A stretch of DNA of 37,231 bases from NCBI GenBank assembly GCA_021787935.1, contig JAJYLC010000014.1, positions 1-37,231 on the forward strand, given 5' to 3'. Both the position numbers and the translations under genes were made by a program. This stretch comes from Chloroflexota bacterium (GTDB lineage Bacteria; Chloroflexota; Dehalococcoidia; SZUA-161). This document shows positions 1 through 37,231 of the stretch, in pieces (within the stretch, counting starts at the first letter, position 1; each line of letters starts with the position of its first letter). Under the pieces are notes generated by a model. That model was given only the letters and a program-made list of their open reading frames with translations, was not told the origin of the DNA and ran no database searches.

Positions 1-1127
1 TCCTGAGCCCAGGGCGTGCTGCTCTCGGTGCCCAGGTCATCCAAAATGAGCAGCGGGCTGGTCTTCACCTTCTCAAAGACCTCGTCGTAAGTCACCTTGC
101 TTTCTGGGCTGAAGGTAGAGCGTAGGTGGTCGAGCAGGTCCGGCACCACAGCGAAGAATACAGACCTCCCGGCCCTCAATTGATGGTTTGCGATGGCTGC
201 TGCTAGGTGTGTCTTGCCGCAGCCGTGCACACCTAGGAACACTAGCCAGTCCTTGGGGGACTCGGCGAACTGGCGGGCTTCCCTTAAAGCCATTTGCAGG
301 CTCTCTCTCCCCTTCTCGTCGGCGTTCATCCCGCGGGCATCGAAAGCCTCGAAGGTCTTATCGGCCAGAAATTCCAGAGCCAGCCCGCCTATCTGCTGGA
401 AGAGCGGCACTTGAGGTCTCTCCAGCTCGCATTGCCGGGCTATGGCAGGGTTCTGTAATCTGGCCGCCAGCCTTTCGTCCAACTGCTTCAGGCTGTTGAC
501 AGTGACTACCGTGGGCAGCTCAGCGTTGAACCGGTGGTTCAATATCTGAAACAGCTTCTCCTCTGCCCAGGGTGTGCCGCTGTGCGTCCCTAAATCATCC
601 AGCACCAGAAGCGGGGCGTTGCGCACCCGCTCGAAGAGCTCATCGTAAGCAACGTCACTGTTGGGGCTGAATGTAGTGCGCAAGTGGTCGAGAAGGTCGG
701 GGACAATCACAAAGAATACAGGTTGTCCCTCTTTGAGGCGGTAGTTGGCTATAGCTGCGGCCAGGTGAGTTTTGCCGCAGCCGCTGGGGCCGCTCAAGAC
801 CAACCAGCCCTTAGGGTTTGCAGCGAAAGCCTTGGCTATCTGACAGCATTGAGCAAACCTCTCCTGATTCTGAGGGTCGCTGCTGCGGCCCCGGGGCAGC
901 AGATTGTCGAAGGTGAGGCGGGTCAAAGGCCCCAGGTTGCTGTAGCGCTCCAGGCGGGTGAGGCGTTCCTGCTCGAATTCCTTCGCCGTACACTGGCAGG
1001 GCACTACTTTGCCGAAGTCAGGGTGTCCGAAGGGTACGTCATGGCGCAGCCAGCCCTTCCCTTTGCAAAGAGGGCACTCATTCTCGCTGGTTTCTGCGAT
1101 ATCCTTATCTCTTGAGGAGGTGGCCAT
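1..1127 (-). CDS. DnaC/DnaI-like helicase-loader ATPase with two tandem AAA+ units (partial, runs off left edge)
   Basis: The minus-strand frame is open from an ATG at 1127 to the window edge (about 375 residues visible, no stop). The N-terminus has a four-Cys zinc knuckle (C18-x2-C21, C44-x-C46) like primosomal DnaC/DnaI proteins. Unit 1 has Walker A GPSGCGKT (about 113-120) and Walker B LLVLDDLG (about 173-180). Unit 2 repeats the whole arrangement with GVHGCGKT (about 299-306) and LLILDDLG. The units share about 59 of 85 residues from the strand before Walker A to beyond Walker B. Family members load the replicative helicase and normally have one AAA+ domain. The start overlaps the DnaD-like gene by 23 bp and no strong Shine-Dalgarno is seen. 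The operon context (dnaB, dnaD-like) supports a primosome role. An IstB-type transposition ATPase is less likely because no transposase is present. Confidence 0.85.
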   Translation of the reverse strand, partial: MATSSRDKDIAETSENECPLCKGKGWLRHDVPFGHPDFGKVVPCQCTAKEFEQERLTRLERYSNLGPLTRLTFDNLLPRGRSSDPQNQERFAQCCQIAKAFAANPKGWLVLSGPSGCGKTHLAAAIANYRLKEGQPVFFVIVPDLLDHLRTTFSPNSDVAYDELFERVRNAPLLVLDDLGTHSGTPWAEEKLFQILNHRFNAELPTVVTVNSLKQLDERLAARLQNPAIARQCELERPQVPLFQQIGGLALEFLADKTFEAFDARGMNADEKGRESLQMALREARQFAESPKDWLVFLGVHGCGKTHLAAAIANHQLRAGRSVFFAVVPDLLDHLRSTFSPESKVTYDEVFEKVKTSPLLILDDLGTESSTPWAQ

Positions 1128-1812
1128 ATCGTTTGCGGTACTCTTCGGGGCTGGAGTCCGCTTTAGAATATCGCCCAGGCTCTCCATCATGTTTACCCTC
1201 CGCTGCCCATCTCTCCAGGATGCGAGAGATGTACCGCCAGCTACGCTTGTTGAGGTCAACCGCTTCCTTAAAGGCATCTTGAATCCAGGAAGCGGGGTAT
1301 TGCTTCTCCGCGTCTTTCAGCTCCTCGGCAATGATAGGCGTAACCATGCCGATGTTCTTTTCATAAAGGGTGAAAATATTGGTCTGCTCCTGGCTCACCG
1401 GGCAAGGCTCTCCCTTGGCTAAATTACCCAATTTCAGCTCACCGCTATTTATCTTTTCCACAGCTTTTCGCCCTGCGTCATCATTGACGAAGTAAAGCTC
1501 ATGTTCTTCACCGTTGCGCTCCAGTTTCGAGCAGAGCAGTGTGCCGCGGCTCACCGCCCGGTTCAAGGCTTGACGCAAAACTTCAGGCGTGGAGCCCTGG
1601 CCTTCTATCCCTTTGATTAATACCGGGTCGACAGCTAGCTCGCTGTAGGTCACGAAGCGAGGATAGCCCCTCTTTTGATATAGAGCCCAGAAAATATGTA
1701 AGGTAACCTTTATCTCGGCAAGGTCGTCTATCTGGGGCAATACCTCACTGAAAAATATATTAGGTATGGGGGTAAATCTGGACTTAAGGGGGAAGCCGTC
1801 GAACACTTTCAT
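1105..1812 (-). CDS. DnaD/DnaB_2-domain primosome protein
   Basis: This 235-residue protein has a variable, probably winged-helix N-terminal half (residues 1-130). Its C-terminal helical segment (about 145-215) has the DnaD-domain signature: the YEKNIG stretch followed by a proline, then helices ending in a W-x-Y-I-x-x-I-L-x-x-W pattern (RSWRYISRILERW). DnaD-family proteins bind DNA and act in primosome assembly before the helicase loader. Its start codon overlaps the dnaB stop (ATGA) and its end overlaps the loader gene by 23 bp, so translation is probably coupled. Family assignment rests on the C-terminal motif; the N-terminal half is divergent. Confidence 0.8.
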   Translation of the reverse strand: MKVFDGFPLKSRFTPIPNIFFSEVLPQIDDLAEIKVTLHIFWALYQKRGYPRFVTYSELAVDPVLIKGIEGQGSTPEVLRQALNRAVSRGTLLCSKLERNGEEHELYFVNDDAGRKAVEKINSGELKLGNLAKGEPCPVSQEQTNIFTLYEKNIGMVTPIIAEELKDAEKQYPASWIQDAFKEAVDLNKRSWRYISRILERWAAEGKHDGEPGRYSKADSSPEEYRKRYGHLLKR

Positions 1813-3209
1813 AGCAGGCTCGGCTTCTTGCTGTCGAATTTCTCCAGGTTCTCGAACCTGGCTATCCGGTCCCGGAAAAAGAGGTTTGCCCGGCCCTGGG
1901 GGCCGTTACGGTGCTTGGCGACTATGATTTCTGAGATGCCCTTGGGATAAGGCTGGTCGGGGAATCGCTTTTCCCATTCATCTTGTTTGTAGTATACGTC
2001 CTCGCGATAGATGAACAGCACCACGTCGGCGTCCTGCTCTATGGAACCGCTTTCTCTGAGGTCCGAGAGCATCGGGGTATGAGGAGTGCGCGTCTCCACG
2101 GCGCGGCTTAGCTGGGAGACGGCCAGTACCGGTACATCGAGCTCGCGGGCCAACTCTTTTACGGAATGTGAAATATCGCTCATCTCCTGCACCCGGTTGT
2201 CGGTGAATCTGCTGGAGCGCATCAGTTGCAGGTAATCCACTATGACGAGGTCGACCTTACTCTCGGTGTGGAGGCGGCGCGCCTTGCTGCGCATATCGGA
2301 GTCCCTGAGAAAAGGAGAATCATCTACGTAGATAGGCGCTTCGGAAAGGCGGCCCATAGCGTCTATAACATCCTCTCGCTGGCGCGGGTTCATCTGGTCA
2401 AGCCTCACGCTCTGGCTGTCAACTCCCGATTCGCTGGAGAGGAAGCGGTAAGCAAGCTCCATCTTGGACATCTCCAGGCTGAACAGTGCCACGTGGGCGC
2501 CGTGTTTCACCGCAGCGTGGTGGGCTATGTTCAGAGCCAGGCTGGTCTTGCCTACGCCCGGCCTGGCTGCCAGCACAATCATATCCGAGCGCTGCAGCCC
2601 GCCCAGGATTTTATCCAGGTCGGTAAAACCGGTAGGCACGTGGGGTAAGAAACCCTCCTGCTGCGGGCCCAGACTGCTCTCCTCGAAGTAGCGGTCGAGC
2701 ACTTTGCTGATATGGACGAAGCCGCGCTGGCTCTGGCCCTGTCTCAGATTGAACAGAATGCTCTCGGCCTTGCCCAGTGCCTCATCGACGTCTGGGGGCG
2801 CCTCGTATCCTATGGCGGCTATCCTGTTAGAAGCTGAGATCAGCTGTCTCATCATAGAGAGCCGGTGCACAATGTTGGCGTAGTACTCGGCATGAACCGA
2901 TGTGGGGACCTGGTAGACCAGATGGCTCAGGTAAGCGGCACCGCCGGTGGCCTCCAGCTTCTGCCGCCGCGCCAGCTCATCCGCCAAAGTGATCTGGTTT
3001 ATTGGCTCACGCCGCTCGTAAAGTGCAATGCAGCTTTCATAAGTCCAGCGGTTCTTCTCCCTATAGAAGTCCTCCAGCTTAAGCAAGGTAACTATTTTGA
3101 AAATTGCCTCAGGGTCTATGAGAAGCGAACCCAGCACTGCCTCTTCGGCATCGAGGTCATGAGGAGGCATTTTGATATTTGACTGGGTCTCACTGTTATC
3201 TGTAGGCAT
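1809..3209 (-). CDS. dnaB: Replicative DNA helicase DnaB
   Basis: The 466-residue length is typical of DnaB. The N-terminal helical domain (about 12-115) starts with the PHDLDAEEAVLGSLL segment. The RecA-like ATPase domain follows, with Walker A ARPGVGKTS, the FSLEMSK motif, the Walker B-like VIVDYLQLM and the LSQLSR motif, then KHRNGPQG near the C-terminus. This is the hexameric ring helicase that unwinds DNA at the fork. It lies 54 bp after rplI, an arrangement widely conserved in bacteria, and overlaps the downstream DnaD-like gene by 4 bp. No intein or truncation is seen. Confidence 0.97.
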   Translation of the reverse strand: MPTDNSETQSNIKMPPHDLDAEEAVLGSLLIDPEAIFKIVTLLKLEDFYREKNRWTYESCIALYERREPINQITLADELARRQKLEATGGAAYLSHLVYQVPTSVHAEYYANIVHRLSMMRQLISASNRIAAIGYEAPPDVDEALGKAESILFNLRQGQSQRGFVHISKVLDRYFEESSLGPQQEGFLPHVPTGFTDLDKILGGLQRSDMIVLAARPGVGKTSLALNIAHHAAVKHGAHVALFSLEMSKMELAYRFLSSESGVDSQSVRLDQMNPRQREDVIDAMGRLSEAPIYVDDSPFLRDSDMRSKARRLHTESKVDLVIVDYLQLMRSSRFTDNRVQEMSDISHSVKELARELDVPVLAVSQLSRAVETRTPHTPMLSDLRESGSIEQDADVVLFIYREDVYYKQDEWEKRFPDQPYPKGISEIIVAKHRNGPQGRANLFFRDRIARFENLEKFDSKKPSLL

Positions 3210-3263
3210 GGCTACTCATCTTCATTCTCGTTTGGGGCAATTCTTGAATTGCCGCTACAACTG

Positions 3264-3788
3264 CTAAGCAGCTTCTTCCTTCTTTTCCTGCTTTTTCGCT
3301 GTCTTTTTCTCCTGTTTCTTCTCAGGCTTTATCTCTGGCTCTGCCTCTTGCTCCACAACTACATTCATGATAGCGGTCACGTCTTTGGTTAATTTGACGG
3401 ATACCTGATGGCTGCCCAGCTCACGGATTGGCTCTGCAAGCTCTATCTTGCGCTTGTCTATATCCCGCTTAGTGAGCTTCTTAATCTCTCTGGCTATATC
3501 CTGGCTGGTGACAGAGCCATAGAGTTTTTCCTTGGTCCCGGCGCGCATCTTCAGGACTACAGTGGTATCCTGAAGGACCTTGGCGAAGGCCTCGGCATCC
3601 TGCTCCAGTCTAGTTTCCTGGCGAGCTAGAGCCTGACGCTGCACTTCCAATCTCTGAAGCTCTGCGGGTGTGGCGATTGCTGCCAGTTTCCTGGGGAGAA
3701 GGAAATTCCTGAAGTAGCCATCGGCTACCTCTTTCACGCTGCCTGCCTTGGCCACATTAGGGACATCCTGAAGAAAGACTACTTTCAT
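3264..3788 (-). CDS. rplI: 50S ribosomal protein L9
   Basis: The 174-residue protein begins with the L9 N-terminal rRNA-binding pattern (MKVVFLQDVPNVAKAGSVKE, then GYFRNFLLPRKLA). A central helix and the C-terminal domain (KLYGSVTSQDIA, with GSHQVSVKL further on) follow. L9 is usually about 150 residues; here a Lys/Glu-rich tail of about 25 residues is added after position 148. The start is preceded by AGGAGG at good spacing. It is the first gene of the rplI-dnaB-dnaD-loader operon, and DnaA boxes lie 48-80 bp upstream. Confidence 0.97.
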   Translation of the reverse strand: MKVVFLQDVPNVAKAGSVKEVADGYFRNFLLPRKLAAIATPAELQRLEVQRQALARQETRLEQDAEAFAKVLQDTTVVLKMRAGTKEKLYGSVTSQDIAREIKKLTKRDIDKRKIELAEPIRELGSHQVSVKLTKDVTAIMNVVVEQEAEPEIKPEKKQEKKTAKKQEKKEEAA

Positions 3789-3835
3789 ATTGCCTCCTAT
3801 TCTACTCCTTGGTCAATCATTGCTGGTCAATATTG

Positions 3836-3867
3836 TTATCCACGAAGTTATCCATAAGTTATCCACA
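3836..3867 (+). promoter_or_regulatory. Cluster of three DnaA boxes upstream of the rplI-dnaB operon
   Basis: Three nonamers in the same orientation sit at 3836-3844 (TTATCCACG), 3848-3856 (TTATCCATA) and 3859-3867 (TTATCCACA, the exact consensus), about one helical turn apart (12 and 11 bp). The next 100 bp are AT-rich. The site could be a DnaA-controlled promoter for the primosome operon or part of a replication origin. The gene-strand pattern alone does not settle which. No other cluster of such boxes was noticed in the window. Confidence 0.7.
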
Positions 3868-4026
3868 AGGTATTTTTTTATGTTAATGCTCTTGCCAAAC
3901 CGTCCTTTTTTGCTAAGTTTTGGCACCTCTTTAAAAATGGATATGAAAAAACTTTCTGAAGCTAATCCTAGCACAAGTGTTCTATTATGTCAAGGGTAGC
4001 TCGATTTTCTCTCCCGTTCGCCCTGA

Positions 4027-4096
4027 CCCCTTCGGCTTTGCTCAGGACAGGCCTGTCGAAGGGCCGTTCATGGTTCGACAAGCTCACCACGAACGG
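4027..4096. repeat. Intergenic palindromic repeat (REP-like)
   Basis: Nested inverted repeats lie between purL and the DnaA-box region: CCTTCG/CGAAGG around the 12-bp palindrome GACAGGCCTGTC, then CCGTTC/GAACGG enclosing GGTTCGACAAGCTCACCA. Sequences of this TTCGACAAGCTC type are common dispersed intergenic repeats in environmental bacterial genomes (general knowledge). No second copy was found in this window. It may also form the transcript end of purL. The remaining gap (3868-4026) is AT-rich and holds an inverted repeat TGCCAAA (3893-3899) / TTTGGCA (3919-3925). Confidence 0.55.
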
Positions 4097-4136
4097 CGGC
4101 TTCGTTCTCTATAATTTTCGCTCTATATGAATGTTA

Positions 4137-7100
4137 TCATCCACGGTCGCACCACTCCCGGGCGTTCTGGAAAAGCTTCAGCCAGGGAGAAGCCCAGAGT
4201 TGGAAATCACCCACTTTGAATTTCCCGCTCTCCTTCCAGTCTTCGGGTATCCAGGGCCACTGCCAGAGTAAAAATGACCTTTCCGGATGCGGCATCATCG
4301 CCAGATGGCGCCCATCCGGCGAACAAAATGCGTTAATACCGAAAGGCGAGCTGTTGGGGTTGAAACGGTAGACCTCAGTAGGCTTCCCTCGGTCGTCAAC
4401 GTAAGCTACGGGTGTCAGTCCTTTCCTTCTCGCTTCAGAGAGGATTTCAGGGTCGGGACAGTGGAGATGTCCTTCGCCGTGGGCGGTCCAGATGCCCAGG
4501 ATCGAGCCCTCCATACCCTTCAGCATTATCGCGGGGCTCTCTGAGATTCTCACAGTTCCCCAGTGCGACTCGAATCTCCCTGAGATGTTCCTGAGGAACC
4601 GTGGCTGCTTTGTCTCGGGAATCCCCTGCCAGGGCACCACGCCGAGCAAAGCCATCAACTGGCAGCCATTGCAGATTCCCAAGGAGAAGGTATCCTGTCT
4701 ATTGAAGAAGCGCTGGAACATCTTTTGGAGGGTGGAATTCAATCTGATAGTGCCAGCCCAGCCTTTAGCTGCATCTAGAACGTCTGCATAGGCGAAGCCG
4801 CCCACGAAGACGATCCCCCTGAACCGGTCAAGAGTGATTTTCTTCTCCAGCAGATCGGTTATGGTAACGTCCCAGGGTTCGAACCCCGCCCAGAAGAAAG
4901 CCGAGGTCATCTCGCGGTCGCCGTTGCTGCCTTCTTCCCGGATGATGGCTACCTTGTGCTTGTTCTTCTGTTGCAGTGTTTTCAGTGGCGTTGCCTCAGG
5001 CTGAAAGGTCAAACTATATCTGAGGCCGGGACGATTGTGATGCCGCGCCTGTTCCCTGGCCATCGTGGGATTCATCTGCTCCTGCTCCAGTCGATCGCTG
5101 GTGGCTTCCCACCAGGAAAGCAGTTTGGGAGTGCTTACATCAAGTACCCGATTGTTACCTTGATTAATGACTACCTGACGCTCTTTGTCGGTGCTGCCCA
5201 GGATAATGAAAGGAACACCATGTTCTTTCAAAATAGCCTTGATTTTGTTCTCATTGTCTGGCAGGTATTCTAGAACCAATCCCAGTTCTTCGGAGAACAG
5301 GTAGGGGATGGCTTCTTTATCCTCAGGAAGCCGAATTGTTATCCCGCAGTTTCCCGCCATCGCCATCTCTGCCAGCGTGGTAATTAAACCACCGTCGCTG
5401 CAGTCGTGGCAGGCAAGGATTAGTTTATCGCCAATCATCTGTTGGACTGCTTCGAATGCTTCCTTCAGGAGCTTGTGATTCTCCACATCCGGAGCTTCGT
5501 CGCCAAGCTGACCCAGGGCTTGGGCTAGGGCTGAGCCGCCGAGACGGTTTTTACCTGCCGCCAGGTCGAGGTAAATCAGTCTGCTTTCTCCTGGCCTCTT
5601 GATGTCCGGCGTTACCTTCTTGGTGATGTCGGGCATGGTGGCGTAGCCGGAGATAACCAGCTCTCCCGGCGCTTTCACTGTTTCGGTGTCCACCTTGGCA
5701 GCCATAGTTATGCTGTCCTTGCCTCCATCGACAGCGATGCCGAGCTTTATCATGATACCCCTCATCGCTACAGCCGCATCGTAAAGCCTGGCTCCTTCGC
5801 CGGGCAGTTTGGCGGCCCACATCCAGTTAGCCGAGCACTTGATGTGGCTGAGGTCGCTGATACGGACAGAGGCCATGTTGGTTATCATCTCACCCACTGC
5901 CATGCGGGCTCCGGCCTTTTCGTCGATAAGCATTTTGATGGGCTGCTCGCCGATGGCGGTTGCTCCGCCGGTCATTCCGAAGTGACTCTGCGCCACTACC
6001 GCCACGTCGGCCACCGGAAGCTGAAGCGGCCCGCAGCACTGCTGCTGAGCGATCAGCCCGGTGACACTCCTGTCTACCTTGCGCACTAGGTAACCCTTCG
6101 ACCCCACGCAGGGCAGGCGAAATACCAGCCTCAGCGCTTCTTCAACAGTCAATCCTCCGGGCAGCCTCAGAGGTTTCAGCTTCTTGGGGACCCTCTCCAG
6201 GGTGAAGGGTTTCTGCGGCATCTCGCCCAGTATCTTATCGAGAGGGAGGTTGACCGGATTGGATTTGTCTTCGTTGTCATTGACTGCGATTTGTCCGTCT
6301 TCTGTAATTTCACCCAGCACTTCGCAGTTCACCTTTTCCCGCTGGCAGATTGCTATAAAACTATTTATTTTCTTTTGCTGTATCAAAAATGCACAGCGTT
6401 CCTGGTACTCGGCGCACCATATCTCCACAGGCGCCAGGGTGGCGTCGCCGAGTTTTATCTTTCGAATGTTAATAACACCTCCAGCCGGATTTATAAGCTC
6501 GGCCAGGACATTGCCGGGCCCCCCGGCGCCCTGGTCATGAGCAACCAGAAGCGGATTGTCCCTGCCCATTTCCACGCAGGTTCGAATCACCCGGTTGAGC
6601 TTGTTCTCCATCTCGGCGTCGCCGCGCTGCACCGCATTGAAATCAAGCTCGGCGATATTCTCGCCTTGAATCATGCTGGAAGCCGAGCCGCCGCCCATGC
6701 CTATTCTATAAGCCGGTCCCCCGACCTGCACAATCAGCATTCCCTTCTCCGGCTCCGCTTTTGTGATATGCCGAGCATCGATTTGGCCGATGCCGCCAGT
6801 GAACATAATAGGTTTTATCCAGCCGCGCCGTTCTCCATTAGACAGTACCTGCTCGAAGGTCCTGACGAAGCCCTGAATCAGCGGCTCGCCGAACTTATTG
6901 CCGTAATCTGAGGCCCCGTTGCTGGCTTCAATCAATATCTCAAGGGGCGAGGCTAGCTCAAAGGGATAGGCAAGGTTCTCTGGTTCGCCGGGAATGCGGT
7001 AATCGGGAATATTCAGGGCTGCCGTACAGTAAGCGGCTGTTCCTGCTATTACCAGAGAGCCTCTTCCTGTGGCGTGCCCATCGCGGATCCTGCCGCCGGT

Positions 7101-7973
7101 GCCCGTGGTCGCGCCCTGGAAAGGGTGAACGCCGCTGGGGTAATTATGGGTCTCGGCGGTGAAAAGGATGTGATAGGTAGGGTTCCTGGCCACAAACGGC
7201 GAGCATCTTCCGGGCTGCTTCGGTAATATTGTCCAGATAGGGTAACCCCGAATTGCGCTGGAGTTATCGCTGAAAGCTATGACGCTGTTGGAAGGATTTG
7301 CCTTGAGGGTTGATTTGACTATCTGGATAAGGGTTTCCGGGATCTTCTTGCCATCTATAGTCAGTTTGCCCTTGAAGAACCAGTGGCGCGAGTGCTCGCT
7401 GTTGTTGTTGCCCAGCATGAACAGTTCCACGTTGGTGGGATTTCGATGCAAATCTCTGGTAAAGAGGTTGAAATAGAAGTTGATGTCCCATTCGTCCATG
7501 CCGAGTCCCTTCTCGCGGTTGAACCTTTTTAACTCGGCGATTCCTTTCCCCATCAGCGGCACAGAGTAGGTTTTATCCGGGATAGCTCCGGTCTCGAATG
7601 TTTTAAGGGGCTCTTGATAAGGGCATTCGGTCATGCGGTCGCAGTTTTCGGCAAAGAATCGTTCTCTGTCGGTTTTCGCAGGGGGTAAATACCGCCGGGA
7701 ACATTCGAGCCTGATAACCTTTTGCAGACCGCAGGCATGGCAGATAGCCACCGCGTTGGTGGAGTAAGCGGTCTCGAAGTTCAGACGGGGGCCGATTTCG
7801 ATCGCATTCTTAATTGATGTAAGAAAAGATTTATCCCCGAAGTACTCTGGCTCGAAGGTTTCAGCAAGCAGCCATCTGAGTGTTTTCAATTCGTTGACAG
7901 TGAGCGGAGCCGAGGCCTCTACGTTGAAACAGTATTCAAAATCCTGCCTGACCTTCCTATAAAAATGCTTCAT
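4137..7973 (-). CDS. purL: Phosphoribosylformylglycinamidine synthase, single-chain (PurL with C-terminal glutaminase)
   Basis: The enzyme converts FGAR to FGAM with glutamine and ATP in purine synthesis. At 1278 residues it is the large single-chain form, not the split PurS/PurL/PurQ type. An N-terminal linker region is followed by the first synthetase half (THNYPSGVHPFQGATTGTGG; GGGSASSMI), the second half (GMTGGATAIGEQP; DGGKDSITMA; CHDCSDGGL) and a class I glutaminase at about 1000-1278. The glutaminase has the nucleophile Cys in GICNGCQ and the catalytic His-Pro-Glu in MMPHPERSF. The ATG is preceded by a GAGG element. It is monocistronic, with a repeat behind it and the yqeY terminator in front. 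Confidence 0.96.
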   Translation of the reverse strand: MKHFYRKVRQDFEYCFNVEASAPLTVNELKTLRWLLAETFEPEYFGDKSFLTSIKNAIEIGPRLNFETAYSTNAVAICHACGLQKVIRLECSRRYLPPAKTDRERFFAENCDRMTECPYQEPLKTFETGAIPDKTYSVPLMGKGIAELKRFNREKGLGMDEWDINFYFNLFTRDLHRNPTNVELFMLGNNNSEHSRHWFFKGKLTIDGKKIPETLIQIVKSTLKANPSNSVIAFSDNSSAIRGYPIWTILPKQPGRCSPFVARNPTYHILFTAETHNYPSGVHPFQGATTGTGGRIRDGHATGRGSLVIAGTAAYCTAALNIPDYRIPGEPENLAYPFELASPLEILIEASNGASDYGNKFGEPLIQGFVRTFEQVLSNGERRGWIKPIMFTGGIGQIDARHITKAEPEKGMLIVQVGGPAYRIGMGGGSASSMIQGENIAELDFNAVQRGDAEMENKLNRVIRTCVEMGRDNPLLVAHDQGAGGPGNVLAELINPAGGVINIRKIKLGDATLAPVEIWCAEYQERCAFLIQQKKINSFIAICQREKVNCEVLGEITEDGQIAVNDNEDKSNPVNLPLDKILGEMPQKPFTLERVPKKLKPLRLPGGLTVEEALRLVFRLPCVGSKGYLVRKVDRSVTGLIAQQQCCGPLQLPVADVAVVAQSHFGMTGGATAIGEQPIKMLIDEKAGARMAVGEMITNMASVRISDLSHIKCSANWMWAAKLPGEGARLYDAAVAMRGIMIKLGIAVDGGKDSITMAAKVDTETVKAPGELVISGYATMPDITKKVTPDIKRPGESRLIYLDLAAGKNRLGGSALAQALGQLGDEAPDVENHKLLKEAFEAVQQMIGDKLILACHDCSDGGLITTLAEMAMAGNCGITIRLPEDKEAIPYLFSEELGLVLEYLPDNENKIKAILKEHGVPFIILGSTDKERQVVINQGNNRVLDVSTPKLLSWWEATSDRLEQEQMNPTMAREQARHHNRPGLRYSLTFQPEATPLKTLQQKNKHKVAIIREEGSNGDREMTSAFFWAGFEPWDVTITDLLEKKITLDRFRGIVFVGGFAYADVLDAAKGWAGTIRLNSTLQKMFQRFFNRQDTFSLGICNGCQLMALLGVVPWQGIPETKQPRFLRNISGRFESHWGTVRISESPAIMLKGMEGSILGIWTAHGEGHLHCPDPEILSEARRKGLTPVAYVDDRGKPTEVYRFNPNSSPFGINAFCSPDGRHLAMMPHPERSFLLWQWPWIPEDWKESGKFKVGDFQLWASPWLKLFQNAREWCDRG

Positions 7974-8022
7974 AAATGCCTCATCTAATCCTTCGCAAAG
8001 TACACCTCTTCATCACGTGCCA

Positions 8023-8028
8023 ATTATA
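8023..8028 (-). promoter_or_regulatory. purL: Candidate -10 element of purL
   Basis: On the minus strand a perfect TATAAT lies about 50 bp before the purL start, downstream of the yqeY terminator. No good -35 hexamer is seen 17 bp further up, so the call rests on the -10 and its position. No purine riboswitch-like leader was recognised. Confidence 0.45.
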
Positions 8029-8090
8029 ACATTTATGATGGCTTTTGGGGTGATTTTCAGGGCACAAAATATCCGCTGCGACTCTGAGTA

Positions 8091-8140
8091 TAAAGAAAAG
8101 GGACAACCTGCCAAGTAAATTGCTTGAGCAGCTGTCCCTC
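8091..8140 (-). terminator. Rho-independent terminator after yqeY
   Basis: AGGGACA (8099-8105) pairs with TGTCCCT (8133-8139), extended by CTG/CAG after a small bulge. Read on the minus strand the hairpin is followed by a T-rich tail (TTTCTTTA). It lies 21 bp beyond the yqeY stop. Confidence 0.75.
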
Positions 8141-8160
8141 TGAAATCTTATGTTTCGTGC

Positions 8161-8613
8161 TTAGCTTATAGTACCGCTGAGCAAACCTGTCACTATTTCG
8201 TTTATGGTACCGCCTTCGGCCTTGCCCTTCAGTTGGGGCATCAGCTTTTGCATTACCTTGCCTTTATCACCGGGGCCTTGAGCGCCTACCTCCTTAATTA
8301 CCTCTCTGGCAGCGGCGATAATCTCCTCGCGCGATATCTGCTTGGGTAGATATTCCTGAAGTATGGCCAGCTCGGCTTCTTCTTTAGCTACCAGGTCCGG
8401 GCGGTTGCCCTTCTTGAACTCTGCGATGCTCTCGCGACGCTGCTTGGCCTCTTTGGTGATAACGTCGATAACGCCGGCATCGTCCAGCGTTTTCTGCTTT
8501 GCTATCTCGGCGTTCTTAATACTGGCCCTGACGAGACTGATTACCAATTTGCGCTGCTTGTCGCCGCTCTTCATCGCTGCCTTGAGGTCGTCCATCAACT
8601 TTTCTTGCAACAT
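8161..8613 (-). CDS. yqeY: GatB/YqeY domain protein
   Basis: The 150-residue protein shows the full YqeY pattern: N-terminal MLQEKLMDDLKAAMKSGDK, then RRESIAEFKKGNRPDL, EEAELAILQEYLPKQ and a C-terminal GKVMQKLMPQLKGKAEG. The family resembles the tail domain of the GatB amidotransferase subunit, which contacts tRNA; the stand-alone protein has no settled role. It follows rpsU by 37 bp, a pairing common in bacteria, and is closed by a terminator, so the two form a short operon. Confidence 0.93.
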   Translation of the reverse strand: MLQEKLMDDLKAAMKSGDKQRKLVISLVRASIKNAEIAKQKTLDDAGVIDVITKEAKQRRESIAEFKKGNRPDLVAKEEAELAILQEYLPKQISREEIIAAAREVIKEVGAQGPGDKGKVMQKLMPQLKGKAEGGTINEIVTGLLSGTIS

Positions 8614-8650
8614 TGATACTTACCTGTTGCTACTTAGTACTAGCGATTTA

Positions 8651-8842
8651 TTAAGCTCCCCTGGAGCTTCTGGCGGTCTTGCGTCTTTTGGTAGCTTCTT
8701 TTTTCTTGCGCTTTATGCTTGGCTTCTCGTAGTGCTCTCTGCGGCGTGCTTCGGCCAGGACACCGTCCTGCTGTACCTTCTTATTGAAACGCCTTAGAGC
8801 ACTCTCGAAGGGCTCATTATCGCCAACCAATACCTCGGTCAC
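8651..8842 (-). CDS. rpsU: 30S ribosomal protein S21 (GTG start)
   Basis: The 63-residue protein matches S21: an acidic start, the [20 protein letters not shown] core, then [16 protein letters not shown] and a basic tail. It is a small-subunit protein near the mRNA exit platform. The start is GTG at 8842 with an AAGGGGGG element upstream. A perfect consensus promoter lies about 30 bp upstream, and yqeY follows in the same operon. Confidence 0.95.
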
Positions 8843-8875
8843 ACATATCCCCCCCTTCTAAACTCCATCTCGGTG

Positions 8876-8904
8876 ATTATACTTGTGAGCAGACCATGTG
8901 TCAA
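8876..8904 (-). promoter_or_regulatory. Consensus sigma-70-type promoter of rpsU-yqeY
   Basis: On the minus strand TTGACA (8904-8899) and TATAAT (8881-8876) are both exact consensus hexamers separated by 17 bp. Predicted transcription start is near 8869, giving a leader of about 27 nt before the GTG of rpsU. Confidence 0.9.
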
Positions 8905-8959
8905 GGAAAATTGCCAAGGTTTGTGGGAGTATCCGATATTAATGAGCGCTATTTGCTTA

Positions 8960-8988
8960 TTGCAAAAAGAGGGGCGTTGTGTTATGTT
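8960..8988 (+). promoter_or_regulatory. Promoter of the NifV-like gene and xerD
   Basis: TTGCAA (8960-8965), a 17-bp spacer and TATGTT (8983-8988) form a good sigma-70-type promoter. It is divergent from the rpsU promoter, with the two -35 boxes about 55 bp apart. The predicted leader to the GTG at 9058 is about 63 nt. Confidence 0.65.
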
Positions 8989-9057
8989 ATGTAGGCTTGT
9001 TTATGTGGTTGGCTTATCTGCTATAAGACTTGATAAGCTATCAGGGAGGATTGCGGC

Positions 9058-10227
9058 GTGGTTGTGTTTATCGACGATACTACTTTGAGGGATGGTGAGC
9101 AGACCGCGGGGGTGGTGTTCACCAATGAAGAGAAGGTGCAAATCGCCAGGTTGCTCGATGAGATAGGCGTGCACCAGATAGAGGCCGGTATACCTGCAAT
9201 GGGTGGCGATGAAATGGAGGCTATCAAGGCTATTATAGCCTTGGGGCTGCGGTCCAGCATCATCACCTGGAATCGGCCGGTTCTTGCCGATATAGATGCT
9301 TCACTGCAATGCGATACTAAGGCAGTTGCCTTAAGTATCTCTGTATCGGACATCCATATACAACATAAACTCAGGCAGAGCAGGGAGTGGGTTTTACAGA
9401 ATATAAAGAAGGCTACGAAGTATGCCAAAAGCCATGACCTCTATGTATCGGTTAATGCTGAGGATGCGTCAAGGGCTGACCCTGACTTTCTTATTCAGTT
9501 TGCTCAGACTGCCAGGGAGGCAGGGGCAGATCGCCTGCGTTTTTGTGATACTGTGGGCGTCTTAGAGCCGTTCAGGGCATATGAAGCGATATGCCGTTTG
9601 ATCGAAGAGGTGGGTATCGACATCGAAATGCATACCCACAATGACTTTGGCATGGCTACAGCTAACGCTTTGGCAGGCATCAGGGCGGGGGCGAAGTGGG
9701 TCAATACTACGGTCAACGGCCTGGGAGAGAGGGCGGGTAATGCCTCCCTTGCCGAGGTGGTTATGGCCTTGAAGCACATCGAGAATATCGATGTGGGCAT
9801 AGACACTACACGGTTACGGACTATCTCTAAGTATGTAGCTCAAGCTTCACAGCGACCTTTGCCGGTGAGCCAGGCGATCACAGGAGACAATATCTTTGCC
9901 CACGAGTCTGGTATCCACGCCGATGGTGTGCTCAAGTATCCGCCTACCTATGAGGCTTTCTCTCCCGAGGAAGTAGGCCTGGAGAGACAGATCTTGGTTG
10001 GCAAGCACAGCGGCTCACACACTATTCTGTTTAAGTTCGCTAATGAATTCGGAATTCAGCTTCCCGAAGATATAGCCAAGGAGATACTGGCCCGTGCTCG
10101 GGCGATGGCTTTAATACGAAAGCGTGCTCTGTTCGATAAGGAGCTGGTTCTTATCTACCAGGAGATATGCAAGGAGAGATGTCTCGACTTGCCTCCTTTG
10201 AAGATGCCGGGGTCTAGTCACAATTAG
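9058..10227 (+). CDS. NifV-like homocitrate synthase family protein; candidate Re-citrate synthase
   Basis: This 389-residue DRE-TIM metallolyase condenses acetyl-CoA with a 2-oxo acid. Visible signatures are DDTTLRDGEQTAGV near the N-terminus, the metal-binding MHTHNDFGMA, TTVNGLGERAGN and ESGIHADGVLKYP. It lacks the long C-terminal regulatory domain of LeuA and is closest in pattern to NifV. No nif genes are nearby. In Dehalococcoides a gene annotated as homocitrate synthase was shown to encode Re-citrate synthase, so oxaloacetate is a plausible substrate (inference). The GTG start is chosen because of the AGGGAGGA site at 9043-9050. xerD follows after 15 bp. Confidence 0.85.
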   Translation: MVVFIDDTTLRDGEQTAGVVFTNEEKVQIARLLDEIGVHQIEAGIPAMGGDEMEAIKAIIALGLRSSIITWNRPVLADIDASLQCDTKAVALSISVSDIHIQHKLRQSREWVLQNIKKATKYAKSHDLYVSVNAEDASRADPDFLIQFAQTAREAGADRLRFCDTVGVLEPFRAYEAICRLIEEVGIDIEMHTHNDFGMATANALAGIRAGAKWVNTTVNGLGERAGNASLAEVVMALKHIENIDVGIDTTRLRTISKYVAQASQRPLPVSQAITGDNIFAHESGIHADGVLKYPPTYEAFSPEEVGLERQILVGKHSGSHTILFKFANEFGIQLPEDIAKEILARARAMALIRKRALFDKELVLIYQEICKERCLDLPPLKMPGSSHN

Positions 10228-10242
10228 TTCTGGAGGTATGGT

Positions 10243-11157
10243 ATGGACGAGGGAATTGCGGGCTTCATGTCATCTCTTTCAATGGAAAAGGGGTTTTCAC
10301 CCAACACTCTCGATGCTTACAAAAACGACCTCAACCAGTTTGTTGCATACTTGAATAAAAAGGCAGCCAGTGAAGACAAACACCAGCTAAACTGGGGAAA
10401 TATTGACCGTTCTCTGTTGCTGGACTACATGGTCAGCCTCAAAGAACGGAGCTATGCTCCGGCTACCATGGCGCGCAAGGTGGCTGCCATCAAGTCATTT
10501 TTTAACTTCTTGGTTTCCGAGGGCACCTTGAAAAACAACCCAACGGAAGGGATAACCGGCCCTAAGGTAGGCAAAGCGCTGCCTAAAGCGATCTCGGTTG
10601 AGGACGTTGAGAAGCTGTTGGAGCAGCCGGAAAAATCATCCTCGCCGGAGGCAAAGCGCGACAAAGCAATGCTGGAACTGCTCTATGCCACCGGGATGAG
10701 GGTGACCGAGATGGTGTCTCTGAACACACGCGATGTGAACCTGAAGGCTGGCTTCGTGCGCTGCTTCGGTAAAGGCTCTAAGGAGCGCATCATTCCTATT
10801 CATAGCAAAGCAATCAAGGCGGTAAAGAGCTATGTTGATGAATCCCGCCCCCGTCTCCTGGGGGCTACCGGCGAGACAGCCCTATTCCTCAATCGGCGCG
10901 GGCAGCGGCTCACCAGGCAGGGATTCTGGCTTATCCTCAAGGGCTATGCCGAGAAGGCTCAAATCGAGGCTGATATTACGCCGCACGTGTTGCGTCACAG
11001 CATAGCCACCCATCTGCTGCACAGCGGCAAGATGAATCTCAGAGAGCTTCAGGAACTGCTGGGGCATGCCAATATCTCCACTACTCAGATTTATACCCAC
11101 CTCACCACGGAGCACCTGCGAAAGGTGTACGAAAGCTCCCACCCCAGAGCGAAATAA
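10243..11157 (+). CDS. xerD: XerC/XerD-type tyrosine recombinase
   Basis: The 304-residue protein has an N-terminal SAM-like core-binding domain (about 1-100: FSPNTLDAYKNDLNQF) and a C-terminal catalytic domain. The expected catalytic set is visible: Arg in TGMRVTEM, Lys in GKGSKER, HVLRH, the His of LLGHANIS and the Tyr of TQIYTHL. Length and motifs fit the housekeeping chromosome-dimer resolvases, not a phage integrase, and no att sites or phage genes are nearby. A GGAGG site precedes the ATG. XerC versus XerD cannot be separated by eye. Confidence 0.9.
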   Translation: MDEGIAGFMSSLSMEKGFSPNTLDAYKNDLNQFVAYLNKKAASEDKHQLNWGNIDRSLLLDYMVSLKERSYAPATMARKVAAIKSFFNFLVSEGTLKNNPTEGITGPKVGKALPKAISVEDVEKLLEQPEKSSSPEAKRDKAMLELLYATGMRVTEMVSLNTRDVNLKAGFVRCFGKGSKERIIPIHSKAIKAVKSYVDESRPRLLGATGETALFLNRRGQRLTRQGFWLILKGYAEKAQIEADITPHVLRHSIATHLLHSGKMNLRELQELLGHANISTTQIYTHLTTEHLRKVYESSHPRAK

Positions 11158-11182
11158 AATTATCGAACCAGAAACAGTTTTT

Positions 11183-11208
11183 ATACAAGGGGCTTAGGCC
11201 CCTTGTAT
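11183..11208. terminator. Hairpin terminator after xerD
   Basis: A perfect 11-bp stem ATACAAGGGGC (11183-11193) / GCCCCTTGTAT (11198-11208) has a TTAG loop. A T-run on the left flank and TATTATAAT on the right would let it act in either direction. A TATAAT at 11209-11214 begins right at the stem edge and could be the -10 of the next operon. Confidence 0.75.
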
Positions 11209-11302
11209 TATAATAGGGCTCGATGAGCGGCAGCCTGGAGCAGAAGCTCCAACTTACCAACTAATCCACGCATTTGCTAAATTCGCTTGGTAGGAGGGGA
11301 AA

Positions 11303-13071
<1,769 letters not shown>

Positions 13072-13136
13072 GAAGGAATAAAAAAGTCAATTTAGCGTTA
13101 TAGATTGAAATTGAAAGGCTATAAAGCTAGTAGGTT

Positions 13137-13171
13137 ATTCTCGCGTAAGCGGGAATACAGGTGCCTAGATT
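13137..13171. repeat. Dispersed 35-nt repeat, copy 1
   Basis: This stretch matches the reverse complement of 21098-21132 at 30 of 35 positions. Its palindrome (CGCG-x-AAGCGGGAAT) is decayed compared with copy 2. It lies in the gap between enolase and the next gene. Confidence 0.7.
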
Positions 13172-13206
13172 GTTTCCTGATCATTTAGGGACTTAAAAAT
13201 AGAAAT

Positions 13207-14223
13207 ATGAAAACCATCGGTATCACCACCACAGTACCTATAGAAGTCCTGCTGGCGGCGGGCTATCAGCCTGTTGACCTCAATAATCTGTTTATCGGCA
13301 GCATCGAGCGGGAGCGGATGGTGAGCATAGCGGAACGTGCTGGCTTCCCCCAAAACTGCTGCACCTGGATCAAAGGCATCTACGGCGTGTGCCTGGAACA
13401 TGACGTAAAGAACGTGCTCTGCGTCACTACCGGCGATTGCTCGAATACCACTATGCTCATGGAGGTGCTCAGGCTGAAGGGTGTTGATGTTCTGCCCTTT
13501 GCTTATCCGGAGCAGCCTGACGCTGTCCTAATGCAGAAAGCTCTGCAGAACTTGGCGCAGACGCTGGGCACAACAATTGCCAAAGCGGAAAAGGTGAGGA
13601 AGGAACTGGAGAGGGCGCGGCAGCTTGCCTGGAAGCTGGACGAGCTCACCTGGAGAGACGGCTTGGTGAGCGGACTGGAGAGCCACTACTGGCTGGTCTC
13701 AACCTCAGACTTCAACGGAGACTATATGGAGTATGAGCGCCGCTTGGGCGGGTTGCTGGCCGAGGCTAAAGGCAGAAAGCCTTACCATGATGATTTCCTT
13801 CGGCTGGCCTATATCGGAGTCCCCCCGGTGTTTGCTGGAGGGCTCTATCCCTATATTGAGCAGAATGGCGCAAGGGTGGTTTTTAACGAGATACAGCTCC
13901 AATTCGCTATGCCGCACCCTGGAAGCTCTCTTGCAGAGCAGTACAGCAACTATACCTATCCTTACTCTATTCGTGGCCGCGCCAAGGATATCGTTACCGA
14001 ACTGCACCGTCGGCGTATTGACGGCGTCATCCATTACGTTCAGGCGTTCTGTCATCGGGGAATAGGTGATATAATCTTTCGCCATGCCATCCACTTGCCT
14101 GTACTTACGCTGGAGGGCAATACCGATTTCACGCTCAATGCCCATGTAAAGACGCGCATCGAGGCCTTCTTAGATATGCTGAGGAGGCGAGCTACTACAA
14201 CAAGCGGCACATCGGGCGGGTAG
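13207..14223 (+). CDS. 2-hydroxyacyl-CoA dehydratase (HgdB/MJ0007-like) family protein
   Basis: This 338-residue protein resembles a single subunit of the HgdAB/BcrBC family (COG1775). The N-terminal segment has P-V-D-L-N-N and Cys51/Cys52 in PQNCCTW; further cysteines are C78 (TTGDCSN) and one near 283 (VQAFCHRG), which fit cluster ligands. The family contains radical-type dehydratases, benzoyl-CoA reductase subunits and double-cubane-cluster reductases. All need an ATP-driven HgdC/BcrAD-type activator, and none is seen here, nor a second subunit. The substrate therefore cannot be named. The Shine-Dalgarno is weak. Confidence 0.8.
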   Translation: MKTIGITTTVPIEVLLAAGYQPVDLNNLFIGSIERERMVSIAERAGFPQNCCTWIKGIYGVCLEHDVKNVLCVTTGDCSNTTMLMEVLRLKGVDVLPFAYPEQPDAVLMQKALQNLAQTLGTTIAKAEKVRKELERARQLAWKLDELTWRDGLVSGLESHYWLVSTSDFNGDYMEYERRLGGLLAEAKGRKPYHDDFLRLAYIGVPPVFAGGLYPYIEQNGARVVFNEIQLQFAMPHPGSSLAEQYSNYTYPYSIRGRAKDIVTELHRRRIDGVIHYVQAFCHRGIGDIIFRHAIHLPVLTLEGNTDFTLNAHVKTRIEAFLDMLRRRATTTSGTSGG

Positions 14224-14255
14224 AAAGCTTTAAGAACGGCGCATGGATTTTCTTG

Positions 14256-14771
14256 TCATCCCTTATCTAACAGTCTTGCGTATTCCTGTTCTGAGAGGTA
14301 AGGACATAACGATGATTTTGAAGAATCGTTTCTTAATGTGGCTGCAAAGGCCATGCAGGTTGGAAAACCGCATTCCTTGCAGTTTGTACTTGGCAAGAGT
14401 TTATATATATCCAACAAGCTCGGAGGGCGTTTCCTGCCCTCAAAGTTCGGTTGTATTTTGTCCCTTTGTTGCCAGACGTCGTTGACTGTGTGTATTATGT
14501 TATTGGTCAATTCCTGAGCCTCTTCGTTGTCCAGAACAGGTGCAATGGCTATCTCATGGGGCCTGAATGCATATATCTTCCCATTATTGGCCCAGAGAAG
14601 TATTTTGTCCTGATGATGGTAGTCGAAGCCGACCAATTCTGCGTTCAAATACGGAAGCACCTCGCTAATATCGTCCTCCAGACTAATGAAAGCTCGAAGC
14701 CTGTCGGAGCCCGGGTGACATTCCGGTGACGCCAGCCTGATTTCGTACCCGCGAATCAGATTTTGGGGCAT
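14256..14771 (-). CDS. Fe-S protein with RnfB/AcsC-type four-Cys domain
   Basis: The C-terminal third carries the C-x2-C-x4-C-x(about 16)-C pattern (NCKECGFPTCMAFA, then LCPYLS) that binds [4Fe-4S] in RnfB and in the corrinoid Fe-S subunit AcsC/CdhE. The N-terminal 120 residues (RLASPECHPGSDRLRAFISL, then a DUF3786-like beta-rich region) are of unknown role. I place the start at ATG 14771 because AAAGAGG lies 8 nt upstream; a GTG three codons earlier is also open. The gene is convergent with the preceding one and divergent from GAPDH. A role in C1 or electron transfer is only inference. Confidence 0.8.
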   Translation of the reverse strand: MPQNLIRGYEIRLASPECHPGSDRLRAFISLEDDISEVLPYLNAELVGFDYHHQDKILLWANNGKIYAFRPHEIAIAPVLDNEEAQELTNNIIHTVNDVWQQRDKIQPNFEGRKRPPSLLDIYKLLPSTNCKECGFPTCMAFAATLRNDSSKSSLCPYLSEQEYARLLDKG

Positions 14772-14900
14772 TTGAGCCACCTCTTTAACGATAAGTTATA
14801 CCCTGCCTGCTACTCAATATCATTTTAAATACTTACGTTTGATATTACAATTCTCGAACGTTAATAGTTGAGGATACTCGAAAGTTTCCTCTGTTAAGGC

Positions 14901-15971
<1,071 letters not shown>

Positions 15972-15990
15972 TAGATTGAGTTTGGGGGAT

Positions 15991-16020
15991 GGTAGGGGCA
16001 CGGCATGCCGTGCCCCTACC
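15991..16020. repeat. 30-bp perfect palindrome (GTAGGGGC...GCCCCTAC family), member 1
   Basis: Arms GGTAGGGGCACGGCA and TGCCGTGCCCCTACC meet without a spacer. It shares its outer (G)TAGGG(G)C / GCCC(C)TA arms with the elements at 21603-21632 and 28803-28829, while the inner word differs. It lies 20 bp after the gap stop and may also end that transcript. Confidence 0.8.
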
Positions 16021-16029
16021 ACATTATCT

Positions 16030-17028
16030 ATGGAACCTCGATATATAGCACTATACCGCTCCGGCGAGTTGAAGCGTCGTGCCGAGCGGCTTGAGGCGAG
16101 ATTGGCCTTCTGTGATATTTGTCCTAGAGAGTGTCACGTCAATCGCCTGGAAGGCAAACGCGGCTTTTGCCATTCCGGCTATTTACCCATAGTTTCGGCG
16201 GTCTGCGCTCATCATGGCGAGGAGCCTGCTATCTCTGGCAGTAAGGGGTCAGGCACGATATTCTTCGGTAACTGCAATATGCGGTGTGTCTACTGCCAGA
16301 ACTACCAGATAAGCCAGGACTGGAGAGGGCAGAAGTCCAGGGAGATGGACTTTCCCAAACTTGCTCAAGAGATGCTCTATCTTCAGGATGAACTGGGCTG
16401 CCATAATATCAACTTCGTCTCTCCCTCGCACTTCGTGCCCCAGTTGGTCAGGGCTGTTCTGGAGGCAGTGCCGCTAGGGCTCAAAGTGCCCCTGGTCTAC
16501 AATTCCAGCGGCTACGACTCTGTTGCCTCTTTAAAGGAGCTTGACGGCGTAATCAGCGTGTATCTCCCTGATTTAAGATATGCCTCGGAGAGATGGGCCA
16601 GGAAATTCTCGCATGCTCGGAATTATGTAGCATATGCCCGCGCCGCTATCAAGGAGATGTACAGGCAGGCGGGAGAATTGGTGATGGATGAATCCGGAGT
16701 AGCAGAGCGGGGATTGATTGTGCGCCATCTCATCCTTCCTAACAGGATAGCAGGCAGCGAGGAATCGCTTCACTGGCTGGCACATGAGATCTCTCCGACG
16801 GTCACGGTCAGCATTATGTCCCAATATTACCCCTCACACAAAGCCAAGGATAAACGCTTGCTTCCGAGGACTATTTCTGAGGCAGAGTATGATGAGGTCC
16901 TCAGGCTGCTGGACGAGGTAGGTCTAGAGAGCGGCTGGGTGCAGGAGATGGGAGCGGCGGAGAACTATCTGCCTGACTTCGAAAGAGAAGGCCATCCGTT
17001 CTCTCTGGCTGCTGAGATGAAGAGGTGA
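16030..17028 (+). CDS. PflX-like radical SAM protein (COG1313)
   Basis: The protein has an N-terminal Cys segment (CDICPRECHVNR) and the radical SAM cluster motif in GNCNMRCVYCQNYQIS (C-x3-C-x2-C), followed by SPSHFVPQL and the C-terminal SIMSQYYPSHKA. This is the COG1313 family, related to pyruvate-formate-lyase activases; its substrates are unknown. I choose ATG 16030 (332 residues) because an in-frame TTG at 15976 would translate the palindromic repeat. No clear Shine-Dalgarno is visible and no glycyl-radical enzyme is nearby. Confidence 0.87.
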   Translation: MEPRYIALYRSGELKRRAERLEARLAFCDICPRECHVNRLEGKRGFCHSGYLPIVSAVCAHHGEEPAISGSKGSGTIFFGNCNMRCVYCQNYQISQDWRGQKSREMDFPKLAQEMLYLQDELGCHNINFVSPSHFVPQLVRAVLEAVPLGLKVPLVYNSSGYDSVASLKELDGVISVYLPDLRYASERWARKFSHARNYVAYARAAIKEMYRQAGELVMDESGVAERGLIVRHLILPNRIAGSEESLHWLAHEISPTVTVSIMSQYYPSHKAKDKRLLPRTISEAEYDEVLRLLDEVGLESGWVQEMGAAENYLPDFEREGHPFSLAAEMKR

Positions 17029-17040
17029 GGAGAGGTTTTT

Positions 17041-17166
17041 TTACCCCTTCATCTTTCTTTTTCTTTTCAGCCAGGCATATTGGATCTTCTTGCCGTTGTG
17101 CTTTTTGTCCTTCTTGTTGACATTCTCTACGAACGTCTTTATGTCGGGAAGAGCCTTATCAGCCAT
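17041..17166 (-). CDS. Small lysine-rich protein, 41 residues (hypothetical)
   Basis: A minus-strand ORF runs from ATG 17166 to TAA 17041-17043. It begins MADKALPDIKTFVENVNKKD and is strongly basic towards its C-terminus (WLKRKRKMKG). GAGG lies 11 nt before the ATG and an extended -10 (TG-G-TAAAAT) sits about 40 bp upstream. Codon use is plausible for the genome. A nucleic-acid-binding or ribosome-associated role fits the charge but is only inference. It converges on the COG1313 gene. Confidence 0.5.
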   Translation of the reverse strand: MADKALPDIKTFVENVNKKDKKHNGKKIQYAWLKRKRKMKG

Positions 17167-17203
17167 CGCAGTGAATTCCTCTATAAAATCATTAATCTGT
17201 AAT

Positions 17204-17212
17204 ATTTTACCA
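17204..17212 (-). promoter_or_regulatory. Extended -10 promoter before the 41-residue ORF
   Basis: On the minus strand TGG at 17212-17210 is followed by TAAAAT (17209-17204). This is the same TGG-plus-hexamer layout seen at 17569-17577, 21193-21201 and 23685-23693. No good -35 is seen. Predicted start is near 17197, about 30 nt before the ATG. Confidence 0.4.
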
Positions 17213-17352
17213 TGCCAGCGGTCGTAAAGTCTACTTGACCGGGCAAATGGATGAAAAAGGAAATGAATTTCATTAAGAAGCAGGTATTTTTACTTAGTGT
17301 AAAATGAGTAATTAGGTCGAGGACAGCTTTGACGAGAAAGTGATAATGTAGT

Positions 17353-17530
17353 ATCAGAGGTAAGAAAAGGCAAGGCAGGTATAACCAGCCAGCAAAAAAA
17401 TAAGCCCGCTCATCTCAGCCATCCAGCCCTGGCCTAGCTCTTACCTCAGATAATCAATAGGAGCGGCTTGGTATTCCCAAGCCTTATCACCTCGGTTCAG
17501 GCGGAGATCCCAGCCAATCTCCGCCTGAAC
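17353..17530 (+). ncRNA. Candidate structured RNA with three successive stems
   Basis: Inside a gene-poor gap, ATCAGAGGTAAGA (17353-17365) pairs with TCTTACCTCAGAT (17439-17451) with one mismatch, enclosing a smaller hairpin GGCaGGT-ATA-ACCaGCC. A 7-bp hairpin follows (GGCTTGG 17465-17471 / CCAAGCC 17477-17483). Then comes a perfect 14-bp stem (17495-17508 / 17517-17530) followed by TTATTTAT, which could terminate a plus-strand transcript. It was not recognised as 6S, SRP, tmRNA, RNase P or a known riboswitch. Strand is inferred from the terminal T-rich tail. The rest of the gap to 17693 holds only a promoter. Confidence 0.45.
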
Positions 17531-17564
17531 TTATTTATCCCCGAGGTAGCTTTGTGAAAACTCT

Positions 17565-17579
17565 TTTATGGTATTATAT
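17565..17579 (+). promoter_or_regulatory. Extended -10 promoter, copy A
   Basis: The 15-mer TTTATGGTATTATAT recurs exactly at 21189-21203. It contains TG-G-TATTAT, an extended -10 pattern. Both copies precede genes for small two-helix membrane proteins; this one lies 114 bp before the ATG at 17694. A TTGTGA lies about 17 bp upstream of the TATATA that overlaps its end. Confidence 0.5.
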
Positions 17580-17693
17580 ACTCCTGATTCGGAGAATCCT
17601 GTCATATTAGAGCTACACAGAATATGTGCACAAAACGATCCCCACTCGAAATAATGGGCTATCACAATAGATATTAAAAGGGAGGAGTGAGAG

Positions 17694-17903
17694 ATGAGTT
17701 TCCTCAAGCACAGAGGGCGGGTTTTTATAGAGTTAATTGGCCTCTCGTACGCAGGGTTTATGACTCTGTTGGCGATAATTGAATGGGCCGGTAAGTATAG
17801 CTGGCATCTTGCCCCGAGTTCGCTTCTGCTTATGGCAGGCGTTGCTATCATTGGCGTGATTTATCTCGTTTTGGATGAAATAAGGTTGAATACTCATCGT
17901 TAA
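17694..17903 (+). CDS. Small two-helix membrane protein (hypothetical)
   Basis: The 69-residue protein has two predicted membrane segments (about 10-30, FIELIGLSYAGFMTLLAIIE, and 40-60, LLLMAGVAIIGVIYLVL) with short charged ends. GGGAGGAG is well spaced before the ATG. I do not recognise the family. Size, helix layout and promoter 15-mer are shared with the 91-residue protein at 21255, although the sequences are not obviously homologous. The 200 bp after it (17904-18103) are AT-rich; only a TATAAT at 18055-18060 stands out. Confidence 0.7.
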   Translation: MSFLKHRGRVFIELIGLSYAGFMTLLAIIEWAGKYSWHLAPSSLLLMAGVAIIGVIYLVLDEIRLNTHR

Positions 17904-18103
17904 GATTTCGCTGTTCCGCTAATCATTTTCCTCGCTGGCACTCATTATTGGCGCCATCGGCTAAAAGGGCATAGTTCACCACATATAGCTTTCGCCATCT
18001 TGCAAAAAAGTAGCTATTCGTTATAGAATATCGTAAAATATTATCTTACATAATTATAATTGGGTGTTTCATTAAGAAGCACCTGACAGAACTGTATTAA
18101 ACA

Positions 18104-18628
18104 ATGAGCTTTCTAGAGAGGTATCGGACGCCGGTTATAGTGCTTTTAAGCGTGCTTATCCTCATTGGTGTTGCCGTACTTCTCTATCGCCAGATGTCTT
18201 CGCCTCACTCTGAAGAGATAACTATTCTTCCACCATCTCCCCAAATTTATATTTATATAGAGGGTGAGGTGGTTAACCCTGGAGCCTATACGCTGTTAAC
18301 CGGTGACCATGTCGCTGATGCTGTTGAAGCTGCCAGCGGATTCACTCCTGATGCTGACCGGAGTTCAGTGAATCTCGCTGCCACTCTACGAGACGGTGAG
18401 CAAATCCATATTTTCAAGCTAAGCGATATCCCTCAGAAGATAAACATCAACACTGCTGAGGCCTGGCTGCTGGAGTCACTTCCCGGCATCGGGGAAATCC
18501 TGGCCCAGAGGATCGTGGATTACCGCATTGCAAATGGGTATTTCCAAAGTATCGAGGACCTGACTAATGTGCCTGATATCGGTCCGGCGGTCTTCGATAA
18601 GGTAAAAGATAAAATCGCTGTCCGCTAG
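18104..18628 (+). CDS. comEA: ComEA-like DNA-binding protein
   Basis: The 174-residue protein has one N-terminal membrane helix (about 10-28), then a SLBB domain (about 46-115: YIYIEGEVVNPGAYTL, GDHVADAVEAASGF) and a helix-hairpin-helix DNA-binding pair at the C-terminus (ININTAEAWLLESLPGIG, IEDLTNVPDIGP). ComEA binds double-stranded DNA at the membrane during natural uptake. The comEC gene follows after 31 bp, so both form the conserved uptake pair. The Shine-Dalgarno is weak. Confidence 0.93.
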   Translation: MSFLERYRTPVIVLLSVLILIGVAVLLYRQMSSPHSEEITILPPSPQIYIYIEGEVVNPGAYTLLTGDHVADAVEAASGFTPDADRSSVNLAATLRDGEQIHIFKLSDIPQKININTAEAWLLESLPGIGEILAQRIVDYRIANGYFQSIEDLTNVPDIGPAVFDKVKDKIAVR

Positions 18629-18659
18629 CCTGTCTGATATTCCCTTTGAGATTTGAGGG

Positions 18660-21047
18660 ATGAAGCTAATCTTCTTGAGCCTATGCTGGATTGCGGGCAT
18701 CTGCCTGGGAGTATGGGTCGGTTCCCCGTGGATCGCTATCTCAGCCATCGTCCTGGCGGCACTTCTTGCTTTCCCCTTGCGACGCAGCCAGGCTCTACTG
18801 CTGTGCCTCTGCCTAATCGCCTTGCTCGGCGGTATCCTGCGTATCCAGTCAGCCCTACCTGCCTCCGATAAAGATACCCTCCGGTATTACAACGATAAAG
18901 GCATTGTAACAATAAAAGGGCTGGTTGCTGACGATCCCGAAACCTCGGGAGATTCGCTCGTTCTGCAACTCGAAGCCAGGGAGATAGAATCGGAAGGGAA
19001 GTGGCAGAAGGCTTCGGGGGCAGTGCTCGTCTATGTCTCTCAGTCCTCCTTGTACAAATACGGGGACCTGTTGCAGGTCGAGGGCAAACTGAATACGCCG
19101 CCGCAGCTTGGAGATTTCGACTGGCGGGAATACCTTGCCCGGCAGGGCATATACTCAATCATAAACTACCCAGACCAAATAGAGCTGCTCTCTAAAGAGC
19201 AGGGATTTAAGCCGCTGGATTGGCTCTATGAGCTGAGGAATCGCATGTCTCAATCCCTGGACAGCGCACTTCCGCAGCCCCAGAGCTCATTGGCTCAGGC
19301 TATCCTTTTAGGCAAACGCAGCAGCATACCAGAAGGCCTGAATGTCTCTTTTTTCCGAACAGGGACGACGCACATCATAGCAGTCTCAGGACTCAACCTC
19401 AGCATCATAGCCGGTATCGTGCTCAGCTTGACGGTATGGCTATTCGGCAGAAGGCGACCCACCTATTTCTGGCTTGCCCTGGTCGCTGTATGGGGCTATG
19501 CCGTGCTCACAGGACTGCAAGCCCCTGTGCTGCGCGCTGCCATCATGGGCAGCCTGTGGCTATTTGCCGATTTCGTGGGTAGGCCGCGCAGTGCTTTGCC
19601 TGCGCTTTTTTTGGCTGCCGCTGTAATGATAGGGATTAGTCCCTCCATTTTGAGCGATGTTTCCTTTCAACTGAGCTTCGCTTCCATGGCAGGCCTGATA
19701 TTGCTGACACCTTACTTCCAGTCATGGGGCAGGAAGGCTTTGGGTATAGATGAAGAGGTGAGGACAGCGGTGACCTTTGTTATAGACAGCTTTTCAGTCA
19801 CATTTGGTACAACGTTCACCACCCTGCCTTTTATTGTCTTCTATTTCCATCAAATCTCGCTGGTGGCTCTCCCTTCCAACCTCTTCGCTCTTTGGTCGGT
19901 CCCAGCCATTATGGTCACTAGCGCTATCGTTGCGATTATCGGGTTATTTGCCGCGCCGCTGGCCTGGGTTCTAGGCTGGGTCGCCTGGCTTTTCCTCAGC
20001 TATATGATAGGTGTTGTCCGGTTCTTCTCTGATTTACCCTTTGCTTCGAAAGAAGTAGAAATCGGCGCTTACTTTGTCTGGGTATATTATGCTGTTCTGG
20101 GTGCAGCGCTGTGGATAGTCAGTAACCGGGCAAAAGTCTACGCAGTCATAAGTAGGACTGGAAGATATTTATCGGCAGTGCCTCAACTCAGCCGCAAAAT
20201 ACCGGCGAAGTTTATTATTTTCCCGTTGGCGATCGTGGCTATACTGGTGTGGGTTGCTGCCGCCAATGCCCACGATAGCCGCCTCCATATTTTCTTCCTT
20301 GATGTGGGACAGGGGGATGCCATACTTATCCAAACCCCTGCAGGCCAGAATATTCTTATTGACGGCGGCTCCACTGACGGAGGATTAGCCGCCTGTCTGG
20401 GTGAGCGGTTTTCGTTCTGGGGGCGAAACATAGACCTGGTCGTCAGCACTCATCCCCATGAAGACCATATGGGCGGGTTGGTGGAGGTTCTCAAGAAGTA
20501 CGACGTGAAGCAGGTTCTGGAAAGCGCTGCTAAATACGATTCGCCTGTCTACCAAGAGTGGCGAAGTCTCATTGAGGAGAAGAAGATAAGGAGTATAACG
20601 GCGCAAGCCGGACAGCATACCAAGCTGGGCGAAGGGATTGGATTGGATGTGCTCTACGCTGGAGAGGCTGGCTTGGGGGACAGCGCATCTGCCTTAGACT
20701 GTAATTCTGTGGTATCGCGCCTCGTTTACGGTAATATCAGCATATTGTTGACCGCAGACATCTTTGAGGAAACAGAAAGCTACTTGCTTAATTCCAGGTT
20801 CGACCTGAATAGCACAGTGCTCAAAGTAGCCCACCATGGCTCTGACAGCTCGAGTTGCACGGAGTTCCTTTCTGAAGTAAAACCACAGATAGCGATTATC
20901 TCAGTAGGTGCGGATAACTCCTTCGGCCACCCCAGCCCCGAGGTAGTAAGCAGGTTGAGCTCAACCCATTTATACCGTACCGACCTGCAGGGCACCGTTG
21001 AGCTTATCACCGACGGCAAGCGCTTGTGGGCTAAGACAGATAGATAA
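18660..21047 (+). CDS. comEC: ComEC/Rec2-family DNA uptake channel
   Basis: The 795-residue protein has the full three-part layout. An N-terminal DUF4131 region with early membrane helices comes first (to about 200). The multi-helix competence domain (about 220-510) contains the GTTHIIAVSGLNLS motif. The C-terminal metallo-beta-lactamase domain (about 540-790) has FLDVGQGDAILI, STHPHEDHMGG (the metal HxHxDH), LLTADI and KVAHHGSDSS. It moves single-stranded DNA across the membrane, and the lactamase domain probably degrades the other strand. It is intact, so competence is plausible, though pilus genes are not in this window. Confidence 0.94.
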   Translation: MKLIFLSLCWIAGICLGVWVGSPWIAISAIVLAALLAFPLRRSQALLLCLCLIALLGGILRIQSALPASDKDTLRYYNDKGIVTIKGLVADDPETSGDSLVLQLEAREIESEGKWQKASGAVLVYVSQSSLYKYGDLLQVEGKLNTPPQLGDFDWREYLARQGIYSIINYPDQIELLSKEQGFKPLDWLYELRNRMSQSLDSALPQPQSSLAQAILLGKRSSIPEGLNVSFFRTGTTHIIAVSGLNLSIIAGIVLSLTVWLFGRRRPTYFWLALVAVWGYAVLTGLQAPVLRAAIMGSLWLFADFVGRPRSALPALFLAAAVMIGISPSILSDVSFQLSFASMAGLILLTPYFQSWGRKALGIDEEVRTAVTFVIDSFSVTFGTTFTTLPFIVFYFHQISLVALPSNLFALWSVPAIMVTSAIVAIIGLFAAPLAWVLGWVAWLFLSYMIGVVRFFSDLPFASKEVEIGAYFVWVYYAVLGAALWIVSNRAKVYAVISRTGRYLSAVPQLSRKIPAKFIIFPLAIVAILVWVAAANAHDSRLHIFFLDVGQGDAILIQTPAGQNILIDGGSTDGGLAACLGERFSFWGRNIDLVVSTHPHEDHMGGLVEVLKKYDVKQVLESAAKYDSPVYQEWRSLIEEKKIRSITAQAGQHTKLGEGIGLDVLYAGEAGLGDSASALDCNSVVSRLVYGNISILLTADIFEETESYLLNSRFDLNSTVLKVAHHGSDSSSCTEFLSEVKPQIAIISVGADNSFGHPSPEVVSRLSSTHLYRTDLQGTVELITDGKRLWAKTDR

Positions 21048-21097
21048 TATTTATGTCACTCCTGCAAAACTTGTCCCTGACTTGAACAGGGAGCAGG

Positions 21098-21132
21098 AAT
21101 CTAGGTGCCTGGATTCCCGCTTTCGCGGGAAT
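21098..21132. repeat. Dispersed 35-nt repeat, copy 2
   Basis: ATTCCCGC-TTT-CGCGGGAAT forms a strong hairpin at 21113-21132, preceded by the unpaired tail AATCTAGGTGCCTGG. It is the inverted counterpart of 13137-13171 (30 of 35 identical). It lies downstream of comEC and could also act as its transcript end. Confidence 0.75.
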
Positions 21133-21188
21133 GACATATATTAGAAGTTGGGTAGGTGGAATAATAATCTTCTCTCAGGTATAAAACA

Positions 21189-21203
21189 TTTATGGTATTA
21201 TAT
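21189..21203 (+). promoter_or_regulatory. Extended -10 promoter, copy B
   Basis: This is an exact 15-nt copy of the element at 17565-17579, with TG-G-TATTAT. It lies 51 bp before the ATG at 21255, with a predicted leader of about 45 nt. Confidence 0.55.
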
Positions 21204-21254
21204 GCCATATGCTATCGGGATGGAATATCGCAAATTGTTTAGGAGGAGACGGAA

Positions 21255-21530
21255 ATGAGCGAAAAAAAGAATAGCAAGTCAATCATTCCCGGCTGGAAGG
21301 CTATCGGCTTCATGGTGATTAGAGGGTTCGGGCTTTTCCTGAGCGTTTCGGGCATGGCCGGCATAGCGCTCATCCTCGGGCCGCTGAACAGCGTCATCAA
21401 AGACCTGACATTTAACCTGGTTTTCGAAAGCAAGGTTTACGCTTTTCTCCTCTGTCTGGCTATGGCGGTTGTGGGAGGCGCTCTGGACTTCGTGGGTAAC
21501 CTGGGCCTTAAACGGGTAGAAGAAGCGTGA
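21255..21530 (+). CDS. Small membrane protein (hypothetical)
   Basis: The 91-residue protein has a charged N-terminus (MSEKKNSKS) and two membrane segments (about 17-44, MVIRGFGLFLSVSGMAGIAL onward, and 62-82, YAFLLCLAMAVVGGALDFVG). AGGAGGAG precedes the ATG. I do not recognise the family. It stands alone between repeat elements and shares its promoter 15-mer with the gene at 17694. Confidence 0.7.
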   Translation: MSEKKNSKSIIPGWKAIGFMVIRGFGLFLSVSGMAGIALILGPLNSVIKDLTFNLVFESKVYAFLLCLAMAVVGGALDFVGNLGLKRVEEA

Positions 21531-21602
21531 TGCTCCGACCCGCCCATTAAAGCAGTCCCTACGTTTGGTTCCGGGTGTAGAGTCGTGACAGGAGCTACGA
21601 TG

Positions 21603-21632
21603 TGTAGGGGCGTTCCATTGAACGCCCCTACA
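21603..21632. repeat. Palindromic repeat (GTAGGGGC...GCCCCTAC family), member 2
   Basis: Arms TGTAGGGGCGTTC and GAACGCCCCTACA (13 bp, perfect) flank a CATT loop, followed by TTTTATG. The outer arms match the elements at 15991 and 28803. The T-tail would let it terminate the preceding small gene. Confidence 0.8.
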
Positions 21633-21687
21633 TTTTATGCACTTCCGGCGTTAGGATGTTAGAATTAGGAAGTGAAAGGGCATTGAA

Positions 21688-22797
21688 GTGGAAACCACTC
21701 ATAACAATATTATCGACCTGTCCTATACTCAATTGAAGGAGTTGGTAAGCTCTCTAGGTGAGCCTGCCTACAGGGCTGACCAGTTACTATGGTGGATTTA
21801 CGGAAAGCTAGCCACATCGTTTGAGGAAATGACAGACCTGCCTCAATCGCTTCGCCAGAAGCTCGCCGAAGCGGCTTCATTATCCGGCCTGACGTCTGTA
21901 GATGAGAAAATCTCCGCAGACGAACAGACCAGGAAGGTTCTGTTCAGGCTGGACGATGGCAGGACTATCGAGTCCAGTCTAATGCTCTATGCCGCTACGG
22001 GTTCGAGCCGGGAGCGCCGCACGGTATGCGTCTCCACCCAGGTGGGCTGTACCATGGGCTGCTCCTTCTGCGCTACAGGGCAGCAAGGCTTCGAGCGTAA
22101 CCTGAGTCCTGGCGAAATCATCGGGCAAATTCTCTACTTCATGCGTTTGGTAGGTGCTGAACAAAAGAATAATGAAGAACAAGCCCCGGCCAGACGCCCT
22201 GTCACCAATGTGGTGTTCATGGGCATGGGGGAGCCGCTGGCAAATTACGAGAAGGTATGGCAGGCTGTGGTGACGCTGAACTCCAAACACGGATTGGGGC
22301 TCGGGGCCAGGCAGATAACCATTTCCACGGTGGGATTGGTGCCCCAGATTCGCCGCCTCGCTGGGGAGAGCATCCATGTCGAGCTGGCTATTTCCCTCCA
22401 CGCTGCCAATGATGCTCTGAGAAACAAGCTCGTCCCTGTTAATAAAAAGTATCCTCTAAGTCATTTGATTCCGGCATGCCGGGACTATTTTAAAAAAACG
22501 GGGCGGCGTCCCACTTTCGAGTACGTGCTTTTTCAGGGGGTGAATGACTCCGTAAACCAGGCTCATGAGCTGGCACATTTACTGGAGAGGATGAATTGTC
22601 AGGTAAACCTGATAGCAGGCAATCCGACCGCCTGCAAGGAATTTACCCCGTCACCTATGAAGATGGTGCTGGCATTTCAGAAGATTCTGAGTGACAGCGG
22701 AATTTCCAGCACCATACGGGTATCCAAGGGTGTGGATATAGAGGCAGGTTGTGGCCAGCTACGCAGCCGGTGGATAGCTAATTCATCAACCCCCTAA
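21688..22797 (+). CDS. rlmN: 23S rRNA/tRNA (adenine-C2)-methyltransferase RlmN (GTG start)
   Basis: This radical SAM enzyme makes m2A in 23S rRNA and tRNA. The 369-residue protein has the cluster motif C121-x3-C125-x2-C128 (CTMGCSFCATGQQGF), GMGEPLANYE, the SLHAANDALR motif and the catalytic Cys in GVDIEAGCGQL that forms the methyl-transfer intermediate. A short Glu/Gln-rich insert lies before the GMGEP motif. The GTG start at 21688 is the best in-frame choice, with a weak upstream GAAAGGG. It is not Cfr-specific in any visible way. Confidence 0.93.
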   Translation: METTHNNIIDLSYTQLKELVSSLGEPAYRADQLLWWIYGKLATSFEEMTDLPQSLRQKLAEAASLSGLTSVDEKISADEQTRKVLFRLDDGRTIESSLMLYAATGSSRERRTVCVSTQVGCTMGCSFCATGQQGFERNLSPGEIIGQILYFMRLVGAEQKNNEEQAPARRPVTNVVFMGMGEPLANYEKVWQAVVTLNSKHGLGLGARQITISTVGLVPQIRRLAGESIHVELAISLHAANDALRNKLVPVNKKYPLSHLIPACRDYFKKTGRRPTFEYVLFQGVNDSVNQAHELAHLLERMNCQVNLIAGNPTACKEFTPSPMKMVLAFQKILSDSGISSTIRVSKGVDIEAGCGQLRSRWIANSSTP

Positions 22798-22799
22798 AT

Positions 22800-22868
22800 C
22801 CCCCAATCTTGGGGGACTTTAAAAAATTGGGGGATACCCCCAAACTCCCAGCAAAGGGGCTTTGCCCC
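22800..22868. repeat. Triple hairpin repeat/terminator after rlmN
   Basis: Three G/C-run hairpins follow the stop: CCCCCAA/TTGGGGG (22800-22815), TTGGGGG/CCCCCAA (22827-22843) and GGGGC/GCCCC (22856-22868). The second arm of the first can also pair across the run of A between them. It probably ends the rlmN transcript and belongs to a common type of intergenic repeat. Confidence 0.6.
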
Positions 22869-22916
22869 CTCTGCACTTCTCAATTAATTGAAAAGCTGGC
22901 CTCTGATAGCTGAATA

Positions 22917-23558
22917 TTACCGCGCTCTTCTTTCAACCGCGCAGCCCATCTTGCGTAGTTCTGCCATCAGTCGGGTGGGGTCTTCCGAGGTGAGATGGAC
23001 AAAGAAGTTATGCTGGTCACGTTCAGGGAAGGGGAGCATAAACATCGTTTCCACTTTTAGGTTAAGTTTATTGATTATACCTACGATCTGCTCTATCTGC
23101 TTGGTGCCACCGCAGTTCTTCACGATCAGTCGAGAGCCAGGCTTGCCTATGCCCAGTATGGGGTTGAGTATCTTGTAGAAGAAGTCGTTGGTGGTGGCTA
23201 TGCCCACCAACCTGCCGTCATCTACCACCAGCAGGGCGCCTATCTTTTTCTCCTGAGCCAGGGTCACGCCTTCTTCAACCGTGGCGTCGGGGCTGACGGT
23301 AACGGGATTCTTGGTCATTACGTCTCTGACTGTAACCTTGTTCAAGATGCGGGTGAGGTCGTGTATATTGAAGCTCGAAACCTGGGAAGGGCCGACTCTG
23401 TCGAGTTGGTCTCTGGTGACTATGCCCACCAGCAACCCTCTATCCACTACAGGTATGCGCCGCACATGGTGAGCCTCCATTACTCTTCTGGCTTCAGCCA
23501 GAGAGGTATTGCTGGGTATAGTAATCACATTGGTAGTCATTACATCGCTCATATACAC
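22917..23558 (-). CDS. CBS-pair protein with C-terminal ACT-like domain (AcuB-like)
   Basis: The 213-residue protein has two CBS domains (about 5-60, SDVMTTNVITI...RRIPVVDRGLLVGIVT; and 76-130, RDVMTKNPVTVSPDATVEE...GALLVVDDGRLVGIAT), then a domain of about 70 residues with an ACT-like pattern (SRLIVKNCGGTKQIEQIVGI). CBS pairs bind adenine nucleotides and ACT domains bind small ligands, so this is probably a regulator of an unknown target. It is divergent from the comB-family gene. Confidence 0.88.
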   Translation of the reverse strand: MYMSDVMTTNVITIPSNTSLAEARRVMEAHHVRRIPVVDRGLLVGIVTRDQLDRVGPSQVSSFNIHDLTRILNKVTVRDVMTKNPVTVSPDATVEEGVTLAQEKKIGALLVVDDGRLVGIATTNDFFYKILNPILGIGKPGSRLIVKNCGGTKQIEQIVGIINKLNLKVETMFMLPFPERDQHNFFVHLTSEDPTRLMAELRKMGCAVERRAR

Positions 23559-23629
23559 GGGCAGCCTCCGTTATCACAGATGAAGCTATATGGAACCCTT
23601 GAGGGCGAAAGTCCATGTAGTGGAATTCT

Positions 23630-23669
23630 AGGCGGAGCGAAGCACTGTGTCAAGGTCTTCGCTCCGCCT
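23630..23669. repeat. 13-bp inverted repeat in the divergent CBS/comB promoter region
   Basis: AGGCGGAGCGAAG (23630-23642) and CTTCGCTCCGCCT (23657-23669) flank a 14-nt spacer, ending 16 bp before the comB extended -10. Because both flanking genes are transcribed away from it, it is not an ordinary terminator. It may be an operator or a dispersed repeat. Confidence 0.6.
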
Positions 23670-23684
23670 GGGCCGCAAAGATTA

Positions 23685-23693
23685 TGGTATACT
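23685..23693 (+). promoter_or_regulatory. Extended -10 promoter of the comB-family gene
   Basis: TGG followed by TATACT (23688-23693; TG at 23686 with the preceding T at 23685) sits 18 bp before the ATG at 23711. The predicted leader is therefore about 12 nt, which is short. No good -35 is seen. Confidence 0.5.
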
Positions 23694-23710
23694 ACACACG
23701 GCGGTGCGAA

Positions 23711-24466
23711 ATGAAAATAGATGTAATTGTCGCTCCAACTCTTCTCGATGAAAAAACCATCAAGGGATATCAGTGTGCTGTAATCGATGTTCTCAGAGCG
23801 ACCAGCACTATCATCACAGCCTTGGTGAGCGGGGCGACCGGAGTGTGCCCATGTAAGACTATTAAAGAAGCGAAGACAAGCGTGGCAAAGCTGCCTCGCG
23901 GCTCCTACATTCTGGGTGGGGAAGAGATGGGCGAAAACATCCCTGGGTTTGACCTGGGGAACTCGCCTTTTGAATATATGTCCAGGGAAGTGGTTGAAGG
24001 CAGGGTCATATACTCTTATACCACGAATGGCACAGGTGCGATCCGCAAAGCCTTCGAAAAGAGCGGTAACCCGGTATACATAGCTGCTCTCTTGAACTTG
24101 TCTGCCGTGTCATCCGCGCTGGTAAAGGCAGCTTCTGTTGACAAATTCGAAGGAATTAACATTCTCTGTGGAGGTCGCCAGGGCCAGCCTTCAGAAGAGG
24201 ACAATTTCTGCGCAGGTCTGATGATTGATACGCTTACTCGCGGACTCAAGGCATGCGGTATTGCGCCTCGATTGGGAGATACCGCTTCCACCGTAGCCAA
24301 TGATGCGTTATCCAAGAGAGGCCGCAGTCTGGAAGTGCTGAGGTCGAGCGAGCACGGCCGTTTTCTGGAATCTATCGGTTTCGCAGACGACCTGATATTT
24401 GCCTCCAGAATAGACTTTTACAATATTGTTCCTCTCTTTAATGGAGAGATGGTCGTCCTGCCCTAG
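23711..24466 (+). CDS. 2-phosphosulfolactate phosphatase (ComB) family protein
   Basis: The 251-residue protein shows the ComB pattern: MKIDVIVAP, then AVIDVLRATSTIITAL, GGEEMGENIPGFDLGNSP, SYTTNGTGAI and a C-terminal FADDLIFASRIDFYNIVPLF. In methanogens ComB dephosphorylates 2-phosphosulfolactate in coenzyme M synthesis; bacterial homologues are common and mostly untested. No other coenzyme M genes are present here. I prefer ATG 23711 over an in-frame ATG at 23684, which overlaps the -10 element. The 50 bp after it lead into the nrpR promoter. Confidence 0.85.
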   Translation: MKIDVIVAPTLLDEKTIKGYQCAVIDVLRATSTIITALVSGATGVCPCKTIKEAKTSVAKLPRGSYILGGEEMGENIPGFDLGNSPFEYMSREVVEGRVIYSYTTNGTGAIRKAFEKSGNPVYIAALLNLSAVSSALVKAASVDKFEGINILCGGRQGQPSEEDNFCAGLMIDTLTRGLKACGIAPRLGDTASTVANDALSKRGRSLEVLRSSEHGRFLESIGFADDLIFASRIDFYNIVPLFNGEMVVLP

Positions 24467-24532
24467 TCGTCCTCGGACTGTTAAACGCGCCTACTTCGGC
24501 ATCTAGGGGTGCACGACTCTGTCACCAGGCCA

Positions 24533-24561
24533 TTGACAGGTCTCCTCAATTGTTATATGAT
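24533..24561 (+). promoter_or_regulatory. nrpR promoter
   Basis: TTGACA (24533-24538), an exact 17-bp spacer (24539-24555) and TATGAT (24556-24561) form a near-consensus promoter. Its position shows that transcription starts near 24568. The upstream in-frame ATG at 24509 therefore cannot be the start on this transcript. Confidence 0.8.
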
Positions 24562-24579
24562 TAGGAAAACAGTTTCCTA
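24562..24579. promoter_or_regulatory. Candidate NrpR operator (GGAA-N6-TTCC)
   Basis: TAGGAAA (24562-24568) and TTTCCTA (24573-24579) form a perfect inverted repeat that contains GGAA-N6-TTCC at 24564-24577. That is the operator form reported for NrpR in Methanococcus maripaludis. It starts immediately after the -10 and covers the predicted transcription start, the place where a repressor would block its own gene. Confidence 0.65.
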
Positions 24580-24613
24580 CTGCCCTGCCAGAAAATTTCT
24601 AAGAAGCTATTTT

Positions 24614-25606
24614 ATGGGATTTGAAACACAGGATGTTGAGAGGAAAGTACTCTCAATCCTTAAAGTTTTAAGCGATTCCCAGGAGCCGCTGGGGGCAAGG
24701 GTTATCGCCCAACGTTTGAAGAATCACGGCGTTGAATTAGGCGAAAGGGCTGTTCGATACCATCTCCAACTGACGGACGAGCGCGGCTTGACCAAGCCCG
24801 CCGGTCGGGACGGCCGTTTGCTCACAGAGCAGGGGATGGAGGAAATAAGGAGCGCCCTCGTTAAATATAAGGTCGGCTTTGCTATCTCCAGAATCGAGTT
24901 GCTCGCCTTCCGCACCGACTTCGACTTCGAAAAACGCAGTGGACTCATTCCTGCCAACGTCTCCTTCTTCCCCAGGGAAAAATTCAAGGCAGCGCTGCAA
25001 GTGATGAAGCCGGCCTTTGAGGCAGGGCTCTGCGTAAGCGACCTTGTAGCCGTGGCTTCCGAGGGAGAGAAACTGGGCGAGTTTGTTGTTCCCAAGGGCA
25101 TGTCAGGATTGGCTACAGTTTGCAGCATTGTCATTAATGGCTCTTTGCTAAAAGCCGGGGTTCCGATGGACTCACGGTTCGGTGGAATACTACAGATTCG
25201 AAACCGGAAACCCTTCCGCTTCGTAGAGCTCATCCAGTATGCCGGCTCGTCTTTGGACCCTTCGGAGGTATTTATCAGGGCCAGGATGACCTCTGTAGGA
25301 GAGGCAGCTAAAAAGGGTGAAGGTAAGATACTGGCCAACTTTCGTGAGATACCAGCCCTCTGCCGCGGTATAGCGGAGAAAGTGGTGCTGGGGCTGAAAG
25401 AAGCTGGCCTGGGCGGCCTATTAATTATGGGAAATACCAGCGAGCCGGTATGTGAAATCCCCGTTGAACTCAACCGGATCGGGATGATCCTGTTAGGCGG
25501 AATGAACCCCGTGGCTGCTGCCGAGGAAGCTGGAGTAGAGGCAGAAAACCATGGCATGAGCACTATTATGGAATACGAGGACTTAATTAAATTCCAGGAG
25601 TTGTAA
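24614..25606 (+). CDS. nrpR: NrpR-type 2-oxoglutarate-responsive transcriptional repressor (wHTH + one NrpR/DUF128 domain)
   Basis: From ATG 24614 the protein is 330 residues. It has an N-terminal winged helix (about 5-75: RKVLSILKVLSDSQEPLGAR, GERAVRYHLQLTDERGL) and one DUF128/NrpR effector domain (about 95-325: FGGILQIRNRKPFRFVELI, GNTSEPVCEIPV, LLGGMNPVAAAEEAG). In euryarchaea NrpR represses nif and glnA genes and is released by 2-oxoglutarate; some archaeal forms have two effector domains, this one has one. A longer ATG start at 24509 is rejected because the promoter lies inside it. hisF begins one base after its stop, and a glutamate synthase-family gene follows. Confidence 0.85.
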   Translation: MGFETQDVERKVLSILKVLSDSQEPLGARVIAQRLKNHGVELGERAVRYHLQLTDERGLTKPAGRDGRLLTEQGMEEIRSALVKYKVGFAISRIELLAFRTDFDFEKRSGLIPANVSFFPREKFKAALQVMKPAFEAGLCVSDLVAVASEGEKLGEFVVPKGMSGLATVCSIVINGSLLKAGVPMDSRFGGILQIRNRKPFRFVELIQYAGSSLDPSEVFIRARMTSVGEAAKKGEGKILANFREIPALCRGIAEKVVLGLKEAGLGGLLIMGNTSEPVCEIPVELNRIGMILLGGMNPVAAAEEAGVEAENHGMSTIMEYEDLIKFQEL

Positions 25607-26377
25607 ATGGATATAGTAAAAGTTATACCTTGCCTCGATATTAAGGATGGCAGGGTAGTGAAGGGCGTAAAATTTGTGAACCTGAAAGATGCCCGTGACC
25701 CTGTGGAGGCAGCCAGAGCCTATTGCAAGGAAGGTGCAGACGAACTCGTCTTCCTCGATATCTTCGCCACCGTACAGGACAGAAAGACCAGACTAGAATG
25801 GGTCAAAAAGGTCTGCGATGTGGTAACCGTCCCCTTCGCTGTGGGCGGGGGCATAGGAAGCGTTGAGGATATGCAGGAGCTGTTCAAAATCGGTGTGAAC
25901 AAGGTCTCCATCAATACTGCCGCCGTGAAAAATCCCGACCTGATAAAACAGGCTGCCAGGAAATTCGGTAAAGAGAAGATTGTCGTGGCCATCGATGGGA
26001 AAAAGAACCCTAAAAGCAGTAAATCACCCAGGCTTGAGGTGGTGATTAAGAGCGGCACCGAAGGAACAGGCCTGGATATCGTGAAATGGTCGAAACAGGT
26101 GGAGAAGCTGGGCGCGGGAGAGATTCTGCTTACCAGCAAGGATGCTGATGGTACAAAGAAGGGGTATGACCTGGAGATGACGAAAGCGTGCGCCGAAGCG
26201 GTCTCCATACCTGTTACTGCTTCAGGCGGTGCGGGCAAATTGGAGCATCTCTATGAGGCAGTAGCAATTGGCAAAGCATCGGCTGTGCTTTGCGCTTCAG
26301 TCTTTCACTTCGGTGAGATATCAATACCCGAAGCTAAGAAGTATCTTAAAGAAAGAGGTATTCCGGTAAGAATCTAA
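25607..26377 (+). CDS. hisF: Imidazole glycerol phosphate synthase cyclase subunit HisF
   Basis: The 256-residue (beta-alpha)8 enzyme makes IGP and AICAR from PRFAR and ammonia in histidine synthesis. Catalytic Asp11 is in PCLDIKDGRVVKG and the second Asp is in VVAIDGKKN (about 130). AVGGGIGSVEDM and TASGGAGKLEH are the phosphate-binding loops. Its ATG directly follows the nrpR stop, with CCAGGAG upstream inside nrpR. It is separated from all other his genes here, so histidine synthesis may be partly under NrpR control (inference). Confidence 0.96.
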   Translation: MDIVKVIPCLDIKDGRVVKGVKFVNLKDARDPVEAARAYCKEGADELVFLDIFATVQDRKTRLEWVKKVCDVVTVPFAVGGGIGSVEDMQELFKIGVNKVSINTAAVKNPDLIKQAARKFGKEKIVVAIDGKKNPKSSKSPRLEVVIKSGTEGTGLDIVKWSKQVEKLGAGEILLTSKDADGTKKGYDLEMTKACAEAVSIPVTASGGAGKLEHLYEAVAIGKASAVLCASVFHFGEISIPEAKKYLKERGIPVRI

Positions 26378-26388
26378 ATCCGAGCTTT

Positions 26389-26408
26389 ATTCTTTATTAT
26401 TAAAGAAT
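26389..26408. promoter_or_regulatory. 8-bp inverted repeat between hisF and the glutamate synthase gene
   Basis: ATTCTTTA (26389-26396) and TAAAGAAT (26401-26408) flank TTAT. It is AT-rich, lacks a T-tail beyond the stem, and lies 31 bp before the next ATG. It could be an operator or a weak attenuator. It does not match GGAA-N6-TTCC. Confidence 0.35.
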
Positions 26409-26439
26409 TACTAAATTAACTGATAAGGAGTATCGGAAG

Positions 26440-28032
26440 ATGAACCTGAGACGGCCAAATTCTAATGAAGCAACCAGGACAGCCAATCGCTCTCGCGATG
26501 TAGTGCCAGGCAGCGGACTTTGCACGCGTTGTGTCGATGGCTGCCGGGGAAACTGCGAGGTATTCAAGGCATCATTTCGCAGTAGAGAGCTGATATACCC
26601 TGGACCGTTCGGGGAGATAACCGCCGGCTGTGATAAAGACTATCCCGTTGATTACTCGCATCTCAATATCCAGGGGTACGCCCTTGGGGCCAGAGGATTA
26701 CCCAAGGGTGTTAAGGGGAATCCGGATACAGCTATTTTCCCTGCCGTGGACACCGAGACCGAATACGGCTGGACAAAGAAGGTCCGGATGCGTATTCCTA
26801 TCTTCACCGGGGCTCTTGGTTCCACCGAAATAGCCCGCAAGAACTGGGAGCACTTCGCAATCGGCGCTGCTATCAGCGGAGTTACCCTGGTTTGCGGCGA
26901 GAACGTTTGCGGCATCGACCCTAAGCTTGAACTCGATGCCAAGGGCAAAGTGGCTTTATCACCCGACATGGACCGTCGCATTGAGATATACAGGCGCTAC
27001 CACCAGGATTACGGCGAGATCCTGGTGCAGATGAATGTAGAGGACACCCGGCTGGGTGTCGCAGAGTATGTTCACAAGAAACATGGCCTTGAGACTATTG
27101 AGTTGAAATGGGGGCAGGGTGCCAAATGCATTGGGGGCGAGATTAAGGTCAGTAGCCTGGATAGAGCATTAGAGCTTCAAAAACGCGGATATCTTATAAC
27201 CCCTGACCCTTCGAATCCCGTTAACCAGGCTGCCTTCGGAAGCGGAGCCATCAAGGAATTTGAACGGCACAGCCGTCTCGGTTTCATCGACGAAGGTGGT
27301 TTCTACGCTGAAGTCAAGAGGCTAAGAGATATCGGGTTCAAACGGATTACTTTGAAGACGGGCGCTTACGGCCTGCGCGAGCTGGCCATGGCCATCAAAT
27401 GGGGCTCGAAAGCCAAGATTGACCTGCTTACTATAGACGGCGCTTCTGGCGGAACCGGCATGAGCCCGTGGCCCATGATGGAGGAGTGGGGCATTCCACC
27501 CGTCTATCTCCATTCCTCAGCCTACGAGTTCTGCAAGAAGTTGGCTGATAAAGGCGAGCGCCCACCTGACATAGCTTTTGCCGGAGGATTCAGCAGTGAA
27601 GATGGCGTCTTCAAGGCGCTCGCGCTGGGCGCACCGTTTACCAAAGCAGTCTGCATGGGGCGCGCTTTGATGATACCGGGCATGGTGGGCAAGAACATCA
27701 GCGTCTGGCTTAAGGAAAACAACTTGCCCAAGACTGTCAGTGAGTTTGGTTCTACTCCAGAGGAGATCTTTGTATGCTGGGAGGCTGTTTCGAATATAGT
27801 AGGCAAGAGTGAGATGAAGGACATCCCACTGGGGGCTATCGGAATATACAGCTATGCTGAGAAGATAAGAGTGGGATTGCAGCAATTAATGGCTGGTGCC
27901 AGATGCTTCAGCGTACCCGCTATCAGCAGGAACGAACTCATGTCGTTGACCAATGAGTGTGCTAAGGTCACTGGGATACCCTATCTAATGGACGCCTACA
28001 GACAAGAGGCCATGAAGGTTCTCGACAGCTAG
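26440..28032 (+). CDS. FMN-binding glutamate synthase-family protein with N-terminal four-Cys motif
   Basis: The 530-residue protein is the FMN/synthase (GltB central) domain without the N-terminal glutaminase or C-terminal GXGXG parts of full GltB. Core motifs are ELKWGQGAKCIGGE, GFKRITLKTGAYG, TIDGASGGTGMSPWPMMEEW and FAGGFSSEDGVFKALALGA. An extra N-terminal C28-x2-C31-x3-C35-x3-C39 motif may hold an Fe-S cluster. Such stand-alone forms include archaeal-type glutamate synthases and glutamate-dependent methyltransferase subunits. Its place downstream of nrpR favours nitrogen assimilation. AAGGAG precedes the ATG and a terminator follows. Confidence 0.85.
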   Translation: MNLRRPNSNEATRTANRSRDVVPGSGLCTRCVDGCRGNCEVFKASFRSRELIYPGPFGEITAGCDKDYPVDYSHLNIQGYALGARGLPKGVKGNPDTAIFPAVDTETEYGWTKKVRMRIPIFTGALGSTEIARKNWEHFAIGAAISGVTLVCGENVCGIDPKLELDAKGKVALSPDMDRRIEIYRRYHQDYGEILVQMNVEDTRLGVAEYVHKKHGLETIELKWGQGAKCIGGEIKVSSLDRALELQKRGYLITPDPSNPVNQAAFGSGAIKEFERHSRLGFIDEGGFYAEVKRLRDIGFKRITLKTGAYGLRELAMAIKWGSKAKIDLLTIDGASGGTGMSPWPMMEEWGIPPVYLHSSAYEFCKKLADKGERPPDIAFAGGFSSEDGVFKALALGAPFTKAVCMGRALMIPGMVGKNISVWLKENNLPKTVSEFGSTPEEIFVCWEAVSNIVGKSEMKDIPLGAIGIYSYAEKIRVGLQQLMAGARCFSVPAISRNELMSLTNECAKVTGIPYLMDAYRQEAMKVLDS

Positions 28033-28051
28033 TTCTGAACTTCGATAGAAC

Positions 28052-28088
28052 AGCGGGCTTCGACATTTGTCGAAACCCGCTTGTTTTT
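28052..28088 (+). terminator. Terminator of the nrpR-hisF-glutamate synthase operon
   Basis: AGCGGG-c-TTCGAC (28052-28064) pairs with GTCGAA-a-CCCGCT (28069-28081) with one mismatch and an ATTT loop, followed by TGTTTTT. It lies 20 bp after the stop. Confidence 0.88.
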
Positions 28089-28251
28089 GACTCTTTTTGC
28101 TAAGCAGCTTCGCTATAAATGGCTTACCAAAGCTGTTTCTTTCAGAAATTGCTGAAATTTACCTTGACTGTTACCAGATTTTGTGGCATCTTTGTAATGA
28201 TTGAGAGGATTGGCTCAGTCCACTGAATAACCTAATGCGAAAGGAGGTGCT

Positions 28252-28620
28252 ATGGCGTTCAATTGGGGGCCGAATTTCATTGTTCCATCCGAGGCACTGA
28301 AATCCTATTCCGGTATCGTGCTACTGAGAGAGGAATACGATGAAGATCTATTGGAGAAGGAGTTGAAGGAGCTCAACATCCCCGGGGTTGTGGAGAAAGT
28401 CACTAATCCCTGGTATTATCGTAAGAAGAACACTGATACCTGGATTAAAATCGGTGAATCCCGTAATAGGGCGCAAAACTTTCCTGTCTCATGGGATACG
28501 ACCGCTCTGAAAAACGGGAGTTACGAAGTACTAGGCCTTATGCATGTATTCGTAAGGGTTGGCACCAAGGAGCATGCCATCGCCAGGCAGAACATTGTAG
28601 AGGTCACGGTTAAGAACTGA
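28252..28620 (+). CDS. Hypothetical protein, possible Ig-like beta-sandwich
   Basis: The 122-residue protein has no signal peptide or membrane helix. The C-terminal half (WDTTALKNGSYEVLGLMHVF, ending IVEVTVKN) resembles the W-x-T-x4-NGSY...VTV pattern of bacterial Ig-like domains. I do not recognise the family. AAAGGAGG precedes the ATG. It stands alone between terminators. The 236 bp after it hold no gene, only a palindromic terminator at 28803. A TTGACT at about 28163 could be its -35, but no good -10 is seen. Confidence 0.65.
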   Translation: MAFNWGPNFIVPSEALKSYSGIVLLREEYDEDLLEKELKELNIPGVVEKVTNPWYYRKKNTDTWIKIGESRNRAQNFPVSWDTTALKNGSYEVLGLMHVFVRVGTKEHAIARQNIVEVTVKN

Positions 28621-28802
28621 CGCCCAAAACATTCCGATGATTCATCTTTCTCTAACTGTGCAACTGAGCTTCTCCTTGAGAGCACCGCATATCGGATATT
28701 GCCACAGCAGTTCCGCATCTGACGCATATTATCCCACTGTTTACAGCCTTTAGAGACATCCAACAATTTCTTACGCTTTTTGTGCTTTGTGCCCCGATAT
28801 GG

Positions 28803-28833
28803 TTAGGGCAGGTCTCAGACCTGCCCTAATTTT
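28803..28833. repeat. Palindromic repeat (GTAGGGGC...GCCCCTAC family), member 3; likely terminator
   Basis: TTAGGGCAGGTCT (28803-28815) and AGACCTGCCCTAA (28817-28829) meet around a single C and are followed by TTTT on the plus strand. The outer arms match the elements at 15991 and 21603. It lies between converging genes and can end the small plus-strand gene. Confidence 0.8.
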
Positions 28834-28856
28834 GCAATAGAAACGTAAGCTGTTTA

Positions 28857-31823
28857 TTACCACTTTTCCTGTTGTAGCCTGGCTATGAGCCACTTCTTCA
28901 GCCGCTCGTCCAGCTTGCCCACCCAGGACTCTATCTTCCGAATGTCGCCGCTGGCGATAGCTGCCTTCTCCTCAGGAGTCAAGTCATACTCTTTCAGCGC
29001 CTCAACAGGATTTTCCGCCAGCCTGGCGAAGAAGGCGTTATCCTGAGATGCCCTATCCAGTACCGCAAGCACTGCTTTGACTGCGGAAACCTTGAACTCG
29101 GGGATCTTCGCCGACGGGTCTGAGGCAGTACTGGTCACCACGTTTACCGGCAGCTCGCTCCAGTGGAACGCCATGAAGGCGAGACCAGGCGCAGTCTCAT
29201 CCGTTATGCGAACCGGCGCCTCTATTTTACCTCTCTCTGATGCTATGGCTACTATGTCGCCATCCACGATACCGAGTTTCAACGCATCTTCGGGATGGAT
29301 GTCGATAGTGCCGTTGGGGCACAGCTTGTCCAGCACTTCAGACCGGCGTGTCATGCTGCCGGCATGGTAGTGCTCCAATATTCTTCCTGTGGTAAGGATA
29401 AGCGGGAATCCTGACGATACTGATTCCGCCGGGGGCTTGTACTCTACGGCATGGAATTTGCCCAGCCCGCGATTGAATTTGCCCTGGTGCAGGAAAGGAG
29501 TTCCGGGATGGTTCCTGTCAGTGCAGGGCCACTGCAATCCATAGCCATTCAGTCGGTCATAATGAATACCACCGTATATCGGGGTCAGCGAGGCAATCTC
29601 CTCCATTATCTGTTCGGGGTTCTTACGGCCGAAGGGATGTCCCATCTTTTCGGCCAGCAAGGTAATAATCTCCCAGTCCGCTTTAGCCTCACCGGGAGGC
29701 TCGACGGCTTTTCTCACCCTCTGCACGCGCCTTTCGGTGTTAGTGAATGTGCCATCTTTTTCAGCGTAAGCCATCGCAGGTAGAATAACATCCGCGATAA
29801 CGGCTGTCTCTGTGGGGAATATGTCTTGTACCACCAGGAACTCCAGGTTGGTCAGGCTCTGGCGGGTATGCCGCATATCAGGGTCGGTGATGATTGGGTT
29901 CTCTCCCATGATATACATCGCCTTAACGCCACTACCCGGCTTGGTGCTCATCATCTCTCCCATAGTAAGCCCTGGTTTTGCCGGTAGCGCGCTGACACCC
30001 CATGCAGTCTCGGCTGCCTTCCTTTTCTCCTGGTCTGTTACCGCCTGATAGCCTGTTAGCACATTAGGCAGGGCTCCCATATCGCAGGCTCCCTGGACAT
30101 TGTTCTGGCCTCTCAGCGGGCTCAAGCCGGTGCCTTCCCGACCGATATTGCCGGTCAGCATCAGCAGGTTCGCCAGAGTCTTGACATTATCTGTGCCCGT
30201 GGTGTGCTGAGTTATGCCCATGCCGTATAAAACGGCAGCCTTATCGACACCGGCAAACATGCGTGCGGCCTTTATTATGTCGGTGCTGGGTACGCCGGTT
30301 ATCTTTTCGGCCATCTCCGGCGTGTATTTTTTGACAGTCTCCGCCAGTTGCTCAAAGCCCTCAGTTCGCTCCTGGATAAACTTCTTGTTAAGAAGGTTCT
30401 CCTCGATAATTACGTGCATCATGGCATTGATTAGAGCCACGTCCGTTCCGGGCTTATGCCGTAAATGTATTGATGCCATTTTGGCCAGCTCGGTGGTACG
30501 GGGGTCGGCGATAATAAGCTTGGTGCCCTTGAATTTCACTCCCTGCCGGATGAGCCGTCCGATAATGGGATGACACTCTGTAGTATTGGAGCCTATCACG
30601 AAGAGCAGCTCAGCCTTACCCACATCGGCTATTGAGTTGGTCATTGCTCCGCTTCCGAACGCTTGGGCCAGACCGGCCACAGTGGGGGAGTGTCAGAGGC
30701 GGGCACAGTGGTCTATATTGTTGGTCCCGATTACCGCCCGGGTGAACTTTTGCAGGAGGTAATTCTCCTCGTTGGTGCACTTGGCCGAACTCAGCACACC
30801 GATGCTATCAGGACCGTATTTCTCCTTTATCTGGTTAAGTCTCTTGGCGACCAGGTCGAGCGCCTCATCCCAGGTTGCTTCGCGGAATATATCTTTGAAG
30901 TTGCCGTTGACCTGTATGTCTTTACCTTTGCCCTCTTTTCTGATCAGGGGCTTGGTCAGCCTGCTGGGATGATTAACGAAGTCGAAGCCGAAGCGTCCCT
31001 TGACGCAGAGGCCGCCCTTGTTTACCGGGCTTTCCCTATCGCCCTGGACTTCGACGATCTCATTGCCGCGCATGCCCAGATATATCGAGCAGCCGACACC
31101 GCAATAAGGGCAGATAGTTTTGACGTGGCGCGTCGCCTGCCTGGTGCGCTTGGGAACCAGAGCGCCTGTGGGGCACCTGGCGATGCACTCGCCGCAGGAC
31201 TCGCAAATTGAATCATGTATCGGCTTATCGCCGAATGTGCTTACTTTAGCTGCATAGCCGCGGTATGCCAGGTCGATAGCGCCCACGCCTGCTATTTCCT
31301 GACAGGCCCGCACGCATCTGCCACAGAGAATGCACTTGTTATGGTCGCGGTCGAAGGCAGGGTGGCTCTTATCAATGGGCAAAACCCTCGTGCCCTTACG
31401 CAGCCGGTCGAAGTGCTCCTGCTCGATGCCCAGGTATCGGGCGACCTTTTGCAGTTCGCACTGCTGGTTCTTAGCGCAGGTGAGGCAATCGCCGATGTGG
31501 TTAGCCATGATTAGCTCGATGGCTATGCGTCGTGCCTGGTTAACTTTGGGCGTCTCGGTATGAACTACCATCTTATCTGCTGCCGGAGTAGTACAGGAAC
31601 TGACTATGCCGCGCATTCCATCAATCTCAACTACGCATAGCCGGCAAGCCCCGTAGGGTTTCAGGTCGGGGTCGTAGCAAAGTGTAGGTATATATATGTC
31701 GGCACCCAGTGCCGCCTCGAGTACAGTAACCCCCTTGGGCGCCTCTACCTTCTTGCCATCGATGGTCAATGTTATAGTTGCCACTTTTTTCTCTTCCGCA
31801 GTAGTTGAGGCAGTCGTGGTCAT
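28857..31823 (-). CDS. fdhA: Selenocysteine-containing formate dehydrogenase catalytic subunit (NAD-linked type), in-frame UGA read as Sec
   Basis: Reading through the TGA at 30695-30693 gives one 988-residue protein. Residues 1-230 resemble NuoG: a [2Fe-2S] set C49, C60, C63, C77; H109-x3-C113-x2-C116-x5-C122; and two [4Fe-4S] sets from C164 and C207. The molybdopterin domain starts with C238-x2-C241-x3-C245...C273. The UGA is residue 377 in HCARL-U-HSPTVAG, where formate dehydrogenases carry Sec or Cys followed by the active-site His. The two-pterin domains continue to about 915, and an extra C-terminal module of about 70 residues follows (shared with the gene at 34354). It oxidises formate or reduces CO2. 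GGGAGG precedes the ATG. A nonsense mutation is unlikely given the SECIS hairpin. Confidence 0.93.
30655..30692 (-). promoter_or_regulatory. Bacterial SECIS element after the fdhA UGA
   Basis: Directly 3' of the UGA, on the minus strand, GGCC (30678-30675) pairs with GGCC (30669-30666) around the loop GGTCT (30674-30670). The loop starts 18 nt after the UGA, the same distance and same GGTCT sequence as in E. coli fdhF. SelB recognises this loop and delivers Sec-tRNA. Confidence 0.85.
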
Positions 31824-31840
31824 CTGATTCCTCCCTTTAC

Positions 31841-33751
31841 TTAGGCCTTACCGCCTACGGGCACAGGTTCCGCCGGGGCTTTTACAGGTGCCCCTGATGA
31901 GATTGCCACTGCACTGAACTTGGCCGGGCAAACATCCAGGCATGTCCCGCATTTTGCACACTTGCTCTGGTCTATAACGTGCACCATCCGCTTGCCGCCC
32001 TTGATTGCTTCGGATGTGCAGGCTCGGATGCAGATGCCGCACCCCTGGCACTTCTCGGGGATGATATAGTAAGAGATCAGTGGCCGACAGGCTAAAGCCG
32101 GGCACCGTTTCTCGTTTATATGGGCTTCGTATTCATCTCTGAAGTAGCGAATAGTGGTCTGCACCGGATTGGGAGCCGTGCCGCCTAGAGCGCAAAGCGA
32201 GCCGTTCTTAATTGCATCGCCTACTTCCAGAAGCAGCTCTATGTCTCCGGGTCTGCCTTTGCCGTTTACTATATCCTGCAGGATATCCAGCATCTGTTTC
32301 GTTCCCAGCCTACACATTACGCATTTGCCGCAGGACTCGGATTGAGTGAAGTTAAGAAAATACCTGGCCACATCGACCATGCAAGTAGTCTCGTCCATCA
32401 CTACCATTCCGCCGGAGCCCATTATGGAGCCGGCGGCGGCTAAGGACTCATAGTCAACAGGGGAATCAAGGAAGCTTGTGGGCAGACAGCCGCCCGACGG
32501 CCCACCGGTCTGTGTCGCTTTGTATTTCTTGCCTCCCGGGATTCCGCCACCTATTCCGTAGATGATCTCACGCAGGGTTATGCCCATAGGCACCTCGATA
32601 AGCCCGGTGCGCACGACCTTGCCTACCAGTGAAAAGGTCTTGGTGCCCTTGCTTTTCTCGGTGCCGTAGCTGGCGAACCAGCTCGCGCTTTTCTGAAGAA
32701 TGGCTGAGACGTTGGCCCAGGTCTCCACGTTGTTGATATTGGTGGGTTTGCCCCAGAGACCGGATTGAGCGGGGAAGGGTGGCCGTGAGCGAGGCATGCC
32801 GCGGTTGCCTTCGATAGAGGCCATCAGGGCTGTCTCCTCGCCGCAGACGAAGGCTCCGGCGCCCTCTTTTATCTTGATATGAAAGTTAAAGCCGGAACCC
32901 AGGATATTATCGCCGAGCAATCCGCATTCCTCCATCTGTTTCAGGGCAACTACGAGCCGCTTAATTGCCAGCGGATATTCTGCGCGGATATAAACGTAGC
33001 CCTCCGATGCTCCTATGGCGTAAGCGCCGATGAGCATACCTTCAAGGACGGCGTGGGGGTCGCCTTCCATAACCGCTCTGTCCATGAAAGCCCCCGGGTC
33101 TCCTTCATCAGCGTTGCAAACAATATATTTGACGGTGCCTGGCGCATCGTGGCAGAATTGCCATTTCATCCCTGTGGGGAAGCCTGCGCCGCCTCGACCG
33201 CGCAAACCCGATTTCTTCATCTCATCGATTATTTCCTGGGGCTTCATCTTCAGCGCTTTAATGAAGCCCTCGTAGCCGCCGTTGGCGATGTAGTGCCCTA
33301 TGTTTGTGGGGTCTATGTTTCCGCAGTTGCGCAAAACGATACGGACCTGCGGCTTCAGTACAGGGAGTTCGAAGAGTTTGGGGATACCCTTCAGAGTCCC
33401 TTCGCCGCGGGTGCCCAGGGCTAGGTCAGGTCGGGGATTGTCTCCAACCAGCCAGTCTCTGATAATCTCAGCCACGAGTTCAGGTGTAAGATCGCCGTAG
33501 AAAACGCCGGGCTTGCCCGGCTTTATTACCTCGAACAGCGGTTCCGCATAGCAAAGGCCAATGCAGCCCACCTGTATGATGTCGGCCTTGATATTGTTCT
33601 TGGCTAACTCGGCGTTAAGCGCCTCCATTATGGTTTCCGCTCCCGCCGCCATACCGCAGGTGGCAGTGCCGATCAAAATGCGTGGTATCGGGCTATTCTG
33701 CATCGCCTTCCATTCGGAAGCCGCTTGTCTTTTTATCTCTTCAAAACTCAT
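31841..33751 (-). CDS. NuoF/HoxF-like diaphorase subunit of formate dehydrogenase
   Basis: The 636-residue protein has a thioredoxin-like [2Fe-2S] N-terminal domain (about 20-110), a NuoF core with GRGGAGFPTGMKW (NADH site) and NADEGDPGAFMDR (FMN site), the [4Fe-4S] motif ESCGKCVMCRLGTKQ, and a C-terminal two-cluster ferredoxin domain (CQGCGICIRAC; CAKCGTCLDVC). This architecture is that of HydB/HylB-type subunits, where NAD(H) and often ferredoxin react. It lies 17 bp before fdhA and 29 bp after the NuoE-like gene. Electron bifurcation is possible but not shown by sequence. Confidence 0.94.
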   Translation of the reverse strand: MSFEEIKRQAASEWKAMQNSPIPRILIGTATCGMAAGAETIMEALNAELAKNNIKADIIQVGCIGLCYAEPLFEVIKPGKPGVFYGDLTPELVAEIIRDWLVGDNPRPDLALGTRGEGTLKGIPKLFELPVLKPQVRIVLRNCGNIDPTNIGHYIANGGYEGFIKALKMKPQEIIDEMKKSGLRGRGGAGFPTGMKWQFCHDAPGTVKYIVCNADEGDPGAFMDRAVMEGDPHAVLEGMLIGAYAIGASEGYVYIRAEYPLAIKRLVVALKQMEECGLLGDNILGSGFNFHIKIKEGAGAFVCGEETALMASIEGNRGMPRSRPPFPAQSGLWGKPTNINNVETWANVSAILQKSASWFASYGTEKSKGTKTFSLVGKVVRTGLIEVPMGITLREIIYGIGGGIPGGKKYKATQTGGPSGGCLPTSFLDSPVDYESLAAAGSIMGSGGMVVMDETTCMVDVARYFLNFTQSESCGKCVMCRLGTKQMLDILQDIVNGKGRPGDIELLLEVGDAIKNGSLCALGGTAPNPVQTTIRYFRDEYEAHINEKRCPALACRPLISYYIIPEKCQGCGICIRACTSEAIKGGKRMVHVIDQSKCAKCGTCLDVCPAKFSAVAISSGAPVKAPAEPVPVGGKA

Positions 33752-33780
33752 TGTGCCCCCTATCTGATATCACGCTCAGG

Positions 33781-34293
33781 TTACTCGCTTTTTTTACCTA
33801 TGGCTTTTTTAGCTTTCTCCGGCGTCATTCTGCCGTGCACCTTATCGTTCACCACCATGACTGGCGCTAAGGCGCAGGAACCGAAGCAGGCTACGGTTTC
33901 CAGACTGTATTCCATGTCCGGCGTGGTGTCTCCGTCCTTGATGCCCAATTGATTCTCTAGCTCGGTGATTATTTTTGGGGCTCCGCGTACATAGCAGCCC
34001 GTGCCTCGGCATACCTTTATAATATTGCGGCCCGTGGGAACAAGCTTGAACTGAGCGTAAAATGTGCCTATGCCAAAGACTGTGCTCGGCGGCACATGAA
34101 CAAATTCGGCTATTCGTTTCATCGCTTGCTCGGGCAAATAGCCGAACCGTTGTTGAACCTGCTGAAGAATCGGGATTAACTCGCCCTTCTCGCCTTTGAA
34201 GTGCGTCAGGATTTCATTCATTTGGCTATCAATGGCTTTGTCAGTTCCGGGTGTAGCTGTGCGCGCACCTTCTATCGCTGGAGCAACTTTCAT
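33781..34293 (-). CDS. NuoE/HoxE-like [2Fe-2S] subunit of formate dehydrogenase
   Basis: The 170-residue protein matches the 24-kDa NADH dehydrogenase subunit: ILQQVQQRFGYLPEQAM, VPPSTVFGIGTFYAQF, then the cluster ligands in VCRGTGCYVRGA and CFGSCALAPVMVVND. It passes electrons between the NuoF-like FMN and the other clusters. AGAGGTG lies before the ATG. It is the second gene of the four-gene operon. Confidence 0.93.
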   Translation of the reverse strand: MKVAPAIEGARTATPGTDKAIDSQMNEILTHFKGEKGELIPILQQVQQRFGYLPEQAMKRIAEFVHVPPSTVFGIGTFYAQFKLVPTGRNIIKVCRGTGCYVRGAPKIITELENQLGIKDGDTTPDMEYSLETVACFGSCALAPVMVVNDKVHGRMTPEKAKKAIGKKSE

Positions 34294-34353
34294 TTTCGCA
34301 CCTCTTGTAGTCTCGTCATGCTGTTCGGATTGCGAATGGCTATTCGCCGTACT

Positions 34354-34671
34354 CTACCATTTCTCCTGGCTGAGCCGACACCACAACCAAGTCGCCAATC
34401 GCTTGTCCAGCTTCCCCACCCAGCTCTCTATCTTTTTGATATCGCCGCTGCCGAGCGCTGCCCTTTCTTCCCAACTGAGGACATAATACTGGGAAAGGGT
34501 TTTCTCAGGGTTGTCGGATAGCTGAGCCAGGAAGTTGGTGTCATCAGCAGCCCGAGCCAGTATCTCGAGAATAGCCTCCTTGCTTGTCTGGACTGCCTTA
34601 GCTTCTCCCTTGGACAATTTACCCAATGCTTCCATTCCCTTCTCCTTCTTTGAGCCTACTGTCGTAGCCAT
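34354..34671 (-). CDS. Small protein homologous to the C-terminal module of FdhA
   Basis: The 105-residue protein starts at ATG 34671, chosen because GGGGGGAGG lies just upstream; an in-frame ATG at 34848 would add 59 unlikely residues. A lysine-rich N-terminus is followed by a helical region (from about 35), whose last 32 residues match the FdhA C-terminus at 24 positions (SGDIKKIESWVGKLD, RL, WL, RL, QEKW). The first half resembles the F-x3-L-x2-NP-x3-L-x2-Y-x-L-x3-EE helical motif of LigA-like (PF07746) short domains. It is the first gene of the formate dehydrogenase operon. No cofactor motif is seen. A role in assembly or docking is inference. Confidence 0.8.
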   Translation of the reverse strand: MATTVGSKKEKGMEALGKLSKGEAKAVQTSKEAILEILARAADDTNFLAQLSDNPEKTLSQYYVLSWEERAALGSGDIKKIESWVGKLDKRLATWLWCRLSQEKW

Positions 34672-34759
34672 TGATTCGCCTCCCCCCTTTTTCTTCCTCA
34701 ACATAAAGTATAGCTTCCCCAAACCTCGCTTACATTGGCCTTTCGTGCAATCCGGGGTA

Positions 34760-34787
34760 TGTACAAAGGTACAACACAGTGATTGTA
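34760..34787 (-). promoter_or_regulatory. Candidate promoter and operator of the formate dehydrogenase operon
   Basis: On the minus strand TACAAT (34787-34782) could be the -10; the start near 34775 falls at the edge of the inverted repeat TGTAC-AAAG-GTACA (34760-34773). This gives a leader of about 100 nt to the ATG at 34671. The -35 is weak. The regulator is unknown. Confidence 0.4.
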
Positions 34788-34946
34788 TCCAAGAACGATA
34801 GAATGTGGACTTTGGTGAAATCGGAGGTGGTGTTGAATTGTTAAACATCCATGGTGAGAGGAAGTAGGGGGTAAAAATTTTCAGCCCCTCCGAGTCACCA
34901 ATCTATGAATGACTAGATACTCAACACCTCATCACTTGTGATTTTC

Positions 34947-34974
34947 TTGCATTCCAACACAAACAGCATATAAT
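34947..34974 (+). promoter_or_regulatory. Promoter of the ferredoxin gene
   Basis: TTGCAT (34947-34952), a 16-bp spacer and a perfect TATAAT (34969-34974) lie 20 bp before the ATG. The predicted leader is about 14 nt. It is divergent from the formate dehydrogenase operon. Confidence 0.75.
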
Positions 34975-34994
34975 TGAAATCGAGATAGCAAAAG

Positions 34995-35204
34995 ATGGCG
35001 ATATTCCCTGAGATAGACCCCGCAAAATGCAATGGCTGCGGCTTATGCGTCGCCGTCTGCGAGCGCGGCGGTCTCATCTTAGTCACCGGCCCTGTGGTCG
35101 CAGCCGTGGAGACTGCCGACTGCGATTGGTGTGCCTACTGCGAGGCGGTGTGCAAGACCGGAGCTATACGCTGTGCTTATGAAATAGTGTTCGAAGTGCC
35201 TTGA
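34995..35204 (+). CDS. 2[4Fe-4S] ferredoxin
   Basis: The 69-residue protein has two complete C-x2-C-x2-C-x3-C motifs: C12, C15, C18, C22 and C43, C46, C49, C53. Neither is followed by the usual Pro; Glu and Lys stand there. It probably carries electrons at low potential, and its place next to the formate dehydrogenase operon suggests partnership with the NuoF-like subunit (inference). The Shine-Dalgarno is weak. Confidence 0.85.
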   Translation: MAIFPEIDPAKCNGCGLCVAVCERGGLILVTGPVVAAVETADCDWCAYCEAVCKTGAIRCAYEIVFEVP

Positions 35205-35524
35205 TGGTTCCTCTGTGATCTCAGGGACACCGTCTACTGCATAACCTCAAGACAAAAATAGCCTGCAACCATGCCTTCTTTAAATTCCACTAATGCCTTC
35301 ATCTGGCTGCTTATAGTGCCTCGGTCCGTGACGGCGCTCAGGCCATTTGTGTGCAGTCATCCATTTCATAGATAAAGCAAAGTCTCTACATAATTTCTTC
35401 ACAATCCGGTGGTACTATGAGCTTAAAATCAGTTTGTTAATGGATAGCCCAAGCTGAATGCTATCTCTTGTTGTAATGAGATTCTACTTATAGCCAAACC
35501 CGGGTGGAAAGGAGGTGAGAGAGA
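35205..35524. other. Non-coding gap between ferredoxin and secreted protein
   Basis: These 320 bp hold no gene-like ORF with a ribosome site. I see no strong terminator, riboswitch or repeat. A TTGTTA near 35433 followed by TGCTAT about 19 bp later is at best a weak promoter. The AAAGGAGGTGA at the right end belongs to the next gene. Confidence 0.5.
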
Positions 35525-35959
35525 ATGTGGAAAAATAAGAAGGTCGTTCTCGTGACGGCTGTGGCAGTTGCCGTGCTTATCAGCGGTGTAGTAGCAGGGG
35601 TAACTCTTGCCCAGAGTGGAAGTGGAAACGGAAATGGAAACGGAAACGAGACCCAGGCAAATACTCGATATCAGGAGCTGCTGACTAAGGTCGCTACAAT
35701 CTACCAGCAGAACACCGGAGTTGCCCTAAATGTGCAGCAACTGGAAACCGCCTTTGCCCAGGCCCAACAGCAGATGCAAAGCGAAGCTATACAAACCTGG
35801 CTTCAGAACCTGGTTACCCAGGGCAAGATAACCCAGACACAAGCCAACCAGTTCCTGCAGTGGTGGCAGTCCAGACCCAACATCCCATCGCTTCAATTAC
35901 CTCGAGGGGGAGGAATGATGTGGGGTGGAGGTAACCACGGTGGGTGGGGCGACGACTAA
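35525..35959 (+). CDS. Secreted DUF2680-like helical protein with Gly/Trp/His-rich tail
   Basis: The 144-residue protein has an N-terminal signal peptide or anchor (KNKKVVLVTAVAVAVLISGV, possible cleavage after LAQ near 30). A (GN)n linker follows, then a helical region (about 48-117: YQELLTKVATIYQQNTGVAL, LVTQGKITQTQANQFLQWW) of DUF2680 style, and a tail rich in Gly, Met, Trp, His and Asp (GGGMMWGGGNHGGWGDD). The tail could bind metal, but this is not shown. AAAGGAGGTGA precedes the ATG. It is followed by two hairpins. Confidence 0.75.
   Translation: MWKNKKVVLVTAVAVAVLISGVVAGVTLAQSGSGNGNGNGNETQANTRYQELLTKVATIYQQNTGVALNVQQLETAFAQAQQQMQSEAIQTWLQNLVTQGKITQTQANQFLQWWQSRPNIPSLQLPRGGGMMWGGGNHGGWGDD
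35618..35647 (+). repeat. Hexanucleotide tandem repeat (five GGAAAC-like units)
   Basis: Units GGAAGT, GGAAAC, GGAAAT, GGAAAC and GGAAAC encode alternating Gly-Ser/Asn in the linker after the signal peptide. Length changes here would stay in frame. Confidence 0.8.
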
Positions 35960-36057
35960 ACGACCCCGATAAGGAGTCTGGCTCATGAGCTGGCGCGTAA
36001 ATGGATTTGACGGGGCGGTAGAGTAAACGCATAAAGATAGTCGCTTTGCCAGCTTGG

Positions 36058-36083
36058 GGGGAGGGGGGAACTACTCCCTCCCC
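36058..36083 (+). terminator. G-rich hairpin after the secreted-protein gene
   Basis: GGGGAGGG (36058-36065) pairs with CCCTCCCC (36076-36083). No T-run follows directly, so it may be a transcript stabiliser or terminator. It forms a pair with the hairpin at 36133. Confidence 0.45.
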
Positions 36084-36132
36084 TCGTTGAGCCAGGGAGA
36101 TAGTTATTCAGGCTCAAAGGCGGATACCCGGA

Positions 36133-36164
36133 AGGGGTCGGTATTTCGACCCCTGTTGTTGTTT
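36133..36164 (+). terminator. Terminator before the converging glycosyltransferase gene
   Basis: AGGGGTCG (36133-36140) and CGACCCCT (36147-36154) form a perfect 8-bp stem with a GTATTT loop, followed on the plus strand by GTTGTTGTTT. The stem also lies just behind the stop of the minus-strand glycosyltransferase and may serve both. Confidence 0.7.
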
Positions 36165-37231
36165 AGAGGACTTCCTGATAGACGTCGAGGATTTGCCTGG
36201 CTGCCATTTGCCAGTTGAATTTGCGCAGCACCCTGTTGCGGGCCTCCTTGCCCATCTCGCAGCGCAATTCGTTGTTCTGCACGAGTTTCTTTATAGCAGC
36301 AGCCAGTTTGGGGACATCGGCCGGCGGCACCAGTATGCCTGTCCTGCCATCGTCAACCAGCTCGGGCAGCGCTCCGGCGCTGAAAGCTATTACAGGTATT
36401 CCGCATGCCATGGCTTCCGCAGCAGGGAAACCGAACCCCTCGAACATGGAGGGAACGACTGCTATATCCGCTGCCCCGTACCACCTTACCAGGTCGTCTC
36501 CACTTAACCTGCGGGCGAATGTGACATGGCCATTGAGATTGATCTGCTGCATCAGGGCTGGCACGTATTGGGCTTCGGGCGCGCCGCCGTCAATGATTGT
36601 CAGCTTCACCGGGCACTCGTTCTCCAGCATCTTGATTGCTTGCAGCAGGTAGATGATGCCCTTCTTCCTGTCCTCAGTATTGCCCACGAAGATCAAGCTA
36701 TTCGACTTCTTGGGTAAGCCGTCTCGATTATTGAAGACATCGGTATCTATACCGTTATATACCACCCTGATACGGTCGGAAGGTACGCCCATAAGGCGCT
36801 CTATTTCGCGGGCCGAGCACTCAGAAACAGTGATGACCCGGTCGGCGCGGCGTCCTACAAATGACTGCATGGGCACATATACCGAGTAGAACCACCAGCG
36901 GCGCCATTTCTCGATCTGGTTTCGGGCCTGTGCGAAGTCCGAATCGCGGTCCAGGGCCATGGGATGGTGTATGGTTGCCACAAAGGGCAGCTTGTGTCTT
37001 TTAATCAGGGCCAGGCCATACCCCAGCCCCTGGTTATCATGTACCACATCGAATTTAATGCGGGGGTTTAACTCCCGGAAAGCGGCGTAAGCCCTGATGC
37101 TGAAGGCCAGCGGCTCGCTGTACATCCCCATTCTGGTAGCCGATGCCTCGAATAAATCGACAGGGTTGCGCATAGGGCCGACGTGGTTGCCCATATGGTA
37201 TTTGGAGACATATGCGCTGTGACAGATCGGA
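36163..37231 (-). CDS. GT4-family glycosyltransferase (partial, N-terminus beyond right edge)
   Basis: The visible 356 codons include the C-terminal Rossmann domain: ADRVITVSECSAREIERLM, VYNGIDTDVF, FVGNTEDRKKGI, and the E-x7-E donor motif in SMFEGFGFPAAEAMACGIPV. GT4 retaining enzymes transfer sugars from nucleotide donors to lipids or glycans. The frame stays open past the first in-window ATG (37194) to the edge, and the usual first N-terminal strand and Gly-rich loop are missing, so the true start is outside. The acceptor cannot be named. Confidence 0.9.
   Translation of the reverse strand, partial: PICHSAYVSKYHMGNHVGPMRNPVDLFEASATRMGMYSEPLAFSIRAYAAFRELNPRIKFDVVHDNQGLGYGLALIKRHKLPFVATIHHPMALDRDSDFAQARNQIEKWRRWWFYSVYVPMQSFVGRRADRVITVSECSAREIERLMGVPSDRIRVVYNGIDTDVFNNRDGLPKKSNSLIFVGNTEDRKKGIIYLLQAIKMLENECPVKLTIIDGGAPEAQYVPALMQQINLNGHVTFARRLSGDDLVRWYGAADIAVVPSMFEGFGFPAAEAMACGIPVIAFSAGALPELVDDGRTGILVPPADVPKLAAAIKKLVQNNELRCEMGKEARNRVLRKFNWQMAARQILDVYQEVL

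Follow-up and report, generated by a model that had tools for sequence, protein, structure and literature searches.

An operon for the replicative helicase, a DnaD-like primosome protein and a helicase loader in a Dehalococcoidia genome is preceded by three phased DnaA boxes that end 5 bp upstream of a promoter-like pair of hexamers. We consider it likely that DnaA controls, in one direction or the other, the promoter of this rplI-dnaB-dnaD-loader operon. The site, located in the 37,231-nucleotide stretch of DNA that was analysed (the window), is probably a control switch tying helicase supply to the start of replication, and not the origin itself. The relevant features are listed below; "family" refers to the host family, which has nine genomes in our collection, eight of them with rplI and the ninth (G164) listed as 70% complete.

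1–1127, minus strand: helicase loader, AAA+ (IstB/DnaC type), truncated by the contig end (PF01695, in two stretches; start codon placed by eye)
1105–1812, minus strand: dnaD-like primosome protein (PF07261)
1809–3209, minus strand: dnaB, replicative helicase (PF03796, PF00772)
3264–3788, minus strand: rplI, ribosomal protein L9, first gene of the operon (PF03948, PF01281)
3793–3798, minus strand: Shine-Dalgarno sequence AGGAGG, abutting the -10; purine-rich in the other seven family genomes
3799–3804, minus strand: -10-like hexamer TAGAAT
3825–3830, minus strand: -35-like hexamer TTGACC
3836–3844, plus strand: proximal DnaA box P, TTATCCACG (CGTGGATAA in the sense of rplI), 5 bp before the -35
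3848–3856, plus strand: middle DnaA box M, TTATCCATA, 3 bp from P
3859–3867, plus strand: distal DnaA box D, a perfect TTATCCACA, 2 bp from M
3965–3993, minus strand: second promoter candidate, lying upstream of the boxes: TTGACA-N17-TAGGAT, the -10 preceded by TG
4137–7973, minus strand: purL, the upstream gene (open reading frame)

The boxes were found where the original prediction had placed them: they start at 3836, 3848 and 3859, all on the plus strand and at steps of 12 and 11 bp. With the start of rplI at 3788 on the minus strand they lie 48–79 bp upstream of the operon, and the order in the sense of rplI is TGTGGATAA-CT-TATGGATAA-CTT-CGTGGATAA-CAATA-TTGACC-N20-TAGAAT-AGGAGG-CAAT-ATG. 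Each box matches the DnaA consensus at 8–9 of 9 positions. When the whole window was simulated 300 times with an order-1 Markov model, neither a co-oriented triple within 40 bp (each box with at most one mismatch) nor even one box pair at steps of 10–13 bp arose (0/300 in both cases); single weak boxes (at most two mismatches) are in mild excess only, with 109 in the window and a mean of 84 and a maximum of 105 in 100 shuffles. Across the window's genome, TTATCC-N4..9-TTATCC has 13 matches (control 2), and only two of these begin with TTATCCAC, the window site on contig C44 and a site on contig C40. The same genome encodes dnaA (contig C19), with the C-terminal DNA-binding domain (PF08299, 3.2e-23).

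The surroundings of the boxes are less constant. AT-rich DNA does adjoin them, as had been noted (30–38% GC in 40-base steps over about 3841–3980, against 52% for the window), and by eye this flank is not conserved in the sister-genome comparison. Both arms of the reported TGCCAAA/TTTGGCA repeat are present in the window (3893–3899 and 3919–3925), but by eye the sister genome G175 lacks the repeat, and we claim no role for it. The upstream gene purL is co-directional with the rplI operon, both being on the minus strand, which corrects the original prediction. In the gap between purL and rplI, positions 4019–4097 look by eye like a repeat element whose inverted arms flank TTCGACAAGC, and locus L044 has, again by eye, something similar upstream of its rplI.

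The geometry of the site is conserved across the family. The other seven rplI proteins are 55–85% identical to that of the window, a distance at which unselected DNA is expected to be scrambled, and by eye the sequence between the conserved elements largely is. TTGAC and TAGAAT stand just before rplI in all eight family genomes with the gene, separated by 19 bp in seven of them and by 20 bp in the window, and all eight have box-like slots 5 bp and 17 bp upstream of the -35. When this register is imposed on the relatives' loci and its score compared with all positions of the same locus, the M slot has 6–8 of 9 matches and the P slot 5–8 of 9, P being weak in G079 (5 of 9) and G063 (6 of 9). The two-slot score ranks first among some 3,900–7,000 positions in seven of the eight loci and fourth in G079. 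The D slot holds 7–9 of 9 matches in six of the eight genomes, and the box is missing from it in G063 and G079.

Some caution applies to the promoter itself. The predicted -10 adjoins the Shine-Dalgarno sequence, and with transcription starting 7 nt further down the mRNA would have hardly any leader; this fits poorly with a conserved Shine-Dalgarno sequence, and our -10 assignment for rplI may be wrong. The second candidate promoter, at 3965–3993, is weak on its own (1 found, against a shuffle mean of 0.5) and is not visible by eye in G175. In the window genome, this promoter-like site could provide a DnaA-free supply of the operon.

Is the promoter spacing a property of the boxes or of the lineage? 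A composite pattern (box-N5-TTGAC, spacer 16–20, TANNNT) has 14 matches in the nine family genomes against 1 in the control, and 13 of the 14 have a 19-bp spacer, though 16–20 was permitted. Six matches are rplI promoters, the sites of G063 and G079 being too degenerate to match. The remainder precede a small CxxC protein of the window's genus (on C40 and on its G175 counterpart C18) or other small or unclear frames; one of the 14, G063:C39, is without a second box and is probably a chance match. The double box alone (one mismatch), a pattern derived from two of its own sites, rplI and C40, has 12 matches in the family (control 1), 11 of them at such a promoter. Generic TTGAC/TATAAT-like pairs, by comparison, peak at 17 bp (17- versus 19-bp spacers: 9 vs 4 in G164, 4 vs 0 in the window genome G000 and 14 vs 5 in G049), which ties the 19-bp spacer to the boxes. 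A tally over rplI/dnaB loci of the class, which includes the rplI sites themselves and some of these twice, gives 14 pairs at 17 bp and 13 at 19 bp. A spacer kept at 19 bp next to phased boxes suggests a promoter that depends on an activator.

The C40 site (G000:C40:6062-6117, L018) is the only other double box with such a promoter that we found in the window's genome. It precedes a 60-residue CxxC (zinc-ribbon-like) protein and is conserved, boxes included, in G175. Among the 14 of 26 loci for this protein that were inspected, boxes occur at the orthologues on C40 and C18 only and the other 12 are without them.

Other genes that carry the element encode small unrelated proteins, which would suit some other regulator of 11–12 bp direct repeats next to the -35, with the likeness to DnaA boxes a coincidence. 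Phased direct repeats about 11 bp apart and abutting the -35 are typical of OmpR/PhoB-type regulators, and the repeat geometry in the window fits that type. We nevertheless regard such a regulator as unlikely, given the match of the window repeats to the DnaA consensus, the presence of GTGGAAAA and GTGGACAA also among the family's boxes between dnaA and obgE (compared across the family and not matched genome by genome), and the recurrence of box arrays at dnaB in distant families, described below.

Beyond the family, the element is absent from most of the 102 Dehalococcoidia sampled from the 174 non-family genomes with rplI; in three loci left out for short upstream sequence (L046, L059, L064) there was no box with at most one mismatch. 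By the fixed-geometry score the element is clear upstream of rplI in 4/102 loci (scores 20.7–21.7), belonging to families f54, f60 and f70 (two loci) and to genomes G078, G174, and G152 and G185 of one genus, with the hexamers TTGAAC and CATGAT in the two f70 loci. The best opposite-strand score in the 102 loci is 16.3. A fifth locus, G130 (f60, 18.7), is partial, with a good P slot and a poor M slot. Three more same-strand loci scored 17.0–18.0, above the opposite-strand maximum; their slots are poor by eye and we count them as chance. Perfect same-strand boxes lie within 200 bp of rplI in 4/102 genomes, a number reached by 0/300 permuted motifs; with one mismatch allowed the count is 9/102 (opposite strand 4), which 2/300 permuted motifs reach. 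Within 600 bp upstream of rplI, boxes with at most one mismatch occur in 18/102 genomes against 9/102 for a reversed-motif control, and two or more boxes in 6 against 0. The strict composite pattern, on the other hand, matches outside the family about as often as its control does (15 against 14, in 191 genomes of the class), and by eye the element is not seen upstream of rplI in G049.

At greater distances the association is with dnaB. A double-box-plus-TTGAC pattern (at most two mismatches) had 18 matches in 400 Chloroflexota genomes and none in the control. We inspected 13 of the 16 matching loci outside the window (L222, L223 and L224 were left out), and in five of them, from three distant families (G252, G260 and G440; G274; G400), dnaB lies downstream, with the boxes about 190–520 bp upstream of the dnaB match. 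Four of these loci have 8–9 boxes each, and G400 has only three one-mismatch boxes upstream. Among the others, L209 is box-rich without dnaB and the remaining seven have one to a few boxes. As rplI was not found in these 3-kb loci, it is dnaB with which the boxes are associated. The G260 dnaB (L246:5964-7745) contains an intein (PF14890). Outside the phylum, all 5 boxes (at most one mismatch) of a 13.3-kb locus in Bifidobacterium bombi lie about 140–210 bp upstream of dnaB (L033:5792-5860). B. cuniculi has no cluster immediately upstream of dnaB, its 7-box cluster lying 4.7 kb away, and two planctomycete loci and one verrucomicrobial locus have 0–2 boxes and no cluster.

Several DnaA boxes next to AT-rich DNA, with replication genes adjacent, could also be an origin, as the original prediction had offered as one of two readings: the window site would then be oriC or a second origin at which DnaA loads the helicase. 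A cluster of boxes, here three, in AT-rich DNA is indeed what the site shares with an oriC; it differs in having no conserved unwinding region and in the presence of a separate origin candidate between dnaA and obgE. The gap between the upstream frame and rplI measures 75, 93, 109, 118, 119, 182, 208 and 348 bp in the eight family genomes, and the 75–119 bp in five of the eight leave no room for an unwinding region. These lengths are based on open frames of at least 80 codons; in G197 we used a 475-codon PurL-like frame, a shorter frame ending 10 nt upstream, and in G175 and G199 the nearest upstream frame is not PurL. The dnaA-obgE gap carries 1–4 boxes in 8/9 family genomes, that is in all eight in which it was readable, and the 500 nt after dnaA have 41–49% GC in the family; the dnaA search in G063 gave only a weak match, 27% identical.

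Strand skew in two single-contig relatives argues in the same direction. In G049, of the same class, the skew sampled in 20 stretches (400 kb of 1.36 Mb) switches at dnaA, being positive to its right and negative to its left, and rplI lies 394 kb away inside the positive half. In G260, the cumulative skew is lowest and flat at about 5.42–5.50 Mb, whereas the 8-box array upstream of dnaB (5.243 Mb) lies on falling skew, about 180–240 kb from the minimum and from a 32-box cluster. We therefore rejected the oriC reading on the short gaps, the dnaA-obgE boxes and these two skews, and give an origin at the window site hardly any probability. The window genome itself is in 169 contigs, and on C44 the skew at four-fold sites tracks the coding strand and does not switch at 3.8 kb, a comparison of little power. 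G164, although listed as a single contig, was excluded from origin mapping on account of 100–500 N per 20-kb stretch (20 sampled) and an incoherent sampled skew. The dnaA-obgE gap of G049 (L156:1560-1960) has no TTATCCACA-like boxes and contains two copies of TAGATAACTT, a sequence absent from the rest of the 400 kb that was sampled; this lineage may have an altered DnaA box. The G260 cluster (G260:C1:5480175-5481290, L258) packs 32 DnaA boxes into 1.1 kb, lies at the skew minimum, upstream of dnaG and a gene for a sigma-70 factor, and is probably where replication of that genome starts; we found no dnaA within the 433 kb read there.

A small number of strong boxes at a distance from the probable origin could instead titrate DnaA, in the manner of datA or DnaA-box clusters, and leave the adjacent gene unaffected. 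A fixed spacing to a promoter and the repeated choice of dnaB would be unexpected for such a site, and we consider titration very unlikely.

Published DnaA sites lend weight to control of the operon promoter. In vivo, E. coli DnaA is found mostly at paired boxes with a gap of 2 or 3 bp, as in 15 of 16 regions, and binding at purH drops strongly when the gap between its boxes is widened by one base pair (PMC11317965). The window site resembles those of nrdA, polA and purH, where co-oriented boxes 2 or 3 bp apart lie near the promoters of replication and nucleotide genes (PMC11317965), and differs from the E. coli double-box sites in having three boxes, in register with a promoter-like pair with a 19–20 bp spacer. 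Judged by its sequence, the site has what a double-box DnaA-controlled promoter would have: gaps of 2–3 bp, a constrained distance to the predicted promoter and a DnaA encoded in the genome. In the available sections of the E. coli report, dnaB is not among the 16 regions (PMC11317965), and the main text of a genome-wide study of DnaA binding in B. subtilis does not mention rplI, dnaC or dnaI (PMC4447404). M. tuberculosis DnaA, however, has five strongly enriched regions, one of them upstream of dnaB, and ChIP-seq in M. smegmatis recovered homologs of the same five; the M. tuberculosis DnaA variant I282T binds less at the dnaB promoter and dnaB is under-expressed (PMC7738170). The likeness to our proposal is a DnaA site upstream of dnaB; the bound region is Rv0057, in a different phylum (PMC7738170). 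In Caulobacter, dnaB has predicted upstream boxes and belongs to the DnaA regulon (Hottes 2005, via PMC8203912). Expression of dnaB there is DnaA-dependent, as we propose here, and the boxes are predicted ones (PMC8203912).

We propose that the three boxes form a DnaA operator for the rplI-dnaB-dnaD-loader promoter. DnaA would bind cooperatively along one face of the helix to boxes with gaps of 2–3 bp, the array stopping 5 bp upstream of the -35, and would contact RNA polymerase at a promoter that is weak alone owing to its 19–20 bp spacer. Transcription would be activated when active DnaA is plentiful, such that helicase, DnaD and loader rise with initiation capacity. DnaA is most likely the protein that binds, activation its most likely effect, and a coupling to initiation and the cell cycle would follow. 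For the switch named in the original prediction, coupling initiation to helicase supply, the conserved geometry at a promoter-like pair and the published mycobacterial binding upstream of dnaB are favourable, whereas DnaA binding at this site and the coupling are what we infer from them.

The direction of control is a separate matter. DnaA could repress the rplI promoter, as it does that of dnaA in E. coli, or block the predicted promoter at 3965–3993, downstream of which the boxes lie, and several promoters are known to be DnaA-repressed (PMC8203912). The boxes, however, are upstream of the -35 and -10 and not over them, a non-optimal 19-bp spacer is conserved, the mycobacterial mutant with reduced binding under-expresses dnaB (PMC7738170), and the upstream promoter is by eye not conserved in the sister genome. 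Repression therefore takes a minor part of the likelihood that we give to DnaA control as a whole and is rather improbable in itself; if DnaA does control the promoter, we lean with some firmness towards activation.

The link between DnaA and dnaB is already known, being published in mycobacteria and indicated in Caulobacter in the parts of those reports available (PMC7738170, PMC8203912). New here is the triple box in register with a predicted promoter with an over-long spacer, placed so that it could control helicase, DnaD and loader together. Among the papers listed in full-text literature searches, where subscription journals are thinly covered, none describes DnaA boxes at dnaB in Chloroflexota, judging by its title or the beginning of its abstract. 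If our reading is true, the initiator would determine how much helicase, partner DnaD and loader the cell has, through a single promoter with a geometry evident from its sequence; activation of transcription by DnaA would become testable on a compact natural series of promoters; and DnaA control of dnaB would be suggested to extend more widely than Caulobacter and mycobacteria. More speculatively, and with somewhat more doubt than confidence, Chloroflexota may have a dedicated class of DnaA-dependent promoters, in which two or three phased boxes stand 5 bp before the -35 and DnaA would have to remodel or bridge an over-long 19-bp spacer for transcription. Its targets would be the complete helicase-loading operon together with a handful of small proteins, among them the CxxC protein of the window's genus, as a mini-regulon sensing initiation-competent DnaA, with control of dnaB recurring in Actinobacteria, Alphaproteobacteria and Chloroflexota.

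The loader at the end of the operon has features of its own. In the window's copy two AAA+ ATPase domains stand in tandem and two GKTH motifs are present, and in six Dehalococcoidia relatives (L020, L021, L024, L026, L027 and L030) two GKTH motifs occur in a single frame of 442–456 codons. A second copy of the loader region is present in the window's genome (G000:C23:6655-8906, L003), with 88% DNA identity to the first 1200 bases of the window, and possibly represents a second strain in the bin.

Follow-up and report, generated by a model that had tools for sequence, protein, structure and literature searches.

A putative NrpR operator on the promoter of an nrpR-hisF-glutamate synthase operon in a Dehalococcoidia genome

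The nitrogen repressor NrpR was described from methanogens. Here, a palindrome directly follows the -10 element of an nrpR promoter in a Chloroflexota bacterium of the class Dehalococcoidia, and judging from sequence comparison it very probably serves NrpR as the switch for its own operon and for the nitrogen genes of the cell. We infer with considerable confidence that it is the operator of the NrpR encoded just downstream, that this protein would bind it and repress its own nrpR-hisF-gltS operon, and, by analogy with archaeal NrpR, that 2-oxoglutarate would be the signal. The site points to an archaeal-type repressor acting on bacterial promoters. For the Dehalococcoidia, the class that includes the organohalide-respiring Dehalococcoides, it also provides a concrete candidate operator and a candidate nitrogen regulon.

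The nrpR operon and its promoter

The features are listed below for the window, that is, the whole stretch of 37,231 nucleotides that was analysed.

24533..24538, + strand: -35 element TTGACA, kept in most relatives
24556..24561, + strand: -10 element TATGAT, separated from the -35 element by a 17-bp spacer, kept in most relatives
24562..24579, no strand assigned: palindrome TAGGAAAACAGTTTCCTA, proposed NrpR operator, position and form conserved in relatives
24564-24577: palindrome core GGAAAACAGTTTCC, within TAGGAAAACAGTTTCCTA
24614..25606, + strand: nrpR homologue, 330 aa, HTH_12 winged helix (14-78) and one NRD domain (NRD1_2, 87-324)
25607..26377, + strand: hisF, no gap after nrpR, TIGR00735 above cut-off
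26440..28032, + strand: glutamate-synthase-like protein (gltS), PF01645 domain, gene order common to relatives
28053..28088, + strand: intrinsic terminator ending the nrpR-hisF-gltS operon, -22.8 kcal/mol, z -6.2, then a T tract

The window protein shows the arrangement of the NrpR family, a winged helix followed by an NRD regulatory domain, with matches to HTH_12 (3e-21) and NRD1_2 (4.9e-81) both far above the Pfam cut-offs, and it also matches the 3NEK chain, the solved NRD of M. jannaschii MJ0159 (8.8e-24). Its start, MGFETQDV, is conserved in relatives. The naming of the gene as an NrpR homologue in the first-pass annotation is thus borne out by both domains and the 3NEK match, and so is the proposed nrpR-hisF-glutamate-synthase operon, which has a strong terminator at its end. 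Directly upstream of the nrpR promoter lies a gene of the 2-phosphosulfolactate phosphatase family (23684-24466, ComB-like, PF04029). Beyond the terminator, a 122-aa ORF (28252-28620) has no Pfam or NCBIfam match; since a 66%-identical copy is situated between the response regulator and amtB in one relative (G007, L123), it may have a role in nitrogen assimilation.

The promoter TTGACA-N17-TATGAT scores 11/12 in a promoter scan, and TAGGAAAACAGTTTCCTA, with perfect 7-bp arms around an N4 centre, directly adjoins the 3' side of the -10 element. This anatomy, TAGGAAA-N4-TTTCCTA containing GGAA-N6-TTCC, had been described correctly in the first-pass annotation, which left unmentioned an ORF with a GTG start at 24509 that crosses the palindrome in frame; the start conserved in relatives is the ATG at 24614, 34 bp downstream of the palindrome. 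The palindrome spans the expected transcription start (~24568, given that the -10 element ends at 24561), so a bound dimer would cover the start of this sigma-70-type promoter and block RNA polymerase directly. In the proposed mechanism, an NrpR dimer would read the GGNAA half-sites, here GGAAA and TTTCC, and thereby repress its own operon; the two-fold symmetry of the site agrees with binding by a dimer or oligomer. Under nitrogen shortage, 2-oxoglutarate would accumulate and the repressor would be released, a control that is taken from the family by analogy with archaeal NrpR.

The full palindrome could also fold with a 7-bp stem, and might then act as RNA, namely as a hairpin at the 5' end of the transcript that serves stability or attenuation. 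However, the first arm should contain the transcription start (near 24568), and a 47-nt form from 24567 has no hairpin, while neither form folds better than shuffles. Furthermore, of the 60 distinct sites from which the operator code is read below, only 32 have complementary bases at positions 3 and 12. An RNA hairpin is therefore very improbable, and was rejected because the hairpin is lost in the transcript from 24567 and the folding is at shuffle level.

It should be noted that the palindrome by itself is no rarer than expected by chance. The window contains 40 perfect repeats that have 7-bp arms and loops of 3-8, and three copies of GGAA-N6-TTCC, the other two being inside predicted genes; in the genome, GGAA-N6-TTCC occurs 47 times, versus 75 for the reversed pattern. 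The exact 18-bp palindrome has a single copy in the 2.68-Mb assembly, and genome-wide counts of TAGGAAA-N4-TTTCCTA and GGAA-N6-TTCC, which show no enrichment, are uninformative. Consequently, the case for an operator rests on position and conservation.

Conservation and the operator code

For the comparison, 22 relatives, all Dehalococcoidia or Chloroflexi assemblies, were picked by protein alone, with 59-94% identity in the matched segments. The strict form GGNAA-N4-TTNCC was found within 100 bp upstream of nrpR in 13 of them, whereas 300 shuffled sets averaged 0.05, with at most 1 in any set. Just after the -10 element, nearly all 22 relatives have some version of GGNAAACRGTTNCC, which is degenerate in nearly all of those lacking the strict form. 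Several nrpR promoters, among them L242, L243 and L244, carry two operator-like sites in tandem; the nif genes of M. maripaludis have two operators too, to go by the title of Lie et al. 2005 as cited in PMC9765008. A chance repeat beside a good promoter would fit the 40 repeats in the window and the lack of enrichment of GGAA-N6-TTCC in the genome, but it has a negligible probability given that the site recurs at an equivalent place in the promoters of 13 of these relatives and is enriched class-wide on nitrogen operons, as described below.

The genome carries three NrpR genes, and the product of any of them might be the one that binds, a point that was weighed against the best explanation. 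The winged-helix segment ERAVRYHL is identical in the window NrpR, both paralogues and 21/22 relatives, which is consistent with one shared operator code. We read this code from 60 distinct sites of NrpR-bearing genomes. Some positions that were free in the search are conserved nevertheless (C7 73%, G8 68%, G9 77%). In the flanks, the bases at -1/+15 are complementary in 40/60 sites and those at -2/+16 in 45/60. Position 3 is C in 45%, T in 30% and A in 23% of the sites. The centre of the site is asymmetric, which was also weighed against the best explanation. The distance between the -10 element and GG has two modes, one of 1-2 bp and one of 7-9 bp, and by inspection the short class comprises mainly nrpR promoters while the long class comprises mainly Fe-S/hisH promoters.

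As read from these sites, the bacterial rule is GGNAA-N4-TTNCC, in which the 14-bp GG...CC geometry has been kept and the half-site has drifted to GGNAA. The earlier suggestion that the bacterial NrpR kept the archaeal DNA code is not supported as worded: the 14-bp GG/CC spacing is shared with the archaeal site, but the archaeal form GGAA-N6-TTCC is kept at nrpR in only 4/22 relatives and at only 9/60 class-wide sites (~15%). One genus (g71 of family f16) has GGCAA and TTGCC half-sites that lie 14-15 bp apart instead of 4 before nrpR, about one helical turn further apart (promoters L258, L261, L267, L269, L270, L278 and L279), and this change of spacing offers a natural experiment on DNA recognition by NrpR.

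A class-wide search of 245 genomes with TTGAC-N17-19-TANNNT-N0-9-GGNAA-N4-TTNCC gave 73 matches in 56 genomes, versus 5 for the reversed control. NrpR (PF01995) is encoded in 84/245 of these genomes; among 301 genomes drawn from the phylum, it was found in 27, with 23 in the class of the window and 4 outside. Site and NrpR occur together in 45 genomes, the site only in 11, NrpR only in 39 and neither in 150 (odds ratio 15.7, p=5e-16), and the corresponding counts at genus level are 38, 7, 23 and 91 (odds ratio 21, p=6e-14), with p-values that ignore shared ancestry in both cases. A match was scored as preceding a nitrogen operon if nrpR, hisF, hisH, Fe-S, gltD, gltB, gltS, glnA, glnK or amtB was among the first three genes; this applies to 50/58 scorable matches in NrpR genomes and to 1/10 in NrpR-less genomes, the lone match of the latter being in a 66%-complete assembly (G120). 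Some of the 8 exceptions in NrpR genomes are probably undercounts, since one of them (L231) has a 262-aa ORF at +55, in the place of hisF in related operons. The strict pattern is missing in 39/84 NrpR genomes; relaxed sites or sites with wider spacing occur in some of them and in some nrpR is the last gene of its operon, which does not account for all of them. Note that the search pattern was built from nrpR promoters, so the matches at nrpR are partly built in, and independent support comes from the matches that precede genes other than nrpR, from the positions left free in the pattern and from the shuffle test, for which the relatives were selected by protein.

A different nitrogen regulator might bind the site, for example a GlnR-like orphan response regulator of the OmpR type whose gene neighbours amtB-glnK-glnA. 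Regulators of the GlnR type are known to act in nitrogen control, and response-regulator genes are present in the same operons. However, 192/245 genomes have a homologue of this regulator at E<=1e-30, and its presence is negatively associated with the site (33/23/159/30, odds ratio 0.27); genomes such as G211, G258, G056, G232, G040 and G049 have both the site and NrpR with no close homologue of the response regulator. The site tracks NrpR instead, and we regard the response regulator as an unlikely binder.

A second site and the putative nitrogen regulon

A genome scan for GGNAAACRGTTNCC with one mismatch gave 29 matches, mostly within genes, versus 35 in the control, and pointed to the promoter of the Fe-S/hisH genes. 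There, GGCAAGCGGTTGCC follows TTGACA-N17-TATCCT on contig C119 and heads the genes for an Fe-S protein, hisH, a gltD-like protein and gltB1. The window site fits GGAA-N6-TTCC and GGCAAGCGGTTGCC does not; the latter fits GGNAA-N4-TTNCC with its 14-bp span, as do the class sites. Two other contigs carry related genes, namely gltB1-hisF-gltB2-gltB3-nrpR3 (C92) and a response regulator, a permease and amtB-glnK-glnA-nadE-nrpR2 (C26). The genes of the three contigs were named by sequence similarity and reading of translations, and not all of them were run through the family library. In a relative whose NrpR protein is 94% identical (G001), gltB3-nrpR3 is continuous with amtB-glnK-glnA-nadE-nrpR2, and this unbroken run suggests that C119, C92 and C26 probably form one operon in the genome of the window. 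The same operator would control a second promoter, that of the Fe-S/hisH/gltD/gltB operon, which probably continues to amtB-glnK-glnA. Upstream of amtB itself on C26, no clear site was found, nor was a convincing one found upstream of the second amtB-glnK/glnA cluster (C47).

Only two hisF genes exist in the genome (G000:C44:25607-26377 and G000:C92:3312-4079), both in operons with an NrpR gene; a third strong His_biosynth match is hisA by its start sequence. Moreover, hisH is the second gene of the C119 operon, under the second operator. Histidine synthesis thus appears tied to nitrogen control. In the window, nuoG/nuoF-like genes are also found nearby (30693-33751, - strand), and in several genomes of family f46 (L227, L231, L234) an operator-headed operon has nuoE/F/G-like genes before the glutamate-synthase gene.

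At the sequence level, sites precede the glt, gln and amt operons, which serve ammonium assimilation, in NrpR genomes, and no clear site was seen at the nifH promoter in the single nif-bearing genome among 13 searched. The first-pass annotation had proposed a scan for GGAA-N6-TTCC upstream of nitrogen genes including nif, and had named loss of the palindrome upstream of nrpR in close relatives, or its absence from other nitrogen genes, as what would speak against its reading. The palindrome is conserved in relatives, and related sites stand on glt/gln/amt operons, both on the second operon here and on operons of relatives, so neither point speaks against that reading; the strict form is rare. 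On balance, we lean slightly towards the wider view that much of the Dehalococcoidia would rely chiefly on an archaeal-type repressor for nitrogen control. This repressor would have an operator code of its own that has diverged (GGNAA-N4-TTNCC, or GGCAA-N14/15-TTGCC in one genus), would regulate its own gene, and would link the imidazole-glycerol-phosphate synthase of histidine synthesis (hisH/hisF) with glutamate synthase and glutamine synthetase in one regulon.

Comparison with known systems

In bacteria, glnA, amtB and glnK are known to be controlled by regulators of the GlnR, TnrA and NtrC types. The target genes proposed here are the same but the regulator family is unrelated, and the distribution of the site does not follow that of the OmpR-type regulator. 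That certain Bacteria have NrpR is remarked in PMC2723118, and beyond this remark nothing was found in the literature searched on NrpR targets or binding in bacteria.

In archaea, NrpR acts as a repressor of nitrogen genes that 2-oxoglutarate releases (PMC4902934; PMC2723118), and its operator is GGAA-N6-TTCC with a 14-bp span (PMC2723118). The system described here shares with that of Methanococcus maripaludis (PMC2723118) a homologous repressor with a winged helix and NRD, and a 14-bp palindrome bounded by GG and CC, here a putative operator, on nitrogen-assimilation promoters (glnA, glnK-amtB). However, the promoter here is of the bacterial sigma-70 type instead of one with a TATA box, the half-site is GGNAA instead of GGAA, the window protein has one NRD domain, and the putative regulon is rich in hisF/hisH and glutamate synthase genes, with no clear nif site found. 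The site here is also on the promoter of the repressor's own gene, whereas archaeal nrpR was reported to be unresponsive to nitrogen supply (PMC9765008). As summarised in PMC3960522, NrpRI/NrpRII of Methanosarcina likewise include a DNA-binding repressor of nitrogen genes with a common DNA regulatory sequence; there, a second protein, NrpRII, contacts TBP, whereas repression here would be direct, with the start site covered by the bound repressor.
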